Shown piece by piece: positions 1-64,000 of a DNA stretch of 64,000 bases. Under the pieces are notes generated by a model, which saw only the letters and a program-made list of their open reading frames with translations, was not told where the DNA came from and did not search any database. Source of the DNA: Streptomyces sp. NBC_00178 (GTDB lineage Bacteria; Actinomycetota; Actinomycetes; Streptomycetales; Streptomycetaceae); NCBI RefSeq assembly GCF_036206005.1, contig NZ_CP108143.1, forward strand, positions 620,001-684,000, given 5' to 3'. The stretch's first letter is position 1. The number at the start of each line of letters is the position of its first letter. The position numbers were made by a program, and so were the translations under genes.

Positions 1-727
1 CGACGAACAGCCGGTCGAAGGACGTCAGGCAGTGGTCGACCGGGCTGCCCATCCGGGCCGGCAGCCGCCGCACCCGCACACCTGGCAGTGCCCGGACGTC
101 GTCGGTGAGCCGCACCAGGAAAAGGCGTACGCCGTGGTCGGCGCCGTCGGCCAGCAGGCGCGCGGCGACCAGCCCGGACTTGGCGCCGCCCGCGGGGCTG
201 GTGTTGGGCATGAACTTCTGCGCACCCGCGTTCGGGGTGTGCAGGACGAACCCGTCGCGCGCACGGTCGTAGGTGGCCGTGGTCTCCATGGCGGAGGCGT
301 TGTTGCCGTGCGCGACCTCGGTGCAGAGGAAGGTCCCGATACGCCGCATCGAGAGGTGGTCGGAGAGGTCGCGGCGGCCGGTGGGGTCGTGGTCGAGCAG
401 GCTGCCGAGGAAGAGGTTGTAGTGGATGCCCGCCACGGTGGTGAGCGCGGGGTCCACGGGGCCGAGCCAGGCGTGCAGGGCCGCGAGCGCCCGGAGATCG
501 GCGGCGAGCCGCGCGCCGTTGTCGAGCGACCGGTTGAGGATCCGCAGCCGCTCGTAGGCGACCGCCAGGCGTTCGTCGGGTGTTCCCCCGGCGGGGCGGC
601 GGAACGGTTCTGTGCTGATCAGCCGCTGCCAGAAGCCGTGTTCGCGGCGGAAGTCCGGACCGAGGAGGACGCCGGTCAGCAGCTCGGCGGTGGACGGCGG
701 GGCGGTGTCGGTAAGGGTCACGGTCAT
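1..727 (-). CDS. Acyl-CoA oxidase/dehydrogenase-family flavoprotein, partial
   Basis: The open frame starts at ATG 727 and runs off the left edge, so about 242 N-terminal residues are present. After an all-helical N-terminal part they read into the middle beta domain of the acyl-CoA dehydrogenase/oxidase fold. The stretch TEVAHGNNASAMETTATYD followed by TPNAGAQKFMPNT is typical of actinobacterial acyl-CoA oxidases, which oxidise acyl-CoA with FAD. The C-terminal FAD-binding and catalytic part is outside the window, so substrate and oxidase versus dehydrogenase activity cannot be decided. The gene lies 38 bp downstream of the PfkB kinase gene on the same strand and may be co-transcribed, though no functional link is obvious. 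Confidence 0.75.
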   Translation of the reverse strand, partial: MTVTLTDTAPPSTAELLTGVLLGPDFRREHGFWQRLISTEPFRRPAGGTPDERLAVAYERLRILNRSLDNGARLAADLRALAALHAWLGPVDPALTTVAGIHYNLFLGSLLDHDPTGRRDLSDHLSMRRIGTFLCTEVAHGNNASAMETTATYDRARDGFVLHTPNAGAQKFMPNTSPAGGAKSGLVAARLLADGADHGVRLFLVRLTDDVRALPGVRVRRLPARMGSPVDHCLTSFDRLFV

Positions 728-765
728 ACCGAGTTGAACGACCGGATCACGGGGAGGACACCCTG

Positions 766-1713
766 TCATCCGGGGGCGGTCACGCTGGTCAGAGCGGTTG
801 CCAGCTCCTCCCTGTCGGGAGGCAGCGCCCCGGCCCGGCCCACGGTCACGGCGGCCGACGCCACGGCGTGGCGCAGCACGTCACCGAGGACGGCGGGATC
901 CGGCGTCCGGAGCCGTGCGCGCCCCCGTGCGCCCAGCAGACCGTGCGAGGCCAGGGCGTGGAGCGTGCCGGACATGAAGGCGTCGCCCGCGCCCACGGTG
1001 TCCTCGATCCGGACGGGCGGCGCGCCGACGCGCACCACGGTGTCGCGCAGGAACGCCAGCGCGCCGTCGGCGCCCATGGTGAGCAGGACGACCGACGGGC
1101 CCGAGCGCACCCAGCGGGCCGCCGCGCTCTCGGGGGCCTCATCGGGATACAGGCGCCGCAGGTCCTCGTCGCTGGCCTTGACGATGTCGCTCAGGGCGAC
1201 GAAGTGCTCGGCGCGGCGCACCGCGTGGGCGTGGTCGCCCATCAGCGCCGGACGCACGTTGGGGTCGTAGCTGACGGTCGCCGTGGCCCGCAGGTCCTCC
1301 ACGAGGCGCAGGACGGTGCCCGCGCCGGGTTCCAGTGCGGTGGCGACGGACCCGGTGTGCACGTGCAGCGGCAGCTCGCCGGGCCGGTCGACGTCACCCA
1401 GGGTCCAGGTGATGGCGAAGGTGTACGCGGCCCGGCCCTCGTCGTCGAGTTCGACCGTGGCCGCCGGGGTGGGCGCCCCGCTCCCGTCCGTCAGGACCCG
1501 CACCCCGGCCGACGCGAGGTGGTCCCTGATCAGCCGGCCGTCGGCGTCGGGGCCGAGCTGGGTCAGCAGTGTGGTGTCGCGGCCCAGCCGGGCCAGCCCG
1601 TACGCGACGTTCGCGGGGCTGCCGCCCGGATGGGTCCGGTCCGGCTCTCCCGGCGTCCTGACGATGTCGGCGACGCATTCGCCGATGACCAGCAGGGCGG
1701 GGCTGTCGGGCAT
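766..1713 (-). CDS. PfkB-family carbohydrate kinase (fructokinase-like)
   Basis: A 315-residue cytoplasmic sugar kinase of the PfkB/ribokinase family. The N-terminal signature GGSPANVAYGLARLG binds the sugar. The C-terminal signature DTVGAGDAF has its catalytic Asp at about residue 244. The family phosphorylates a free sugar with ATP; fructose is the likeliest substrate by general resemblance to fructokinases, but this is inference. ATG 1713 is supported by an AGGAGA ribosome-binding site a few bases upstream. It is paralogous to the kinase at 60344-61258, including a shared ASDEDL(R/E)RL stretch. It follows rpmE2 after 146 bp on the same strand. Confidence 0.85.
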   Translation of the reverse strand: MPDSPALLVIGECVADIVRTPGEPDRTHPGGSPANVAYGLARLGRDTTLLTQLGPDADGRLIRDHLASAGVRVLTDGSGAPTPAATVELDDEGRAAYTFAITWTLGDVDRPGELPLHVHTGSVATALEPGAGTVLRLVEDLRATATVSYDPNVRPALMGDHAHAVRRAEHFVALSDIVKASDEDLRRLYPDEAPESAAARWVRSGPSVVLLTMGADGALAFLRDTVVRVGAPPVRIEDTVGAGDAFMSGTLHALASHGLLGARGRARLRTPDPAVLGDVLRHAVASAAVTVGRAGALPPDREELATALTSVTAPG

Positions 1714-1859
1714 GGGTGGCGGGTCTCCTGTGGGGGACGCGGGCTGCGGTGCCCGGCGGGAAACGGCGGTCGGGGTGCTGTGCTGACTGCCGCCGATTCT
1801 GCCCGGTGCACAGGAGCGTGCCTGACCAGGGGGTCGTCCCCGCGACCCGGGACCGGCGG

Positions 1860-2123
1860 TCAGGAGGAGGCTCCGCGCCCTTCCTCCCCGTACCGCTTCT
1901 CGAACTTCGCGACCTGCCCCTCGGTGTCGACCACCCGCGCCTTCCCGGTGAAGAACGGGTGGCTCTCCGCCGAGATCTCGACGTCGATGACCGGGTAGCT
2001 GTTGCCGTCGTCCCAGTCGATCGTCCGGTCGCTCGACGCGGTGGACCGGGTCAGGAAGGCGTACCCGGCGGAGCGGTCGCGGAAGACGACGGGGCGGTAC
2101 GACGGGTGCTTGTCCTGCTGCAT
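1860..2123 (-). CDS. rpmE2: 50S ribosomal protein L31 type B (zinc-independent)
   Basis: An 87-residue protein starting [16 protein letters not shown], with the L31 hallmarks [19 protein letters not shown] and a C-terminal FEKRYG. It has no cysteines, so it is the zinc-free type B paralog that replaces zinc-binding L31 on ribosomes under zinc limitation. In Streptomyces such genes are known to be Zur-repressed. I looked for a Zur-like AT-rich palindrome in the 130 bp upstream and saw none, so it may be expressed from further upstream. The start at 2123 gives the usual family length; the frame stays open upstream, but that extension has no family resemblance. Confidence 0.93.
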
Positions 2124-2253
2124 GCCTGCTCCTCGGGATACGGGGATCTCGCGTCCCAGCCTCCCGAACGGCGGGGCGCGGCGCGATCCGGGGCGTCCGT
2201 ACGGAGCAGCGGCCCCGCTGCCCGGGGCGCGGGCGGCCGCCCGGATCCCGGGG

Positions 2254-3132
2254 TCAGCCGGCCGCCTCCAGGGCGTCGGCGACGAGTCCGAGGAACCGCG
2301 CGTGGGCACGGGCGCTGCAGAGCGGTTCCGGGTTCCACGGCACGGTCCGCACGCCCGGGGCGGCGTCCCGCCACGCGGGTTCCCCGATCTCGGCGAGGGG
2401 CACGGCGTTGGCCCTGATGTCCGCCAGGACGACGCCCGGCTCCAGGGCCGCGGCCTGGGTCCAGTCGACGGTCGCCCAGTTGACACCGGCCCCCTCGGGC
2501 GGGGACACCAGCTCCACACCGAGCTCCGCCAGCACCCGTAGCTCCGGCCACATCCGCGGGCGCGCGACATAGGCCTGCCCGGGGCCGGCGGGAGAGAGGG
2601 CCAGCACGCGGGGGCCGCCGGGGGAATGGGAGCGTGCGACGGCGCGCAGGCGCTCGCGCGCCGCTTCCAGGCCGCTCGCCGCGTCCGGGTCCGTCGAGCC
2701 GCCGAGCGAACGCGCGAGTGCGGCGAACCGCTCGCTGACGCGGTCCAGGGTGCGCGCCTGCCCGACGTCGATCACGACGACCGGAACGCTCTCCTCCAGG
2801 TGCTTGGCGGTGTCGGGTTCCAGACCGTAGAGCTGGCCGTGGCCGTAGCTGACGGCGACGACCAGGTCGGGCCGGCCGCGTAACAGCGTGTCGAGGTCCA
2901 GGTCGTCACCGGCGCCCCGGTAGTCGACGGCGTCCAGGGGAAGGCCGCCGGCCTTGGCCCGGTCCGGCCCGGCGCCGTCGTGGCCCGAGCCGAAGATCCC
3001 CTCCGGGCGGACACCGTGATCCCAGAGGGTCGCGCCCGCCTGGATGTAGGCCAGCACCCTGGACGGACGGCGGTCCGCCGCCGCCAGCCGGCCTCGGTCG
3101 TCCTCGAAGCTCCACCCGCTCTGCTCGGCCAT
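2254..3132 (-). CDS. TroA/FhuD-like solute-binding domain protein without signal peptide
   Basis: A 292-residue protein resembling periplasmic binding proteins for iron-siderophores or metals (TroA-like fold). It has an N-terminal lobe with [17 protein letters not shown] and [11 protein letters not shown], a linking helix, and a C-terminal lobe with [16 protein letters not shown]. The N-terminus ([16 protein letters not shown]) is hydrophilic, with no signal peptide or lipobox, so the protein is predicted to be cytoplasmic, which is odd for this fold. ATG 3132 has a GGAGGG site upstream and lies 6 bp after the acetyltransferase stop, so the two are co-transcribed. No permease or ATPase gene is adjacent. 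Ligand and role are unknown. Confidence 0.7.
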
Positions 3133-3138
3133 GCCGTC

Positions 3139-3831
3139 TCACCCCTCCGGACGGGCGGCCTCGGCGCTCTCCGGGGCTCGCCACCCACTACTTGCCCAGC
3201 CCGCCGGTCCCACACCCTCGGTGGAGCGCCCCAGATAGGTCAGGGGCCCCGGGTCGGGGACGTCGATCACCCGGAAGCCGAGGCGGTCGTAGAAGGCCCT
3301 GGCCGGGGTGTTGGCGGTCACCATGGACAGGTGCACGGCCGGTACGCCCCCGCTGTGCAGGGCGTACAGGAAGGTGTCCATCAGCTTCCGGCCGTACCCC
3401 CTGCGCTGCCAGGCCGGCAGCAGGTCGATGTGCAGGTGGGCGGGGTGGGCGTCCAGTTCGGGGAGGACCATGCGCTCGGGGCGGTACAGGAGAGCCGTCA
3501 TGGCCTCCGTGGGCGAGTGCGGCTCACCCCCGGGCTCCGGGAAGCGGTCCCTCACCCGGGGCAGCCAGATCTCGCGGAAGTCCGCGGCGAAGCGCCGGGT
3601 GTCCGCCGTGCCCAGGACGTAGCCGACGGCCCGCCCCGAGCCGTCGTCGAGGACGAAGGCCAGCTCGGGTTCGAGGTGGGCGTACGGCGCCGCGAAGAGC
3701 GCGGGCATCAGCCAGGGGTCGGGGTGGAGGTGCCGGGAGTCACCGCCGTTGTCGGCCGTGCGGACGCAGATGTCCGCCAGGGCCTCGTGGTCCGCGGGGC
3801 GGTAGGGCCGTACGTGCGCTGCCTCGGTCAT
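3139..3831 (-). CDS. GNAT N-acetyltransferase, OGA-HAT-like
   Basis: About 230 residues. The start at 3831 (MTEAAHVRPYRPADHEAL) is preferred over an in-frame codon 33 bp upstream, because that one would put the CebR-type box inside the gene. The acetyl-CoA-binding motif is LPAWQRRGYGRKLMD (about residues 158-172), followed by VTANTPARAFYDRLGF. From memory, the opening, the ICVRTADNGGDSRHL stretch and the whole layout closely match bacterial relatives of the C-terminal acetyltransferase-like domain of human O-GlcNAcase, including one from Streptomyces sviceus. Their substrate is unsettled. The gene heads a unit with the solute-binding-like gene. The operator at 3850-3863 suggests control by cello-oligosaccharides. 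Confidence 0.85.
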   Translation of the reverse strand: MTEAAHVRPYRPADHEALADICVRTADNGGDSRHLHPDPWLMPALFAAPYAHLEPELAFVLDDGSGRAVGYVLGTADTRRFAADFREIWLPRVRDRFPEPGGEPHSPTEAMTALLYRPERMVLPELDAHPAHLHIDLLPAWQRRGYGRKLMDTFLYALHSGGVPAVHLSMVTANTPARAFYDRLGFRVIDVPDPGPLTYLGRSTEGVGPAGWASSGWRAPESAEAARPEG

Positions 3832-3849
3832 GGCCGCATCCTCCACCCT

Positions 3850-3863
3850 TGGGAGCGCTCCCA
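3850..3863. promoter_or_regulatory. CebR-type operator TGGGAGCGCTCCCA
   Basis: A perfect 14-bp palindrome identical to the known Streptomyces CebR box, the target of the LacI-family cellobiose/cello-oligosaccharide repressor. It ends 19 bp before the preferred acetyltransferase start at 3831 and lies in the 51-bp gap after the YihY gene. No cellulase or cellobiose transporter is nearby, so the regulator would be encoded elsewhere. Confidence 0.85.
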
Positions 3864-3882
3864 CAAGGGGCCCGCAGGCCGG

Positions 3883-4794
3883 TCAGGACGCCTTCCCCTC
3901 CCGCGGGCACGCCGTGCGGGCGAGCTCCACGTTGAACTGGGCGCCGGTCAGGAGGGAGAGGTTCGCGAACCAGACCCAGATCAGGAAGACGACCAGACCC
4001 GCGAGCGAACCGTAGAGCCTGCTGTAGCTCCCGACGTGGGTCGCGTAGAGGGCGAAGCCGGCCGAGGCGACCAGCCACAGGAACGCGGCGAGCACACCAC
4101 CGGGCAGCCCTCGTCGCACCCCCCGGGCCGTGCGTGGGCCGGTGTTGAAGAGGACCACGATGAGGCAGGCGACCAGGCAGAGCAGCACGGGCCACTTGAG
4201 GGCGGCCCAGAGCGTCTCACCGGCCTGGGCGAGACCGATGCGGCGGCCGAGCCACCGGGCGAGGGGACCGGTGAGCACGAGGGCGAAGGCACTGGCCATC
4301 AGCAGGACGAGCAGCCCGACGGCCGAGGCCACGATGATGTGCACCTGGCGCAGCGGCGGCCTGGTGTCCTTCACGTCGTGCATGGCGTGCATCGCCCGCC
4401 GGAAGACCGCCAGGTAGCTGGACGCCGACCAGATGGCGCTGACACTGCCCGTGGCGACGAGGAGCCACACGGCGGTGCGCTCCTGGGTGGCCGCCTCCAG
4501 GGGCCGGCGCAGCGCAGCGCCCGACTCGGCCGGCGCGATCGCCGTGATGTCGGCGATCAACGCGTTGGTCGCGCCGGGGTTGGCCAGGCCGATGACGGAG
4601 ACCGTGACCAGAAGCGCGGGGAGCAGGGCGAGGATCGCGTAGTAGGTGAGGGCAGCGGCCCAGTCGGAGATGTCGTCGTTCCACAAGGAGACGGGCGTCC
4701 GGCGCAGAGCGGTGCGCCACCGCCTCGTCGTCGCGGTGCGTCCGCCCGTGCGCGGGGGGCGTTCCGCGAGGGGGGTGTCGGTCCTGCTGGGCAC
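3883..4794 (-). CDS. YihY/BrkB-family inner-membrane protein
   Basis: A 303-residue polytopic membrane protein of the YihY (formerly BrkB/ribonuclease BN) family. After a basic N-terminus come about six hydrophobic segments. Family landmarks are WAAALTYYAILALLPALL near residue 45 and YSRLYGSLAGLVVFLIWVWF near residue 260. The family is widespread, but its transport or structural role is not established. It ends 51 bp before the acetyltransferase gene and is separated from it by the CebR-type box, so it is probably a separate unit. Confidence 0.88.
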   Translation of the reverse strand: MPSRTDTPLAERPPRTGGRTATTRRWRTALRRTPVSLWNDDISDWAAALTYYAILALLPALLVTVSVIGLANPGATNALIADITAIAPAESGAALRRPLEAATQERTAVWLLVATGSVSAIWSASSYLAVFRRAMHAMHDVKDTRPPLRQVHIIVASAVGLLVLLMASAFALVLTGPLARWLGRRIGLAQAGETLWAALKWPVLLCLVACLIVVLFNTGPRTARGVRRGLPGGVLAAFLWLVASAGFALYATHVGSYSRLYGSLAGLVVFLIWVWFANLSLLTGAQFNVELARTACPREGKAS

Positions 4795-4831
4795 GCGGAT
4801 TCTCCGGGGGACGTAGGAGGAGCGGAGGAGC

Positions 4832-4880
4832 GGGAGGGCCGGGCGTCGTCACGGATGGTCCGACGACCCGGCCTCCTCCC
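4832..4880 (-). terminator. Hairpin after the alpha-glucoside operon
   Basis: Inverted repeat whose core is GGCCGGG against CCCGGCC, extended on both sides with small bulges, lying just beyond the cupin stop codon. A factor-independent terminator without a long U-run, as is common in streptomycetes. Confidence 0.5.
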
Positions 4881-4922
4881 TTTCTCTCATGCCTCGATCC
4901 CGCGGGTGTACTCCAGACCGGC

Positions 4923-5240
4923 TCAGACGTTGACGGCCGTGAGCAGCACCACCGCGTCCTCCAGGGCCAGCAGCCCGTGCCGCTCCTGGGGGATGGGGTG
5001 GAGCCGCCCCTCCGCCAGCTCCACGTCCCCCGACGCGGCGGTGATCCGCACGGCGCCGCGCAGCACCTGCAGCGACGCGGCGGGCGGGGCGTTGTGCTCG
5101 TCCAGGGCGGAGCCCGCGGTCAGCGCGATCACCGTCTGCCGCAGTGGCTCCTGGCGCAGCAGCAGGTGCGCGCTGCGCCCGTGCGCCGCGGCACGGGCCG
5201 CGGACAGGTGCTCGTCGGCGAGAGCGTTGAGATCGTCCAT
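4923..5240 (-). CDS. Small single-domain cupin protein
   Basis: A 105-residue protein, MDDLNALADEHL onward, with a compact beta-barrel pattern: an RQTVIALTAGSALDEHNAPPAAS strand-turn, LQVLRGAVRIT, and a C-terminal ERHGLLALEDAVVLLT. Only one His of the usual cupin metal site is clear, so metal binding is uncertain. ATG 5240 is chosen because the family-like part begins there, although the frame stays open far upstream inside the glucosidase gene. It lies 32 bp after the alpha-glucosidase stop and is the last gene of the cassette. It may be a sensor or accessory protein; its function is unknown. Confidence 0.65.
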   Translation of the reverse strand: MDDLNALADEHLSAARAAAHGRSAHLLLRQEPLRQTVIALTAGSALDEHNAPPAASLQVLRGAVRITAASGDVELAEGRLHPIPQERHGLLALEDAVVLLTAVNV

Positions 5241-5272
5241 ACGACCACTGTGCCGCAGCCTCCGCTCCCCCG

Positions 5273-6907
5273 CTATCCCTCCCCGCGCAGCCAGGCCGCG
5301 GTGTCGGGGGGCAGCGTGCCCGAGGGGTCCAGCGGGGCGCTGGTCAGCAGGACCGTGTCGTGGTCGGGGAGCGCCACGGGACCGGCCGAGAGGTTGACGA
5401 CGCAGATCAGGCCGTGCGTGCGCGCGAACGCCAGGACGCCCGGCTCCGACGGCAGCCAGTTCAGCCGGCCCTCCGCGGTCTCGCCGGGGGCGGCGGCGAA
5501 ACCCGGTTCGGCGCGCCTCAGCCCCAGCGCCGTGCGGTAGAGGCTGAGCATGGACGCGGGATCGGTGCTCTGCGTGTCGGCCGCGTACGAGGGCCAGGAC
5601 TCCGGCTGCGGCAGCCAGGGCTCCCCCGTCGATCCGAAGCCGGCGTAGGGCTCGCCGGCGGACCACGGCAGGGGCACGCGGCAGCCGTCGCGGCCGGGGT
5701 CGACGCCGCCCGAGCGCAGGTGCATCGGGTCCTGGATCCGCTCGCGGGGGATCTCGGCCTCGGGCAGGCCGAGCTCCTCCCCCTGGTAGAGGTAGACGGC
5801 TCCTGGCAGCGCCAGTGAGAGCAGGGCGGCGGCACGCGCCCGCCGGGTGCCGAGCTCCGGGTCGGTGGGCGTGCCGAAGACCTTGGCCGCGAAGTCGAAG
5901 CCGGTGTCCTCGCGTCCGTAACGGGTGACGGTGCGGGTCACGTCGTGGTTGCACAGCACCCAGGTGGCGGGGGCGCCGACCGGGGCGTGCTCGGCGAGCG
6001 TGTCGTCGATCGAGGAGCGCAGGAGCCCGGCGTCCCACGGGCAGGAGAGGAAGGTGAAGTTGAAGGCCGTGTGCAGTTCGTCGGGGCGCAGGTAGCGGGC
6101 GAAGCGCTCGGAGTCCGGGAGCCAGACCTCGCCGACGAAGATGGCCCCGTAGGCGTCCGCGATGGTGCGCCAGGAGCGGTAGATGTCGTGGAGCTCGTCG
6201 CGGTCGATGTACGGGTGCGGGTCGACGCCCTCGGTGAAGTCGGGCAGTGCGGGGTCCTTGGCGAGCAGGGCCGCGGAGTCGATGCGCACGCCGGCCACGC
6301 CCCGCTCGAACCAGAAGCGCAGGACGTCCTCGTGCTCCTGGCGGACCGCGGGGTGCGCCCAGTTGACGTCGGGCTGCCCGGGGGCGAAGAGGTGCAGGTA
6401 CCACTGGCCGTCGTCGAGCCGCGTCCAGGGTGTGCCGCCGAATTCGGAGACCCAGTCGTTGGGCGGGATCTCGCCGTGCTCGCCGCGTCCCTCACGGAAG
6501 TGGAAGAGATCGCGTTCGGGGCTGCCCGGTGCGGCGGCCAGGGCGGCGCGGAACCAGCTGTGCCGGTCGGAGACGTGGTTGGGGACGATGTCGATGATGG
6601 TGCGGATGCCCAGGTCGCGTGCCTCGGCGATGAGCTTCTCGGCCTCGGCGAGGGTGCCGAAGGCGGGGTCGATGGCGCGGTAGTCGGCCACGTCGTAGCC
6701 GCCGTCGGCCAGCGGGGAGAGGTACCAGGGGGTGAACCACAGTGCGTCCACGCCCAGTTCGACGAGGTAGGGAAGCTTCGCCCGGACGCCCGCGAGGTCG
6801 CCGGTGCCGTCTCCGTCGCCGTCGGCGAAGCTGCGTACGTAGATCTGGTAGATGGCGGCGTCGCGCCACCACGGTGCGGTGGCCTCGGTCGGACGGATGG
6901 CTGCCAC
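5273..6907 (-). CDS. GH13 alpha-glucosidase (cytoplasmic)
   Basis: A 544-residue glycoside hydrolase family 13 enzyme without a signal peptide. It begins with the family's WWRDAAIYQIYVRSFAD. The TIM barrel shows DIVPNHVS, GVRIDSAALL with nucleophile Asp210, GEVW with acid/base Glu260 and CNHDVTR with Asp322. Overall layout matches oligo-1,6-glucosidase/alpha-glucosidases that hydrolyse imported short alpha-glucosides to glucose. It is the fourth gene of the binding protein-permease-permease-hydrolase cassette, 111 bp after the MalG-like gene, so it very probably processes what that importer brings in. Linkage preference cannot be read from sequence. The neighbouring alpha-1,3-glucanase gene makes nigero-oligosaccharides a candidate next to maltose-type sugars. 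Confidence 0.92.
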   Translation of the reverse strand: MAAIRPTEATAPWWRDAAIYQIYVRSFADGDGDGTGDLAGVRAKLPYLVELGVDALWFTPWYLSPLADGGYDVADYRAIDPAFGTLAEAEKLIAEARDLGIRTIIDIVPNHVSDRHSWFRAALAAAPGSPERDLFHFREGRGEHGEIPPNDWVSEFGGTPWTRLDDGQWYLHLFAPGQPDVNWAHPAVRQEHEDVLRFWFERGVAGVRIDSAALLAKDPALPDFTEGVDPHPYIDRDELHDIYRSWRTIADAYGAIFVGEVWLPDSERFARYLRPDELHTAFNFTFLSCPWDAGLLRSSIDDTLAEHAPVGAPATWVLCNHDVTRTVTRYGREDTGFDFAAKVFGTPTDPELGTRRARAAALLSLALPGAVYLYQGEELGLPEAEIPRERIQDPMHLRSGGVDPGRDGCRVPLPWSAGEPYAGFGSTGEPWLPQPESWPSYAADTQSTDPASMLSLYRTALGLRRAEPGFAAAPGETAEGRLNWLPSEPGVLAFARTHGLICVVNLSAGPVALPDHDTVLLTSAPLDPSGTLPPDTAAWLRGEG

Positions 6908-7018
6908 GTGACGTTCCTTTCGGGCAGGAGGTACTCCGCCCCCGGCCCGGACACGGGGCGTGGATGGGTGGGCCGGAGGCGGAGTGCTGGTGGGGAGGCG
7001 GTGGTTCGGAGGGGGGCG

Positions 7019-7963
7019 TCAGCCCTTGAGGCCGCCCGCGGTGAGACCGCTCATGATGTTGCGCTGGAAGAGCAGGAAGATGAGCAGCGTCGGGACCGAC
7101 GCGATGGTGAGCGCGGCGATGAGGACGTTGAGCGGGACGCCGTTGGACAGCGAGTAGATGCCCACGTTGAGGGTCTGCTTCGCCGGATCGGGGAGGGTGA
7201 GCATGGGCCAGAGGAAGTCCTTCCAGACCCCGACCACCGCGAAGATGGACACGACCCCGAGGATCGGGCGCGATATCGGCAGCACGATGCTGCGCAGGGT
7301 GCGCAGCGGCGAGGCGCCGTCGATGGCCGCGGCGTCGAGGAGCTCACCCGGGATCGAGTCGAAGAACCGCTTCAGCAGGAAGATGTTGAAGGCGTTGGTG
7401 ACCGACGGGAGCCAGATCGCCCAGGGCGAGTTGAGCAGGTTCCGCTCGAAGATCGGCACGTCGAGGACCGTCAGGTACTGCGGGACCACGAGCACGGTCG
7501 CCGGGATCATCAGGGTGGCGAGCATCATGCCCAGGATGACCTTGCCGAAGACCGGGCGCAGTTTGGACAGCGAGTAGGCGGCGGCCACGTCGAGGACCAG
7601 CTGGAAGGCGAGCGCCCCGAAGGCGTAGTACAGGGTGTTGAAGAGCAGCTTGGACAGGTCCATCACGGTCCACGCCTGGGAGTAGTTCTCCGTGTGGACC
7701 GACGACGGGAAGACGGTCGGCGGGCTCTGGACGACCTCCTGGGTGGCCTTGAGGCCTCCGGTGACCATCCAGTAGAGCGGTCCGAGGAACGCCAGGGTGA
7801 AGGCCGTGACCACCAGGGCGAAGACGATCCAGTAGACGGCCCTGCCCCGGGGGCGGCCGAGCTGGGCCGGTGAGATCAGGGTCCGCTGGCGGCCCCGGTC
7901 CATGTCCCGGCGCCGGCCGGCGTTGCGGGCCCCGCGCCGGGAGACAAGCGTGTTCGATGCCAT
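7019..7963 (-). CDS. Carbohydrate ABC permease, MalG-like
   Basis: A 314-residue membrane protein with about six transmembrane segments and a basic N-terminal tail. The cytoplasmic EAA loop that contacts the ATPase reads ELLDAAAIDGASPLRTLRSI. It ends in GLTAGGLKG, the usual C-terminus of MalG-type subunits. It is the inner-membrane partner of the MalF-like subunit encoded 15 bp upstream and of the lipoprotein at 9030-10442. The cassette has no ATPase gene, so a shared MsiK-type ATPase encoded elsewhere is the likely energiser. Confidence 0.92.
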   Translation of the reverse strand: MASNTLVSRRGARNAGRRRDMDRGRQRTLISPAQLGRPRGRAVYWIVFALVVTAFTLAFLGPLYWMVTGGLKATQEVVQSPPTVFPSSVHTENYSQAWTVMDLSKLLFNTLYYAFGALAFQLVLDVAAAYSLSKLRPVFGKVILGMMLATLMIPATVLVVPQYLTVLDVPIFERNLLNSPWAIWLPSVTNAFNIFLLKRFFDSIPGELLDAAAIDGASPLRTLRSIVLPISRPILGVVSIFAVVGVWKDFLWPMLTLPDPAKQTLNVGIYSLSNGVPLNVLIAALTIASVPTLLIFLLFQRNIMSGLTAGGLKG

Positions 7964-7978
7964 CGTCGTGCTCCCGTC

Positions 7979-8941
7979 CTAGTCTTCGCTGCTGCGGCTG
8001 AGGCGTACGTACACCGCGGAGAAGCCCGCGAGCACGATGAGCAGGACGAGTCCGAGGGCCGCCGCGCTGCCGTAGTTGTTGAAGTTGAAGGCGTACTGGT
8101 AGATGAGGTAGACGACGGTGGTGGTCGAGCCTTCCGGGCCGGCGCCGTTGGTGAGCAGGAACGGCTCGGTGAAGACCTGCATCGTCGCGATGATCTGCAT
8201 GAGCAGCAGCAGGGACAGGATGAGCCGCGTCTGCGGGATGGTGACGTGCCAGACCTTGCGCAGCAGCCCGGCACCGTCGAGTTCGGCCGCCTCGTAGAGC
8301 TCGCCGGGGATCCCCTGGAGGGCGGCGAGGTAGATGAGCGTGGCCCCGCCCATGTTCATCCAGGTCGACGCGATGACGACGGAGAGCATGGACGTGTCGG
8401 GGTCCTGGAGCCATTGCAGGGCCGGCAGGTGCAGGAATTCCAGGATGCGGTTGAAGAGCCCGTAGCCCGGGTCGTAGAAGTACTTGAAGAGCAGTACGGA
8501 GGCGACCGGGGGCAGCATCACGGGCAGGTAGACGAGCAGGCGCAGATATCCCTGCGCGTGCCGGAACTCGTTGATCACTACGGCGACGACGAACGGAACC
8601 GCGAAGCCCAGGACGAGGGCCAGCGCCGTGAAGAGCAGGGTGTTGCGCCAGGCCTGCCAGAACGCCGGGTCGTTGAAGACGTAGCTCAGGTTGGACCAGC
8701 CGGCCCAGGTGGTCCTGCCGTCCTCGGTCTTCTGGAAGGCCAGGACGAATTCCCTGACCATGGGATACCAGGAGAAGAAGGAGAAGCAGAGCACCGCTCC
8801 GATCAGGAAGCCGTGTGCCGAGATGTTGCGGCGCACGGCGCGCACGAACTCCTCGCGGGTGGAGTCCGGCCCGGTGGGGCGCTGGTGGTGCCCGGGTGGC
8901 GGCGCGCTCGCCTTCCCGGTGGACAGGGTGGGGGCCGACAT
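7979..8941 (-). CDS. Carbohydrate ABC permease, MalF-like
   Basis: A 320-residue polytopic subunit. After about 45 polar residues comes the first membrane span (GFLIGAVLCFSFFSWYPM), then five more, with the EAA loop ELYEAAELDGAGLLRKVWH. ATG 8941 has a GGAGAG site 5 bp upstream. It forms the translocation channel with the MalG-like product of the next gene. The order binding protein, MalF, MalG, hydrolase is standard for actinobacterial oligosaccharide cassettes. Confidence 0.92.
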   Translation of the reverse strand: MSAPTLSTGKASAPPPGHHQRPTGPDSTREEFVRAVRRNISAHGFLIGAVLCFSFFSWYPMVREFVLAFQKTEDGRTTWAGWSNLSYVFNDPAFWQAWRNTLLFTALALVLGFAVPFVVAVVINEFRHAQGYLRLLVYLPVMLPPVASVLLFKYFYDPGYGLFNRILEFLHLPALQWLQDPDTSMLSVVIASTWMNMGGATLIYLAALQGIPGELYEAAELDGAGLLRKVWHVTIPQTRLILSLLLLMQIIATMQVFTEPFLLTNGAGPEGSTTTVVYLIYQYAFNFNNYGSAAALGLVLLIVLAGFSAVYVRLSRSSED

Positions 8942-9029
8942 GGTCTCTCCTCGGTGCGGGTGCAGTCGCTCGCAGACGGACGGTCCGGATGCGGGGCCGG
9001 GCCCGCCCGGCCCGGCACCCGCACGTCCG

Positions 9030-10442
9030 TCACTGGTTCGCCAGAACCTGGTTCACCTGCTGCTCCGCGGTGTCGAGCAGCTTGTCGATGTCGGCGTCCT
9101 TGTTGGTCAGGACCGCGGACATCGCGTTGTCGAGGATCTTGTAGATCTCCTGGGCCTTCGGCGGCTCGGCCTTGCCCTGGACGGGGTTGTCCATGAACGC
9201 CTTGAAGTTCTGCACGGGCATCGTGGCGTTGGCGACGCGGTCGGCGTCGTCCTTCGCCTTGCTCTCACCGGTGAAGAAGTTCGGCTGCGGCAGTCCGACG
9301 GGCAGCGCGTCGGCCTTGGTGCGGGCCCACTCAAACTGGCCCTTGCCGGGGGTGAGGTTCTTGAAGTTCAGCCAGGCGACGGCGGCCTTGATCTTGTCGG
9401 GCGAACTGCCCTTCTTGATCATGTAGTTGTTGCCGCCGAACAGGGTTCCCTGGGCGCCGGGAATCGGACCGAGACCGAAGTTCTCGTACTTCGCGCCGAG
9501 TTGCTGCACCATGTAGGCGATGTCGTCGGGCGCGGCCAGGAACATGCCGAGCTTGTCGGTGGAGATCTGCTTCTGCAGGTCGCCCCACTTCAGCAGCTGC
9601 GTCCTGCCCATGCTGTCGTCCTTCCAGCGCATGTCGTGCAGCTGCTGGAGGACCTGCTTGCCCTTGTCGTCGTTGAAGGCGGCCTTCTTGCCGCTCGCGT
9701 CGACGACGTCCCCGCCCAGGCCGTACTGCGTGGCGGTGAAGTGCCAGCCTCCGTTGTTGCCGGCGCTGTACTCGCCGAATCCCGCGATGCCCTTGCCGAG
9801 GCCCGCGATCTTCTTGCTCGCGGCGCGGACGTCCTCCCAGGTGGCCGGCGGGGTGTCGGGGTTCAGGCCGGCCTGCGTGAACAGCTTCCGGTTGATCATC
9901 AGGCCCATGGTGTAGTTGCTGGTCGGCAGCGCGTACAGCTTGCCGTCCTTGCGGGCGACGTCGAGCACCTGCGGCTGGATGTCCTTCAGCGCCGGGACCG
10001 AGGTGTCGTTGACGTAGGCGGAGATGTCCTCCGCGCCGTCGTTGTCCAGCACCTGCTGCAGGTCGGTGAAGTACGCGTAGAACACGTCGGGCTGCGACTT
10101 GCCCTTGAGCATGGCCGTGAAGCGCGGCGGCTCCAGGCACTGGCCCGGCGTCGACTTCCCGTCGATCTTGACGTTCGGGTACTTCTTGTTGAACGTCTTG
10201 ACGTCCTCGTTCCACTCGCGCAGCTCGGCCGCCTTCGCGGCCGGCGGCATGCAGTCGATCGACAGCGTCACCTTGGCCTTCGGGTCGAGCGGCGCTGACG
10301 GGTCGGACGAACCGCTGCCGGAGTCGTCGTTCCCGTCGCCGCTGCTGCTCGTGCCGCAGGAGGCAAGGGCGGTCAGGGCGAGGGCGGTGACGACGGCGGC
10401 CGCGGAGGCACGGCGGGTACGGCGAATCCCAGCACTTCTCAT
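9030..10442 (-). CDS. Extracellular sugar-binding lipoprotein (alpha-glucoside importer)
   Basis: A 470-residue family-1 solute-binding protein. The start at 10442 (MRSAGIRRTRRAS) gives a basic n-region, a hydrophobic core and the lipobox LASC, so it is a lipid-anchored receptor. The frame continues 246 bp upstream, but that extension destroys the signal peptide. After a Gly/Ser/Asp linker the mature domain begins KVTLSIDCMPPAAKAAEL. Typical features are YPNVKIDGKSTPG and DVFYAYFTDLQQVLD. It is first in the cassette. Substrate is inferred from the linked GH13 alpha-glucosidase and the upstream alpha-glucanase gene: short alpha-gluco-oligosaccharides. Confidence 0.9.
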   Translation of the reverse strand: MRSAGIRRTRRASAAAVVTALALTALASCGTSSSGDGNDDSGSGSSDPSAPLDPKAKVTLSIDCMPPAAKAAELREWNEDVKTFNKKYPNVKIDGKSTPGQCLEPPRFTAMLKGKSQPDVFYAYFTDLQQVLDNDGAEDISAYVNDTSVPALKDIQPQVLDVARKDGKLYALPTSNYTMGLMINRKLFTQAGLNPDTPPATWEDVRAASKKIAGLGKGIAGFGEYSAGNNGGWHFTATQYGLGGDVVDASGKKAAFNDDKGKQVLQQLHDMRWKDDSMGRTQLLKWGDLQKQISTDKLGMFLAAPDDIAYMVQQLGAKYENFGLGPIPGAQGTLFGGNNYMIKKGSSPDKIKAAVAWLNFKNLTPGKGQFEWARTKADALPVGLPQPNFFTGESKAKDDADRVANATMPVQNFKAFMDNPVQGKAEPPKAQEIYKILDNAMSAVLTNKDADIDKLLDTAEQQVNQVLANQ

Positions 10443-11014
10443 CGGTGGTCCCCTTCGGGCATGAGCACGGTAGGCCCCGGCCGACTCTCTCTGTCGGGGC
10501 GCGGCACACTCAACCACTGGCGACATGTGAGCGCAATATCTCGCGCAGTTTTCGTAAATGTTTGACATCCCTCCGCATGCGACGCACGGCGGATTGAAGG
10601 TGCCTCGACTCCGCGTGGCGCCCGCGGCGGACCCCAGGCCGGCGCCCACGACTGCCCGACGACGCCCCACAGGGCCCCAGGAGGCCACTGAGGGCCCGTA
10701 CGGGGGTGGGAGCCGGGACCGGATGCCGTCGCGTCGCGAGACGACCGCACACGGCCGGCCGAGAGGTGCTCGGAGACACGTGAAAAGCCGTCAGCACCCT
10801 GCGGGGCAGGGCACCGACGGCTCTCCGCCCGGCGGCCGCGACCGACGGTCTCGATGCGGAGCCGGGCTCGCCCACGGGCCCACGGGCGGCCTCGGGGAGC
10901 GCGATTCGGTCTCCGCTCCCGCAAGAGACGGACTTCCACGCGCAAGGGCGCTACGCGAGCGGGGTACCCCCGGATGCTCCCGGAGGTACCCCGCCCGCAC
11001 GGTGTGCGCCCCCC
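10443..11014. other. 572-bp gap: cassette promoter and upstream terminator
   Basis: No credible gene. The half nearer the binding-protein gene is the only AT-leaning part (10530-10570). It holds GTTTTCGTAAATG (10548-10560) and an imperfect GCGC-flanked repeat around 10531-10546, the likely promoter/operator zone of the alpha-glucoside cassette. No clear -35/-10 pair could be fixed. The half nearer the GH87 gene contains that gene's terminator. Confidence 0.5.
10783..10822 (-). terminator. Intrinsic terminator of the GH87 gene
   Basis: In minus-strand RNA, AGCCGUC at one end pairs with GACGGCU at the other. The stem continues through three G-U wobbles into GCCCUGC/GCAGGGU, giving about 17 pairs and a three-base loop, followed by UUUU. 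This is the most classical terminator in the window, about 190 bases past the GH87 stop. Confidence 0.8.
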
Positions 11015-14000
11015 TTACGGGTTGATGTTGATCTTGAAGGAGGAGGTGGTGTTCTTCACGTCCTGGGCGTTGCCGCTGAGCTTCAGCCCGTTGAACGTGA
11101 CCTCACCGACGGCAGGCCCCTGGCCCGCCTCCGGCATCTCGTTGGCCCACAGCCCGAAGCCCGACTTCGCGTCGAAGGCGTCGCCGCTCTTGCGCGCGCC
11201 GGTGATCGAGATGTCGGTGAGCACCGTGTCCTTGATCGGGAACTGCGGCTGGCCCCCCACGTAGTTCGTCTGGAACATGATCCCGCTGTACGTCGGGTCG
11301 ACGATGTCCACGTGCGAGATCCTGATGCCCTGGAAGACCTTGGAGGCCGAGAACAGCCAGATCCCCGGGAAGGTCTGCGACCCCCAGAAGTGGCCGCCGG
11401 ACCGGATGACGGACACGTTCTCGATCGCGGTGGGTGCGGTCCCGAAGCCGTTCATCGGGTAGCCGAAGTCCAGCGAACTGACCGTGATGCCGGAGTACAC
11501 CAGGGTGTCGGCGATGAGGATGTTGCGGAAGGTGTTGTCATAGCCGCCGTACACGGCCACACCCGCGGCCCTCCAGGTGAGGATGGACGTGAGGTTCTCG
11601 TACACGTTGTTCTTCATGTCCGAGCCGCCGGAGTCGATCGCCGAGAACAGCGCGAAGCTGTCGTCGCCCGTGGCCCGCGCCTCGTTGTTGGTCACGTGGT
11701 TGTCCGTGGAACCGTTGGTCATGTTGATGCCGTCGGCGAACATGTTCCGGATCCGCGAGTTCTTGATCGTGACGTTGTCGGTGTTGGCCCCCCAGTAGAG
11801 GCACACCATGTGCTCGTTCCAGATGTTGTCGATCACGATGTCGGAAACGTTCGAGAAGTCGAACACCTTGCCGGGACCGTCGATGCGGGACGTGTAGTTG
11901 CCGAAGTACGCGAAGTTCGAGAACGACGAACCCTTCGCACTTGCCTCCGCACGGAACCCGATGTCGGTGTTGTCCTGCATGGACGGGGCCCGGAACCGGG
12001 TGAACCAGGGCCCGGCACCGACGACCTTCACGGCCTTGCCGTAGACCTGGAACTTGCTGGCCGTGGAGTAGTCACCCGCCGGCAGGTAGACGCCCACGAG
12101 GGTCCCCGTGGTGTCCATGCGGACCTTGTCCAGGGCGTTCTGGACGTCCTGGTGGGTGAAGCCGGCCGGCACCGTGTAGGTCGCCGGGTCCGGATTCGCG
12201 ACCTGGGACACCTGCTCCAGGCTGACGAAGTCGACCGCGTAGGTGCTGGTGTTGGCCGCGTCCTTCTGCAGGCGGATCCTGCTGCCCGCCGGGACCGTCT
12301 TGCCCAGCATCACGTTGGCCTCGTCGTAGATGTGCCGGGGCGCGCCGGAGCCGGGGTCGTTGCCCGGGGCCGTCTCGTTCCCGTACAGCCAGGCGTACTT
12401 CGAGGTCAGGTCGATCGCCTTCAGGAAGGTTCCGTCGACGTAGACGTTCAGCTTCGAGTCGGTTCCGCCGCCGCCCGCCGAGTCGGGGATGGAGAAACGG
12501 GTGACCAGGGTGTTGGTGGTGGCCCTGGTGGTGAACTCGACGTACTCACCGGTGCTGTTGAGGGTCACGGCCTTCCGGCCCGAGGCCTCGCCCGCGATGT
12601 CGCCGACGGTCCTGTTGGGGCCGACGACCTTGGCGCCGCCACCCGCGACGCCGTCCTCGGCCTCGTACATGTCGTACGGCATGTTGGCGCCGCGTCCGAC
12701 GAACAGCGACTCCGTGCTGGTGTTGTTGGCGCGCTTCACCGGGAGTTCGTTGGCGTCGTCGGCGAGCACCACCTTCACCGTGTACGAGCCGTTGGCGGCC
12801 GTCCACGTGCCGAGCGAGACGGGTGACGTGGTCGCGCCGGCCGCGATGGCCCCGTTGTGCGCACCGGTGAGCGTCTTCACCGTGGCGCCCTTGGAGTCGA
12901 GCAGGGTCAGGGTGATGCCGTGGCTGCCGCTCGCGGAGGCCACGGAGCCCTGGTTCCTGATCGCCACGGAGAACGTGACCGTGTTGCCGTTCGACGGTGC
13001 CGAGGGCGAGGTCGTGACCGCGCTCGCGACGAGGTCCGAGCTGGAGACCGGCTTCACGACCAGCGGAGTGCCAGCGGTGAAGGCGTTGTTGGTCTCGTTC
13101 TGCTCGATGATCTCGCCGGCCGGGTCGACGACCGCGCCCAGCGTGTAACTGCCCGCGTCGCGCGCGCCGATGGAGGCGGTGACCTGGGCGGAGGCGCCGG
13201 CGGCGAGAGCGCCGACCGATGCGGTGGCGACCTTGGAGCCGCCGAGCTGGAAGTCCAGCTTGCCGGCCGGGGACGCGACGGCGCCCGAGTTGCGGACGGT
13301 GGCGGACAGGGTGATGGCGTCCGACTCGACGGGGGCCGAGGGCGCGGCGCTGACCGCCGTGACCTGCAGGTCCGGGTTGGGAGCGGGTGTGCCCAGCACC
13401 TGGAACTCGGCGACCTGGCCCGCGCCGGAACCGGTGTTGGAGGTGAACTTCAGCTGCACGTCGGCCACCCGGGCGGTGACCGGGATCGTCACCGTGTTGC
13501 CGGTGGCGGGGCTGAACGCGTAGTCCTTGGCGGCCGCCAGGCTGGTGAACGAGGTGGCGTCCTGCTCCCGTCCGAGCACCTGGATGTTCTGGGTGCGCGC
13601 GCCCCAGCTGCTGTCGGGGTTGAGCTTGACGACGACGCTCTCGGTGTCGGCGTTGGCGCCCAGCTTGACGGTCAGGGTGTTGGGGTAACTGCCGCCCGCG
13701 CCTTCCCAGTAGGTGGTGAGCGAGTTGTCGTTGGCGTTGGCCGCGACGAACGTGTGCACCACCGAGGAGGCCGTGATCGGCTTGGAGACGGCCAGGTTGG
13801 AGGCACCGCTCGTGGAGCCGTTACGCGTCACGGTGTTGCTGGCGCCGGATATGTTGCCCGCCGCGTCCTTGGCCCTGACCACGTAGCTGACGGTGGTGGC
13901 CGCGGACTGGGTGTCGGTGTAGGTGGTGACGTCGCCCGCCACGCTCTTGCGCAGCACGTTGTTGGCGTAGACGTCGTAGCCCGTGACGCCCTTGTTGTCC

Positions 14001-15301
14001 GTGGACGCCTGCCAGGTCAGCTTGATCTGACCGCCGGCCGGCTCGGTGAAGGCCAGGCCGGACGGGGCGGTGGGCGCCTGCGTGTCGCCGGAGTCACCCG
14101 CGCGGGTCACGGTGTTGCTGTTGCCGGACACGTTGCCCGCCGCGTCCTTGGCCCGTACGTAGTAGGACACGCTCTCCCCGGCGGGGCGGGTGTCGGTGTA
14201 CGTGGTGACGCCGCCGGCCACCGAGGTCAGCAGGACGTTGTTGGCGTAGACGTCGTAGCCCGCCACCCCGGTGTCGTCCGAGGACGCCTGCCAGGTCAGC
14301 CTGATCTGTCCGGTGGCCGGCTCGGTGAAGGCCAGCCCCGAGGGGGCGCTGGGCGCCTGTGTGTCACCGGTCGCCGGGCCGTAGATCTCCAGTTCCGAGA
14401 GCTGCGCGGCGGGCTGGACGGAGTTCGCGGTGACGAGGACCCGCACGTAGCGGGTGGTGGTCGCGTCGAAGGAGATCGTCGTCGCCTGACCGCCCGCGGC
14501 GTTGAACGCGTAGGCCCTGGACGCCGTCAGGTCGGTGAAGTCCGAGCCGTTGGTGCTGCCCTGGAGCTTCAGCGTCTGCGTCCGCTCACCCCAGCCGTCG
14601 GGGAGCCGGAGCACCACGCGGTCGACCCGTACCGAGGAGCCCAGGTCGGCCTGGATCCACTGCGGGAGTGCGTTGTTCCTGCTCTCCCAGTAGCTGGCAC
14701 GGTTGCCGTCGTTGCCGTTGGAGGCGACGTAGACCTCGGTGTAGCTGCTGGCGGTGAGCGTCCGGCCCGCGGCGAGGTTGCCCGACGACTCCCCGGCGGC
14801 CCGGACCTCGAGTTCGGAGAGCTGGGCGTTCTGCCAGCCCGTGTTGGCCGTGATGTTCACCCGGACGAACCGGGTCTGCGTGGCCGGGAAGGAGATCCGC
14901 ACCTCGTTGGAGGCGCCGGGGCTGAAGGTGTAGGCGGCGGACGTCTTGAGCGTCGAGAAGCTGGTGCCGTCGGCGCTTCCCTGCAGGGACAGGGTCTGCT
15001 GCCTGCTCTCCCAGCCCGCGGGGAGTTTCAGCCTCACCTCGTCGACCCGGGCCGTGGACCCGAGGTCGGTCTGCACCCACTGCGGGAGCGTGCCGCCCGT
15101 GCCCTCCCAGTACGTCGCCTGGTTGCCGTCCGTCACGTTCCGGGCGGCGTACTCCCCGGCGCTGCTCGCCGCCGCGGGGCGGCCCGAGGCGATGTTGGGT
15201 CCGTCGGCCGCCGACGCGGTGAGCGCCGGCCATCCGATCATCAGAAGACTGGTCGTGACCACGGCGGAAAGGGCCCGCAGTCTCCAGCGTTGGGCTCTCA
15301 T
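11015..15301 (-). CDS. Secreted modular GH87-like alpha-1,3-glucanase (mycodextranase-type)
   Basis: A 1428-residue exported enzyme. ATG 15301 is preferred to a GTG 33 bp upstream because it has GGGGA in front and gives a compact signal peptide ending ALTASAA. Modules in order, approximately: two discoidin/F5-8C-type domains (35-310), two near-identical fibronectin III domains (315-495), a third discoidin-like domain (500-640), two CARDB domains (645-870), a CBM6/35-like domain (880-1025), and a right-handed beta-helix catalytic domain (1030-1428). The helix carries ADGIN (Asp1190) and TGDDSF (Asp1213, Asp1214). A single Asp followed 23 and 24 residues later by an Asp pair is the arrangement I recall for GH87 active sites. 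It would cut alpha-1,3-glucan of fungal walls or dental-type mutan. The family call is from motifs, not a search. Confidence 0.8.
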   Translation of the reverse strand: MRAQRWRLRALSAVVTTSLLMIGWPALTASAADGPNIASGRPAAASSAGEYAARNVTDGNQATYWEGTGGTLPQWVQTDLGSTARVDEVRLKLPAGWESRQQTLSLQGSADGTSFSTLKTSAAYTFSPGASNEVRISFPATQTRFVRVNITANTGWQNAQLSELEVRAAGESSGNLAAGRTLTASSYTEVYVASNGNDGNRASYWESRNNALPQWIQADLGSSVRVDRVVLRLPDGWGERTQTLKLQGSTNGSDFTDLTASRAYAFNAAGGQATTISFDATTTRYVRVLVTANSVQPAAQLSELEIYGPATGDTQAPSAPSGLAFTEPATGQIRLTWQASSDDTGVAGYDVYANNVLLTSVAGGVTTYTDTRPAGESVSYYVRAKDAAGNVSGNSNTVTRAGDSGDTQAPTAPSGLAFTEPAGGQIKLTWQASTDNKGVTGYDVYANNVLRKSVAGDVTTYTDTQSAATTVSYVVRAKDAAGNISGASNTVTRNGSTSGASNLAVSKPITASSVVHTFVAANANDNSLTTYWEGAGGSYPNTLTVKLGANADTESVVVKLNPDSSWGARTQNIQVLGREQDATSFTSLAAAKDYAFSPATGNTVTIPVTARVADVQLKFTSNTGSGAGQVAEFQVLGTPAPNPDLQVTAVSAAPSAPVESDAITLSATVRNSGAVASPAGKLDFQLGGSKVATASVGALAAGASAQVTASIGARDAGSYTLGAVVDPAGEIIEQNETNNAFTAGTPLVVKPVSSSDLVASAVTTSPSAPSNGNTVTFSVAIRNQGSVASASGSHGITLTLLDSKGATVKTLTGAHNGAIAAGATTSPVSLGTWTAANGSYTVKVVLADDANELPVKRANNTSTESLFVGRGANMPYDMYEAEDGVAGGGAKVVGPNRTVGDIAGEASGRKAVTLNSTGEYVEFTTRATTNTLVTRFSIPDSAGGGGTDSKLNVYVDGTFLKAIDLTSKYAWLYGNETAPGNDPGSGAPRHIYDEANVMLGKTVPAGSRIRLQKDAANTSTYAVDFVSLEQVSQVANPDPATYTVPAGFTHQDVQNALDKVRMDTTGTLVGVYLPAGDYSTASKFQVYGKAVKVVGAGPWFTRFRAPSMQDNTDIGFRAEASAKGSSFSNFAYFGNYTSRIDGPGKVFDFSNVSDIVIDNIWNEHMVCLYWGANTDNVTIKNSRIRNMFADGINMTNGSTDNHVTNNEARATGDDSFALFSAIDSGGSDMKNNVYENLTSILTWRAAGVAVYGGYDNTFRNILIADTLVYSGITVSSLDFGYPMNGFGTAPTAIENVSVIRSGGHFWGSQTFPGIWLFSASKVFQGIRISHVDIVDPTYSGIMFQTNYVGGQPQFPIKDTVLTDISITGARKSGDAFDAKSGFGLWANEMPEAGQGPAVGEVTFNGLKLSGNAQDVKNTTSSFKININP
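13807..14388. repeat. Duplicated fibronectin III modules inside the GH87 gene
   Basis: Two adjacent modules of about 290 bp encode almost the same protein: each has the APSGLAFTEPA opening, LTWQAS, GYDVYANNVL, TTYTD and YVRAKDAAGN (YVVRAKDAAGN in one copy). This indicates recent internal duplication or gene conversion of linker domains. Confidence 0.8.
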
Positions 15302-15420
15302 AAGTCCCCGATCTTCGGCCTCGGCGCGGGACACGCCGAGAGCGCGGCTCTGTCTGTGCGGTTCAGTGACGCTCGTTTGTGCACGTACTCAGCTGTGTTT
15401 TGCGTAGAGCGGTCAGAGAG

Positions 15421-15436
15421 TTGCAGAGAACTGCGA
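15421..15436. promoter_or_regulatory. MalR-like repeat TTGCAG-N4-CTGCGA
   Basis: An inverted TTGCAG repeat with one mismatch and a 4-bp spacer, 120 bp upstream of the GH87 start. The same TTGCAG word with the same spacing, in opposite orientation, sits before the amylase gene at 29234-29249. TTGCAG-type heptamers are the known targets of the Streptomyces maltose regulator MalR/Reg1. Confidence 0.45.
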
Positions 15437-15563
15437 GAGCGTCCACTGTTGGGACAGAAACCGGAACACAGAGGCGCGTGACTGCGCGGCCACAAAGACT
15501 GTGCAGAGGCGCTTACTTGCGGGGTTTCGATGACAGATTCAGGGCGTGAAAGGGCTACGCAAC

Positions 15564-15584
15564 TCACGCAAGCTGCTTGCGTGA
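15564..15584. promoter_or_regulatory. Perfect inverted repeat TCACGCAAG / CTTGCGTGA
   Basis: Two 9-bp arms with no mismatch separated by CTG. The CTTGCG word recurs at 15516-15521 and, inverted, at 15588-15593, giving four half-sites within 78 bp. Probably an operator for a LacI-family regulator acting on the GH87 gene; it could also form a transcript hairpin after the subtilase gene. Confidence 0.5.
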
Positions 15585-15628
15585 AGCCGCAAGGCGGCAG
15601 AAAGCCCCAGCTCCACGGCACGACGAAG

Positions 15629-15657
15629 AGCGGGGCCCGCCTGCCGCGGGCCCCGCT
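15629..15657 (-). terminator. Terminator of the subtilase gene
   Basis: Perfect 12-bp stem AGCGGGGCCCGC / GCGGGCCCCGCT with a 5-base loop, 22 bp beyond the subtilase stop codon; no U-tract. Confidence 0.7.
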
Positions 15658-15679
15658 CCGGTGAGGGTGTCCGGCGGGG

Positions 15680-16864
<1,185 letters not shown>

Positions 16865-17018
16865 GCGGTCTCCCTTGAGGTGGAGGCGGATCGCGGGCCG
16901 CGTCGGGCCCGCGACGTGCGAACACCTGACCTTTCGTCCACATCCCGGGCGGGCCTTGAGCCACGTCAGCCGGACAGCGCAACGATCGGTACGGGGTGAG
17001 ACCATTCGGCCCCGTTCG

Positions 17019-17030
17019 TGAAAGGTTTCA
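17019..17030. promoter_or_regulatory. LacI-type palindrome TGAAAGGTTTCA
   Basis: TGAAA and TTTCA arms around GG, flanked by GT and AC. It differs by one central base from TGAAACGTTTCA-type LacI operators. It lies 155 bp upstream of the subtilase start and 155 bp from the leader operator at 17174, so it could act on either gene or by looping. Confidence 0.45.
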
Positions 17031-17136
17031 ACCGATGCCGCGACCGAAGATAGACCGGCCCCGGCGAGGCCGTCAATGCCGCACACAGCAACCTTGCCAA
17101 CAAGGGCTGGGAAAGACCCTCATCGCGACAGATCTC

Positions 17137-17165
17137 TTGACAGCGTTGAACCAGGACTCTAGCTT
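17137..17165 (+). promoter_or_regulatory. Promoter TTGACA-N17-TAGCTT for the rhamnosidase gene
   Basis: A perfect -35 hexamer (17137-17142), a 17-bp spacer and a TAGCTT -10 (17160-17165). Transcription would begin near 17172, placing the operator 17174-17185 just past the start point. Confidence 0.7.
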
Positions 17166-17173
17166 CACATGCC

Positions 17174-17185
17174 TGAAACGATTCA
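17174..17185. promoter_or_regulatory. LacI-type operator TGAAACGATTCA
   Basis: One mismatch from the palindrome TGAAACGTTTCA, placed immediately downstream of the -10 box. This is the classic position for repression by blocking transcription initiation or escape. No LacI gene is adjacent. Confidence 0.55.
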
Positions 17186-17213
17186 TTGTCGCGTCGTTAC
17201 GGAGAGCCCCCTC

Positions 17214-20200
17214 GTGATCAGCAGAAGACGACTGCTCAGCACCACCGCCGCCGCGACCGCGCTCGCCGCGGTGTCGGCCCCCGCCGCGGGTGCGTCGGAA
17301 AGCACGGCCCGGGCCGCCGGACGGGCTCGCGTCACGCGTCCGAACGTCGAGTACGTCCACCAGCCGCTCGGCATCGGCACCCGGAGTCCGCGGCTCAGCT
17401 GGCCTGTCACCTCGGACGGCACGGACCGGAGCCAGACCGCCTACCAGGTGCGCGTCGCGACCTCGCCCGACCGTCTCGGCAAGCCGGACGTCTGGGACAG
17501 CGGCAAGGTCGTGTCCGCCGCGTCGGTTCTGGTGCCGTACGCGGGCCCGGCGCTCACCTCCCGCACCCGCTACCACTGGTCCGTCCGGATCTGGGACACC
17601 GACGGCCGGGCCTCCGCCTGGAGCGAGCCGTCCTGGTGGGAGACCGGACTCCTGGAGGAGTCGGACTGGTCGGCGGGGTGGATCGGCGCGCCGGCCGCGC
17701 TCGCGGGCACCCCCGCCCTGGCCGACGCCTCGTGGATCTGGTTCCCCGAGGGCGACCCCGCGGTCGAGGCCCCGGCCGCCACCCGGTGGTTCCGCGGCCG
17801 CGTCGAGGTGCCAGAGGGCGTCACCCGTGCCCGTCTGGTCATGAGCGCGGACGACGGGTTCACCGCGCGGGTGAACGGCGTGCAGGTCGCGCACACCGAG
17901 GCCGACGGACCCGCCGAGAACTGGAAGCGCCCGGTCCTCGTCGACGTGACGAAGCACCTCTCCCCCGGCGTCCAGGTGATCGCGGTCTCCGCCACGAACG
18001 CCACCGCCGGACCCGCCGGGATGTTCGGCGCCCTGGAGCTGACCACGGCGGACGGTGTCGTCACGGCCGTCACCGGCGCCGACTGGCGGGCCACCGACAA
18101 GGAGCCCTCGGGCGACTGGCACACCGGCGCCTACGACGATGCGGCCTGGCCCGCGGCCAAGGTCCTCGCCCGCTGGGGTTCGGGCCCCTGGGGCAAGGTG
18201 TCGGTCGCGTACTCCCCCGCCACCCAGCTGCGCCGCGAGTTCCGGATGGGCCGCAGGAAGGTCGCGCGGGCACGGCTGTACTCCACGGCCCTCGGCCTCT
18301 ACGAGGTGTCCCTCAACGGCAGGACCGTGGGAGAGGACCGGCTGGCTCCGGGCTGGACGGACTACGACAAGCGGGTGCAGTACCAGACCTACGACGTCAC
18401 GGGCCTGCTCGAACCGGGCGGCAACGCACTGGGGATCACGCTCGCGGCCGGCTGGTACGCCGGGAACATCGCATGGTTCGGACCGCACCAGTACGGCGAA
18501 CAGCCCGCGGCCCTGGCCCAGTTGGAGGTGACCTTCACCGACGGGACGACCGAGCGCGTGGTCACGGACTCCGACTGGCGGGCCGCCGCCGGTCCCGTCA
18601 CGGCGGCGGACCTCATGGCGGGCGAGGAGTACGACGCCCGGCTGGAGACCGACGGCTGGACCCGTGCCGGCTTCGACGCCTCGCGCTGGCTCACCGTCAA
18701 GCGGATCGACGGGGTCACCGCCGCGCTCGTCGCCGAGGTGGACGGCGCCTGCAGGGTGGAGCGCGAGCTGACGGTCCGGGAGATCACCGAGCCGAAGCCC
18801 GGGGTGTTCGTGTTCGACCTCGGCCAGAACATGGTGGGCACCGCCCGCCTCTCCGTGTCGGGACCGGCCGGCACGACCGTGCGCCTGCGGCACGCCGAGG
18901 TGCTGAACCCGGACGGCACCATCTACACGACGAACCTGCGCACGGCGCGAGCCACCGACACGTACACGCTGAAGGGACGCGGCCGCGAGACCTACGAGCC
19001 CCGCTTCACCTTCCACGGCTTCCGTTACGTCGAGGTGACGGGCTATCCGGGCACACCGGGGCGGGACGCGATCGTGGGCCGCGTCATCCACACCTCGGCA
19101 CCGTTCACCATGGACTTCACGACCGACGTGCCCATGCTGAACCAGCTGCACAGCAACATCACCTGGGGCCAGCGCGGCAACTTCCTCTCCATCCCGACGG
19201 ACACCCCGGCGCGCGACGAGCGCCTCGGGTGGACCGGCGACATCAACGTCTTCGCGCCCACCGCCGCGTACACGATGGAGTCCGCGCGCTTCCTCACCAA
19301 GTGGCTCCACGACCTGCGGGACGCCCAGACCTCCGACGGCGCGTTCACGCACGTCGCCCCCGACCTGCCGAACGTCGGCAACGGGGCCGCGGGCTGGGGC
19401 GACGCCGGCGTGACGGTTCCCTGGGCGCTCTACCAGGCCTACGGCGACGTGCGCGTGCTGGAGCAGTCCTGGACCTCGATGGTCAGGTGGCTGGAGTACC
19501 TGGAGGCGCACAGCACGGGCCTGCTCCGGCCGGCCGACGGATTCGGGGACTGGCTCAACATCGAGGACGAGACGCCCAAGGACGTCATCGCCACGGCCTA
19601 CTTCGCCCACAGCGCCGACCTGGTCTCCCGGATGGCCGAGGTGCTCGGCAAGGACCCGGCGCCGTACAGGACGCTGTTCGGGCGGGTGCGGGACGCGTTC
19701 CGGACCGCGTACGTCACCGCGGGCGGACGGGTGAAGGGCGACACGCAGACGGCGTACGTCCTGGCCCTGTCCATGGACCTGCTGGCGGCGGGCGACCGCG
19801 CCCCGGCGGCCGACCGCCTGGTCGCCCTCATCGAGGCGAAGGACTGGCACCTGTCGACCGGCTTCCTCGGCACCCCGAGGCTGCTGCCGGTGCTCACGGA
19901 CACCGGCCACACGGACGTCGCCTACAAGCTGCTGCTGCAGCGGACCTTCCCGAGCTGGGGCTACCAGATCGACCGGGGCGCCACCACGATGTGGGAGCGC
20001 TGGGACTCCATCCGGCCGGACGGAAGCCTCCAGGACGCGGGGATGAACTCCTTCAACCACTACGCCTACGGCTCGGTCGGGGAGTGGATGTACGCGAACA
20101 TCGCGGGCATCGCACCCGGCGCCCCCGGCTTCCGCGAGATCCTCGTGCGCCCGCGTCCGGGCGGCGGGGTGAAGCAGGCCGAGGGCCGGTTCGACTCGCG

Positions 20201-20411
20201 GTACGGGCCGGTGACGACCCGCTGGAAGAAGGACACGAAGGGGTTCGCCCTCAGGGTGGTGCTGCCGCCCAACACGACCGCGGAGGTCTGGGTGCCGGGC
20301 GGTGACCGGCGCAGCGCGGGCGGCGGGCCCGCGGCCTTCCTGCGGCTGGACGACGGATGCGCGGTCTTCTCCGTCGGCTCGGGCACGCACGCCTTCACGG
20401 CGTCCGCCTGA
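17214..20411 (+). CDS. Tat-exported GH78 alpha-L-rhamnosidase
   Basis: A 1065-residue enzyme. GTG 17214 has GGAG 8 bp upstream and yields a twin-arginine signal (ISRRRLLSTTAAATALAAVS); the alternative ATG at 17169 would bury it and overlap the operator. The mature protein has an N-terminal beta-sandwich (SPRLSWPV, YQVRVATS), a lectin-like domain, the alpha/alpha-barrel and a C-terminal beta domain, as in GH78. The signature DERLGWTGD (residues 668-675) holds general-acid candidates. The barrel continues through GDARVLEQS-like helices to GATTMWERWDS. It would release alpha-L-rhamnose from plant glycosides, rhamnogalacturonan side chains or bacterial polysaccharides. No rhamnose transporter or catabolic gene is nearby. 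Confidence 0.93.
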   Translation: MISRRRLLSTTAAATALAAVSAPAAGASESTARAAGRARVTRPNVEYVHQPLGIGTRSPRLSWPVTSDGTDRSQTAYQVRVATSPDRLGKPDVWDSGKVVSAASVLVPYAGPALTSRTRYHWSVRIWDTDGRASAWSEPSWWETGLLEESDWSAGWIGAPAALAGTPALADASWIWFPEGDPAVEAPAATRWFRGRVEVPEGVTRARLVMSADDGFTARVNGVQVAHTEADGPAENWKRPVLVDVTKHLSPGVQVIAVSATNATAGPAGMFGALELTTADGVVTAVTGADWRATDKEPSGDWHTGAYDDAAWPAAKVLARWGSGPWGKVSVAYSPATQLRREFRMGRRKVARARLYSTALGLYEVSLNGRTVGEDRLAPGWTDYDKRVQYQTYDVTGLLEPGGNALGITLAAGWYAGNIAWFGPHQYGEQPAALAQLEVTFTDGTTERVVTDSDWRAAAGPVTAADLMAGEEYDARLETDGWTRAGFDASRWLTVKRIDGVTAALVAEVDGACRVERELTVREITEPKPGVFVFDLGQNMVGTARLSVSGPAGTTVRLRHAEVLNPDGTIYTTNLRTARATDTYTLKGRGRETYEPRFTFHGFRYVEVTGYPGTPGRDAIVGRVIHTSAPFTMDFTTDVPMLNQLHSNITWGQRGNFLSIPTDTPARDERLGWTGDINVFAPTAAYTMESARFLTKWLHDLRDAQTSDGAFTHVAPDLPNVGNGAAGWGDAGVTVPWALYQAYGDVRVLEQSWTSMVRWLEYLEAHSTGLLRPADGFGDWLNIEDETPKDVIATAYFAHSADLVSRMAEVLGKDPAPYRTLFGRVRDAFRTAYVTAGGRVKGDTQTAYVLALSMDLLAAGDRAPAADRLVALIEAKDWHLSTGFLGTPRLLPVLTDTGHTDVAYKLLLQRTFPSWGYQIDRGATTMWERWDSIRPDGSLQDAGMNSFNHYAYGSVGEWMYANIAGIAPGAPGFREILVRPRPGGGVKQAEGRFDSRYGPVTTRWKKDTKGFALRVVLPPNTTAEVWVPGGDRRSAGGGPAAFLRLDDGCAVFSVGSGTHAFTASA

Positions 20412-20423
20412 CGGACACAGGCC

Positions 20424-20455
20424 GGGCCCCGGGGACGATTCCGTCCCCGGGGCCC
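20424..20455. terminator. Bidirectional terminator between GH78 and GH42 genes
   Basis: Perfect 13-bp stem GGGCCCCGGGGAC / GTCCCCGGGGCCC with a 6-base loop, lying between two convergent genes. Confidence 0.75.
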
Positions 20456-20524
20456 TCATCCGCGCCGGCGGGCGGCCCGCCGGCGTCAGGAGTGCCGTGC
20501 CTGCGTCAAGAGTGCGGCCGGCGC

Positions 20525-22600
20525 TCAGGACGGGCCGGCGAAGGGCGACGTGCCGGCCGGCGTCCGGAGCACCGCGACTCCCCGCGGGGCGAGGACGAGA
20601 CCTCCGTCGTCGTCCCGCCCCGCGCCGGCCAGTACCTCTCCGGCCACGTCGTCGAATCCGACGGGCGCGTCCGTGCGGTTGACGAGGAACCAGAACGCGT
20701 CGGTGCCGTCGGTCCGTACGGTGAGCTCCACCGCTCCGCGGGCACCGGCGGGCAGTTCGCTCGCCACCCCGGCTTCGGACAGCATCGGCCGCAGCACCTC
20801 GGCCAGCCCGTCGACGCCCAGCCGGGTGGAGACGTAGGCGGCGGATCCGCCGGCCGCGGGGGCGCGGCGTGTGAGGGCGGGGCGTCCTGCCTGGTCGCCC
20901 GACGCGTAGTGCGCGAGCACGGTGACCTCGGGGTCGGTGACGTCGATGCGGTCGGTCCACAGGGTGCCGGTGAGGCCGTTGTCGAGCAGCACGTCCTCCC
21001 CGTCCGGCAGCGGGCCGAACTCCTCGATCCGGATGCCGAGGAGGTCGCGGAGCGCGCCCGGGTATCCGCCGAGGTGGACGTGGTCGTTCTCGTCGACGAC
21101 ACCGGAGTAGTAGGTGGCCGCGAGATGGCCGCCGCCGCGCACGAAGGCGTCCAGACGCCCCGCGAGCTCCGCCGGGACGACGTGCAGGACGGGGGCGGCG
21201 ACGAAGTCGTAGCCGGTCAGGTCGGAGGCGGTGGTGACGACGTCGGCCCGCACGCCCAGCGAGAGGAACGCCGAGTACCAGTCGAGCGCCTCCTGCCGGT
21301 AGTCCACCAGGGAGGACGGCTGCGAGTCGCGCTCGACGGCCCACCAGGACTCCCAGTCGAAGACCAGGGCGACGCGGGCCGGTTCCCGTACGGAGCCGAC
21401 GACGGGGGCGAGCGTGTCCAGCGTCCGGCCGAGCGCCGCCACCGAGCGGAACACCTCGCTGTCCGGGCCGGCGTGGGGCACCATCGCCGAGTGGTACTTC
21501 TCGGCGCCGGCGGCGGACTGGCGCCACTGGAAGAAGCAGACCGCGTCGGCTCCGTGCGCGACGTGGACCAGCGAGTCCCGGGCGAGTTCGCCCTTCTTCT
21601 TGGCGAGGTTCACGTGCTGCCAGTTGACCGCGCTGGTCGAGTGCTCCATCAGGAACCAGGGCGTACCGCCGGCGATGGAGTGGGTCAGGGCGGCCGAGAA
21701 GGAGAGTTCGTCCAGGCGCTGCGGCCCCGGGTGGGCGTAGTGGTCGTTGGAGACGAAGTCGATCTCGCCGGCCCAGTCGGGGTAGTTCATGCCCTTGGTC
21801 CCGCCCATCACCATGAAGTTGGTGGTGACCGGGACGCCGGGGGTGATCCGGCGCAGGACGTCCCGCTCGGCGCGGAGGTAGTCCTTCAGCGCGTCCGAGG
21901 AGAAGCGCTTGAAGTCGAGCTGCTGGGTGGGATTGGCGTGGCTCGCGGCGAGCCGCGGCGGCTGGATCTGGTCCCAGTCGCCGTACTGCTGCGACCAGAA
22001 GGAGGTCGCCCAGGCGTGGTTGAGCCCGTCGAGCGTGCCGTAGCGGTCGCGCAGCCAGTCGCGGAAGGCGCGGGCGGCGTCGTCGGAGTAGTCGTAGATG
22101 TTGTGGCAGCCGAGCTCGTTGGAGATGTGCCAGGCGACCAGGGCCGGATGGTCCGCGTAACGGGTGGCCATGGCCTCCACCAGCCGCAGCGCGTAGGCGC
22201 GGAACACGGGCGACGTCGGCCGCCAGTGCTGGCGCGCGCCCTGGGAGAGGGTCTCACCGGTCCGGGTCACCGGCAGGATCTCCGGGTGCAGCGTGGTCAG
22301 CCAGGGCGGCGGCGAGGCGGTGGCCGTGGCGAGGTCGACGGCGATCCCGCCCGCGTGGAGCAGGTCGAGCACCTCGTCCAGCCAGTCGAAGTCCCAGCGG
22401 TCCTCGGCCGGCTGCAGGCGGGCCCAGGAGAAGATGGCGACGGAGACGACGGTCACCCCGGCCTCACGCATGAGCCGGACGTCCTCCTTCCACACCTCAC
22501 GCGGCCACTGCTCCGGGTTGTAGTCGGCCCCGTAGGCGAATCGCGCGGGGCTGCCGTCGGCGGTCGGGCGCAGCCAACGGCGCCCGGAGGTGGGGGTCAT
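20525..22600 (-). CDS. GH42 beta-galactosidase (cytoplasmic)
   Basis: A 691-residue glycoside hydrolase family 42 enzyme with no signal peptide. It opens with FAYGADYNPEQWP. The acid/base is Glu162 in WHISNELG and the nucleophile Glu319 in FLMEHS. The TIM barrel is followed by the trimerisation domain (ALVFDWESWWA onward) and a small C-terminal beta domain. GH42 enzymes hydrolyse beta-galactosides such as galactan- or arabinogalactan-derived oligosaccharides and sometimes lactose. It is the last gene after two permeases and a binding protein, 94 bp past the binding-protein stop, so it should cleave the imported sugar inside the cell. Confidence 0.94.
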   Translation of the reverse strand: MTPTSGRRWLRPTADGSPARFAYGADYNPEQWPREVWKEDVRLMREAGVTVVSVAIFSWARLQPAEDRWDFDWLDEVLDLLHAGGIAVDLATATASPPPWLTTLHPEILPVTRTGETLSQGARQHWRPTSPVFRAYALRLVEAMATRYADHPALVAWHISNELGCHNIYDYSDDAARAFRDWLRDRYGTLDGLNHAWATSFWSQQYGDWDQIQPPRLAASHANPTQQLDFKRFSSDALKDYLRAERDVLRRITPGVPVTTNFMVMGGTKGMNYPDWAGEIDFVSNDHYAHPGPQRLDELSFSAALTHSIAGGTPWFLMEHSTSAVNWQHVNLAKKKGELARDSLVHVAHGADAVCFFQWRQSAAGAEKYHSAMVPHAGPDSEVFRSVAALGRTLDTLAPVVGSVREPARVALVFDWESWWAVERDSQPSSLVDYRQEALDWYSAFLSLGVRADVVTTASDLTGYDFVAAPVLHVVPAELAGRLDAFVRGGGHLAATYYSGVVDENDHVHLGGYPGALRDLLGIRIEEFGPLPDGEDVLLDNGLTGTLWTDRIDVTDPEVTVLAHYASGDQAGRPALTRRAPAAGGSAAYVSTRLGVDGLAEVLRPMLSEAGVASELPAGARGAVELTVRTDGTDAFWFLVNRTDAPVGFDDVAGEVLAGAGRDDDGGLVLAPRGVAVLRTPAGTSPFAGPS

Positions 22601-22694
22601 GATGATCCTTCTCGATGCTGAGGTGCGAGTACGGCGCGGGGCGGCCGCCCATGGGCAGGGCGGCCGCCCCTGTACCGGTGTCAGGCGGAGGGCG

Positions 22695-24035
22695 TCACTT
22701 GTTGACGCTGAAGCCCTGCTCCGTGCCGTAGTCGACGGCGGACTTCTGCCACTGCTTCAGGCCGTCGGCCAGCGTGGTGCCGGAGACGTACGCCTTGCCG
22801 ACGGAGTCGTTGAAGATGGAGTTCGCGTAGACCTGGTACGGGAGGTAGGACCAGCCCTCGGGCACCTCGTTGGCGGAGCGGGCGAAGATCTCGTTCGCCT
22901 TCTGGCCGCCGAAGTACGGGAAGGGGGTGTCCAGGAACGACGGGGAGGCCAGGTCGGCGGTGGTCGCGGGGAAGGCGCCGGCCTCGATGCGTGCCTGGAC
23001 GCCGTCCGCGTGGTTGGCGTACTGGTCGAAGGCGTACGCCAGGTCCTTGTTCTTGCCCGCCTTCATGACGGCGAGTGAGCTGCCGCCGTTCTCCGAGCTG
23101 GACTGGGCCCCCTTCACCCACTGCGGGAGTGCCGCGGCGCGCCAGTCACCGGCGGCCGACTCGACGCCCGAGGCGAAGTTGGCGGGCATCCACGCACCGG
23201 TGGCCAGGGTGGCGATGGTGCCGTCCGCCAGGCCCTTGTACCACTCGTCGCTCCAGGAGCTGATCGGGGCGAGGAGCTTCTCGTCGATGAGCTTCTGCCA
23301 CACCTTGGTGAAGGCGGCGACGCCCTTGTCGGCGGTGAGGTCGACGGTCACGTTGGTGTCGCGGGTCTTGAACGGGGTTCCGCCGGCCTGCCAGATCATG
23401 CTGGTGGTGAAGCCGGCGTCACCGGTGTCGTTGGTGATGTAGGCCTTCGGGTCGGCGGCGTGCAGCTTGCGTGCCGCGTCGAGGTACTCGTCCCAGGTGA
23501 CGGGCGTCTTTATGCCGTGCTTGTCGAGCACCTTCTTGTTGTAGAAGAGCGCCATCGGGCCGGAGTCCATGGGCAGGGCGTACACGGACTTCCCGACCGC
23601 GACCGAGCTCCACGGTCCGGGCGAGTAGTCGTTCTCGTAGGCGTCCGCGCCGTAGCGGCTGAGGTCCTCCAGGGACTTGCCGAGGGCGAACTGTCCGAGG
23701 GCGAAGTACTCGACCTGCGCGACGTCGGGTACGCCCTTGCCCGCCTGGACCGCGTTCTGAAGGGCGGTGTACTGGTCGTTGCCCGTGCCGGCGTTGACCA
23801 GCTTCACCTTGACCTTGGGGTACTTCTTCTCGAAGTCGGCGACGACCTGCTTCAGTGTCGGTTCCCAGGCCCACACCGTGATCGAGCCGCCCTTCTTGAG
23901 GGCCGCCCTGAGATCACCACCCGTGACGGTCGTGTCCGAACCGGCGTCGTCGGAGGACCCGCACGCCGTGAGGCTCAGCGCCGCCGCACACAGCAGGCCG
24001 ACACCGCGCATGGCGCGTCTGGTCATGGTTCTCAT
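22695..24035 (-). CDS. Extracellular sugar-binding lipoprotein (beta-galactoside importer)
   Basis: A 446-residue family-1 solute-binding protein with a lipoprotein signal (MRTMTRRAMRG, hydrophobic core, lipobox LTAC). ATG 24035 has GGAG upstream. After a short Ser/Asp-rich linker the domain opens GGSITVWAWEPTLKQVV and contains YPKVKVKLVNAGTGND, the usual family pattern. It is encoded third in the cassette, after the permeases, behind a strong hairpin (24131-24166). The linked GH42 gene suggests galacto-oligosaccharides as ligand. Confidence 0.92.
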   Translation of the reverse strand: MRTMTRRAMRGVGLLCAAALSLTACGSSDDAGSDTTVTGGDLRAALKKGGSITVWAWEPTLKQVVADFEKKYPKVKVKLVNAGTGNDQYTALQNAVQAGKGVPDVAQVEYFALGQFALGKSLEDLSRYGADAYENDYSPGPWSSVAVGKSVYALPMDSGPMALFYNKKVLDKHGIKTPVTWDEYLDAARKLHAADPKAYITNDTGDAGFTTSMIWQAGGTPFKTRDTNVTVDLTADKGVAAFTKVWQKLIDEKLLAPISSWSDEWYKGLADGTIATLATGAWMPANFASGVESAAGDWRAAALPQWVKGAQSSSENGGSSLAVMKAGKNKDLAYAFDQYANHADGVQARIEAGAFPATTADLASPSFLDTPFPYFGGQKANEIFARSANEVPEGWSYLPYQVYANSIFNDSVGKAYVSGTTLADGLKQWQKSAVDYGTEQGFSVNK

Positions 24036-24130
24036 ATCGCTTCACTCCGTTGTGGTGAGGGTGGATCACGAACCGTCGAGCGACCCGCACACCGTGGTGC
24101 GGGAGTTGGGGGGAGGGCGGTGCGCCGCGC

Positions 24131-24166
24131 GCGCCCCGGGGCCGGGGGGAGCCGGCCCCGGGGCGC
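24131..24166 (-). terminator. Strong hairpin inside the beta-galactoside operon
   Basis: Perfect 15-bp stem GCGCCCCGGGGCCGG / CCGGCCCCGGGGCGC with a 6-base loop, between the MalG-like permease stop and the binding-protein start. It has no U-run. It may partly terminate, or protect one side of the transcript and so set different levels of permease and binding protein. Confidence 0.6.
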
Positions 24167-24200
24167 TGGGACCGGACGGCCGTCCGGTGCGGAGGGCGGC

Positions 24201-25142
24201 TCAGCCCTTGACGCTGCCGGCCGCCAGTCCGGACTGCCAGTAGCGCTGCAGGAACAGGAAGGCGATGATCAGCGGCACGATGGTCATCAGGGACCCCGTG
24301 ATGACCAGGTCGAAGACCGGGGTGCCGCCGGCGGTCGACGCCTGCGCGTTCCAGGCGTCGAGGCCCAGCGTGAGCGGGTACCAGTCCGGGTTCTTGATCA
24401 TGACCAGCGGCAGGAAGTAGTTGTTCCACGTCTGGACCATGGTGAAGAGGAGGACCGTCACGATGCCCGGGCCCAGCAGCGGGAGCGCGACGCGGAAGAA
24501 GGTGCGCAGTTCCCCGGCCCCGTCCATCCTGGCCGCTTCGAGGAGCTCGGTGGGGACCGCCTCCGCCGCGAAGACCCACATCAGGTAGAGCCCGAACGGG
24601 GAGATCAGCGACGGGATGATCACGGCCCACGGGGTGTCGGTGAGGCCCAGCTCGCTGAACATGAGGAAGGTCGGGACGGCCAGCGCGGTCGCCGGCACGG
24701 CCACCGCGCCGATGACCGTGGCGAAGACGGCACGCTTGCCGGTGAAGTCGAACTTGGCGAGGCCGTAGCCTCCGAGCACCGCGAGGAAGGTGGCTCCCCC
24801 GGCGCCCACCACCACGTACAGCAGGGTGTTGAGGAACCAGCGGACGAAGATGCCGTCGTCGTAGGTGAGTGTCCGGGTGATGTTGTCCCAGAGCACGAAG
24901 TCCCCGCTGAACCAGAGGCCGAAGGAGTCCAGGAGGCTCCTCTGCGTCTTGGTCGCGTTGATGACCAGCCAGGCCAGCGGCATGAGCGCGTAGAGGGCGG
25001 TGAGGCCCATGAGCGCGGTGAGCAGGACGCTGCGGCGGGGCCGGTCGGCCGGGTGGCGCCTGCGCGCGGCACGCCGGGGTGCCGGGGCGCGGTGGGTGGT
25101 CCGCCGGGGTGTCCGCGGGGCGGTGTAGGACGGTGCGCTCAT
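24201..25142 (-). CDS. Carbohydrate ABC permease, MalG-like
   Basis: A 313-residue membrane subunit with an Arg/Pro-rich cytoplasmic N-terminus (about 45 residues), six membrane spans and the EAA loop ELLEAARMDGAGELRTFFR. It ends GLAAGSVKG. It starts 3 bp after the MalF-like gene stop, indicating translational coupling. It is the channel half for the binding protein at 22695-24035. No ATPase is encoded here. Confidence 0.92.
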   Translation of the reverse strand: MSAPSYTAPRTPRRTTHRAPAPRRAARRRHPADRPRRSVLLTALMGLTALYALMPLAWLVINATKTQRSLLDSFGLWFSGDFVLWDNITRTLTYDDGIFVRWFLNTLLYVVVGAGGATFLAVLGGYGLAKFDFTGKRAVFATVIGAVAVPATALAVPTFLMFSELGLTDTPWAVIIPSLISPFGLYLMWVFAAEAVPTELLEAARMDGAGELRTFFRVALPLLGPGIVTVLLFTMVQTWNNYFLPLVMIKNPDWYPLTLGLDAWNAQASTAGGTPVFDLVITGSLMTIVPLIIAFLFLQRYWQSGLAAGSVKG

Positions 25143-25145
25143 CGC

Positions 25146-26066
25146 TCACGCCTCCTTTCGCATGCCGCGCAGCTGGACCGCGTACGCGATGATCATCGTG
25201 ACGACGCCCATGACGAGCGAGACCGTCGCGGCGTAGTTCTGCTGCCGTCCGGAGAAGGACAGCGTGAAGGTGTAGAGGTTGGGCGTGAAGTAGGTCGTGA
25301 TCGCGTTGGGCGCCAGCTTCTGCAGGATGCTCGGCTCGTTGAAGAGCTGGAAGCTGCCGATCACCGAGAAGACCGTCGCGATCACGAGCGCGCCGCGGAT
25401 CGCGGGGATCTTGACCGAGGTGACGATCCGCCAGGGGCCGGCTCCGTCCATCTCGGCCGCCTCGTAGAGGGACTTGGGGACGACGCGCAGGGCCGAGTAG
25501 AAGATCAGCATGTTGTAGCCGATGAACTCCCAGGTCACGATGTTGCCGATGCTCGCCAGCACGAGGGACGGCGAGAGCGGATCGGGCAGCGTGACACCGA
25601 GCGCGTCGTTGATGTTCGCCACCAGCCCGAACCGGGTGCCGTAGATGAAGCCCCACATCAGCGAGGCGACGACGGCGGGCACGGCGTAGGGCAGGAAGAC
25701 GGCCATCCGGAAGAAGCTCTTGCCGTAGAGCCTGCCGCTGTCCAGAGCGAGGGCGACCAACAGCGCGAGGCCGAGCATGACGGGAACCTGTACGGCGAGG
25801 AACAGGCCGACGCGTCCCACGGCGGCCCAGAACCGGTCGTCCCCGAAGACCTGCCGGAAGTTGTCCAGGCCGACGAACGACGTCCCGCCGATCAACTGGT
25901 CCCGGAAGAAGCTGAGATACAGCGAGTAGGCGATGGGGGCGAGGAACACCAGGGCGAAGACGGCCATGAACGGGCCGACGAACATCCAGCCGGTCCGTCC
26001 GCGCCGGCCGCGGAATGCTCGGGCCGGTGGGCGGCGTCCGGTCGTGAGCGGCGTGACGGCCGTCAT
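25146..26066 (-). CDS. Carbohydrate ABC permease, MalF-like
   Basis: The start at 26066 (MTAVTPLTTGRRPP) has an AGGAG site 7 bp upstream. A longer frame reaches 26162 but would run into the operator region. About 306 residues: a basic N-tail, GWMFVGPFMAVFALVFLAPI as the first span, five further spans, and the EAA loop SLYEAAEMDGAGPWRIVTS. It is the first gene of the minus-strand cassette, divergent from the LacI gene, with tandem operators between them. Confidence 0.9.
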   Translation of the reverse strand: MTAVTPLTTGRRPPARAFRGRRGRTGWMFVGPFMAVFALVFLAPIAYSLYLSFFRDQLIGGTSFVGLDNFRQVFGDDRFWAAVGRVGLFLAVQVPVMLGLALLVALALDSGRLYGKSFFRMAVFLPYAVPAVVASLMWGFIYGTRFGLVANINDALGVTLPDPLSPSLVLASIGNIVTWEFIGYNMLIFYSALRVVPKSLYEAAEMDGAGPWRIVTSVKIPAIRGALVIATVFSVIGSFQLFNEPSILQKLAPNAITTYFTPNLYTFTLSFSGRQQNYAATVSLVMGVVTMIIAYAVQLRGMRKEA

Positions 26067-26154
26067 GGGTACTCCTACTGGTCCGGCGTCGTTGCATGGC
26101 CCCGGCCGGATGGAGACACCGGACATCATGGAGGCGCTGTGCTTGATGAGATCG

Positions 26155-26170
26155 ATGTTCACGCAAACAC
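26155..26170. promoter_or_regulatory. Secondary operator ATGTTCACGCAAACAC
   Basis: A degenerate copy (13 of 16 bases) of the perfect palindrome at 26180-26195, with centres 25 bp apart. It is the copy nearer the permease operon. Confidence 0.6.
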
Positions 26171-26179
26171 CACACCGCG

Positions 26180-26195
26180 ATGTTTACGTAAACAT
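26180..26195. promoter_or_regulatory. LacI-type operator ATGTTTACGTAAACAT
   Basis: A perfect 16-bp palindrome with the central CG step typical of LacI-family sites, between the divergent permease operon and the LacI gene. Almost certainly the target of the adjacent regulator. Confidence 0.8.
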
Positions 26196-26541
26196 GTTTC
26201 GGTGAGGTGATGTCTACACGCCCTCCGACCCGAGGTCAAGGCGTGAACTCCCCTGGAGGAGCGTGACGTTCCGGAAACGGTCGCCGCCCGCGTTCCGCCG
26301 GGTGGCGTAGCGCCTGCCTGACGAGGTGACGCGGGTCGGCGGCATCGGCCGCGAGGTGGTAAAAATGCCGGTGGCCGGACCTCTCGGCCCAACACGCGGA
26401 ACGAGCCGGACGCGCGGCGGCGGCAGCACGCGTACCGATCGGCAGCTCCTCGGCACGGCATGCGGTGGAACACGGCCGGCGGCCGGACGGCACCTCCCGA
26501 CGGCGAAAGGCTCACGGAGGAACACGACGGAGGCGGGCGCA

Positions 26542-27582
26542 GTGCAGGGACAGGACCGGGCAGCGGAACGACCGCCTCGCAAGGAGGCGTCCATGGCGGA
26601 CGTCGCACGGCTCGCCGGAGTCTCCTCGCAGACCGTCTCCCGTGTGTCCAACGGCCACTCCGTGGTGTCGGAGGAGACCCGCGAACGCGTCGTGAGTGCC
26701 ATGAAGGAGCTGAACTACCGCCCCAACAGCGCCGCCCGGGCCCTCAAGAGCGGGAAGTTCCGCACCCTGGGAGTCATCCTGTTCACCCTGGCGACCACGG
26801 GCAACGTCCGCACACTGGAAGCCATTTCGGCCTCGGCCGCCGACGAGGGCTACGCCATCACCCTGCTGCCCGTCGCGACGCCCACGAGCCAGGGGGTCAG
26901 GGGCGCCGTCACCGTGCTCGGCGAGCAGGTCGTCGACGGCATCATCGTCATCATGGAGGTGCGACTCCTGGACGCCGCCATCTCACTGCCGCCGCACACC
27001 CACGTGGTGGTCGCCGACTCCGACGCGGGAGACCGCTACAGCGTCGTGGACACCGACCAGTCCGGGGGCGCGAGGGCCGCTGTGCGGCACCTCCTGGACC
27101 TCGGTCACCGCACCGTGGCGCACGTGGCCGGGCCGCCCGAGTCGTTCGCCGCCCAGCGCCGCGCCCTCGCCTGGCGGCAGACCCTGGAGGAGGCCGGCCG
27201 GCCGGTCCCGGATCCGGTGGACGGCGACTGGTCGGCGGCCTCCGGTTACGAGGCGGGGCTCGCCCTGGCTGCCGACCCTTCCTGCACCGCCGTCTTCGCG
27301 GCCAACGACCAGATGGCTCTGGGTGTCCTCCGGGCCCTGCAGGAGCAGGGCAGGCGGGTACCCGAGGACGTGAGCGTGGTGGGGTTCGACGACATCGCCG
27401 ACTCGGCGTCGTTCCTTCCGCCGCTGACGACCGTGCACCAGGACTTCGCCGAGATCGGCCGGCTCTGCGTGGACGGGGTCCTGCGGCAGATCCGCAACGA
27501 GGCCACCGAACGCGGGACCACCCTGGTCCCGACGCGGCTGGTCGTCCGGGCGAGCACGGCCCCGCCGCCGCCTCGCTCCTGA
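26542..27582 (+). CDS. LacI-family transcriptional regulator (beta-galactoside cassette)
   Basis: A 346-residue regulator. GTG 26542 follows GGAGG by 8 bp and is preferred to upstream in-frame codons. The helix-turn-helix reads MADVARLAGVSSQTVSRVSNG (residues 18-38), then the hinge SAARALKSGK. The effector domain contains the usual AVFAANDQMALGVLRAL and VSVVGFDDIADS. It is divergent from the permease/binding protein/GH42 operon and presumably represses it through the GTTTACGTAAAC operators, with a galactoside as inducer. Its recognition helix (SSQTVSRV) differs from the two furanose-locus regulators, in line with its different operator. Confidence 0.92.
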   Translation: MQGQDRAAERPPRKEASMADVARLAGVSSQTVSRVSNGHSVVSEETRERVVSAMKELNYRPNSAARALKSGKFRTLGVILFTLATTGNVRTLEAISASAADEGYAITLLPVATPTSQGVRGAVTVLGEQVVDGIIVIMEVRLLDAAISLPPHTHVVVADSDAGDRYSVVDTDQSGGARAAVRHLLDLGHRTVAHVAGPPESFAAQRRALAWRQTLEEAGRPVPDPVDGDWSAASGYEAGLALAADPSCTAVFAANDQMALGVLRALQEQGRRVPEDVSVVGFDDIADSASFLPPLTTVHQDFAEIGRLCVDGVLRQIRNEATERGTTLVPTRLVVRASTAPPPPRS

Positions 27583-27886
27583 CCGGGGTGGCGGGCATGG
27601 GCGCGTGACGGGCATGGCGCGCGGCGGGCATGGGCGCGTGGCAGGCGTGGTGCGTGGCGGGCATGGGCGCGTGACGGGCGTGGCGCGATGACGGGGGGTG
27701 GCGCGTGGCAGGCGTGGTGCGCGGCGGGCATGGGCGTGCGGCGGAGCCGTCCGGGCCTGCCTCGTGGTCGCCGGCAGGTGGGCGGCCGCGTCGCCGCCGC
27801 GGGATGCGCGTGAGGACGGGTACATCCTCGGCAGGGCGTGTCCTACAGGACTGCACCTGACCTAGTACGTGCCTACGGTGGTGGCC
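27583..27886. other. 304-bp gap with GC-rich minisatellite
   Basis: Non-coding region between the LacI and YdeI-like genes. The first half is tandem repeats; the second half shows nothing recognisable. Short frames read through the repeats on both strands but are low-complexity and not credible. Confidence 0.6.
27588..27736. repeat. Tandem repeat, about 66-bp unit, 2.3 copies
   Basis: Copies begin at 27588, 27654 and 27721 (partial). Each opens with G(T/C)GGCGGGCATGGGCG. Within a unit the word GGGCATGGGCGCGTG recurs, so the unit itself arose from shorter repeats. A minisatellite likely to vary in copy number between strains. Confidence 0.75.
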
Positions 27887-28516
27887 ATGACCTCACCGAG
27901 GAAGAGCACGGACGGCGGGCCGGCCGCGGAGGGACCCGCGGGCGACGCCGCGGATCCCCTGTTCTGCGAGCGGGTCCCCTGCCTGGAGTCCTGGCTGGAG
28001 CGGCACCACGGCGAGCGGTCGGAGCTGTGGCTCAGGATCGCGAAGAAGGGTTCGGGCATCGCGTCCGTCACCGCCACCGAGGTGATCGAGGCAGCGCTCT
28101 GCTTCGGGTGGATCGACGGGCAGCGCAGGTCCCTCGACGCGGCGTACTACCTGCAGCGGATCTCGCCCCGCCGCAGGGGCAGCCAGTGGTCCCTCGTGAA
28201 CGTCCGCAAGGTCGGGGAGCTGACGGAGGCGGGCCGCATGCGCGAGTCCGGGCTGGCCGAGGTCCACGCCGCACAGGCCGACGGGCGATGGTCGGCGGCG
28301 TACCCGTCGCAGAAGGAGGCCACCGTGCCGCCCGACCTCGCGGCCGCGCTCGCCGCGAACCCGCGGGCGGCGAGACGCTTCGAGCGGCTGGGCCGGACGG
28401 ACCGGTACCTCCTGATCCTCCAGCTCCTGCGGGCCAGGACCCCCGAGGCCAGGGCGACCCGGCTCGCCCGGATGACAGCGGCGCCGGACCGGGACCGGGA
28501 CCGGGAAGGTGGCTGA
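27887..28516 (+). CDS. YdeI/OmpD-associated (OmdA) family protein
   Basis: A 209-residue cytoplasmic protein. Landmarks: WLERHHGERSELWLRIAKKG, IEAALCFGWIDGQ, YLQRISPRR and WSLVNVRKVGELTEAGRM, all characteristic of the YdeI/OmdA family once annotated as bacteriocin-protection proteins. Molecular function is not established. ATG 27887 is chosen over a GTG 18 bp upstream because the family-like sequence begins well after both and the spacing from GGTGG is better. It is a single gene between convergent neighbours. Confidence 0.8.
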   Translation: MTSPRKSTDGGPAAEGPAGDAADPLFCERVPCLESWLERHHGERSELWLRIAKKGSGIASVTATEVIEAALCFGWIDGQRRSLDAAYYLQRISPRRRGSQWSLVNVRKVGELTEAGRMRESGLAEVHAAQADGRWSAAYPSQKEATVPPDLAAALAANPRAARRFERLGRTDRYLLILQLLRARTPEARATRLARMTAAPDRDRDREGG

Positions 28517-28660
28517 ACGAGGCCGGACGGCCGGAGCGGAAGACGGCGGCCCGGGCCCGCCTCCCACGACCGGCGGGAGAGCGGCCGATGTGCCGGCCAC
28601 CGCGCCCTCCCGTCCCGTGCGGAACGACGGTGTCCCGCAGGCCCGGACCCGCGGCAGCAG

Positions 28661-29086
28661 TCAGGAGTCCCTGACCCCCAGGAGCTCGGGCCGCTCCGCC
28701 AGTGAGGCGAGGTGCCCGGCCGGGTCCGCGATCAGCCGGCGGGTGGACAGGTCGAGCATGCCGGCCAGTCCGCTGATCTCCGCGGCGACCGTGCCGTCCT
28801 CCTTGACGATCTGCTGCCGCACCCCGAAGGTCTTGCCGGCACCATAGGTGAACTCGCAGCTGACACGCACCCGGTCCCCGCCCCTCAGTTCGCGGAGGTA
28901 CTTGACCGTCACCTCGAGCTGTACCGGTCCCACGCCGCTCGCGAGCAGCTTCTCCTGAGGCACTCCCGCGGCTCGCAGCAGTTCCCAGCGGGCGTGCTCC
29001 GCGTACTGGAGGTAGACGGCCTGGTTGAGGTGGCCCTGGGTGTCGAGCTCGTAGCCGCGCACCGTCACGTCGACGAAATAGGTCAT
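28661..29086 (-). CDS. Hotdog-fold acyl-CoA thioesterase (4HBT-type)
   Basis: A 141-residue protein starting MTYFVDVTVRGYELDTQGHLNQ. The Asp in ELDTQGHLN matches the catalytic Asp position of 4-hydroxybenzoyl-CoA thioesterase-type enzymes, followed by AVYLQYAEHARW. It hydrolyses an acyl-CoA thioester; the acyl group cannot be told. ATG 29086 is chosen because the extension up to 29191 is low-complexity Arg/Gly. A single gene, no operon partners. Confidence 0.85.
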   Translation of the reverse strand: MTYFVDVTVRGYELDTQGHLNQAVYLQYAEHARWELLRAAGVPQEKLLASGVGPVQLEVTVKYLRELRGGDRVRVSCEFTYGAGKTFGVRQQIVKEDGTVAAEISGLAGMLDLSTRRLIADPAGHLASLAERPELLGVRDS

Positions 29087-29404
29087 GAACACCGGAACGC
29101 CCCCGCCCGGCCGGCCATTCCGACGATCACCGCCGCCCCGGCGGCCATGACGGGGCGCTTCGCGCTCCCCGTCGCCCAACCCCCGTGCCACGCACCCCCT
29201 TTACGGGTCTGCCATGCGCCGGTAACTTCCTGGCTGCAAAAGATTGCAGCAACATTCTGACGGCAGTTGCCGTCGGGACGCACTGCTCGCCCGAACCCGG
29301 AGGCGCGTCCAGGTTCTCCGGCGGGATCCCGCGGCCGTCCGCACGGCGGTCGCGGCCGGCAGCCGCGGTCCACCTGCCCGCGGCCCTCCCCTGGAGACAG
29401 ACGC
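29087..29404. other. 318-bp control region of the amylase gene
   Basis: Contains the MalR-like operator at 29234-29249. The surrounding 29205-29275 stretch is the least GC-rich part and probably holds the promoter; hexamers could not be fixed. The amylase frame is open from 29267, but that part does not look like a signal peptide. Confidence 0.55.
29234..29249. promoter_or_regulatory. MalR-like operator CTGCAA-AAGA-TTGCAG
   Basis: A perfect inverted repeat with 6-bp arms and a 4-bp spacer, 155 bp upstream of the amylase start. CTTGCAG/CTGCAAG-type words in Streptomyces amylase and malE promoters are targets of the LacI-family maltose regulator MalR/Reg1. Confidence 0.65.
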
Positions 29405-32400
29405 ATGAGACGCACTCCTCGGCGGATCCCCGGACGCCCGCTGGTGGCGGCCGTGGCAGCCGCCGTGATGCTGGGCCTCCTGGCCTCGGTTCCCCACAAG
29501 CCCGTTGCCGAGGCGGCCGTGCCCGTCGCCTCCTCCTCCGCGGAGTCCACCACCACCGTCTTCTACTACACGAAGACCAGGAACTGGTCTGCGTACAAGC
29601 TGCATTACGCGCCCGACGGCGGGTCCTGGACCACGGTGCCCGGAGTCGCCATGGAGGCCGCCTGCACGGACTGGGTCAAGAAGACGGTCAGCCTCGGTGG
29701 CGCGTCGGGCATAGCCGCGACCTTCAACGACGGCGCCGGTGTCTGGGACAACAACGCGGGCCGGAACTACGCCCTCGGGACCGGGGCCCTCACCGTCAAG
29801 GACGGGGTGGTGGCCCACAGCGACCCCTGTGCGGACACCGGCCCCGATCCCACCCCGAGCCCCGGGGCCGGTACCGCCGAGGTCTACTACTCCACCGCCA
29901 CGGTCGGCTGGACCACCACGAACCTGCACTACCGGCCGGCCGGCGGCGCGTGGACCGCGGTGCCGGGTGTGGGGATGGAGCCCGCCTGCACCGGCTGGGT
30001 ACGCAAGGCGGTCGACCTGGGCTCCGCCGTCACCCTGACCGCGGCCTTCAACAACGGAAGCGGCGTCTGGGACAACAACAACGGCGCCGACTACACCCTC
30101 CCGACCGGCCTCGCGACGGTGAAGGACGGGAAGGTCACCGCCGGGACGACGAGCCCGTGCGCGGCCGAGACCCCCGACATGCAGGCCCCGACGGCGCCGG
30201 CCGGGGTGCGCGCCGATGCCGACGGGGTGTCCGTGGTCCTGGGCTGGGACCCCTCCACGGACGACCGCGGAGTGACGAAGTACCAGGTCACCCGCACCGG
30301 TGGCACCAGGGGCACTTTGGTCACGGACGTCGGCTCCACGGTGTACTCGGACACGGGCCTGGAGGCGAGGACGGCGTACAGCTACACCGTGAGGGCCGTC
30401 GACGCCGCGGGGAACGTCTCGGCCGCCTCCTCGGCCGTCACCGCCACCACCGGGGAGAAGCCGACGGCCCCGGCGCCCGGCAGGCCGCTCGGCACCGATC
30501 CGCGCAAGGACCCGATCTACTTCGTGCTCACCGCCCGCTTCGCCGACGGTGACACCGGGAACAACCGCGGCGGCAGCCAGCACACCAAGTCGGGCAACGC
30601 CGCCAACGACGACCCGATGTTCCGGGGCGACTTCAAGGGACTGGTCGACAAGCTCGACTACATCAAGGGCCTCGGCATGTCGGCCGTCTGGATCACCCCC
30701 GTGGTCCTGAACAGGTCCGACTACGACTACCACGGCTACCACGGCTACGACTTCTACGAGGTCGACTCCCGGCTCGAATCCGCGGGGGCCTCCTACCAGG
30801 ACCTCATCGACGCGGCCCACGCCAAGGGCATGAAGATCTACCAGGACGTCGTCTACAACCACTCCTCGCGCTGGGGCGCCAAGGGCCTGTTCACCCCGAA
30901 GACGTACGGCGTGCGTGACGCCCAGTGGAGCTGGTACTACGACGAGAGGAACGAGGGCTTCGAGTACGACGGGCTGACCGTCGAGACCAAGTCGGGCAAG
31001 TCCTACTACAACGGCGACCTCTGGTCCACGGCCGAGCCGTCCGGCAACACCTGCCTCGACTGGGGCAAGCCCACCGGGTACACCTCACCGGAGGGCTACC
31101 GCATCTACAACTGCCAGTGGCCCAGCCCCACGTCGGGGATGTTCCCGAAGGCCGTCTACCACAACTGCTGGATCGGCAACTGGGAGGGAGAGGACTCCCG
31201 TTCGTGCTGGCTGCACGACGACCTCGCCGACTTCAACACCGAGAGCGCGTCCGTGCAGAACTACCTGATCGGCGCGTACGACAAGTACATCGACATGGGT
31301 GTGGACGGCTTCCGCGTCGACACCGCCGTGCACATCCCCCGCACCACCTGGAACCGCCGTTTCCTGCCCGCCATCCAGGAACGGGTCACCCAGCGGTTCG
31401 GCGCCGCGGCGGCGGAGAACTTCTTCGTCTTCGGCGAGGTCGCGGCCTTCGTCAACGACAAGTGGAACCGCGGCTCGGTCAACCACTCCGCGCAGTTCTA
31501 CACCTGGAAGGAGCGCAGGGAATACAGCGCGGACGACGGGAAGGCGGCCCTGGAGATGTACGACTACGAACAGCAGCAGGGCACGGGCTCCCAGCCGATC
31601 TCCACCAACGCGTTCCTAAACGGCAACAGTTACCACGTGCCGGACCACAGCAGGTTCTCCGGCATGAACGTCATCGACATGCGCATGCACATGAACTTCG
31701 GTGACGCGAACAACGCCTACAACAACGGCAAGGACTCGGACGACAGTTACAACGACGCCACCTACAACGTCGTGTACGTGGACAGCCACGACTACGGTCC
31801 CAACAAGAGCAGCGAGCGGTACGCGGGCGGTACCGACGCCTGGGCCGAGAACATGTCGCTCATGTGGACCTTCCGGGGCATCCCCACGCTGTACTACGGC
31901 TCCGAGGTCGAGTTCCAGGCCGGCCGGAAGATCGACTGCGGCCCCACCTGCCCGCTGGCGACGACCGGCCGGGCCTACTTCGGGGACCACGTCGCCGGCA
32001 CGGTGAAGGCGTCGGACTTCGGCACGGTCTCATCGGCGTCCGGCACTGTCGCCGACACCCTCGCGAAGCCCCTGGTCAAGCACGTGCAGCGGCTCAACCA
32101 GATCCGCCGGGCGGTACCCGCGCTGCAGATGGGCCAGTACTCCACGGAGGGCATATCCGGTTCGATGGCGTACAAGCGGCGCTACACCGACGCGGCGACC
32201 GGCACCGACAGCTTCGCGCTGGTGACGGTCACGGGCGGCGCCACCTACACCGGCATCCCGAACGGCACCTACAAGGACGCCGTCACCGGTGACACCAGGG
32301 CGGTGACGGGCGGCACGCTGTCCGTCCCGGCGCCGGGCAAGGGAAACCTGCGGGTGTACGTCCTCGACCTCGGGGGCCGGAACGCCGCCCCGGGGAAGAT

Positions 32401-32428
32401 CGGCACGGCGGGGCCCTACCTGAAGTGA
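29405..32428 (+). CDS. Secreted GH13 alpha-amylase with two starch-binding modules and FnIII
   Basis: A 1007-residue exported enzyme. ATG 29405 follows GGAGA and gives a Sec signal (MRRTPRRIPGRPLVAAVAAA, cleaved near VAEAA). Modules: two CBM25-like starch-binding domains (about 45-135 and 150-245), each with the FYYT/VYYST opening, (Y/N)LHY, and GVWDNNNG-type motif; a fibronectin III domain (about 260-350); then the GH13 catalytic barrel and C-terminal beta domain. Catalytic residues: nucleophile Asp639 in GFRVDTAV, acid/base Glu678 in FGEV, Asp796 in DSHDYG. It degrades starch or related alpha-glucans outside the cell. A MalR-like operator upstream suggests maltose induction. Product pattern is not readable. 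Confidence 0.93.
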   Translation: MRRTPRRIPGRPLVAAVAAAVMLGLLASVPHKPVAEAAVPVASSSAESTTTVFYYTKTRNWSAYKLHYAPDGGSWTTVPGVAMEAACTDWVKKTVSLGGASGIAATFNDGAGVWDNNAGRNYALGTGALTVKDGVVAHSDPCADTGPDPTPSPGAGTAEVYYSTATVGWTTTNLHYRPAGGAWTAVPGVGMEPACTGWVRKAVDLGSAVTLTAAFNNGSGVWDNNNGADYTLPTGLATVKDGKVTAGTTSPCAAETPDMQAPTAPAGVRADADGVSVVLGWDPSTDDRGVTKYQVTRTGGTRGTLVTDVGSTVYSDTGLEARTAYSYTVRAVDAAGNVSAASSAVTATTGEKPTAPAPGRPLGTDPRKDPIYFVLTARFADGDTGNNRGGSQHTKSGNAANDDPMFRGDFKGLVDKLDYIKGLGMSAVWITPVVLNRSDYDYHGYHGYDFYEVDSRLESAGASYQDLIDAAHAKGMKIYQDVVYNHSSRWGAKGLFTPKTYGVRDAQWSWYYDERNEGFEYDGLTVETKSGKSYYNGDLWSTAEPSGNTCLDWGKPTGYTSPEGYRIYNCQWPSPTSGMFPKAVYHNCWIGNWEGEDSRSCWLHDDLADFNTESASVQNYLIGAYDKYIDMGVDGFRVDTAVHIPRTTWNRRFLPAIQERVTQRFGAAAAENFFVFGEVAAFVNDKWNRGSVNHSAQFYTWKERREYSADDGKAALEMYDYEQQQGTGSQPISTNAFLNGNSYHVPDHSRFSGMNVIDMRMHMNFGDANNAYNNGKDSDDSYNDATYNVVYVDSHDYGPNKSSERYAGGTDAWAENMSLMWTFRGIPTLYYGSEVEFQAGRKIDCGPTCPLATTGRAYFGDHVAGTVKASDFGTVSSASGTVADTLAKPLVKHVQRLNQIRRAVPALQMGQYSTEGISGSMAYKRRYTDAATGTDSFALVTVTGGATYTGIPNGTYKDAVTGDTRAVTGGTLSVPAPGKGNLRVYVLDLGGRNAAPGKIGTAGPYLK

Positions 32429-32436
32429 CGCGCGGC

Positions 32437-32467
32437 GTGACGGACGCGCACACCGCGCGTCCGTCAC
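32437..32467. terminator. Bidirectional terminator after the amylase gene
   Basis: Perfect 13-bp stem GTGACGGACGCGC / GCGCGTCCGTCAC with a 5-base loop, between the convergent amylase and galM genes. Confidence 0.75.
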
Positions 32468-32540
32468 GTCCGGTCGTCCGCTGCGTTCGGCGCGGCCCTG
32501 GGGGACGAGACGACGGTATTGATGGGCCGCCCGGCCCGCC

Positions 32541-33605
32541 TCAGCCGCTCAGGTGCGGGAAGCGCAGCTCGGTCCGGCTGCGGCCGGTCCCGCCCGGCCG
32601 CAGGACGGTGCTGGGCCATTCGGGCCGGTTGGGTGAGTCGGGCAGGTGCTGGGTCTCCAGGCACACCGAGCCGTGCCGGTCGTGGCGGCGGCCGGCGCCG
32701 TCGGTGTAGGAGCCGTCGAGCTGGTTGGCGGTGTACACCTGGATGCCGGGCTCGGTCGTCCAGACCTCCAGGACGCGGGCGGCGCCGGGGGCGGTGAGCC
32801 GGGCGGCGCGCCGCAGACCGGCGCCGGCGTCCCTCAGCACCCAGCAGTGGTCGAACCCGCCGGCCGCACGCAGCTGGCCGTCGTCGGTGCCGAGGCGTTC
32901 GCCGATCACGCGCGGTTCGGTGAGGTCGAACGGGGTGCCCCCGACCGGATCCTGCCTCCCCAGCGGGATGCCGTCGTCGTCCACCGGGAGATAGGCGTCG
33001 GCGTCGACCTCCAGGAGGTGGCCGAGCACGTCACCGCCGCCGGTCAGCTCGAAGTAGGCGTGGTTGGTGAGGTTGACGACGGTGGCCCGGTCGGTGACCG
33101 ACGCGTAGTCGACGGCGAGGGTCCCGTCCGTGTCGATGGTGTACGTGACCGTGCTGTCCAGGGCTCCCGGGAAGCCCATGTCGCCGTCCGGGCTGTGCAG
33201 GGACAGCCGGACGGACGCGGTGCCGTCGCCGTGGTCCGGTTCCGCGTCCCACACCTTGGTGTGGAAACCGTCGGGTCCTCCGTGCAGGGCGTGGCCCCGG
33301 TCGTTGGCGGGGACGTGGTGCTCGGCGCCGTCGAGGGTGAAGCGGCCGTGGGCGATGCGGTTGGCGTAGCGGCCGACGACGGCGCCGAAGTAGGGGTGTT
33401 TCGCCGCGTAGTCGTCGAGGGCCGGGAGCGACCGTACGACGGAGGCGGGCGTGCCCTCGGTGTCGGGCACGGTGAGGCGGTGCAGGGAGGCTCCGTAGGT
33501 CAGCACCTCGGCCCGGACTCCCGTACCGCTGTCGAGGGTCCACAGACGGGTCTGCGTCCCGTGGACGGAGCCGAACGGGGTGCTGTGCACGGTGGGGCGC
33601 GGCAT
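32541..33605 (-). CDS. galM: Aldose 1-epimerase
   Basis: A 354-residue mutarotase. It shows NRIAHGRFTLDG, HALHGGPDGFHTKVWD (first catalytic His), VNLTNHAYFELTGGG (second His) and a C-terminal VCLETQHLPDSPN ending, the GalM pattern. It interconverts alpha and beta anomers of galactose, glucose or arabinose. Its ATG overlaps the LacI stop codon (ATGA), so it is translationally coupled to the regulator. As the last gene of the furanose-type transporter operon it would act on the imported free sugar. Confidence 0.93.
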   Translation of the reverse strand: MPRPTVHSTPFGSVHGTQTRLWTLDSGTGVRAEVLTYGASLHRLTVPDTEGTPASVVRSLPALDDYAAKHPYFGAVVGRYANRIAHGRFTLDGAEHHVPANDRGHALHGGPDGFHTKVWDAEPDHGDGTASVRLSLHSPDGDMGFPGALDSTVTYTIDTDGTLAVDYASVTDRATVVNLTNHAYFELTGGGDVLGHLLEVDADAYLPVDDDGIPLGRQDPVGGTPFDLTEPRVIGERLGTDDGQLRAAGGFDHCWVLRDAGAGLRRAARLTAPGAARVLEVWTTEPGIQVYTANQLDGSYTDGAGRRHDRHGSVCLETQHLPDSPNRPEWPSTVLRPGGTGRSRTELRFPHLSG

Positions 33606-34642
33606 CAGAGATCCTCGGTGTGGCCGGAGTCGGACCCGGACGTGGTGGATTCGCGGACGACGAGGCGGTAGCCGGGGCGCGGCCGCCGGGGTTCGGTGAA
33701 CGGCTTCCCCGCGAGCCGCTCGACGAGGCTGTCGACGGCGAGGCGGGCGATGGCTTCCTTGTCGGGCGCGATGGTGGTGAGTGTCGTGGTGGTGTAGCGG
33801 CTCTCCTCGATGTCGTCGAAGCCGACGACGGCGACGTCCTCGGGGATCCGCAGTCCGCGTTCGGTGACGGCCCGCATCGCGCCGATGGCGATGAGGTCGT
33901 TGTAGGCGAACACGGCGTCGGGTCGGTCCCCGCGGTCCAGGAGGGCCGCCATGCCCGCGGCGCCGTCCTCACGGCCGTAGCCGTCGGTGACGACGACGAG
34001 GGATTCGTCGGGGGTGATCCCGGAGGCGACGAGTTCCTCGCGCCAGCCCCGCAGCCGCAGGTGCGCCGGCTGGCGTTCCCGGCCGGTGCGCGATCCGAGG
34101 AAGGCGATGCGCCGGTGGCCGCGGCTGACGAGGTGGCGTACGGCGGCGCGGGCGGCCGCCACGTTGTCGATGGCGATGTGGTCGTACGGGGCTTCGTACT
34201 CGCGTTCCCCCAGCAGGACCAGCGGCGCCGTCTCAGTGCGCGCCATCAGGTCCTCGGTCTCCAGATGGATGGGGCTGAGGATGAGGCCGTCGATCACGTG
34301 GGACCGGAACCCCTGGCTGACCAGGAGTTCCTTCTCCCGCAGGCCGGCGGTGTGGTCGACCAGGACGGTGTAGTCGTGCCGGGCGGCCGCGTCGATCACC
34401 GCTCCCGCGAGTTCCGCGAAGTACGGGTTGCCGAATTCGGGGACGGCGAGCGCGATGATGCCGGTGCGGCCCTTGCGCAGGTGACGGGCGGTGAGGTTCG
34501 GCCGGTAGCCGAGCTCGTCGATCGCCTGTTGCACCTTGGCGCGCATGGCGGGCGTGACGTGCTGATAGTTGTTCACCACGTTCGACACGGTCTTGATGGA
34601 CACGCCCGCCCGTTGCGCAACGTCCTTGAGGCTGACGCCCAC
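33605..34642 (-). CDS. LacI-family regulator of the furanose transporter operon
   Basis: A 345-residue regulator. The helix-turn-helix MGVSLKDVAQRAGVSIKTVSNVV and hinge YRPNLTARHLRKGRTG are followed by the effector domain with AVFAYNDLIAIGAMRAV and VAVVGFDDIEES. It sits between the last permease gene and galM in the operon. The recognition segment VSIKTVSNVVN is nearly the same as VSVRTVSNVVS of the regulator at 46044-47066, and the two share NL(T/A)AR(H/N)LR(K/Q)GRTG. Its likely targets are the TTGCAACGTTGCAA-like sites at 39703, 39882, 45917 and 50569. Effector unknown, probably an arabinose or galactose derivative. Confidence 0.92.
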   Translation of the reverse strand: MGVSLKDVAQRAGVSIKTVSNVVNNYQHVTPAMRAKVQQAIDELGYRPNLTARHLRKGRTGIIALAVPEFGNPYFAELAGAVIDAAARHDYTVLVDHTAGLREKELLVSQGFRSHVIDGLILSPIHLETEDLMARTETAPLVLLGEREYEAPYDHIAIDNVAAARAAVRHLVSRGHRRIAFLGSRTGRERQPAHLRLRGWREELVASGITPDESLVVVTDGYGREDGAAGMAALLDRGDRPDAVFAYNDLIAIGAMRAVTERGLRIPEDVAVVGFDDIEESRYTTTTLTTIAPDKEAIARLAVDSLVERLAGKPFTEPRRPRPGYRLVVRESTTSGSDSGHTEDL

Positions 34643-34696
34643 GGCACTCCTTGGTTCGGCTGGACTCGATGGATCTTGTCGGCAAGCGGACTGTCG

Positions 34697-35743
34697 TCAG
34701 GTGCTTCTGCGGCTGCGCGCCAGATAACGCTGCGCCACCACGACAACGATAAGGAAACCGCCGCTGACCACCGACTGGTACGAGGAGTTGAGCGAGCCGA
34801 TCTGGTTGATCAGGTTCTGGATGACGGCCAGCAGCAGCACTCCCCACAGCGTTCCGCTGATCGAGCCGGCGCCGCCGACGAGGAGGGTGCCGCCGATGAC
34901 GACGGCGGAGATGGCGTCGAGCTCCATGCCGACCCCGACGATGGTGACGCCGGAGGACAGCCTGGCAGCGTTGAGCGCCCCCGCGAGACCGGCCAGCAGG
35001 CCGCTGAGGGTGTAGACGAGGATCTTCGTACGGGCGACGGGGAGGCCCATCAGGGTCGCCGCGTCGCTGCTGCCGCCCACGGCGAAGAGGGTCTGCCCGA
35101 AGGAGGTGCGCTGCAGGACGATCCCGCCGGCACCGAAGAGCACGGCGGCGATCAGGATCGGGTAGCCGAAGCCCCAGACGCTGCCCTGGCCGAGTTCGCC
35201 GAAGGCCGAGTCCTTGGGGACCAGGTAGGTGGTGGCGCCCTCGTCGGTGATGGCGAGCAGCAGTCCGCGGGCGCCGAGCAGGGTGGCCAGGGTGATGATG
35301 AACGGCGCCATGTTGCCGCGGGCGATGAGGAGCCCGTTGAGCAGACCGATCGCGCCGCACACCACGAGGGGTACGAGGAGCGCGGCGAGGAAGCCGTACT
35401 GCGAGGCCCAGGCGGCGAGGACCCCGCCGAGGGCGAAGACGGATCCGACCGACAGGTCGATGCCGCCGGTGATGATGACCATGGTCATGCCGAGGGCTAC
35501 CACGGCGAGGAAGGACGCCTGGATGGTCACGCCGCGGGCGTTGTCCAGGGAGGCGAACGTCGGATAGATGAAGGAGGAGACGAGCACGACCATGAGCAGG
35601 ACCGCGAGCACGCCCTGGCGCTGGAGGAGTTCGGCGGCGCGGGCCCTGCCCGACCGCTCGGGCCCGGCGGCGGGGCGCGGGGGCTTCGTCTTCTTCTGCG
35701 GCATCGGGGCCGGGGCGGCGGGGGCGGATGTGGTTTCGTTCAT
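34697..35743 (-). CDS. Furanose/ribose-type ABC permease (YjfF/YtfT-like)
   Basis: A 348-residue membrane protein of the RbsC/AraH family. After about 45 polar residues come about eight hydrophobic segments, with the family signature ITGGIDLSVGSVFAL and GVGMELDAISAVVIGGT. ATG 35743 overlaps the upstream permease stop (ATGA), so the pair is coupled. Two unequal permeases with one ATPase and a YtfQ-like binding protein match the Escherichia coli galactofuranose importer YtfQRT-YjfF. A 54-bp gap separates it from the LacI gene. Confidence 0.9.
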   Translation of the reverse strand: MNETTSAPAAPAPMPQKKTKPPRPAAGPERSGRARAAELLQRQGVLAVLLMVVLVSSFIYPTFASLDNARGVTIQASFLAVVALGMTMVIITGGIDLSVGSVFALGGVLAAWASQYGFLAALLVPLVVCGAIGLLNGLLIARGNMAPFIITLATLLGARGLLLAITDEGATTYLVPKDSAFGELGQGSVWGFGYPILIAAVLFGAGGIVLQRTSFGQTLFAVGGSSDAATLMGLPVARTKILVYTLSGLLAGLAGALNAARLSSGVTIVGVGMELDAISAVVIGGTLLVGGAGSISGTLWGVLLLAVIQNLINQIGSLNSSYQSVVSGGFLIVVVVAQRYLARSRRST

Positions 35744-36738
35744 CGGGACCGACGCTCCCGGGCGACGTAGACGGCGGCGACGATGATGGCCGCCTGGGCG
35801 ATCTGTGCGGTGGAGTCGGGCAGGTCGTGCTTGACGAGCGTGGCGCGCAGGAGCTGCATGAGCAGGGCTCCGGCCACGGTGCCGAGCACCCGGACGGAGC
35901 CGCCGTTGAGCGGGGTGCCGCCGACCACGACCGCCGTGATGGCGGAGAGCTCCATGAGCGTGCCGAGCGAGGAGGGGTCGCTCGCGGTGAGCCTGGCCGT
36001 CGCGAGGACGCCGGCGAGGGCGGCGAGCACGCCGCACAGGACGTAGACGCCGATGAGGACCCGCTTGACGGGCAGTCCGGCGAGCGCGGCGGCGGAGCGG
36101 TTGCCTCCGATGGCGACGATCTGCCGGCCGAAGGTGGTGCGCTGCACCAGGAAGGCGACGGCGACCGCCAGCACTCCGGCGATCAGGACGACCAGCGGGA
36201 TCCCGAGGAAGGAGCCGGTACCGAGCGACAGCAGGTCGGGGTTGACGATCTGCTTGAGCTGACCGTCGGCCATGACGAGGGCGAGTCCGCGGCCCCCGAC
36301 GAACAGGGCCAGGGTCGCCACGATGGGCTGCAGCCCGATGAGGGAGACCAGGGTGCCGTTGACGGCCCCGACGACGGCGCCGGCCAGGAGGGCGACGACG
36401 AGTGCGGGCACGAGCCCGTAGCCGAGGTAGAGGGGCAGGAAGGCGGCCGCGAGTGCCATGGTCGAGCCGACGGACAGGTCGACGCCCTCGGTCCCGATGA
36501 CCAGGGCCATGCCCAGGGCGACGATGACGATGGGGGCGACCTGGACGAACTGGGTGCGGAAGTTGTCCGCGGTCATGAAGTGGTCGGTGAACAGGGCGTT
36601 GAAGAGCAGCACCACCCCGACGGCCACGTAGACGCCGTAGCGCTGGTACCAGGCGGGATCGCGGAGCCGGGCCAGGGGGCTCACGGACTTCTGCGGCGTG
36701 TCGCCCTTCACGGGCGGGACGACGGCGGTCTGGGTCAT
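35740..36738 (-). CDS. Furanose/ribose-type ABC permease (YtfT-like)
   Basis: A 332-residue RbsC-family channel subunit with GTEGVDLSVGSTMAL, IVATLALFVGGRGLALV and LMELSAITAVVVGGTPLNGG. It overlaps both the ATPase gene (start at 36738 within the upstream stop) and the next permease gene by 4 bp, so ATPase and both permeases form one coupled block. It pairs with the 34697-35743 product to form the membrane channel. Confidence 0.92.
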   Translation of the reverse strand: MTQTAVVPPVKGDTPQKSVSPLARLRDPAWYQRYGVYVAVGVVLLFNALFTDHFMTADNFRTQFVQVAPIVIVALGMALVIGTEGVDLSVGSTMALAAAFLPLYLGYGLVPALVVALLAGAVVGAVNGTLVSLIGLQPIVATLALFVGGRGLALVMADGQLKQIVNPDLLSLGTGSFLGIPLVVLIAGVLAVAVAFLVQRTTFGRQIVAIGGNRSAAALAGLPVKRVLIGVYVLCGVLAALAGVLATARLTASDPSSLGTLMELSAITAVVVGGTPLNGGSVRVLGTVAGALLMQLLRATLVKHDLPDSTAQIAQAAIIVAAVYVARERRSR

Positions 36739-38342
36739 CGGGGGTCCTCCTGTGCGGCCGGGGCCGTGTCCGCCGGCTGCGGTGCGTGGTCGGCGAGCAC
36801 TTCGAGCAGCCGGCTCTCGGCCACGTCGTCGCCCCGGAGTTCGCCGGCGACCGCGCCGCCGCGGAGCACGACGATGCGGTCGGCGCCCTCGATGAGTTCC
36901 TCGATGTCGGAGGAGATGAGGAGGACGGCCAGGCCCTCGCCGGCGAGGTCGTCGATGAGGCTCTGGACCTCGGCCTTGGCACCGACGTCGATGCCGCGGG
37001 TGGGTTCGTCGAGCAGCAGCACCTTGGGTTCCAGGCAGAGCCAGCGGGCGAGCAGGACCTTCTGCTGGTTCCCTCCGGAGAGTTCGCCGACCTTCTGCTC
37101 GGGGCTCGACGCCTTGATGCGCAGGCGCTTCATGAAGATGTCGACGATCCGGTCCTGCTTGGCCCGCGAGACGACGCCTGCCCGGGAGAGCCGCGGCATG
37201 GCGGCGAGCACGATGTTCTCCCGGACCGAGAGGCCGGGGACGATCCCCTCGGCCTTGCGGTCCTCGGGCAGCAGGCTGATGCCGGCCCGGATCGCGGCGG
37301 CCGGGGTGAGACGTTTCAGGGAGGTGCCGTCGACGGTGATCTCACCGGCGTCCAGGGGCAGGGCTCCGGACAGGGCCTTCGCGGTCTCGCTGCGGCCGGA
37401 GCCGAGGAGGCCGCCGAGGCCGAGCACCTCGCCCGCGTACAACGACACGGATATGTCGTGGAGCTGGAGGCGGCTGGAGATGCCGGCCGCCGTGAGCACG
37501 GGTGTGCGGGCCACGTCGTGGCCCTCGGCGGCGAAGCTGGTGACGCCGGAGCGGCGCACCTCCGAGAGGTCGCGGCCGAGCATCATGGAGACGAGCTGCA
37601 TCCGGTCGAGCCCGGCGAGGTCGCCGGTGTGGATGTGCCGGCCGTCGCGGAGGACGGTGACGCGGTCGCAGATCCGGTAGAGCTCGTCCATGCGGTGGCT
37701 GACGTACAGCACGGCGATGCCCTGGGAGCGCAGGCGTTCGATGACCCGGAAGAGGGTCTCCACCTCGCGCGGCTCGAGCGAGGAGGTGGGCTCGTCCATG
37801 ATGACGACCTGGGCGTTGACGGACACGGCCCGGGCCAGGGCGACCATCTGCTGCGTGCCGATGCCCAGCGTGTGCAGCGGGCGCCGGGGGTCGACGCGTA
37901 CGCCGAAGCCGTCGAGCAGTTCGCCCGTCTCGCGGTGCATGCGGGCGAAGTCGATGAGGCCGAAGCGGTTCCTGGGCTCCCGGCCCAGGAAGATGTTGCG
38001 CGCCACGCTCATCAGCGGGACGAGGTTGACCTCTTGGTAGATCGTGGAGATGCCGGCCTGCTGGGCGTCGAAGGGCCGGGCGAACCTGACGGGTTCGCCG
38101 GCCATGCGCAGGTCGCCGCCGTCGGGCCGGTAGACGCCGGTCAGCACCTTGATGAGGGTGGACTTGCCGGCGCCGTTCTCCCCGACGAGGGCGTGGGTCT
38201 CCCCCGCGCGCAGGGAGAAGGTGACGTCGTCGAGGGCGACGACGCCGGGGAACCGCTTGCTCACCGACCGGGCTTCGAGCACCACGGAGGCCGTGGACAC
38301 GTCCGCCTCCGGTGCCTGAGGTACTGCTTCGGGTGGTGCCAT
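36735..38342 (-). CDS. Sugar ABC importer ATPase with two nucleotide-binding domains (YtfR/RbsA-like)
   Basis: A 535-residue ATPase. ATG 38342 (MAPPEAVPQ) is chosen over a TTG 27 bp upstream. First domain: Walker A GENGAGKST near residue 58, TIYQEVNLVP, Walker B VVIMDEPTS, YVSHRMDEL. Second domain: degenerate GLLGSGRSE in place of Walker A, LSGGNQQKVLLARWL, Walker B VLLLDEPTRGIDVG. A degenerate second Walker A is normal for RbsA/YtfR. It energises import by the two adjacent permeases. Unlike the MalFG-type cassettes in this window, this transporter has its own ATPase. Confidence 0.94.
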   Translation of the reverse strand: MAPPEAVPQAPEADVSTASVVLEARSVSKRFPGVVALDDVTFSLRAGETHALVGENGAGKSTLIKVLTGVYRPDGGDLRMAGEPVRFARPFDAQQAGISTIYQEVNLVPLMSVARNIFLGREPRNRFGLIDFARMHRETGELLDGFGVRVDPRRPLHTLGIGTQQMVALARAVSVNAQVVIMDEPTSSLEPREVETLFRVIERLRSQGIAVLYVSHRMDELYRICDRVTVLRDGRHIHTGDLAGLDRMQLVSMMLGRDLSEVRRSGVTSFAAEGHDVARTPVLTAAGISSRLQLHDISVSLYAGEVLGLGGLLGSGRSETAKALSGALPLDAGEITVDGTSLKRLTPAAAIRAGISLLPEDRKAEGIVPGLSVRENIVLAAMPRLSRAGVVSRAKQDRIVDIFMKRLRIKASSPEQKVGELSGGNQQKVLLARWLCLEPKVLLLDEPTRGIDVGAKAEVQSLIDDLAGEGLAVLLISSDIEELIEGADRIVVLRGGAVAGELRGDDVAESRLLEVLADHAPQPADTAPAAQEDPR

Positions 38343-38384
38343 GGGTGTTCTTGGCCTTCCGCTGTCCAAGGGTGAGGGCCCGGT

Positions 38385-38419
38385 GGCCGCCGTGGCCCGG
38401 TGCGGGTGCCACGGCGGCC
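38385..38419 (-). terminator. Hairpin between binding-protein and ATPase genes
   Basis: Perfect 12-bp stem GGCCGCCGTGGC / GCCACGGCGGCC, 25 bp after the binding-protein stop and just before the ATPase start. Probably an attenuator or 3' stabiliser that keeps binding protein in excess over the membrane components. Confidence 0.6.
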
Positions 38420-38443
38420 GGGGCCGTTGGGTTCAGGAGCGGA

Positions 38444-39529
38444 TCAGTACGCCCCGCCGAGGGATTCCTTGGCGTTGGTCTCGTCGTAGGCCCGGTCGGT
38501 GATGATGACGTTCTCGGGGATCTCCTCGCCGCCGTAGAACTTGTTGGCGGTCGCGAAGGCGAGCGGTCCGAAGCGCGGGTTGGACTCGATGACGGCGTTG
38601 TACTCGCCGTTGGCGAGGGCCTGCACCGCGTTGCGCGTGCCGTCGATCGAGACGACCTTGACGTCCTTGCCGGGCTTCTTGCCGGCGGCCTTCAGCGCGG
38701 TGACGGCACCGAGGCCCATCTCGTCGTTCTCGGCGTAGACCGCGGTGATGTCGGGCTTGGACTGGATGAGCTGCTCCATGACCTGCTGGCCCTTGTCACG
38801 GGCGAACTCGCCGGTCTGCTGGGCGACGATCTGGATGCCGGGGGCCTCGGCCTTGATCTGGTCGACGAAGCCCTTGGTGCGGTCGGTGGTGACGTTGTTG
38901 CCGGAGGCGCCGAGGAGGATGGCCACCTTGCCCTTGCCGCCGGTCGCCTTGATCATCGCGTCCGCGGCGCGCTTGCCCTGCTCGACGAAGTCGGAGCCGA
39001 GGAAGGCCACGTAGTCCTTGCAGGCCGTGGAGTTGACCTTGCGGTCGATGGTGAGGACGGGCACCTTCTTCGCCGCGGCCGCCTTGAGCGCCGGCTCCAG
39101 ACCGTCGGAGTTCAGCGGCGCGATGATGAGGAACTGGGCGCCCTGCGAGAGCATGTCCTGGATGTCGCTGATCTGCTTGGAGAGCTGCGACTGCGCGTTC
39201 GTGGTGAGCAGCTTCTTGACGCCGATCTTGGCCGCCTCGTCCTTGATGGACTGGGTCTCCGCGATGCGGAAGGGGTTGGCCTCCTTCTCCGACTGGGAGA
39301 AGCCGACCACCGCGTCCTTGAGGTCGAGCTTGGGCGCGCCGTAGGTCTGCAGCGAGCAGCCGGGGCCGGACGCGGCCTCGGGGGACTTGGCCGCCTGGGC
39401 GCCCTGGCTGCTGTCACCGCCCGCGTTGTCCGAGGTCTCCGACTTCGAGCAGCCGGACACGGCCAGCGTGGCGGTGGCGGCGATCAGACAGGCCGCGGCG
39501 AGGGTACGGGATCGACGCTGGATCATCAT
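38444..39529 (-). CDS. Furanose-type sugar-binding lipoprotein (YtfQ-like)
   Basis: A 361-residue periplasmic-binding-protein-like receptor. ATG 39529 follows GGAG by 9 bp and starts a lipoprotein signal (MMIQRRSRTLAAACLIAATA) with lipobox VSGC. The mature domain shows VVGFSQSEKEANPFRIAETQSIKDEA, ILGAS-type IAILLGASGNN, DKGQQVMEQLIQSKPDITAVYAENDEM and GTRNAVQALANGEYNAVIESNPRFG. These are typical of the ribose/galactose-binding class and closest by eye to YtfQ, the galactofuranose receptor. First gene of the operon. Arabinofuranose or galactofuranose is the best guess for ligand. Confidence 0.9.
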   Translation of the reverse strand: MMIQRRSRTLAAACLIAATATLAVSGCSKSETSDNAGGDSSQGAQAAKSPEAASGPGCSLQTYGAPKLDLKDAVVGFSQSEKEANPFRIAETQSIKDEAAKIGVKKLLTTNAQSQLSKQISDIQDMLSQGAQFLIIAPLNSDGLEPALKAAAAKKVPVLTIDRKVNSTACKDYVAFLGSDFVEQGKRAADAMIKATGGKGKVAILLGASGNNVTTDRTKGFVDQIKAEAPGIQIVAQQTGEFARDKGQQVMEQLIQSKPDITAVYAENDEMGLGAVTALKAAGKKPGKDVKVVSIDGTRNAVQALANGEYNAVIESNPRFGPLAFATANKFYGGEEIPENVIITDRAYDETNAKESLGGAY

Positions 39530-39702
39530 GCGCGGGACGCTCCTTGGCGAGGTGACGGCACGCCGTTCGGCGTGCGGTCGGGCATGGCTGGACGGTGCTA
39601 CGGCCGCTCGGTGGCCCATGGCGCTGCATTCCCCACGACCCCCGCTGCGAGCTGCGGGAACAACGGTCGTGAAGGCCTGTGCGGCCTGTCGGCGGCTCGG
39701 GT

Positions 39703-39716
39703 TTACAACGTTATAT
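39703..39716. promoter_or_regulatory. LacI-type operator TTACAACGTTATAT
   Basis: 10 of 14 bases match the perfect site TTGCAACGTTGCAA at 45917. Centred about 180 bp upstream of the binding-protein start. Read on the minus strand it is ATATAACGTTGTAA, sharing the AACGTTGNAA half with the other furanose-locus sites. Confidence 0.6.
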
Positions 39717-39881
39717 AGGCGCGGCGGCGCGGGCGGCAAGAGAGTTGTCGATGCGTTTCCAAAATGTGTCGCCCCGGCGCACGGCCGCCACCCCGCCCAC
39801 GCGAGGGCCCGTTCGGCACGGGCACTGCGCCCCCTCTGGACACTGACTTGACCGCGTGCTGTCATATCGCCGACATCAATT

Positions 39882-39895
39882 TTCCAACGTTGCAA
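39882..39895. promoter_or_regulatory. LacI-type operator TTCCAACGTTGCAA
   Basis: 13 of 14 bases match TTGCAACGTTGCAA. It lies 109 bp upstream of the DUF1680/GH127-type gene and is the probable operator of that gene. Confidence 0.7.
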
Positions 39896-40003
39896 GCGAG
39901 TTGTCGCACCGACCGGTCCGGACGCGGCGGCTCCCCCAGCCATGCGCCGGCCCCGCCCGGGCCGGTCCCCCGCCCCCTTCGCAGCGGAAGTGGAGTCCCC
40001 ACG

Positions 40004-42448
40004 ATGCCCCTGAACCGCAGACAACTCATGACCGGCGCGCTGGTCACCGCTGCCGCCGCCACATCGGCCGGCCGCTGGGCGACGACCGCGACGGCCGCCG
40101 AGGGCATGGCGGCGGCCGCGCGCGGGGGCCACTACGCCCCGAACGCGGCTCCCCTGCGGCCGACGGCGTTCCTGAAGCTGCCCCCCGGCCGGGTCACAGC
40201 CCGGGGCTGGCTGGCCGGCCAGCTCCGTATGCAACTGGACGGCCTCTGCGGCCAGTACGAGTCCTTCTCGCACTTCCTCGACTTCGGCACCTCGGGCTGG
40301 GCCAAGCCCGACCGCAGCGGCTGGGAGGAGGTCCCCTACTGGCTGCGCGGGTACACCGACCTGGCCATCGTCACGGGGGACGCGACCGCGCTGGCCGGCG
40401 CCCGCCGCTGGATCGACGCGATCCTCGCCACCCAGCAGGCCGACGGCTTCTTCGGGCCGAAGGCCCTGCGGACCTCGCTCAACGGCGGCCCGGACTTCTG
40501 GCCCTTCCTCCCCGTGCTCCAGGCCCTGCGCTCCTGGCAGGAGTACAACAGCGACAGCCGGGTCATCCCGTTCCTCAGCAGGTTCTTCCGGTACATGAAT
40601 GCCCAGGGCCCCGGCGCGTTCAACACCAGCTGGATCGCGCTGCGCTGGGGCGACGGGCTGGACAGCGTCTACTGGCTGTTCAACCGCACCGGCGACACCT
40701 TCCTGCTGGACCTCGCCGACAAGATCCACCGCTACGGAGCCGACTGGGGCGACAACCTGGTCAACCCGCACAACGTCAACATCGCCCAGGGTTTCCGCGA
40801 GCCCGCCCAGTACGCCCTGCGCAGCGGATCGCAGCAGGACACCCGGGACACCTACGGGACGTACGCCAAGGCCATGGACCAGTACGGCCGGTTCCCCGGT
40901 GGCGGCTTCGCCGGGGACGAGAAAGCGCGGCCGGGGCACGGGGACCCCCGCCAGGGCTTCGAGACCTGCGGGATCGTCGAGTTCATGGCGAGCCACCAGC
41001 TCCTGACCCGGATCACCGGCGACCCGCTCTGGGCCGACCGCTGCGAGGAACTGGCCTTCAACTCGCTGCCGGCCTCGCTCGACCCGTCGGGCAAGGCCAT
41101 CCACTACGTCACCAGCGCCAACAGCGTCGACCTGGACAACGTGCCCAAGCGGGACCGGCAGTTCCAGAACGGCTTCGCGATGCAGGCGTACCTGCCGGGC
41201 GTCGACCAGTACCGCTGCTGCCCGCACAACTACGGCATGGGCTGGCCGTACTTCGTCGAGGAGCTCTGGCTCGCCACCCCCGACGGCGGACTGGCCGCCG
41301 CGATGTACGCGGCCTGCGAGGTCACCGCCAAGGTCGCCGACGGCACCGAGGTCACCTTCACCGAGGAGACCGACTACCCCTTCACGGACACCGTCACGCT
41401 CTCCCTCAGGTCACCGAAGCCCCTCCGCTTCCCTCTGGTGCTGCGCGTGCCCGCCTGGTGCACCGAGCCGGACATCCGCGTGAACGGCGTGCGCGTCACC
41501 GCCCCGGCGGGCCCCGCCTTCACCCGCGTCGAGCGCACCTGGTCGGGCGGCGACAAGGTCACCCTGCGGTTCCCGCAGCGGACCACCGTGCGCACCTGGG
41601 CGGACAACCGCGGCTCGGTCAGCGTGGACCACGGGCCGCTGACCTATTCGCTGCGCATCGGGGAGTCGTACGAGCGCATCGGCGGCACAGACCGGTTCCC
41701 GGAGTACGCGGTCCACGCGACGACCCCGTGGAACTACGGCCTCGTCCTCGACGGGACTCTGCCGGCCTACTCGCTGCGCCGTCGCTCCACGGGCCGCGCC
41801 GCCGACGGGAACCCCTTCACCCTCGGCGGGACCCCGCTCACCATGACCGCGCGCGCCCGCCGCATCCCCGAGTGGGGCGCCGACGACGAGCACGTGGTGG
41901 CGCCGCTCCAGGAGAGCCCCGCGGGCAGCACCCAGCCGGTCGAGGACGTCACCCTGGTCCCGATGGGCGCGGCCCGGCTGCGGATCACGTCGTTCCCGAC
42001 CGTGAGCCCGGACGCGGCACCCTGGATCGCCGACCGCTGGTACAGGATCGGCAACCGGAACTCGGGCAAGGTGCTGGGGGTCGACCTCATGTCCACGGCC
42101 AACAGCGCCCACGTCGTCCAGTTCGACGACAACGGCACGGCCGACCACCTCTGGCGCCTCGTGGCCAACGGCGACGGCTGGTACCGCATCCGCAACCAGC
42201 ACTCGGGCAAGGTGCTGGGCGTCGACCTCATGTCCACGGCCAACAGCGCCCACGTCGTCCAGTTCGACGACAACGACACCGCGGACCACCTGTGGCAGCT
42301 CGTGCCCGACGGCGACGGCTGGTACCGCATCCGGAACCGCAACTCGGACAAGGTGCTCGGCGTGGACGGCATGTCCACGGCCAACAGCGCCCACGTCGTG
42401 CAGTACGACGACAACGGCACGGCCGACCACCTCTGGCGGCTCGTCTGA
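40004..42448 (+). CDS. Tat-exported GH127-type beta-L-arabinofuranosidase (DUF1680) with ricin-type lectin domain
   Basis: An 814-residue enzyme. ATG 40004 follows GGAAGTGGAG and gives a twin-arginine signal (NRRQLMTGALVTAAAATSA). The alpha/alpha-barrel shows the cysteine-zinc centre of GH127/GH146 beta-L-arabinofuranosidases: Glu320 and Cys322 in FETCG, and Cys405-Cys406 in YRCCPHN. One cysteine of this pair is the nucleophile in characterised enzymes. A beta-sandwich follows (about 470-670), then three near-identical 47-residue ricin-B/CBM13-type repeats. It would release beta-linked furanose residues. DUF1680 is broad, so the exact sugar is inference from the neighbouring furanose importer and the AbfB-bearing GH2. 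Confidence 0.85.
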   Translation: MPLNRRQLMTGALVTAAAATSAGRWATTATAAEGMAAAARGGHYAPNAAPLRPTAFLKLPPGRVTARGWLAGQLRMQLDGLCGQYESFSHFLDFGTSGWAKPDRSGWEEVPYWLRGYTDLAIVTGDATALAGARRWIDAILATQQADGFFGPKALRTSLNGGPDFWPFLPVLQALRSWQEYNSDSRVIPFLSRFFRYMNAQGPGAFNTSWIALRWGDGLDSVYWLFNRTGDTFLLDLADKIHRYGADWGDNLVNPHNVNIAQGFREPAQYALRSGSQQDTRDTYGTYAKAMDQYGRFPGGGFAGDEKARPGHGDPRQGFETCGIVEFMASHQLLTRITGDPLWADRCEELAFNSLPASLDPSGKAIHYVTSANSVDLDNVPKRDRQFQNGFAMQAYLPGVDQYRCCPHNYGMGWPYFVEELWLATPDGGLAAAMYAACEVTAKVADGTEVTFTEETDYPFTDTVTLSLRSPKPLRFPLVLRVPAWCTEPDIRVNGVRVTAPAGPAFTRVERTWSGGDKVTLRFPQRTTVRTWADNRGSVSVDHGPLTYSLRIGESYERIGGTDRFPEYAVHATTPWNYGLVLDGTLPAYSLRRRSTGRAADGNPFTLGGTPLTMTARARRIPEWGADDEHVVAPLQESPAGSTQPVEDVTLVPMGAARLRITSFPTVSPDAAPWIADRWYRIGNRNSGKVLGVDLMSTANSAHVVQFDDNGTADHLWRLVANGDGWYRIRNQHSGKVLGVDLMSTANSAHVVQFDDNDTADHLWQLVPDGDGWYRIRNRNSDKVLGVDGMSTANSAHVVQYDDNGTADHLWRLV
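42038..42448. repeat. Three 141-bp tandem repeats (ricin-type lectin subdomains)
   Basis: Copies start at 42038, 42179 and 42320. Each encodes WYRI-N-S-KVLGVD-MSTANSAHVVQ-DDN-TADHLW, with only a few substitutions. The near identity implies recent duplication or homogenisation. Confidence 0.9.
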
Positions 42449-42509
42449 CAACCCCCTGACCGCCCCGGTCCGCCGGCCCCACGGGCGGCCGTCCGAGGCA
42501 CCCGCACCG

Positions 42510-42536
42510 CTCCCCGCGCCGGTCCGGCGCGGGGAG
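42510..42536 (+). terminator. Terminator after the GH127-type gene
   Basis: Perfect 12-bp stem CTCCCCGCGCCG / CGGCGCGGGGAG with a GTC loop, 41 bp before the GH2 start. Read-through may still link the two plus-strand genes, since no separate operator is seen before the GH2 gene. Confidence 0.65.
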
Positions 42537-42576
42537 TTCCCGGCCCATCGTCCCCACCTACCGAGGAGCCCCTGGG

Positions 42577-44928
42577 ATGAAGTCCGCACCCGCACCACGC
42601 CGTCGCACCTTATGGAGACGGCTGACCGCCGGCACCGGCCTGCTTGCCCTGATCGCCACCGCTCTGGTGGGGGCGGGCACCGCTCCCGCCGCGGCGGCAC
42701 CCGCGGCCTGGACCCCGAAGCCGGCGCCCATGACGACGCCCTGGACCAACCAGGTCTCCGTCGACAATCCCCTTCCCGAGTATCCGCGCCCCCAGCTCAC
42801 GCGCCCCGACTGGGCCAACCTCAACGGCATCTGGGACTTCGCGGTGACCGGCCGCGACGCCGGGCAGCCGGCCTCCTTCTCCGAGCAGATCAGGGTGCCG
42901 TTCGTCGCGGAGTCCTCGCTCTCGGGCATCAAGCGCAGGATCACCGAGAACGACAAGCTCTGGTACAAGCGCGCCTTCACCGTTCCGTCCAACTGGAACG
43001 GACGCCGCGTCGTGCTCAACTTCGGCGCATCCGACTGGCAGAGCACGGTGTGGGTCAACGGCACCCAGGTCGGCGCGCACAAGGGCGGGTTCGACTCGTT
43101 CTCGTACGACATCACGCCCCAGCTGAACGGGGGATCGAACACGATCGTCGTCTCCGTCTACGACCCGACGCAGACCGGCGGCCAGGCCGTCGGCAAGCAG
43201 CGCATCAACGACGTCAACCCGCACGCGGGCGGCGGCATCTTCTACACCGCCGCCTCCGGGATCTGGCAGACCGTGTGGCTGGAGCCCGTCGCCGCGTCGC
43301 ACGTCACACGCCTCGACATGACGCCGAACCTCGGCAACAACACCCTCAGGGTCAAGGTCCAGGCCGCCTCGGCGAGCGGCCGGACCGCACGGGTCACCGT
43401 GTCGAGCGGCGGCAGCGTCGTGGGCACGGCGACCGGGGCACCCGGCACCGACATCTCCGTCTCCGTGCCGAACCCGCGGCTGTGGAGCCCGGACGACCCG
43501 TTCCTCTACGACGTGCGCGCCGAACTCCTCGACGGCACGTCCGTGGTGGACACGGTGGGCAGCTACGCGGGCATGCGGTCCATCGCCGTCGCGAAGGTCG
43601 ACAACATCCTGCGCCCCGTCCTCAACGGGAAGTTCGTCTTCCAGACCGGCACGCTCGACCAGGGCTACTGGCCGGACGGGATCTACACCGCTCCCACGGA
43701 CGCCGCGCTGAGGTCCGATCTGCAGGCGCACAAGGACCTCGGCTTCAACATGGTCCGCAAGCACATCAAGGTCGAACCCCAGCGCTGGTTCTACTGGGCC
43801 GACAAGCTGGGCCTGCTCGTGTGGCAGGACATGCCCGCCATGGACACCGGCAAGACGCCCGACGGCGCGTCCCGCACCCAGTGGGAGGCGGAGTACCACG
43901 CGGTCATCGACCAGCACCGCAGCTCACCGTCCCTGGTCATGTGGGTCAACCAGAACGAGGGCTGGGGCCAGTACGACCAGGCGCGGATCGCGAACGAGGT
44001 CAAGGCGTACGACCCGTCCCGCCTGGTCAACAACATGAGCGGGGTCAACTGCTGCGGCTCCGTGGACGGCGGCAACGGTGACGTGATCGACAACCACGTC
44101 TACGTCGGCCCCGGCAACACGGCGCCCACCGCGACCCGGGCCGCCGTCCTCGGCGAGTTCGGCGGGCTGGGCTGGAAGGTCCCGGGCCACGAGTGGTACC
44201 CGGGCGGCGGCTTCAGCTACGAGGACCAGGCGAGCGTCGCCGCCCTGAACAACCGGTTCGTGGGACTCCTCGACAGCATCCGCGTGGGGCAGCTCCCGGC
44301 GGGGCTCTCGGCCTCCGTCTACACGGAGATCACCGACGTCGAGAACGAGGCGAACGGCCTGCTCACCTACGACCGCCAGGTGGTCAAGGTCGACACCGCC
44401 CGGGTGAAGGCCGCCAACCAGGCCCTCATCCAGGCGTCGAAGACGCCCGCCCCGCCGGTCACCCTGCCCACCGGGCAGTACAAGTCGCTCCGGGTCACCA
44501 CTCCGGGGCACACGAACAAGTACCTGCGTCACTACGACGCGCTTGCCTTCACCGAGGTGGTGGACGGCGGCAGCGCGGCCGTGCTCAAGAGCGACGCCAC
44601 CTGGAAGATCGTCACGGGTCTGGCGAACGGCAACTGCTACTCCTTCGAGTCACGCAACTACCCGGGCGAGTACCTGCGCCACCGGGACTTCCGGGTGCGG
44701 CGTGACGCGAGCGACGGCTCGGCCCTCTTCAAGGCCGACGCCACGTGGTGCGCGCTCCCGGGCACGGGCGGCGTGAGGTTCTCCAGCGCCAACCTCCCGG
44801 GCAGCTACCTGCGCCACATCGGCTCCGAGGTCTGGCTGGCCACCCCCGGCGGCGGTCACGCCTGGGACAACGCGGCCACGTTCACCGAGGACACGACCTG
44901 GTCGGTGGACGCCCCCTGGGCACCGTGA
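42577..44928 (+). CDS. Secreted GH2 glycosidase with AbfB (CBM42) domain
   Basis: A 783-residue exported enzyme; ATG 42577 follows GAGGAG, and the signal peptide ends near PAAAAPA. The GH2 sugar-binding, immunoglobulin-like and barrel domains span about 45-635: DNPLPEYPRPQL, LNGIWDF, the acid/base Glu461 in NQNEGWG and the likely nucleophile Glu527 in GEFGG. The last 140 residues form an AbfB domain (KYLRHYDALAFTE, EYLRHRDFRVR, SYLRHIGSEVW), a module that binds arabinofuranose side chains. GH2 covers many activities. Some Streptomyces enzymes of this general type are beta-D-galactofuranosidases, and that or an arabinofuranosidase-like role fits the locus. Paralog of 47165-50458. Confidence 0.85.
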   Translation: MKSAPAPRRRTLWRRLTAGTGLLALIATALVGAGTAPAAAAPAAWTPKPAPMTTPWTNQVSVDNPLPEYPRPQLTRPDWANLNGIWDFAVTGRDAGQPASFSEQIRVPFVAESSLSGIKRRITENDKLWYKRAFTVPSNWNGRRVVLNFGASDWQSTVWVNGTQVGAHKGGFDSFSYDITPQLNGGSNTIVVSVYDPTQTGGQAVGKQRINDVNPHAGGGIFYTAASGIWQTVWLEPVAASHVTRLDMTPNLGNNTLRVKVQAASASGRTARVTVSSGGSVVGTATGAPGTDISVSVPNPRLWSPDDPFLYDVRAELLDGTSVVDTVGSYAGMRSIAVAKVDNILRPVLNGKFVFQTGTLDQGYWPDGIYTAPTDAALRSDLQAHKDLGFNMVRKHIKVEPQRWFYWADKLGLLVWQDMPAMDTGKTPDGASRTQWEAEYHAVIDQHRSSPSLVMWVNQNEGWGQYDQARIANEVKAYDPSRLVNNMSGVNCCGSVDGGNGDVIDNHVYVGPGNTAPTATRAAVLGEFGGLGWKVPGHEWYPGGGFSYEDQASVAALNNRFVGLLDSIRVGQLPAGLSASVYTEITDVENEANGLLTYDRQVVKVDTARVKAANQALIQASKTPAPPVTLPTGQYKSLRVTTPGHTNKYLRHYDALAFTEVVDGGSAAVLKSDATWKIVTGLANGNCYSFESRNYPGEYLRHRDFRVRRDASDGSALFKADATWCALPGTGGVRFSSANLPGSYLRHIGSEVWLATPGGGHAWDNAATFTEDTTWSVDAPWAP

Positions 44929-44937
44929 GGTGAGTCC

Positions 44938-44979
44938 GGAGCCAGGCCCCGGTCCCCTCGCGGGCCGGGGCCGGGCTCC
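44938..44979. terminator. Bidirectional terminator between GH2 and PhyH genes
   Basis: GGAGCC and GGCCCCGG arms pair with CCGGGGCC and GGCTCC across a 12-base loop with one mismatch, between convergent genes. Confidence 0.7.
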
Positions 44980-44985
44980 GGAGTG

Positions 44986-45825
44986 TCAGGCCTCCCCCAT
45001 CACCAGTCCCTCGATGGTGTGCTTCTGGACGATGGGGGTCAGCTCGTCCACGACCGGGCAGTGCAGATGCGCCCGGACGCGTTCGGGCAGCGAGTCCCTG
45101 AAAGCGGCGGTCACCGCCATGTCGTGGTGTGCGTCGTTGCCGGCGCCCGGGGCGTCGACCCCCAGCACCAGCACCGGCCGGGCGTCGGCCGAGCGGTTGG
45201 CGGTCCCCCGGTGGATCGTCAGGGCGGACCGGGCCGAGATGTCCCCCCGCTGCGGGTACTTGCGCTCGGCCAGCCCCTCGTAGCACGGGTAGGTGTCGCG
45301 GGGCGGGAACATTCCGTGGCCGAAGCGGGGGTCGTCGTCCCACTGGGTGCCCGGTGCGATCTCGAACGGGCCCATGTCCTCCCGCGTGTCGACGGCGGTG
45401 AGGTTGAAGGCGAGCGAGGTCAGACGGCGTTCGCCGCGGGTGGCGTCCGGCATGGGGAAGTCACGGTGCCAGGGCTGGTTCACCGCCCCCGCGAAGGGTA
45501 TGTCGAAGCCCAGTTCCACGATGCGGTAGTCGGGGCCGAGCACGGCCTCGCACACGCCGACCACCCATGGGTGGTCGACCAGCTCGACGAAGCCCCGCAG
45601 CTGCTGCGGGTGGATCTCGACGTAGTACCTGTGGGGGCCCCGGCCGACCGCACCGCCCTCACGGCCGCGCGCTTCCGCGAAGGCGGCCTCCACGTCCTCA
45701 CGCATCAGGTCGGCCCACTGCGGGGTGAAGGCCCCCCTGCGGGCCGTGATGCCGTCCCCGTAGAGGTCCTGGACGGCGGCCTCCAGATGCGGGGCGAGGG
45801 CTCCGGTGGGTGCGCTTCCGGGCAT
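44986..45825 (-). CDS. Phytanoyl-CoA dioxygenase (PhyH)-family Fe(II)/2-oxoglutarate oxygenase
   Basis: A 279-residue cytoplasmic protein. The iron-binding facial triad is visible as H-x-D in QPWHRDFP and a distal His in TIHRGTANRS; the following Arg region would hold 2-oxoglutarate. YYVEIHPQQLRGFVELVDHPWV and VELGFDIPFAG fit the PhyH fold. ATG 45825 follows AAGGGA. It is divergent from a LacI gene, with the perfect TTGCAACGTTGCAA operator between them, so it appears to belong to the furanose regulon. Substrate unknown; hydroxylation of a sugar- or lipid-linked compound is possible. Confidence 0.85.
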   Translation of the reverse strand: MPGSAPTGALAPHLEAAVQDLYGDGITARRGAFTPQWADLMREDVEAAFAEARGREGGAVGRGPHRYYVEIHPQQLRGFVELVDHPWVVGVCEAVLGPDYRIVELGFDIPFAGAVNQPWHRDFPMPDATRGERRLTSLAFNLTAVDTREDMGPFEIAPGTQWDDDPRFGHGMFPPRDTYPCYEGLAERKYPQRGDISARSALTIHRGTANRSADARPVLVLGVDAPGAGNDAHHDMAVTAAFRDSLPERVRAHLHCPVVDELTPIVQKHTIEGLVMGEA

Positions 45826-45916
45826 GGCGACGATCCCTTCGTCGTGTCGGCTGGGGTGACGGCAGGCCCCGCGACGAGAGGAGTCCTCTCACCGGCCGAC
45901 CTGCCGGGGCCCTATT

Positions 45917-45930
45917 TTGCAACGTTGCAA
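45917..45930. promoter_or_regulatory. Perfect LacI-type operator TTGCAACGTTGCAA
   Basis: A 14-bp perfect palindrome with central CG in the 218-bp gap between the divergent PhyH and LacI genes, 92 bp from the PhyH start. Best-conserved member of the operator set shared across 39703-50582. Confidence 0.8.
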
Positions 45931-46043
45931 TCAACGTGGCAAGGGTATGGGCGCACCGAGCTGCCACGCGGCTGTTACGGTGCACAGCGTGGAGGGGGCG
46001 GTCGGCCGACCGTCCCGCGCGCGAGGACGGGAGCGCACCGGCT

Positions 46044-47066
46044 GTGGCTGCGAGACTCAAGGACGTCGCCGCACTGGCCGGCGTGTCCGTTCGGACCGTC
46101 TCCAACGTCGTGAGCAACGCCGCGGCCGTCGCCCCGGCGACCCGCTCCCGCGTCATGGCTGCGGTGGAGGAACTGGGGTACCGCCCCAACCTCGCCGCGC
46201 GCAACCTCCGTCAGGGGCGCACCGGTCTGGTCGGAGTCGCCGTGCCCGAGATCCACTCTCCGTACTTCGGCAGACTGACCGGCCTGCTCATCGACGCGGC
46301 CCAGCAGCGCGGCTGGACGGTGCTCCTGGAACGGACGGGCGGTCAGGCCGCCCTGGAGCGGCGGCTGCTGGACGGGTCCGAGGGCCATCAGGTCGACGGG
46401 ATGATCATCAGCCCGTGGTCGACGTCACCGGCCGAACTGGCCGCACTCGCCGGCGGCCTGCCGCTGGTGGTCCTCGGGGAACTGGAGCCGGAGGGGTCCA
46501 TCGACCACGTGGCCCTGAACAACGTGGCCGCCGCACGCGACGCCGCACATCATCTGGTCGCCACCGGGCGCCGGCGTGTCGCCGCGATCGGCCTCCAGTC
46601 GCGACTGGGGCACGGGACGGCCGAGCTGCGCGCCGAGGGCTTGCGCCGAGGACTGCTCGAGGCCGGCGGCCTCCGCCCGGTGGCCGAGGTGGAGGTCGCC
46701 GACCTGCACCGCTCGGAGGGGGCCCGGGCTCTTCGTGAACTGCTGCGGCTGCCCGAGCCTCCGGACGCCGTCTTCTGCTTCAGCGACGAACTCGCCCTCG
46801 GTGCCCTGCGTGTGGCGGCCGAGGAAGGCGTGCGGGTCCCGGAGGACCTGGCTCTGATGGGCTTCGACGACATCGAGGACGGCAGGTTCGCCGCCCCGTC
46901 CCTCACCACCGTGGCCCCGGACACGGAGCAGATCGCCGAGCGCGCCGTGCAGTGCCTGAGCGAGCGCGTCCTCGGCCGGCTGGACACCCTGCCGGCCCGC
47001 CGGATCGTGGTCCCGCACCGCCTGCTGGTCAGGGAGAGCACCGGGGCCGCGGTCGCCCCGGTGTGA
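46044..47066 (+). CDS. LacI-family regulator (second furanose-locus regulator)
   Basis: A 340-residue regulator. GTG 46044 is chosen because the helix-turn-helix begins directly after it (AARLKDVAALAGVSVRTVSNVV) and GGGAG lies upstream; the longer frame from 45810 would span the operator. The effector domain shows YRPNLAARNLRQGRTG, VGVAVPEIHSPYFGRLTGLLIDAA, AVFCFSDELALGALRV and LALMGFDDIEDG. It is divergent from the PhyH gene. Strong similarity to the 33605-34642 regulator, including DNA-contacting positions, suggests overlapping binding to the TTGCAACGTTGCAA-type sites. Confidence 0.92.
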   Translation: MAARLKDVAALAGVSVRTVSNVVSNAAAVAPATRSRVMAAVEELGYRPNLAARNLRQGRTGLVGVAVPEIHSPYFGRLTGLLIDAAQQRGWTVLLERTGGQAALERRLLDGSEGHQVDGMIISPWSTSPAELAALAGGLPLVVLGELEPEGSIDHVALNNVAAARDAAHHLVATGRRRVAAIGLQSRLGHGTAELRAEGLRRGLLEAGGLRPVAEVEVADLHRSEGARALRELLRLPEPPDAVFCFSDELALGALRVAAEEGVRVPEDLALMGFDDIEDGRFAAPSLTTVAPDTEQIAERAVQCLSERVLGRLDTLPARRIVVPHRLLVRESTGAAVAPV

Positions 47067-47102
47067 CGCGCCCTGAGGATCCCCGGCTGCGGACGCGCCG
47101 GA

Positions 47103-47142
47103 GCTCCCGGCAGTGCGGCGTGCGCGGCACACTGCCGGGAGC
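47103..47142. terminator. Bidirectional terminator between LacI and GH2 genes
   Basis: Perfect 13-bp stem GCTCCCGGCAGTG / CACTGCCGGGAGC with a 14-base loop, between convergent genes. Confidence 0.75.
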
Positions 47143-47164
47143 GGTTCTGCGGGGCGGGCGGACC

Positions 47165-50100
47165 CTACGGCTGCTCGCCGTCGTGGAGCGCGGTCACCTC
47201 CTGGTCGGTGAGGGCCTTGTCGTACACCTTCACCTGGTCGACCGAACCGTTCCAGAAGTCGACGTTGCCGCCCGACCACTTGGCACGGCCCACGGACAGG
47301 GACCCGGTGCTCACGTCCGCGGTCCCGGCTGCCGCAGTGGAGGCGAGCCTGCCGTCGACGTAGAGCTTGATCTCGTCACCGCTGCGGACGCCGACGAGGT
47401 GGTACCAGCGGCCGGGTTCGGGCGTGATCTCCAGCCGGGCGCGGTGGGCGCCGGGCGTGGAGAAGGCGAACGCGCCCTGTCCGTACTGCAGGTAGAACGG
47501 GTTCTCCTGACGTCGCCCGTCCTGACTGACGACGGTGGCGTAGTTGCCGGGGAGCGCGTCGAGCGACGCCCACGCGGAGACCGTGTAGTCACCGGTGGTG
47601 TCGACGACCGGACCGGCCGTCTGCGCGTACTGGCCCTTGCCGTCGAACTTCAGCGCCGAGCCGTGCACTCCCGGCGTCCAGGACGCGCCCTCGGAGAGGG
47701 TGAGGTCCTTGTGGTTCGGGCCGCTGTCGGCTGCCTTCGTGCCCTTGTTCTCGTCGAGGGACCAGGAGCCGCCGCCCTTGATCTCGTCGCGCTCGCCCGC
47801 GGCGGCGCCGGCGGCAATGACCTCCTGGTTGATCTTCCGTACCTTGGCGGGGTCGACCTTGATCTCGCGGCGGTCGTACGTCCAGAGCCCGTTGAGCTCG
47901 TTCTCCAGGTCGGTGACCTGGGTGTAGATGGAGCCGGAGAGCTCGGCGCGGGCCGCGTCCAGGTAGTACGTGCGGGTGTTGTCGACGTACTTGGCGGTCA
48001 GGGCGTCCTTGTCGGCCACGCCGCTGTAGATCGCGGTGGGGGCGCCGGGCCACATGTTGCCGGGCATCCTCAGGGTGAAGCCGCCGTGCTCACCGTCCAT
48101 CGCGGCACGCTTGTCGTCCGGGAAGGCCGGATCGGTGTTGTTGTAGTCGTGGTGGTCGATGATGTCGCCCTTGCCGGAGTCACCCTTGGAGTTGCAGCAG
48201 TTGACTCCGCTGTGGGCGTTGACGACACGCGAGGGGTCGGCGGCCTGCACCTTCTCGGTGATCTTGCCGGTCTCGGTGCGGTCCCACTCGCCCCAGCCCT
48301 CGTTGAAGACGATCCAGGCGCCGATCGAGGGGTAGTTGTGCAGCTGCTCCATCATCTCGGCACCCTGGTCGAGGAAGGCCTTCTGGCCCTTCTCGCCGGT
48401 GATGTTGCCGGAGACGAAGTCCTGCCACACCAGGAGGCCGAGCTGGTCGGCGTGGTAGTACCAGCGGGCGGGCTCGACCTTGATGTGCTTGCGGACCGAG
48501 TTGAAGCCGAGGTCCTTCTGCGCCTTCAGGTCGAAGACCAGGGCCTTGTCGCTGGGCGCCGTGTTCAGGCCGTCGGGGTAGAAGCCCTGGTCGAGCTGGG
48601 CCAGGGAGAAGAAAGGCTTCCCGTTGAGGACCAGCTTCTGGTAGCCGCCGACCTCGGCGACGCCGAAGGACCGCATGCCGAAGTAGCTCTCGACGGTGTC
48701 CTTGGAACGGCCGTCCTTGAGGGTGACCTCGAGGTCGTACAGGTACGGGTCGTCCGGCGTCCACAGGTGCTGCTTGGCGACCGGAAGGCTCAGCTCGCCG
48801 TTGGCGGGACCGGTGACGGTGCCGACGACCTTCCCCTTCTTGTCCCGGGCGACGGCCGTGACCGAGGCGGACTTCGACGCCTTCGCGGAGTTGACCGTGA
48901 GGGCGAGTCGACCCTTGTCGATGTCGGGGGTGGTCTTCAGGGAGTCGACGGCCGCGGGGGCCACGGGCTCCATCCAGACGGTCTGCCAGATGCCGGAGGA
49001 GGCGGTGTAGAAGATGCCGCTCGGGTTCGCGGACTGCTTGCCGGTGGGCTGGTCGGCCCCGGTGGTGTCGGTGACCGCGACCACGATCTCCTGCGGGCCG
49101 CTGCCCTTGAGGGCGTCGGTGATGTCCGCGCTGAAGGCGGTGTAGCCGCCGGTGTGCTCGGCGACCTGCTTGCCGTTGACCCAGACCCGCGCCTGGTAGT
49201 CGACGGCGCCGAAGTTGAGCTTCAGCCGGTCGTCGCTCCCGTGCTTGCCGACGGCCCACTTCTTGGGCACCGTCACGAGCTTGCGGTAGAACATGTGGTC
49301 TTCGTGGCGCTCGAGGCCGGAGAGCTGGGACTCGACGGGGTAGGGCACCGTGATGCGCTCGTCGAGCGGCTTGCCGAAGGCGGGCATCTCACCGGCGGTG
49401 GCGCCGGCGAACTCCCACTGGCCGTTGAGGTTCTTCCAGTCGTCGCGCACCTGCTGCGGGCGGGGGTACTCGGGCAGCGGGTTGTCGCGGTCGACCTTGT
49501 CGCCCCACGGCGTGGTCAGGCGGTGCGTGGAGAGGTTCTTCGCCCTGCGGCTGATCTCCGGGACGGTCTCGTCGCCGTTCTTCAGGCCGCCCTCGCCGTC
49601 GTACGCGATCCGGGTCTGCTGGCCCTTCTGGACGGCCGCGCCCAGCGTGATGACCAGCGCGTTGCGGTTTCCGGAAGCCCTGGCGACCGACTTCACGGGC
49701 ATCGGCGTGGTGTCCGCCTCGACGGTGAGGTGGTCCTTCACGTCCTTGACGCCGCTGACCTCGTGGTCGAAGGTCGCCTGCACCTTGAGGCCGTTCTCCG
49801 CCACGCTCAGGGCGACCGGGTACACCTCGAAGTCGGCGGGCGGGGTGAAGGCGGACTCGGGCACGATCTGCTTGGCGAGCGTGGCGCTCGACCAGCGCAG
49901 GAACATGTTGGCCCCGCCGACGTCCTGGAACATCTCCAGCCGGAAGGTGTGCTGCTCGCCGGCCTTGAGGGAGACCGGCGTGCTGGTCTGCTCCTTGTCC
50001 CAGTCCCCGACCCAGTGGTCGATGACGGGCTTGTCGTCGATGAAGAGCCGGAAGCCGTTGTCGCCGATGGCGGAGAAGGTGTAGTCGCCGGTCTCGGGGG

Positions 50101-50458
50101 CCGCGATCTGCCCCGTCCAGCGGGCGGTCGTGTGCTCGGTCTTCCCCGTGGCCGACTCGAACGCCCCGGTCAGACCCGGGAAGTTGATCTCCGGGTCGAG
50201 CGAGGTCGCGCCGAGTACGGCGAAGTCACGGGCGCCGGGCGCGGACATGGCGAAGTACTCGCCCTTGAGTCCGTGCGGCTCCGTGGACGGATCGTCCTTC
50301 ACGAACGCCGAGGCCGCGGCGGCCTGTTCGGCCGGCGCGGCGGCGGGGGCGGCGGTCGCGGCGGCGGGGACCAGGACGGCCCCGGCGGGAAGAAGCAGCG
50401 CGGCCGTACAGGCCAGCGTTCTGAACAACGTGCGGGGGCGGGCTGGTTGTCGTATCAA
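47165..50458 (-). CDS. Secreted GH2 glycosidase with PA14 and LamG-like domains
   Basis: About 1097 residues from TTG 50458, chosen because GAGGA lies 7 bp upstream and a Sec signal follows (IRQPARPRTLFRTLACTAALLL, cleaved near ATAAPA). The frame remains open to 50539, but upstream starts lack a ribosome-binding site. Modules: PA14 (about 60-200, GEYFAM, IGDNGFRLFIDDKPVIDHW), an Ig-like linker, GH2 domains (about 318-850; DNPLPEYPRPQQV, acid/base Glu720 in FNEGWGEWD, likely nucleophile Glu790 in DGEHGG), and a C-terminal concanavalin/LamG-type domain (about 880-1095). It shares the GH2 core with 42577-44928 but carries different binding modules. Substrate probably a furanoside or beta-galactoside polymer. 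Confidence 0.85.
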   Translation of the reverse strand: MIRQPARPRTLFRTLACTAALLLPAGAVLVPAAATAAPAAAPAEQAAAASAFVKDDPSTEPHGLKGEYFAMSAPGARDFAVLGATSLDPEINFPGLTGAFESATGKTEHTTARWTGQIAAPETGDYTFSAIGDNGFRLFIDDKPVIDHWVGDWDKEQTSTPVSLKAGEQHTFRLEMFQDVGGANMFLRWSSATLAKQIVPESAFTPPADFEVYPVALSVAENGLKVQATFDHEVSGVKDVKDHLTVEADTTPMPVKSVARASGNRNALVITLGAAVQKGQQTRIAYDGEGGLKNGDETVPEISRRAKNLSTHRLTTPWGDKVDRDNPLPEYPRPQQVRDDWKNLNGQWEFAGATAGEMPAFGKPLDERITVPYPVESQLSGLERHEDHMFYRKLVTVPKKWAVGKHGSDDRLKLNFGAVDYQARVWVNGKQVAEHTGGYTAFSADITDALKGSGPQEIVVAVTDTTGADQPTGKQSANPSGIFYTASSGIWQTVWMEPVAPAAVDSLKTTPDIDKGRLALTVNSAKASKSASVTAVARDKKGKVVGTVTGPANGELSLPVAKQHLWTPDDPYLYDLEVTLKDGRSKDTVESYFGMRSFGVAEVGGYQKLVLNGKPFFSLAQLDQGFYPDGLNTAPSDKALVFDLKAQKDLGFNSVRKHIKVEPARWYYHADQLGLLVWQDFVSGNITGEKGQKAFLDQGAEMMEQLHNYPSIGAWIVFNEGWGEWDRTETGKITEKVQAADPSRVVNAHSGVNCCNSKGDSGKGDIIDHHDYNNTDPAFPDDKRAAMDGEHGGFTLRMPGNMWPGAPTAIYSGVADKDALTAKYVDNTRTYYLDAARAELSGSIYTQVTDLENELNGLWTYDRREIKVDPAKVRKINQEVIAAGAAAGERDEIKGGGSWSLDENKGTKAADSGPNHKDLTLSEGASWTPGVHGSALKFDGKGQYAQTAGPVVDTTGDYTVSAWASLDALPGNYATVVSQDGRRQENPFYLQYGQGAFAFSTPGAHRARLEITPEPGRWYHLVGVRSGDEIKLYVDGRLASTAAAGTADVSTGSLSVGRAKWSGGNVDFWNGSVDQVKVYDKALTDQEVTALHDGEQP

Positions 50459-50568
50459 GGCGTCGTCCTCGTCGAAGAAGCCGAAGTGCTCCGAACCGCG
50501 AAGCACTGCACATAGTCGAACATTGAGCCACAGCCTCAAACACCTGACAACGGTCGTGCACGGAGAAT

Positions 50569-50582
50569 TTTCAACGATATAA
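50569..50582. promoter_or_regulatory. Operator-like site TTTCAACGATATAA
   Basis: 10 of 14 bases match TTGCAACGTTGCAA. On the minus strand it reads TTATATCGTTGAAA and matches the 39703 site on the minus strand over ATAT, CGTTG and AA. It lies 111 bp upstream of the GH2 start. Weaker than the other three sites. Confidence 0.45.
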
Positions 50583-50919
50583 AAACCGCTCCCCCACCAC
50601 GGGCCGCAAGGGGAGTCCGGGGCGGGGTGCGGGGCGCATGACTGTCCACCGTGGGCCGCGCCAGGGCCGGTTGACGTGCCACTGGGCCAGATCCGCAGGT
50701 CACACGGGCCTCGCGACGTACGAACGGCCCGCCGGCCGCCGGCCGGGGAGCGCTCACCCGGTCACCGGACGGCCCCGTCCCTGAGGGTCCCCTTCCAGCC
50801 GGCCGCCGACGGTCACCGCGTCGATGTACGGATGTGTCGCATCCACCGCCGGGGCCCCGCGGGCTCGATACCGGGGCCGTTTTTCACCGCCGCGCGCCAT
50901 TGCCGGTGAACGGCAGAAA

Positions 50920-50941
50920 GGCCGCCCGGGGCCGGGCGGCC
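50920..50941 (-). terminator. Hairpin downstream of DUF1232 gene
   Basis: Perfect 10-bp stem GGCCGCCCGG / CCGGGCGGCC with a GG loop, 140 bp beyond the DUF1232 stop; the only terminator candidate for that unit. Confidence 0.45.
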
Positions 50942-51080
50942 CGGCCGGGACGAGGGCCGTGCCAGGGCGCCGACGGACGGACCTCACCGGCACGGGGGAC
51001 GATTCGGGGGCGGATGCCGCGTCAAGGGCGCGGAGGTCTCGCGGGAGACGCTTCCGGGCAGGGGGCGGCCGACGCGCCCC

Positions 51081-51422
51081 TCACTTGCCGCCCGAGGCCG
51101 AGAGCTTGCCGCCCGGCCCGGCGGGGTCCATCGCCGTCCTCCCGCGCCGCCCCACTCCCGCCGCGTGCGCCGCGGTGTGGAGGGAGCGCAGGGCGAGCAG
51201 GAGGAAGCCGATGTCGTCGAGGTAGACGGGGTCCGGCAGGAGGTCGACGGGCGACACGGTGTAGATGACCGCGGCCCAGACGAGAGCCTTGTTGCGCAAG
51301 GGGATTCCCGCGTCGACGAGGAGCTTCCTGGCTCTGATCACCCGCACCAGGAGCACGGCGGCGACGCCTGCCATGACGAGCAGGACGAGTGCGCCGACGG
51401 CGAACCAGACCGAGGTGTCCAT
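51081..51422 (-). CDS. DUF1232 (YkvA-type) small membrane protein
   Basis: A 113-residue protein. An N-terminal membrane span (WFAVGALVLLVMAGVAAVLLV) is followed by the DUF1232 motif ALVWAAVIYTVSPVDLLPDPVYLDDIGFLLLAL and a polar tail. Function is unknown. It starts 41 bp after the WhiB-like stop on the same strand, so the two may be co-transcribed. Confidence 0.85.
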   Translation of the reverse strand: MDTSVWFAVGALVLLVMAGVAAVLLVRVIRARKLLVDAGIPLRNKALVWAAVIYTVSPVDLLPDPVYLDDIGFLLLALRSLHTAAHAAGVGRRGRTAMDPAGPGGKLSASGGK

Positions 51423-51463
51423 GGCTCATCGTCTCCCACGTCGCGGGCCTGAGCCCGCAGGCC

Positions 51464-51721
51464 TCATCCGGCACTCCTGGCGTGGCGGCGGGCACGACGG
51501 CGCTTGAGCGCGCGCCGCTCGTTCTCGTCCATGCCTCCCCAGACTCCCGCGTCCTGCGCGAATTCCAGGGCCCAGTCCAGGCACTGCTCGCGCACCGGGC
51601 AGGTTCCGCAGACCGCCTTGGCCTCCTCGGCCTGGACGAGCGCGGGACCACTGCTGCCGATCGGGAAGAAAAGATCCGGGTCCTCTTCGCGGCACGCCGC
51701 GTGCATGCGCCAGTTGTCCAT
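51464..51721 (-). CDS. WhiB-family iron-sulphur regulator
   Basis: An 85-residue Wbl protein starting MDNWRMHAACREEDPDLFFP. The four cluster ligands are Cys10, Cys38, Cys41 and Cys47 (CGTCPVREQC), followed by the GVWGG turn (59-63) and a basic tail KRRRARRHARSAG for DNA. Wbl proteins bind a 4Fe-4S cluster and usually act with the principal sigma factor. By eye it is nearest WblE-type members. ATG 51721 follows GGGAG; the frame upstream to 51814 has no family resemblance. Confidence 0.9.
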   Translation of the reverse strand: MDNWRMHAACREEDPDLFFPIGSSGPALVQAEEAKAVCGTCPVREQCLDWALEFAQDAGVWGGMDENERRALKRRRARRHARSAG

Positions 51722-51822
51722 CTCTCCCACTCCTCTTCGAGGCGACCCGCGAGTCGCTCCTGTGGTTCCGTACTGTGCGCGTGACCGGCTTCGGCCGATC
51801 GAAACCCGGAACACCGCGGAGT

Positions 51823-52680
51823 TCAGGCGTTCGAGGCGGCCGCCGGGGCGCCGGGCGGGGAGGCCCCTGGGGGCGGGGCCGCCGAGCAGGCGTCGTCCAG
51901 ACGGATGCGGTACTCCGTGACCCCGGCCGCGTCGTCGAGGATGTCCACGCGGGACCCCGGGGTCTCCAGGACGACGCGGTCACCGATCTCGGGGGCGGAC
52001 ACCCGCAGGAGCCGCAGCGGCGGGACGCCGGTCAGGGGGTGGGGCGGAGCGTCGAGAGGCGTCACCTGGACCGTGAGGCCGCGTTGGTGGGCCGCGTCCT
52101 CCAGCAGGGCACGCTGCCGGGCCATCACCGCGGCTCCGCCCACCCTGGTATGAAGGGCGGCGGCCGGGAACAGGGCCCAGAGCGCCGCCCCGCGTTCCGC
52201 CAGCCGGCGCTGTCTCTCCCCCAGCAGTTCCACGCGCAGATCCCGCCGGGCCGAGGATTCGGCGGGCATGAGGGTCCGCGACAGCGCTGCCTCGTAGGCC
52301 GGGGTGCGCAGCAGCTCGGGAACCAGTGCGGGGTGCCAGGTGCGCACGAGCCCGGCGGACGACTCGATGCCGATGACCTCCTGCTGCCACGGCTCCATCA
52401 CGTCCCGCCAGCGGTGCCACCAGCCGGGCAGGTTCGCGGCGGTGAGACCGGCCATGATCGGCTCGGCCTCTCCGGCGGACACCCCGTAGCACTCCAGGAG
52501 GACACGCACCTGCCCGGAGTCGAGACCCGTCTCGGCGCGTTCGATGCGCCGCACGGTGGCCGGATGCGCTCCCAGGGCCGAGGCGGCCGCCTGCAGACCG
52601 ACGCCCGCACGCACGCGCAGCATGCGCAGGCGCGCCGCCACGACGCGGTGCTCGACCGTGGGGCCGGACCGGGGTCTCAT
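51823..52680 (-). CDS. XRE-family regulator with DUF5753 (Scr1-type) domain
   Basis: A 285-residue protein. ATG 52680 has an excellent GAAGGAGG site. An N-terminal helix-turn-helix (RLRMLRVRAGVGLQAAASALGAHPATVRRIERAETG) is followed by the DUF5753 effector domain (WWHRW, YGVSAGEAEPI, ESSAGLVRTWHPALVPELLRTPAYEAAL). Such WhiJ-like regulators are numerous in streptomycetes and are often paired with a HATPase and a small DUF397 protein. Here the HATPase gene is divergent and no DUF397 gene is seen. It probably binds the palindrome at 52850-52869. Confidence 0.88.
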   Translation of the reverse strand: MRPRSGPTVEHRVVAARLRMLRVRAGVGLQAAASALGAHPATVRRIERAETGLDSGQVRVLLECYGVSAGEAEPIMAGLTAANLPGWWHRWRDVMEPWQQEVIGIESSAGLVRTWHPALVPELLRTPAYEAALSRTLMPAESSARRDLRVELLGERQRRLAERGAALWALFPAAALHTRVGGAAVMARQRALLEDAAHQRGLTVQVTPLDAPPHPLTGVPPLRLLRVSAPEIGDRVVLETPGSRVDILDDAAGVTEYRIRLDDACSAAPPPGASPPGAPAAASNA

Positions 52681-52849
52681 GCACGCGCCTCCTTCGGACC
52701 TTCCCGCGCGGACGGGATGCCGCGCCGCGAGGTCCGCGGCGGCACGGCCGGGGTGCGCCGCGGCACCGCCGCTCGGGGGCGTCCGCCCGCGTCCATGCCC
52801 GCCGTACAGATCCTTCGCCGATTCCGAACTATTTAGACATTCTGTCGCT

Positions 52850-52869
52850 TGCAAAGTGTGCACTTTGCA
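52850..52869. promoter_or_regulatory. Palindrome TGCAAAGTG-TG-CACTTTGCA
   Basis: Two perfect 9-bp arms separated by TG, ending 14 bp before the HATPase start and leaving only its GGAG site free. The position, almost over the ribosome-binding site, suggests repression of the HATPase gene by the divergent XRE regulator. Confidence 0.75.
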
Positions 52870-52883
52870 CGGAGAGTACGAAC

Positions 52884-53480
52884 ATGTCGGAAATAGTCAC
52901 GTGCGCACGCCTGGCTCCGGAGGATACGAGCGGGCGTCGCGCACATACCTGGTGGATTCCCCGCCTTCCCCGGGGCGTCCCGGAGGCCAGGCACCGCGTG
53001 GAGAAGGCCATGCGGCACTGGGGAGAACCCGATGAACGGATCGAGGCGGCGGCCCTGGTGGTGACCGAGCTGGTCACGAACGCGGTGCAGCACACCGCCG
53101 GACGGCGTGTACGGTGCCGCCTTCTGCGTGCGCCGGGCGGTGTCCGCATCTGCGTGTGGAACCGTGGACGGCGACGCATGGCGGCGCTGCCCCGCCCCAG
53201 GGACCCCGCCAGGATCGCCCACGCGACGCGCGCCCCCGTCCCGCGCCGCCCGGAGCCCCACCGCGTGGCGGGTGACCGGTCCCGCCTGCGGGTCGGCCCC
53301 GTCGAGGGGCCCGGCCCGGTGGCCTTCGCCGCCCCGGACGGTTCCGGAGGGCCGGACGACGGCTTCGACCTCGCGTCGGTGGCGGAGGACGGGCGGGGGC
53401 TGATGCTCGTGGACGCGCTCGCGACACGCTGGGGAACCCGCAGCAGCCCCTCCGGCCGGCTGGTCTGGGCGGATCTCTGA
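52884..53480 (+). CDS. RsbW-like HATPase (anti-sigma kinase-type) protein
   Basis: A 198-residue protein with a GHKL/HATPase_c_2 domain: RHRVEKAMRHW, the N box LVVTELVTNAVQHT, RICVWNRGRR in place of the usual Asp box, and a late G box DGRGLMLVDALATRWG. An insert of about 55 residues rich in Pro/Arg separates the two halves. ATG 52884 follows GGAG. Related proteins act as anti-sigma factor kinases or in WhiJ-like systems. The atypical Asp box raises doubt about ATP hydrolysis. Divergent from the XRE gene with an operator between. Confidence 0.82.
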   Translation: MSEIVTCARLAPEDTSGRRAHTWWIPRLPRGVPEARHRVEKAMRHWGEPDERIEAAALVVTELVTNAVQHTAGRRVRCRLLRAPGGVRICVWNRGRRRMAALPRPRDPARIAHATRAPVPRRPEPHRVAGDRSRLRVGPVEGPGPVAFAAPDGSGGPDDGFDLASVAEDGRGLMLVDALATRWGTRSSPSGRLVWADL

Positions 53481-53523
53481 CCGGCTCGTCCTCCCGGAGA
53501 CCACACTCGGCGACATCAGGCGC

Positions 53524-53597
53524 GAGGCGCCGGACGCGGACTCACTGAGGGGCCCTCCGGGAGGCACCGGACGCGGACTCACTGAGGTGCCCTCCGC
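53524..53597. repeat. 37-bp tandem duplication with terminator-like hairpins
   Basis: Two copies (53524-53560 and 53561-53597) differ at few positions. Each can form a stem, e.g. GAGGCACC with GGTGCCCTC in copy 2, around a GGACGCGGACTCACTGA loop. Located between the convergent HATPase and RNase H genes, so probably a duplicated terminator. Confidence 0.65.
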
Positions 53598-53603
53598 GGC
53601 TGC

Positions 53604-54302
53604 TCAGGCCAGAGCGGACCGGCACTCCGGATGACCCCAGCCGTGGGGGTTCTTCGCGATCATGTCCTTCGCCGCGTACGGCTTTCCGCAGTGGCACCGG
53701 CCGGCGAACTTGGCCCTGATCGTCGCCCCTCCGGAGCCTGACCTGCTCGCGGGAGCGGACGCCGCCCCGCGCGTTTTGCTCTTCGTCGAACGGGCCTGGG
53801 CGGGCACGGGCAGGCCCGCCGCGCCGTGCACCGTACCCGCCGCCCGCTGGGACACCGCGACCTCGCTCGCGGCCTGGTCGGCGAGCGCGTTGAGCGGATC
53901 GCCGTCCACCTGGTGCGCCGGGACGTAGCGGAAGCTGACGCTGCGCCCGCCGAGCAGTTCGTCGATGCCGACGACCAGCTCCCGGTTCGCCACGGGCTTG
54001 CCGGCCGACGTCTTCCAGCCGTTGCGCTTCCAGCCCGGCAGCCACTTGGTCACCGCGTTCATCGCGTACTGCGAGTCCATACGCACCTCGACGGGCACCG
54101 CCGGATCGGTCGACCTCAGCAGTTCCAGCAGGGCGGTGAGCTCGGCCACGTTGTTGGTGGCGGTGCCGAGCGGTCCCGCCTCCCACCGCTGCGGGTCTCC
54201 CTGGTCATCGGCCACGACCCATGCCCAGGCGGCAGGTCCCGGATTGCCCTTCGATGCCCCGTCACACGCGGCGATGATGCGCTCGTCCATGCCCTTGATC
54301 AT
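53604..54302 (-). CDS. rnhA: Ribonuclease H with C-terminal zinc-ribbon-like extension
   Basis: A 232-residue protein. RNase HI active-site residues are all present: Asp14 (ACDGASKGNPG), Glu54 (NNVAEL), Asp76 (RMDSQYAMN) and Asp142 (NALADQAA), so it should cut RNA in RNA-DNA hybrids. After about residue 150 comes a low-complexity linker and a CHCGKPY...GWGHPEC segment that resembles a small zinc-binding module absent from standard RNase HI. ATG 54302 is used; ATG 54290 is also possible. It begins 14 bp after the SDR stop. Confidence 0.85.
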   Translation of the reverse strand: MIKGMDERIIAACDGASKGNPGPAAWAWVVADDQGDPQRWEAGPLGTATNNVAELTALLELLRSTDPAVPVEVRMDSQYAMNAVTKWLPGWKRNGWKTSAGKPVANRELVVGIDELLGGRSVSFRYVPAHQVDGDPLNALADQAASEVAVSQRAAGTVHGAAGLPVPAQARSTKSKTRGAASAPASRSGSGGATIRAKFAGRCHCGKPYAAKDMIAKNPHGWGHPECRSALA

Positions 54303-54316
54303 GCCAGCCCGACGGC

Positions 54317-55111
54317 TCAGGGCACGATCGAGTCGACGTATCCGCCGTCCACCCGCACGGCCGCGCCCGTGGTGGCCGAGGCCTGCGGCGAGCTGAGGTA
54401 GACCACGAGGTTCGCGATCTCCTCGGGCTCGATGAGCCGCTGGAGCAGGGACTGGGGGCGGTACCGGCGCATGAACTCGCGCTGGGCCTCGTCCCACGGC
54501 AGGTCCCCGCCCACCAGGTCGTGGACGAAGTCCTCGACCCCGCCGGTGTGGGTGGGCCCGGCGATCACCGAGTTCACGGTCACTCCCGTGCCCGCGGCCT
54601 CCTTGGCGAAGCCGCGGGAGACCGCCAGCAGGGCGGTCTTCGACATCCCGTAGTGGATCATCTCGGCGGGAATGACGATCGCGGAGTCGCTCGCGATGTT
54701 CTGCACCCGGCCCCACCCCTTCCCGGTCATGCCCGGCAGGTAGTGGCGGATCAGGCGTACCGCGCTCAGGACGTTCGTGTCGAAGTAGGTGCGCCACTCC
54801 TCGTCGGTGATCTCCAGCGGCGGCCTGGAGCCGAAGATGCCGAGGTTGTTGACGAGGATGTCCGTGAGGGGCACGGCGCCGTACAGTTCCGCCGCCCCCT
54901 GCTCGGTGGCGAGGTCGCAGGCGACCGTGAGGACGTCGGCGCCCGGCTCGCCGCTCCGCAGGACCCCGGCCGCCTCTTCCAGCCGCTCCCGGCTGCGCCC
55001 GGTCAGGACGACCCGCGCTCCGGCGCCGGCCAGCCCGGTGGCGATGGCGAGTCCGATCCCCTGGGAGGAGCCGGTCACGACCGCCGTCCTGCCGTCAAGA
55101 GCGATACGCAT
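54317..55111 (-). CDS. Short-chain dehydrogenase/reductase
   Basis: A 264-residue classical SDR. Cofactor motif TGSSQGIG (residues 14-21), NNLG near residue 90, catalytic Ser in NIASDSAIV, Tyr/Lys in YGMSK, and a C-terminal GAAVRVDGGYV. ATG 55111 follows AAGGGA; the 28 residues upstream in the frame are unlike the family. An Arg at the end of the second beta-strand (VVLTGRSRERLE) favours NADPH. Substrate unknown. Directly upstream of the RNase H gene with a short gap. Confidence 0.9.
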   Translation of the reverse strand: MRIALDGRTAVVTGSSQGIGLAIATGLAGAGARVVLTGRSRERLEEAAGVLRSGEPGADVLTVACDLATEQGAAELYGAVPLTDILVNNLGIFGSRPPLEITDEEWRTYFDTNVLSAVRLIRHYLPGMTGKGWGRVQNIASDSAIVIPAEMIHYGMSKTALLAVSRGFAKEAAGTGVTVNSVIAGPTHTGGVEDFVHDLVGGDLPWDEAQREFMRRYRPQSLLQRLIEPEEIANLVVYLSSPQASATTGAAVRVDGGYVDSIVP

Positions 55112-55240
55112 GGTGCGATCCCTTCGTCCCGTGTCAGCGGTGCACAAGTCGTGTCCACCCTGGCACCCCACGGACGCGGGCGCCCGGCAGGACACGGCGC
55201 GGGGGCCGCGTGGCGACGGGACCGGAGGGCCTGACGCGCG

Positions 55241-55277
55241 CGGGGCCCCGGCCGGTGCGAAACCGGCCGGGGCCCCG
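55241..55277 (-). terminator. Terminator of the cyclophilin gene
   Basis: Perfect 16-bp stem CGGGGCCCCGGCCGGT / ACCGGCCGGGGCCCCG with a short loop, starting 10 bp beyond the stop codon. Confidence 0.8.
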
Positions 55278-55286
55278 TCCCGCAGG

Positions 55287-55784
55287 TCAGAGAACGCCGG
55301 ACGCGGAGACGGCGATCGCGGCCTTCGTGGTGCCGTTCGGGGTGCCGTAGGACTCGATCTTGCGGACGAGCTCCATGCTGGGCTCGTCGGCGACCTCGCC
55401 GAACACGACGTGCTTGCCGTCCAGCCACGGGGTGAGGACGGTGGTGATGAAGAACTGCGAGCCGTTGGTGTTCGGGCCGGCGTTGGCCATCGAGAGCAGA
55501 CCCGGCTTGTTGTGCTTCAGCGTGAAGTTCTCGTCGGCGAACTTCTCGCCGTAGATGCTCTTGCCACCGGTGCCGTTGCCGCGGGTGAAGTCTCCGCCCT
55601 GCAGCATGAAGTCGGGGATGACGCGGTGGAACGGCGAACCGGCGTAGCCGTAGCCGTGCTCACCGGTGGCGAGCGCGCGGAAGTTCTCCGCGGTCTTGGG
55701 TGCAACGTCGTCGAACAGGTTGAACACGATCCGCCCGGCGGGCTCGTCGTTGATGGTGATGTCGAAATACGCCTTGATGGTCAT
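55287..55784 (-). CDS. Peptidyl-prolyl cis-trans isomerase, cyclophilin
   Basis: A 165-residue cytoplasmic cyclophilin with no signal peptide. It shows [21 protein letters not shown], the catalytic [36 protein letters not shown] and [12 protein letters not shown] (the Trp of the cyclosporin-binding site is present). It accelerates proline isomerisation during protein folding. The sequence is very close to the known Streptomyces cyclophilin A type. Single gene with its own terminator. Confidence 0.95.
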
Positions 55785-55868
55785 GGACCCATCCTGACAT
55801 CACCGGCGGCCCTTCGTTGCACAGACCCCGCCCGACGTGGTCCGGGGCGTGCGGGCACCGCGCACGAG

Positions 55869-55905
55869 TGCGGCGCACCACGGGCTCGATCCGTGGTACG
55901 CCGCA
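55869..55905 (-). terminator. Terminator of the lamin-tail gene
   Basis: 15-bp stem TGCGGCGCACCACGG / CCGTGGTACGCCGCA with one C/A mismatch and a 7-base loop, about 45 bp beyond the stop codon. Confidence 0.65.
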
Positions 55906-55950
55906 TCGGTGTCATTCAGGGGAGGCGCCGCATCCCCCTACGGGTGTCGG

Positions 55951-56547
55951 TCAGCGGTTGCCGCGGGGGCCGCCGCCGTGGTTGTTGCCGCCGCCCTGGT
56001 GGCCGTTGTTGTTGCCACCGTGGTGGCCGTTGTTGTTCCCGCCGTGGTGGCCGTTGCTGCCGCCGTGACCGTTGTTGTTCCCGCCGCGGTGACGACCCCA
56101 GGACTCGGAGTCGATCTTGCGGCCGCGGTTGTCGCGGAGCGTCGCGGTGTCCCGGCTGTCCCACACGTAGTTGCGACGGTCCTGGTAGACGTCGCGGGTG
56201 GTGTCGCGCCCCACTCCGGTGTGGACCCGGACGGAGGAGCGGCCCGGGAGCCTCATGTCGAACCGGTACGTGCGGTTGCTCTCGTCGCTCAGCGTCCAGC
56301 CGCGGAGGTTGACGGAGTGGCGGCTGGTGTTCGTGACCGTGACCCACTCGGCGTTCAGGCTGCGGTTGGAGCCGTTGTCGCGGCCGGGGCTGTCGTACTG
56401 GATCGCTCCGAGGACGACCGCCGAGCGCTGCGCCGGCCGGTGGTGGCCGTGGTCCCGGCCATCGGCCGAGGCCGGCAGGGCCGCTGCGGCGAGCAGGGCA
56501 CCGGAGGCGAGAACGGTGGCGGTGATCCGTCGTGCGGAACGGGACAT
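55951..56547 (-). CDS. Secreted lamin-tail-domain protein with Asn/Gly/His repeats
   Basis: A 198-residue exported protein: Sec signal (MSRSARRITATVLASGALLAAAALPASA), then a lamin-tail (LTD) immunoglobulin-like domain (about 42-150: LNAEWVTVTNTSRHSVNLRGWTLSDE, RLPGRSSVRVHTG, VWDSRDTATLRD), then about 45 residues of GGNNNGHHGG-type repeats. LTD proteins are common and poorly understood extracellular proteins in streptomycetes. The His/Asn/Gly tail could bind metal ions or the cell surface; this is inference. Confidence 0.85.
   Translation of the reverse strand: MSRSARRITATVLASGALLAAAALPASADGRDHGHHRPAQRSAVVLGAIQYDSPGRDNGSNRSLNAEWVTVTNTSRHSVNLRGWTLSDESNRTYRFDMRLPGRSSVRVHTGVGRDTTRDVYQDRRNYVWDSRDTATLRDNRGRKIDSESWGRHRGGNNNGHGGSNGHHGGNNNGHHGGNNNGHQGGGNNHGGGPRGNR
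55976..56095. repeat. 24-bp coding repeats (Gly-Gly-Asn-Asn-Asn-Gly-His tail)
   Basis: About five imperfect copies of a 24-bp unit containing GTGGTGGCCGTTGTTGTT, encoding the Asn/Gly/His tail of the lamin-tail protein. Copy number is likely variable. Confidence 0.75.
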
Positions 56548-56666
56548 GGAAACCCCTCATCATGCAGGCCCGGTACGAAGGTGCCGGGCGTTTTCCGACC
56601 CCGGCGTCGGTGCCGGGAACGCAAACTTTGTCCGGCTTTCGCGGTGGCCGAAAGGTGCCCTGGTTC

Positions 56667-56697
56667 GTGTGACAAAGTGCGGACATTTCTGTCACAC
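56667..56697. promoter_or_regulatory. Inverted repeat GTGTGACA-N15-TGTCACAC
   Basis: Perfect 8-bp arms with a 15-bp spacer, 120 bp upstream of the lamin-tail gene. The half-site resembles a CRP half-site, but the spacing is wrong for CRP. Candidate operator of unknown regulator. Confidence 0.45.
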
Positions 56698-56857
56698 ACG
56701 ACTGCACTCGACACGGATTGCACCGGTCGTAGACCTGTCAACCGTTGATCGCTGCACGGACCCGTTCCGGGCGCCGATCACCTGGTCATGGCGCCCCGTT
56801 CACACCCTGCCCGCTCCCCCGGGCGCCCGTGCCTGCTCAGGGCCGTCGCGTGTAACA

Positions 56858-56873
56858 AAAGCGACAGCGCTTT
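56858..56873 (-). terminator. Hairpin AAAGCG-N4-CGCTTT with U-run
   Basis: On the minus strand the stem AAAGCG/CGCUUU is followed by UUGUU, 18 bp past the stop of the 77-residue frame at 56891-57124. A short but classical terminator, supporting that frame as a gene. Confidence 0.5.
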
Positions 56874-56890
56874 CCTGGACAAAAGTTCCA

Positions 56891-57124
56891 TTACCGCCTG
56901 GAAAGGAGTTCGCGCGTTCGAGCCTTCAGGATCCAGCGGGAGGGGGCGATGCGCGCGCGCTGCCCGCCGTTGACGACCAGCGCGTTCACGGGCGCCAGGG
57001 GATCCAGGGCCATCGACCTGGCCAGCAGCACACCCGCGGCCAGCGGGAGCAGGGTCACGGCCAGTGCCGTACCGGCGGTGGTGAGGGTCTGGATGCGGGG
57101 GCGCGTCGGCGCGTCGGGGGCCAT
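56891..57124 (-). CDS. Hypothetical small membrane protein
   Basis: A 77-residue frame, MAPDAPTRPRIQTLTTAGTALAVTLLPLAAG onward. One long hydrophobic stretch (about residues 14-36) could span the membrane, followed by a polar, Arg-rich tail. I do not recognise a family. Support: a plausible transmembrane segment, no better overlapping frame, and a terminator-like hairpin 18 bp downstream. Against: no clear ribosome-binding site before ATG 57124. Confidence 0.4.
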   Translation of the reverse strand: MAPDAPTRPRIQTLTTAGTALAVTLLPLAAGVLLARSMALDPLAPVNALVVNGGQRARIAPSRWILKARTRELLSRR

Positions 57125-57247
57125 GACGCCATTCGACCAGCGGCAAGGACGGCCGGGATCGGGTGACGTACTCAGACGCGGCCGTCGCCGCTACTCAGCC
57201 GGCCGGACGCGTGGGCACGCCGGCCGGCCTCGTGCGGACGGCCGCGG

Positions 57248-57670
57248 TCACTCCGGATCGGCGGACGGACCCCAGTGGGAAAACCGGGGCAGCCACTTCA
57301 CCCGGTAGTCGGGGTGGCCCGCGTGCTCCGCGGCCATCTGACGCACGACGAACCCGAGACCGACGGCCCGCCCCGAGGTGAAGTCCTGGGCGGGACGGTC
57401 GGTGTCCAGGTCCGCGATCTCCTCGTACTCGTCCAGGAGGACCCTGGTGGTCTCGATGCGGCGCAGGGTGCGCGCCGGGTCCTGGTGGGCGATGTGGCGG
57501 TCGTACGCGCGCGACCGCACCACGAACGCGATGCCGCTGGTGCGGTCGTGCACCTCGCCCGGTGCCTCGGCCGGTGTACGCCAGCCGTCACCTCCCGCTT
57601 CACGCGCGATGCGCTCCTCGTCGTCGAGGCGTGCCCGCACGAAGACCAACAGGTCCGAGTTCTCTGCCAT
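57248..57670 (-). CDS. DUF6221-like protein
   Basis: A 140-residue polar protein starting MAENSDLLVFVRARLDDEERIAR, then VHDRTSGIAFVVRSRAYDRHIAHQDPARTLRRIETTRVLLDEY and a C-terminal MAAEHAGHPDYRVKWLP. The opening FVRARLDDEE, the mid RHIAxxDPxRxLRxIExxR and the AxxxxxHPDYRxxW ending are what I associate with DUF6221, a family of unknown function found mainly in actinomycete phages and genomes. ATG 57682 is an alternative start, nearer to the GGAGAAGG site. Single gene. Confidence 0.75.
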   Translation of the reverse strand: MAENSDLLVFVRARLDDEERIAREAGGDGWRTPAEAPGEVHDRTSGIAFVVRSRAYDRHIAHQDPARTLRRIETTRVLLDEYEEIADLDTDRPAQDFTSGRAVGLGFVVRQMAAEHAGHPDYRVKWLPRFSHWGPSADPE

Positions 57671-57837
57671 CTGGTTCCGCATCCTTCTCCGTCACAGACC
57701 ACGACGTGCGCACACGCTCCGCCGCGGACCCGTTCTGCCCGACCAGCAGAGGATGCCTCACCCGTGCCCCGCCGTCGCACCCGGCTCCGGGCGGGTTCCG
57801 CATGGCGGACACCACGGCGGGCCGTGGACGGCCGGTG

Positions 57838-60285
57838 TCAGCGGGACGGGGCGCGCCGCGCGGCCATCAGCAGCGCGATGTCGTCGGGCCGGTCGTCGTC
57901 CTGGCGCGCCTGCGCGATGACGAGATCCGCCGCTTCGGCGAGCGGCAGGTGGCCCGCCCCGGCCAGGGTGGCGCGGAGCCTCTCGATGCCCTCGTCGATG
58001 TCCGCGTCCGCCCTCTCCACGAGACCGTCCGTGAAGAGCGCGATGACGGCGCCGTCGCCGAGCGTCAGTTCCGTGACCGGATACGCCGCCTCCGGGTCGA
58101 CCCCGAGGACCACGCCGCCGGCGAGATCCAGGACCTCGGTCCGGCCGTCGGCGTGCCGCACGACGGGCTGGGGGTGCCCGGCGCGTACGGCGTGCACGAG
58201 ACCGGTCCCGGGGTCCAGAAGGACGTAGCAGCAGCTGGCGAACTGCCCCGGGTCGAGGCCGATGAGCAGATGGTTCGTGGCGCTCATGGTCTCCCGCGGG
58301 TCGTGCCCGGTGAGCGCGAAGGCGCGTACGGCGCTGCGCAGTTGCCCCATGGTCGCGGCAGCGGCGACACCGTGGCCCTGGACGTCGCCGATGACGAGGG
58401 CGAGTCCGTCACGGGTCTCGATGACGTCGTACCAGTCACCGCCGACCTCGATGTCCTGGGTGCCCGAGAGGTACCGTCCGACCGTGTCCACGCGGTCGAC
58501 GACCGGGAGCCGGTGCGGCAGCAGCGCGTCCTGGAGGCCGCGGGCGAGAGCCGCCTCGGTGTCGTAGCGCTGCGCCCGCTGGAGTGCCTGGGCGATGAGC
58601 CCGGCCAGGGCCGTCAGGACGGTGCGCTCCTCCGGGTTGAAGCCGCGGGGCTGGTCGAAGCCGAGGATGCACGAGCCGACGGGGCGGCCGGAGGCGATGA
58701 GCGGCAGGAAGGCGCGCGCGCCGACGCTGGCGTCCATGGGGATGCCCGGGTAGGCGTCCGCCAGCTGCTCCATCGATTCGAAGAACAGGGGACGTCCGCT
58801 GGTGAGTGTCTCGACGCCAGGGATGCGGGCGTCGAGGCCGACGCCGTCGAAACCGTCGAGGAAGCCCTGGGGGAAGCCCGTCTCCGAAGCGAGGTAGAGA
58901 CGCCCCTCGTGCTGGAGGTAGATGGCGAGCTGCCTGCCCCCGAAGGCGGGCAGCAGTTCCTCCGTGACCACGGCCGACACCTGCCGGGCGGTCACGGCCT
59001 CGGTGAGCGCGATGGCCAGTGCGACCGGCCGGTAGAGGACGTCGGCGTGGTCCACCGCCGGCCCGGGCTCCGCGTCCCGGCGCGGGCCGGTGGCCGGCTC
59101 CGGCGCTCGGCCGGGGCTGCCCGACGGACCGAAGGTGACGGTGACCCCGTCGTGATCGGGGAACATCGCCACCGACAGCCACTGCCTCGGGGTGCGGCGG
59201 GCGAGGAAGTGGACCGGGTCGTCGGAGAGGAGCGCGGCCCGGTGGTGGTCCTCGTAGGAGGGGTCCGCCAGCCAGGGCAGTGCGGCGAACAGGTCCCGGC
59301 CGACCAGTTCGGCCCGCTCGCGGCCGAGAAGCTTCTCGGCCGGGGCGTTGACGTAGGTGATCCGCCCCAGCCGGTCGTGGCAGAGCATCCCGCGCGGGAT
59401 GCGGTCCGCCGCGTCGGGGACGGCCGGACAAGCTCCCGGGTCGACCACGACCCCGGCGAGCCGGCCGGACGCGCCGTCACCCGCCCCGTGCCCGGACAGC
59501 TCGACGAGCAGCGGGCGGCCGTCGGGACACCACAGCCGCATCCGGCTGACGTGCGGCTGCGCCGACTCGGCCGCCCTGCCCGCCAGCGTCCACAGCCCGT
59601 GTACGTCCTCCGGAAGCAGCCGCGCGGCCAGTGCCTCCATGGTGCGCGCGGGAGGATCGGCGGGGGTGTGGCCGAGGAGCTGTCGCGCGTCGTCGTCGGC
59701 GGTGACCGCTCCGCTGCCGAGGTCCCAGTCGAAGTGTCCGACCCGTAGCGGCCTGGCGCTGTCCGCCGGAAGCCGCACGAGCAGCGGCGGCTCGTCCCAC
59801 CGGGCGGGCTCGTCGAGCGCGGCCAGGCCGGCGCCGAGTCCGGCCGCCGCGGCCTCCATGCGACGGCGGTCGTCGACGCCGACGGGAACGCCCCTGGTGG
59901 CGTAGCGCAGGACGACGAGGACGCCGACCGGTGTGCTGCCGATCATGAACGGCGCGTAGAGCGATCCGAAGGGGAAGGGCAGCCCGGCCATCAGCTGCGG
60001 GAACCGGCGCATGGCCTCGTCCGCGTCTGCGAGGTACACGGGCCTGCCCGTCCGGTAGGCCTCCGCCACCGGGAACGGGCGGTTGATGTGCATCCGCCAC
60101 CAGGGACGCATCAGCGGGCCCGGGAGGCCCGCGAGGATCGCCATGAGGAGGAGGCCGGGGGTCCTGGAGCGCAGGTAGACGCCGCCCGCGTACCCTCCGA
60201 CCGCGTCGACGGCGCCCACCACGGCCCGGGCGAGCACCAGCGACAGGCCGTCGGGCGTTCTGCCGTCATCCGGACTCCAGGTCAC
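57838..60285 (-). CDS. PP2C/SpoIIE-type serine phosphatase with GAF and PAS domains
   Basis: An 815-residue cytoplasmic signalling protein from GTG 60285. Order: GAF-like domain (about 10-155), PAS-like (about 180-290), PAS (about 295-390; RITYVNAPAEKLLGRERAELVGRDLF), GAF (about 420-575), and an RsbU/SpoIIE phosphatase domain (about 590-812). Metal-binding motifs are visible: GGDWYDV, VIGDVQGHG, ALFTDGLVE and RPDDIALLM. Such proteins dephosphorylate anti-anti-sigma factors in response to signals sensed by GAF/PAS domains. No partner kinase or anti-sigma antagonist is adjacent; the RsbW-like gene is at 52884. Confidence 0.92.
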   Translation of the reverse strand: MTWSPDDGRTPDGLSLVLARAVVGAVDAVGGYAGGVYLRSRTPGLLLMAILAGLPGPLMRPWWRMHINRPFPVAEAYRTGRPVYLADADEAMRRFPQLMAGLPFPFGSLYAPFMIGSTPVGVLVVLRYATRGVPVGVDDRRRMEAAAAGLGAGLAALDEPARWDEPPLLVRLPADSARPLRVGHFDWDLGSGAVTADDDARQLLGHTPADPPARTMEALAARLLPEDVHGLWTLAGRAAESAQPHVSRMRLWCPDGRPLLVELSGHGAGDGASGRLAGVVVDPGACPAVPDAADRIPRGMLCHDRLGRITYVNAPAEKLLGRERAELVGRDLFAALPWLADPSYEDHHRAALLSDDPVHFLARRTPRQWLSVAMFPDHDGVTVTFGPSGSPGRAPEPATGPRRDAEPGPAVDHADVLYRPVALAIALTEAVTARQVSAVVTEELLPAFGGRQLAIYLQHEGRLYLASETGFPQGFLDGFDGVGLDARIPGVETLTSGRPLFFESMEQLADAYPGIPMDASVGARAFLPLIASGRPVGSCILGFDQPRGFNPEERTVLTALAGLIAQALQRAQRYDTEAALARGLQDALLPHRLPVVDRVDTVGRYLSGTQDIEVGGDWYDVIETRDGLALVIGDVQGHGVAAAATMGQLRSAVRAFALTGHDPRETMSATNHLLIGLDPGQFASCCYVLLDPGTGLVHAVRAGHPQPVVRHADGRTEVLDLAGGVVLGVDPEAAYPVTELTLGDGAVIALFTDGLVERADADIDEGIERLRATLAGAGHLPLAEAADLVIAQARQDDDRPDDIALLMAARRAPSR

Positions 60286-60294
60286 ACAGCCAGC

Positions 60295-60320
60295 ATGCGC
60301 ACCCGTGAGCGGGTGCGCAT
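60295..60320 (-). terminator. Terminator of the polyol cassette
   Basis: Perfect 11-bp stem ATGCGCACCCG / CGGGTGCGCAT with a TGAG loop, 24 bp after the PfkB stop and just before the phosphatase gene. Confidence 0.75.
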
Positions 60321-60343
60321 GTCAACGGCCGGCCCGGATCCCG

Positions 60344-61258
60344 TCAGTCCCCCGCGGGCACGGTGGGCGCCGTGCCCGCCGCCCCGCACACCGAGGCGGC
60401 CACCCGCGAGGCGTAGGACAGCAGGTCCCGCAGCCGCTCCGGGGCCTGGTCCGCCGTGAAGGGGCCGTGGGCGCCCATCCTGCTGAGGAAGCCCGCCGTG
60501 AAGGCGTCGCCCGCCCCGATGGTGTCGACGACGTCCACGGGCGTCGCGGGCACCTCGACGGGCGGCCCCGTCGAGGTGTAGGCGGTGCTTCCCCGCGCTC
60601 CCCTGGTCAGGATCACCAGCCGGCCGCCCGCCGTCAGCTTGCGGCAGGTCTCGTCCGGGTCGGCGCCGGGCCAGAGCCGCTCCAGGTCCTCGTCGCTCGC
60701 TCTCACCACGTGCGCGAGCGCGCACAGCTCGCGCAGGGCTGCCGCACCGTCGTCAGGGCCCAGGGTGCGGTCCCGGCGGACGTTGGGGTCCACGACCAGG
60801 AGGGAGTGCCGGGCGGCGGCCGCCGCCATCGCCCGTACGGCCGTCGCCGCGGGCTCCACGACCGCCGCGAGCCCGCCCACGTAGACGGCGCCGAAGCGTC
60901 CGGCCCGCGCGGACAGGTCGGGAAGCCGGAACGTCGCCGTGTCCTGGAGGTGGAAGTGGTAGCCCGTGCCGCCGGTTCCCGGCTCGGCCACGGCCAGCGC
61001 CGTGGGCAGCCCGGAGCGCGCGCACAGCGAGACGTCGGCTCCCGCTTCCCGCAGCCGTGCCTCGATCGTGCGGGCGAAGCCGTCGCCGCCCAGGCCGCCC
61101 GCGAAGACGGCCGGGGTCCCCAGCCGGGCGAGCCCGACGGCGACGTTGGCCGGGGCGCCGCCGAAGCGGGCTGCTCTCGTCGCACCGTCGCCGTCCACGG
61201 GCACGAGGTCGATGAGCGCCTCGCCGAGCACCAGGACGGCGCCGGGCCCGCCCGTCAC
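60344..61258 (-). CDS. PfkB-family carbohydrate kinase (polyol cassette)
   Basis: A 304-residue kinase from GTG 61258, which overlaps the dehydrogenase stop (GTGA), so the two are translationally coupled. Sugar-binding signature FGGAPANVAVGLARLG, catalytic Asp251 in DTIGAGDAF. In a pathway with a polyol dehydrogenase it would phosphorylate the ketose formed (for example fructose or xylulose). Fructokinase is the likeliest label, but substrate is inference. It is the last gene of the cassette, with a terminator 24 bp downstream. Confidence 0.88.
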   Translation of the reverse strand: MTGGPGAVLVLGEALIDLVPVDGDGATRAARFGGAPANVAVGLARLGTPAVFAGGLGGDGFARTIEARLREAGADVSLCARSGLPTALAVAEPGTGGTGYHFHLQDTATFRLPDLSARAGRFGAVYVGGLAAVVEPAATAVRAMAAAAARHSLLVVDPNVRRDRTLGPDDGAAALRELCALAHVVRASDEDLERLWPGADPDETCRKLTAGGRLVILTRGARGSTAYTSTGPPVEVPATPVDVVDTIGAGDAFTAGFLSRMGAHGPFTADQAPERLRDLLSYASRVAASVCGAAGTAPTVPAGD

Positions 61259-62244
61259 GGCTCGACCACGATCTTGCGGCCGATGCCCGCCTTGAAGCGG
61301 TCGAGGGCCTGCGGGTACTGATCGAGCGGCAGCCGGTCGCTGATGAAGACCGCGGGGTCCAGGACGCCGGCGGCGAACAGCGCGGCGGCGCGTTCGTAAC
61401 TGTGCAGGACGGCCATCGAGCCGGTGATGGTGATCTCCTGGTTGTAGATGCGGTACGGCTCGATGACCGCCGTGGTCGCGTAGTCGGCGACTCCGAACTG
61501 GAGGAAGGTCCCGCCCTTCGCCACGCGGCCCAGGCCGTCCTGGATCGCCGCGGCGTTGCCGGTGGCGTCGACGACGACGTCCCAGCCGCCGGGCCGGTCC
61601 AGTTCGTCGGCCCCGGCGGCGGAGCGGCTGCAGCCGAGGAGCGCGGCGGTGGCGAGGCGCTCGGGGTTGACGTCGAGGACGTCGACCCCGGCCGCGCCGG
61701 TGCGCTTGGCCAGCTCCAGCATCATCAGGCCCATGGTTCCGGAGCCGTAGATCAGCACCTCCGCGCCGAGCGTGCTGCTCAGCACGTCGTACCCGCGCAC
61801 GGCGCAGGACAGCGGTTCGATCAGGGCCGCGTCCTTGACGTCGATGTGCTCGGGCAGCCTGACGCAGTTGGCGACGGGGGCAACGGCGTACTCGGCGGCG
61901 CCCCCCGGCACGGTGACGCCGATGGCCGCCCAGCGTTCGCAGAGGTTGCCGCGTCCGTTGCGGCAGTACCGGCACTCGTGGCAGTGCAGGGAGGGGTCGA
62001 CGGCGACCCGGTCCCCGACGGTGAGTTCCGTGACGTCGCGTCCGACACCGACGACCTCCCCGGCGAACTCGTGGCCCGGGACGATGGGCAGGGTGGGCGC
62101 GAACTCGCCCTGCAGGATGTGGAGATCGGTGCCGCACAGACCGCACGAGGCGACGGACACGACGACGTCGCGCGGTCCGGGCGCCGGGTCCGGGACGGTG
62201 GTGACGGTGACCTTGCCGGGGGCTTCGACGATCGCTGCCCGCAT
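61255..62244 (-). CDS. Zinc-dependent medium-chain alcohol (polyol) dehydrogenase
   Basis: A 329-residue MDR enzyme. Catalytic zinc region CGLCGTDLHI and GHEFAGEVV; structural zinc cysteines in CHECRYCRNGRGNLC; Rossmann motif YGSGTMGLM. LDVNPERLATA at the end of the second strand favours NAD. It resembles sorbitol/threonine-type dehydrogenases. Its ATG overlaps the permease stop (TAATG). Flanked by sugar permeases and a PfkB kinase, it probably oxidises an imported polyol such as sorbitol, mannitol, arabitol or xylitol to a ketose. Confidence 0.92.
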   Translation of the reverse strand: MRAAIVEAPGKVTVTTVPDPAPGPRDVVVSVASCGLCGTDLHILQGEFAPTLPIVPGHEFAGEVVGVGRDVTELTVGDRVAVDPSLHCHECRYCRNGRGNLCERWAAIGVTVPGGAAEYAVAPVANCVRLPEHIDVKDAALIEPLSCAVRGYDVLSSTLGAEVLIYGSGTMGLMMLELAKRTGAAGVDVLDVNPERLATAALLGCSRSAAGADELDRPGGWDVVVDATGNAAAIQDGLGRVAKGGTFLQFGVADYATTAVIEPYRIYNQEITITGSMAVLHSYERAAALFAAGVLDPAVFISDRLPLDQYPQALDRFKAGIGRKIVVEP

Positions 62245-63119
62245 TATTTCACTGCTCCGAGGGACAGGCCCTGGACGAGTTTGTCCTGGGCGGCGTAGCC
62301 GGCGGCGAGTACCGGCAGGGACACGACGACGGAGGCGGCACACAGCTGGGCGAGGAAGAGGCCCTGGCTGGTGACGAATCCGGTGAGGAAGACGGGCGCG
62401 GTCTGGGCGACGACACCGGTCAGCACCCGCGCGAAGAGCAGTTCGTTCCAGCTGAAGATGAAGCAGATCAGGGCGGTGGCCGCGATGCCGGGCGCCGCCA
62501 TGGGGGCGACGACCCGGGCCAGGACCGTCGGCAGCCGTGCTCCGTCCACCTGTGCCGCCTCGATGACGGACACGGGGACGTCGGCCAGGAAGGACTGCAT
62601 CATCCAGACGGCGATCGGCAGGTTCATCGAGGTGTAGAGCAGGACGAGGAGCCAGATGTTGTCCAGCGTCCCGGCGTTCTTGGCGAACAGGTAGACGGGC
62701 AGCAGCCCCGCGACGACGGGCAGCATCTTCGTGGAGAGGAAGAAGAACATCACGTCCGTCCATTTGCGTACGCGCCTGATGGAGAGCGCGTACGCCGCCG
62801 GGAGCGCCAGCAGGAGCACCAGGAGCGTGGAGAAGACGGAGGCGCCCAGGGAGTTGAGCAGCGGCGGCCAGGGGGTGACGCCGGTGTCGGCGCCGAAGAA
62901 GGTCCGGTAGCCGTCGAGGGTGAGCGGCGCGAAGAGGGACGGCGGGTTGGTCGCCGCGTCCGGTTCGGCGTGCAGCGAGGTCAGCAGCATCCAGAGAGCC
63001 GGCAGGCAGAAGGCGAGTCCCGCCGCCCAGGCCAGCACACCGAGCGCGGTGGAGCGGCGTCGGGCCCGGCGCAGGGCGCGGGGTACGGACGGGGTGGCGG
63101 GAGGGGTGGCAGTGGTCAT
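62244..63119 (-). CDS. Polyol/sugar ABC permease, MalG-like
   Basis: A 291-residue membrane subunit with six spans and the EAA loop SVIEAAQVDGARLPTVLAR; ends GLSLGAVK. It overlaps the upstream permease by 4 bp (ATGA) and the dehydrogenase start by 1 bp. The close relatives I can recall are polyol (sorbitol/mannitol) MalG-type permeases, consistent with the dehydrogenase next to it. Energised by an ATPase not encoded in the window. Confidence 0.9.
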   Translation of the reverse strand: MTTATPPATPSVPRALRRARRRSTALGVLAWAAGLAFCLPALWMLLTSLHAEPDAATNPPSLFAPLTLDGYRTFFGADTGVTPWPPLLNSLGASVFSTLLVLLLALPAAYALSIRRVRKWTDVMFFFLSTKMLPVVAGLLPVYLFAKNAGTLDNIWLLVLLYTSMNLPIAVWMMQSFLADVPVSVIEAAQVDGARLPTVLARVVAPMAAPGIAATALICFIFSWNELLFARVLTGVVAQTAPVFLTGFVTSQGLFLAQLCAASVVVSLPVLAAGYAAQDKLVQGLSLGAVK

Positions 63120-64000
63120 GCGCGGTTCGCCTCCTCACTGAAGAGGGACGAGACGGTCCGGAGCGCGAAGGTGGCGATGATGATCGTGCCGATCACCACG
63201 ACGACTCCGGCAGCGGACGCCAGTCCGTATTCGTGGGCCTGGTAGAAGGTCTGGTAGATCGTGTAGGGCAGGTTGGCCGTGCCGAGCCCGCCCGCGGTGA
63301 TCGTGAACACCGCGTCGAAGTTCTGCACGATGTACACGGCGCCGAGCAGCACACCGAGTTCGAGGTACCTGCGCAGGTGGGGCAGTGTCAGGTAGCGGAA
63401 GGTCTGCCAGGCGCTCGCGCCGTCGAGGCGGGCGGCCTCGACGACCTCGGCGGGCCGGCTCTGGAGCCCGGCGAGCAGGATCAGCATCATGAACGGCGTC
63501 CACTGCCAGACGAGCGCGGCGACGACCGCGAGCAGCGGCATCTGGGCGATCCAGTCCGGCTGGGCCGGGTCGGTGTCGCCGAAGAGCTCGCCGATCCCGC
63601 TGAGGGTGCCGTTGAGGAGGCCGTACTCCGGGTTGTACAGCGCGTGCTTCCACAGCAGGGCCGCGGAGACCGGGACGATCAGGAACGGCGTGATGAGCAG
63701 GGTCCTGACCATGCCACGGCCGAAGAACGCGCGGTCCAGCAGCAGGGCGAGCGCCAGCCCGAGGACCACGGTGGTGAGGACGACGCCCGCGGTGAGCAGG
63801 ATGGTGTTCAGGACCGACTCGCGGAGCGCGGCGTCGGTGAAGACGGACGCGTAGTTGCCGAGCCCGTTGAAGGCGCGCTTGTCGGGGCTGAGGGAGTTCC
63901 AGTCGAAGAGGGAGATCACCAGGGTCGCCACGAAGGGCAGTTGTGTGACGACGACGAGGAACACCAGGGCGGGCAGCAGCGGCGCCCTGGTGGCCCAGGC
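63116..64000 (-). CDS. Polyol/sugar ABC permease, MalF-like, partial (N-terminus outside window)
   Basis: The frame is open to the right edge, giving 294 residues without the first codons. It continues through ATRAPLLPALVFLVVVTQLPFVATLVISL, a first membrane span, so only a short N-tail is missing. The EAA loop is EVVEAARLDGASAWQTFRYL. GTG 63964 inside this span is not the true start. A binding-protein gene is expected just beyond the window. Confidence 0.9.
   Translation of the reverse strand, partial: AWATRAPLLPALVFLVVVTQLPFVATLVISLFDWNSLSPDKRAFNGLGNYASVFTDAALRESVLNTILLTAGVVLTTVVLGLALALLLDRAFFGRGMVRTLLITPFLIVPVSAALLWKHALYNPEYGLLNGTLSGIGELFGDTDPAQPDWIAQMPLLAVVAALVWQWTPFMMLILLAGLQSRPAEVVEAARLDGASAWQTFRYLTLPHLRRYLELGVLLGAVYIVQNFDAVFTITAGGLGTANLPYTIYQTFYQAHEYGLASAAGVVVVIGTIIIATFALRTVSSLFSEEANRA

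Follow-up and report, generated by a model that had tools for sequence, protein, structure and literature searches.

The CebR (CelR) regulon of Streptomyces and Thermobifida shares a 14-bp consensus operator, TGGGAGCGCTCCCA, which is the sequence used by CebR according to the available portions of two reports (PMC4898821, PMC5332605); the same portions describe constitutive cellulases upon deletion of cebR in Streptomyces sp. SirexAA-E. Hydrolases, an LPMO, binding proteins, a transporter, the regulator, and the thaxtomin genes are the targets named in the available portion of PMC5332605. Another palindrome, TGAGAGCGCTCTCA, precedes GH16 (possible endo-1,3-beta-glucanase) and ABC transporter genes in Catenulispora acidiphila (PMC3377646, available portion), and the main text of that paper mentions no acetyltransferase. 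On the protein side, the closest described systems are the acetyltransferases SsAT from Streptomyces sviceus (Protein Data Bank [PDB]: 4bmh) and OgpAT (PDB: 3zj0) and the HAT-like domain of O-GlcNAcase (PDB: 6r45). As far as the available portion of the SsAT paper goes, the structure has been solved, the protein binds acetyl-CoA, the acceptor pocket holds unexplained density, and the authors suggest a small polar molecule as acceptor; neither regulation (the strings "promoter," "operon," and "cellul" occur 0 times) nor a physiological role is given there.

Here, we analyze a 64,000-nt stretch of a Streptomyces genome (hereafter, the window) in which, in contrast to the known CebR targets, an acetyltransferase gene has an exact CebR box on its putative leaderless core promoter. 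The encoded protein, a member of the GNAT class, shares 70% identity, the fold, and the acetyl-CoA and acceptor residues with SsAT, and it has its fold in common with OgpAT and the O-GlcNAcase HAT-like domain. CebR boxes also stand at the cebR, cebE, bglC, and GH6 genes of this genome, whereas, compared with the C. acidiphila TGAGAGCGCTCTCA sites, the GNAT gene bears either box type depending on the lineage. Neither PMC4898821 nor PMC8914351 uses the terms acetyltransferase or GNAT in its main text, acetyltransferase is likewise absent from that of PMC5332605, and we found no link of this GNAT to CebR in the literature searched; because the supplementary list of predicted targets of PMC4898821 might name the gene, novelty is claimed only against that literature.

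The box, the acetyltransferase, and the genes around them

The intergenic segment 3832–3882 is the entire gap between the GNAT start codon (ATG, 3831–3829, minus strand) and the stop codon (3883–3885) of the upstream YihY/BrkB gene. As the original prediction had it, positions 3850–3863 within this gap equal the CebR box: the match to TGGGAGCGCTCCCA, a 14-bp palindrome, is exact and is the sole exact copy in the window, where the 7 further matches have 3 mismatches each, a number close to that in shuffled sequence. In the whole genome (7.38 Mb; the window is C1:620001–684000), TGGGAGCGCTCCCA is found 4 times exactly and 4 times with one mismatch, compared with ∼0.10 exact copies expected per 7.38 Mb from the base composition of the window; when the pattern is reversed as a control, there are 0 exact copies and 2 places with at most one mismatch. 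The features are collected in Table 1.

Table 1. Features around the predicted operator, in window coordinates
Feature	Position	Strand	Basis
Solute-binding-like gene, probable second gene of the transcript	2254..3132	minus	Peripla_BP_2 below cut-off; gap to GNAT gene
GNAT acetyltransferase gene, O-GlcNAcase-HAT-like (SsAT/OgpAT) family, 230 aa	3139..3831	minus	Pfam, PDB sequence search, predicted structure
Putative -10 GAGGAT, spacer 17, six nt before ATG	3838..3843	minus	CAGGAT-like hexamer in orthologs
CebR box TGGGAGCGCTCCCA, palindromic operator (predicted)	3850..3863	.	Exact; kept before orthologs
Putative -35 TTGTGG, overlaps box	3861..3866	minus	TTG at this place in 39/42 orthologs
YihY/BrkB-family membrane protein gene	3883..4794	minus	Pfam; NCBIfam TIGR00765; end 19 bp from box

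CebR itself is encoded in the genome, in a cebR-bglC-cebE locus (L003), and its best matches in S. scabiei 87.22 and S. griseus NCTC13033 are 79% and 88% identical to it, respectively. Within this locus, exact boxes are found 116 bp upstream of cebR and ahead of cebE, with a one-mismatch box immediately in front of bglC; elsewhere, an exact box is found 966 bp ahead of a GH6-CBM2 gene (L001), and TGGGAACGCTCCCA (one mismatch) lies 38 bp upstream of a solute-binding-protein gene (L004). The TGGGAGCGCTCCCA-type sites of this genome other than the one at the GNAT gene thus mark what is, by prediction, a CebR regulon. A DUF4230 gene on the strand opposite to the GH6-CBM2 gene (L001:6974–7939) has the same exact box 248 bp upstream. 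About 9 kb before the window (L002:9089–9126), a tandem pair of cGGGAGCGCTCCCA (one mismatch each), 24 bp apart, is found at the start of another GH6 gene, which it precedes if translation begins at Met24 of the open frame.

The original prediction described the gene behind the box as a GNAT resembling the C-terminal domain of O-GlcNAcase, and this is confirmed by a match to Pfam Acetyltransf_1 and by comparison of a confident structural model (pLDDT 92) with solved structures. The closest solved relative among the matches listed is SsAT (70% identity over 202 residues, Z 34.6), and OgpAT and the O-GlcNAcase HAT-like domain match with Z 27.4 and Z 22.9, respectively. SsAT residues Tyr103, His185, His187, Asp189, P-loop Gln195, Asn227, Phe233, and Tyr234, which the available portion of the SsAT paper assigns to acetyl-CoA and the acceptor, correspond with an offset of 53 to Y50, H132, H134, D136, Q142, N174, F180, and Y181 of the GNAT. 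All eight, including the two histidines H132 and H134, are invariant in 32 orthologs, and the protein should therefore, by prediction, be an active enzyme. Whereas the human O-GlcNAcase domain has an atypical acetyl-CoA loop (as stated in the part of the source available), the P-loop motif Q/R-x-x-G-x-G/A is intact here (Q142-R-R-G-Y-G147). An alternative GTG start at 3864, which adjoins the box, would extend the GNAT frame; it is unlikely to be the true start because homologs align from the ATG at 3831.

The solute-binding-like gene starts 6 nt past the GNAT stop codon on the same strand, and co-transcription of the two is plausible. Its product scores 20.9 bits against Peripla_BP_2, under the curated cut-off of 27.5, and on inspection by eye no signal peptide was seen in it. 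Such solute-binding-like genes occur near only 25/80 orthologs, and the 6-nt spacing is, as judged from the genomes compared, a feature of this clade. On the upstream side, all genes assigned from ∼10448 to 766 are on the minus strand, with gaps up to ∼150 bp, and because it lies on the same strand, read-through from the YihY/BrkB gene is possible. The minus-strand run at 4923–10448 encodes a maltose-type solute-binding protein, two permeases, and an alpha-amylase-family enzyme; a small gene (no Pfam or NCBIfam match) and then the YihY gene lead from it into the GNAT gene. Further downstream, a ribosomal protein L31 gene (1860–2123) separates the solute-binding-like gene from a PfkB kinase gene. 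OgpAT adjoins a GH84 O-GlcNAcase gene (PMC3814719, available portion), whereas no GH84 gene was found among the window neighbors scanned.

Conservation of the box and of the promoter layout

When 350 bp upstream of the orthologs was scanned in the best 80 of 213 named loci, a box within 2 mismatches was found in 64/80 cases (exact in 33/80) and a reversed box in 0/80. Because this named set leans toward close relatives, we also drew 199 Streptomyces genomes evenly across the genus, calling the gene at E ≤ 1e-40. The gene is present in 75/199 genomes; in 54/75 of these a box within two changes of TGRGAGCGCTCYCA lies in the 300 bp upstream (exact CebR box, 30/75; reversed, 0/75). The two sets share species and are not independent. 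The comparative test that accompanied the original prediction, namely whether the box is absent before orthologs, hence did not refute it, and, taken together with CebR and the boxes at ceb and cellulase genes, the comparison supports placing the acetyltransferase gene within the predicted cellulose-response regulon. All three Streptosporangiaceae loci in the named set (L044, L063, and L066) are boxed, as are 4/4 orthologs from one family (f17) of a class-wide sample, one of which is apparently the L044 genome again.

The box travels with the gene, not with its surroundings, as seen from the 51/80 loci in which none of eight other window proteins turned up: 36/51 are still boxed, 17/51 exactly (some of the 51 loci sit on short contigs). 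Grouping the loci by shared neighbors gave 23 groups, a low estimate because the grouping is single-linkage, and 20/23 have a boxed member. The idea that the whole neighborhood (mal-type operon, YihY gene, and solute-binding-like gene) forms a conserved unit is rejected by the same 51 loci. In S. griseoluteus (L077), GH9 and LPMO10-CBM2 genes precede a GNAT gene with a near-exact box, and in S. paradoxus (L083), the GNAT gene is directly followed by an LPMO10 gene behind an exact box of its own.

Several further observations were made at these loci. Between and before the S. griseoluteus GH9/LPMO10-CBM2 genes (L077:753–5932) there are exact CebR boxes at 3032 and 3209. The additional CebR-type box after the GNAT gene is exact in S. 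paradoxus (L083:6698, fronting LPMO10) and reads TGAGAGCGCTCCCA at L076:6696, behind which no intact counterpart was seen. At L073:5953–7358, two GNATs of this family adjoin, the second being 37% identical to the window protein.

Not every lineage has kept the operator. The S. scabiei and S. stelliscabiei orthologs have no box, nor do those of a group in which another small gene immediately precedes the GNAT gene; the no-box state changes ∼6 times across the gene tree, and well-supported branches force at least 4 of these changes. No box within 2 changes was found before divergent homologs at 39–59% identity (0/21, covering 21 of ∼50 such matches), and six of the 75 genus orthologs, at 50–56% identity, likewise have no box within two changes. 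Around 20 of the divergent homologs, inspected by eye, no recurrent sugar gene was noticed; a purA-like gene adjoins one group of them.

In the window, TTGTGG (3866–3861), the box (3863–3850), GAGGAT (3843–3838), and the ATG follow in this order, and the layout recurs in the orthologs. A CAGGAT-like hexamer (at most 1 mismatch) is found 6–7 nt before the start in 42/53 boxed and 14/21 unboxed orthologs, compared with 3.3% of shuffled upstream sequences; these counts cover 74 of the 75 even-sample sequences, CAGGAT was chosen after viewing the same sequences, and kinship alone preserves some likeness. Among the 42 boxed orthologs having this -10-like element, 39 have a -35 TTG at the right spacing and 41 have the box start 20–21 nt before the -10; the element was not found in 11/53 boxed orthologs. 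This layout suggests a leaderless transcript, with the operator over the -35/spacer region, i.e., a box that overlaps the putative core promoter. The box is therefore in promoter position and kept before orthologs, with losses in some lineages, and the putative promoter persists in many orthologs after loss of the operator.

Presence of the gene also goes with a larger CebR regulon. Across the 199 genomes of the even sample, the median number of exact boxes, not counting the one at the GNAT gene, is 7 where the gene is present (n = 75) and 3 where it is absent (n = 124; Mann-Whitney p = 2e-10, not corrected for phylogeny), and at most one other box is found in 2/75 versus 37/124 genomes. Within genomes that have the gene, the number of other boxes shows no difference between exact-box and non-exact orthologs (p = 0.93); regulon size thus does not predict an exact GNAT box, which speaks against a simple dose relation.

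A second box type and competing readings

At the third and twelfth box positions, the 80 named loci divide into G/C (44), A/T (8), G/T (10), A/C (3), and unclassed (15), so that G/C boxes make up most of those classed (44 of 65). Put in terms of whole boxes, TGAGAGCGCTCTCA (the TGAGAG type) stands before 8/80 orthologs and a mixed box before 13/80; in one of the eight TGAGAGCGCTCTCA orthologs (L014), AGGGAGCGCTCCCC is also present, closer to the start. The mirrored types are more frequent than expected if the positions varied independently (p = 0.0009, kinship ignored). On the gene tree, the four box labels need 19 changes and the TGAGAG type needs at least 5; the TGAGAG label is not clustered beyond chance (55/500 shuffles as low), and the count alone therefore cannot tell repeated switching from noise.

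The present genome has four exact TGAGAGCGCTCTCA sites, at a LacI-SBP_bac_5-GH1-GH3 operon and at GH64, GH16, and alpha-lytic-type protease genes; none is at the GNAT gene, whose box is of the TGGGAG type. The four loci are L272:8056–19500, L273:4157–5525, L274:3737–5275, and L275:4698–5935 (C1 5.11–5.26 Mb and 6.62 Mb). The TGAGAGCGCTCTCA sites probably constitute a second LacI regulon (LacI, SBP_bac_5 transporter, GH1, GH3-CBM11, GH64, GH16, and alpha-lytic-type protease), one looking, from its predicted members, like a fungal-wall or beta-1,3-glucan program. In three other genomes (G001, G002, and G004), a scan of ten proteins encoded at TGAGAG or mixed boxes, or behind them, gave four GH64 and three GH16 members, an alpha-lytic-type protease, a protein with no match, and a kumamolisin-type protease, the last encoded behind a GH1 gene with a mixed box; G002 has a GH1 gene in this setting. 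Exact CebR boxes in G001 and G004 front GH6, GH5, GH9, LPMO10, CebE-type, and GH1 genes at 8/8 sites. The six TGRGAGCGCTCYCA sites of G002 comprise five TGAGAG sites, the GNAT's among them, and one mixed site, whereas in Planobispora (G005) the sole TGAGAG site of 11 is that of the GNAT gene and the other 10 are TGGGAG; the 4 of these 10 that were examined front GH48 and CebE-type genes, with one site also fronting a LacI gene. Because the box type differs between lineages and the two types front distinct glucanase genes, the gene apparently belongs to whichever glucan regulon is at hand in the lineage and, on this comparison, seems to move between the two.

These variants bear on who reads the box in the window. 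Another LacI paralog, a beta-1,3-glucan/fungal-wall regulator or some other, could do so, in which case the GNAT would not respond to cellobiose; the TGAGAGCGCTCTCA and mixed boxes before some orthologs, the GH64, GH16, GH1, SBP_bac_5, and alpha-lytic protease genes that the variant fronts here and in G001, G002, and G004, and the many LacI homologs per genome (6–13 at E ≤ 1e-40 in 7 genomes), several of which could read similar boxes, all fit such an arrangement. We nevertheless consider it unlikely, since the GNAT box here is of the exact CebR type while the 4 exact TGAGAG sites of this genome are elsewhere, the G/C type predominates among the classed boxes, and the one TGAGAG site of Planobispora, amid 10 of the TGGGAG type, is the GNAT's. 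It is also conceivable that the operator is real and matters little, the GNAT being read chiefly from upstream (the mal-type operon, a glucosidase, and YihY), as the minus-strand run of assigned genes from ∼10448 to 766, with gaps up to ∼150 bp, would allow; retention of the box and of the putative promoter in orthologs that do not have those neighbors makes this quite improbable. Finally, that the palindrome is no operator at all, but an RNA hairpin (e.g., the end of the YihY transcript, given a perfect 14-bp inverted repeat 19 bp behind the YihY stop codon) or a chance word, deserves hardly any credence: no T run follows it, it is kept in loci without YihY at a fixed distance from the -10, and the 4 exact genomic copies against ∼0.1 expected, with 0 in the reversed control, reject a chance origin.

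Predicted regulation, substrate, and significance

The reading that we favor, and consider probable, is that CebR represses the GNAT gene through an operator over the -35/spacer region of a leaderless promoter and that cello-oligosaccharide induces it, with the binding, the induction, and the transcription start all being predicted. A CebR-repressed acetyltransferase is, as a prediction, well supported by comparison. In the absence of cello-oligosaccharides, CebR on the operator would block RNA polymerase; when cellobiose or cellotriose enters the cell, CebR would be released, and a transcript would start at or next to the ATG, from which the acetyltransferase would be made and, in this clade, the neighboring solute-binding-like protein as well. 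The cytoplasmic GNAT would thus be made alongside the cellulases and the cellobiose transporter as part of the glucan-utilization response, and there it would probably acetylate a small polar amine met during feeding on wall glucans. That most close relatives keep the operator wherever the gene sits suggests that the enzyme is on during the use of plant or fungal wall sugars.

As to the acceptor, an amino sugar or a glucosaminide is the first candidate, a weak guess by analogy, made because the O-GlcNAcase-linked kin adjoin N-acetylglucosaminidases and because, in a fungal protein, the GNAT region joined to such an enzyme uses glucosamine as acceptor. A paper on a Clostridium enzyme, to go by its title, reportedly also bears on glucosamine as a substrate. 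The fungal protein is RmNag, in which the GNAT region is fused to an N-acetylglucosaminidase-type enzyme (PMC4680927, available portion); it is not among the best 60 of 121 PDB sequence matches nor among the 50 structure matches listed for the window GNAT.

A broader proposal joins these elements: the family members in Streptomyces and Streptosporangiaceae would be dedicated enzymes of wall-glucan feeding, their operator would have switched repeatedly between the CebR and the beta-1,3-glucan/fungal-wall regulon by mirrored half-site changes, and the acceptor would be an amino sugar or glucosaminide taken up together with those oligosaccharides. As a whole, we regard this proposal as doubtful, if worth stating.

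A conserved CebR operator implies that the cell calls on the gene when growing on cellulose or related glucans. For the organism, a regulon known chiefly through its secreted hydrolases and uptake functions would thereby gain an acetylation step inside the cell. For the GNAT and SsAT, the operator narrows the substrate question to a short list of conditions and metabolites, and the proposal of dedicated wall-glucan enzymes, if true, would place the family, including the enigmatic domain of human O-GlcNAcase, in a physiological context and open a way to the substrate.
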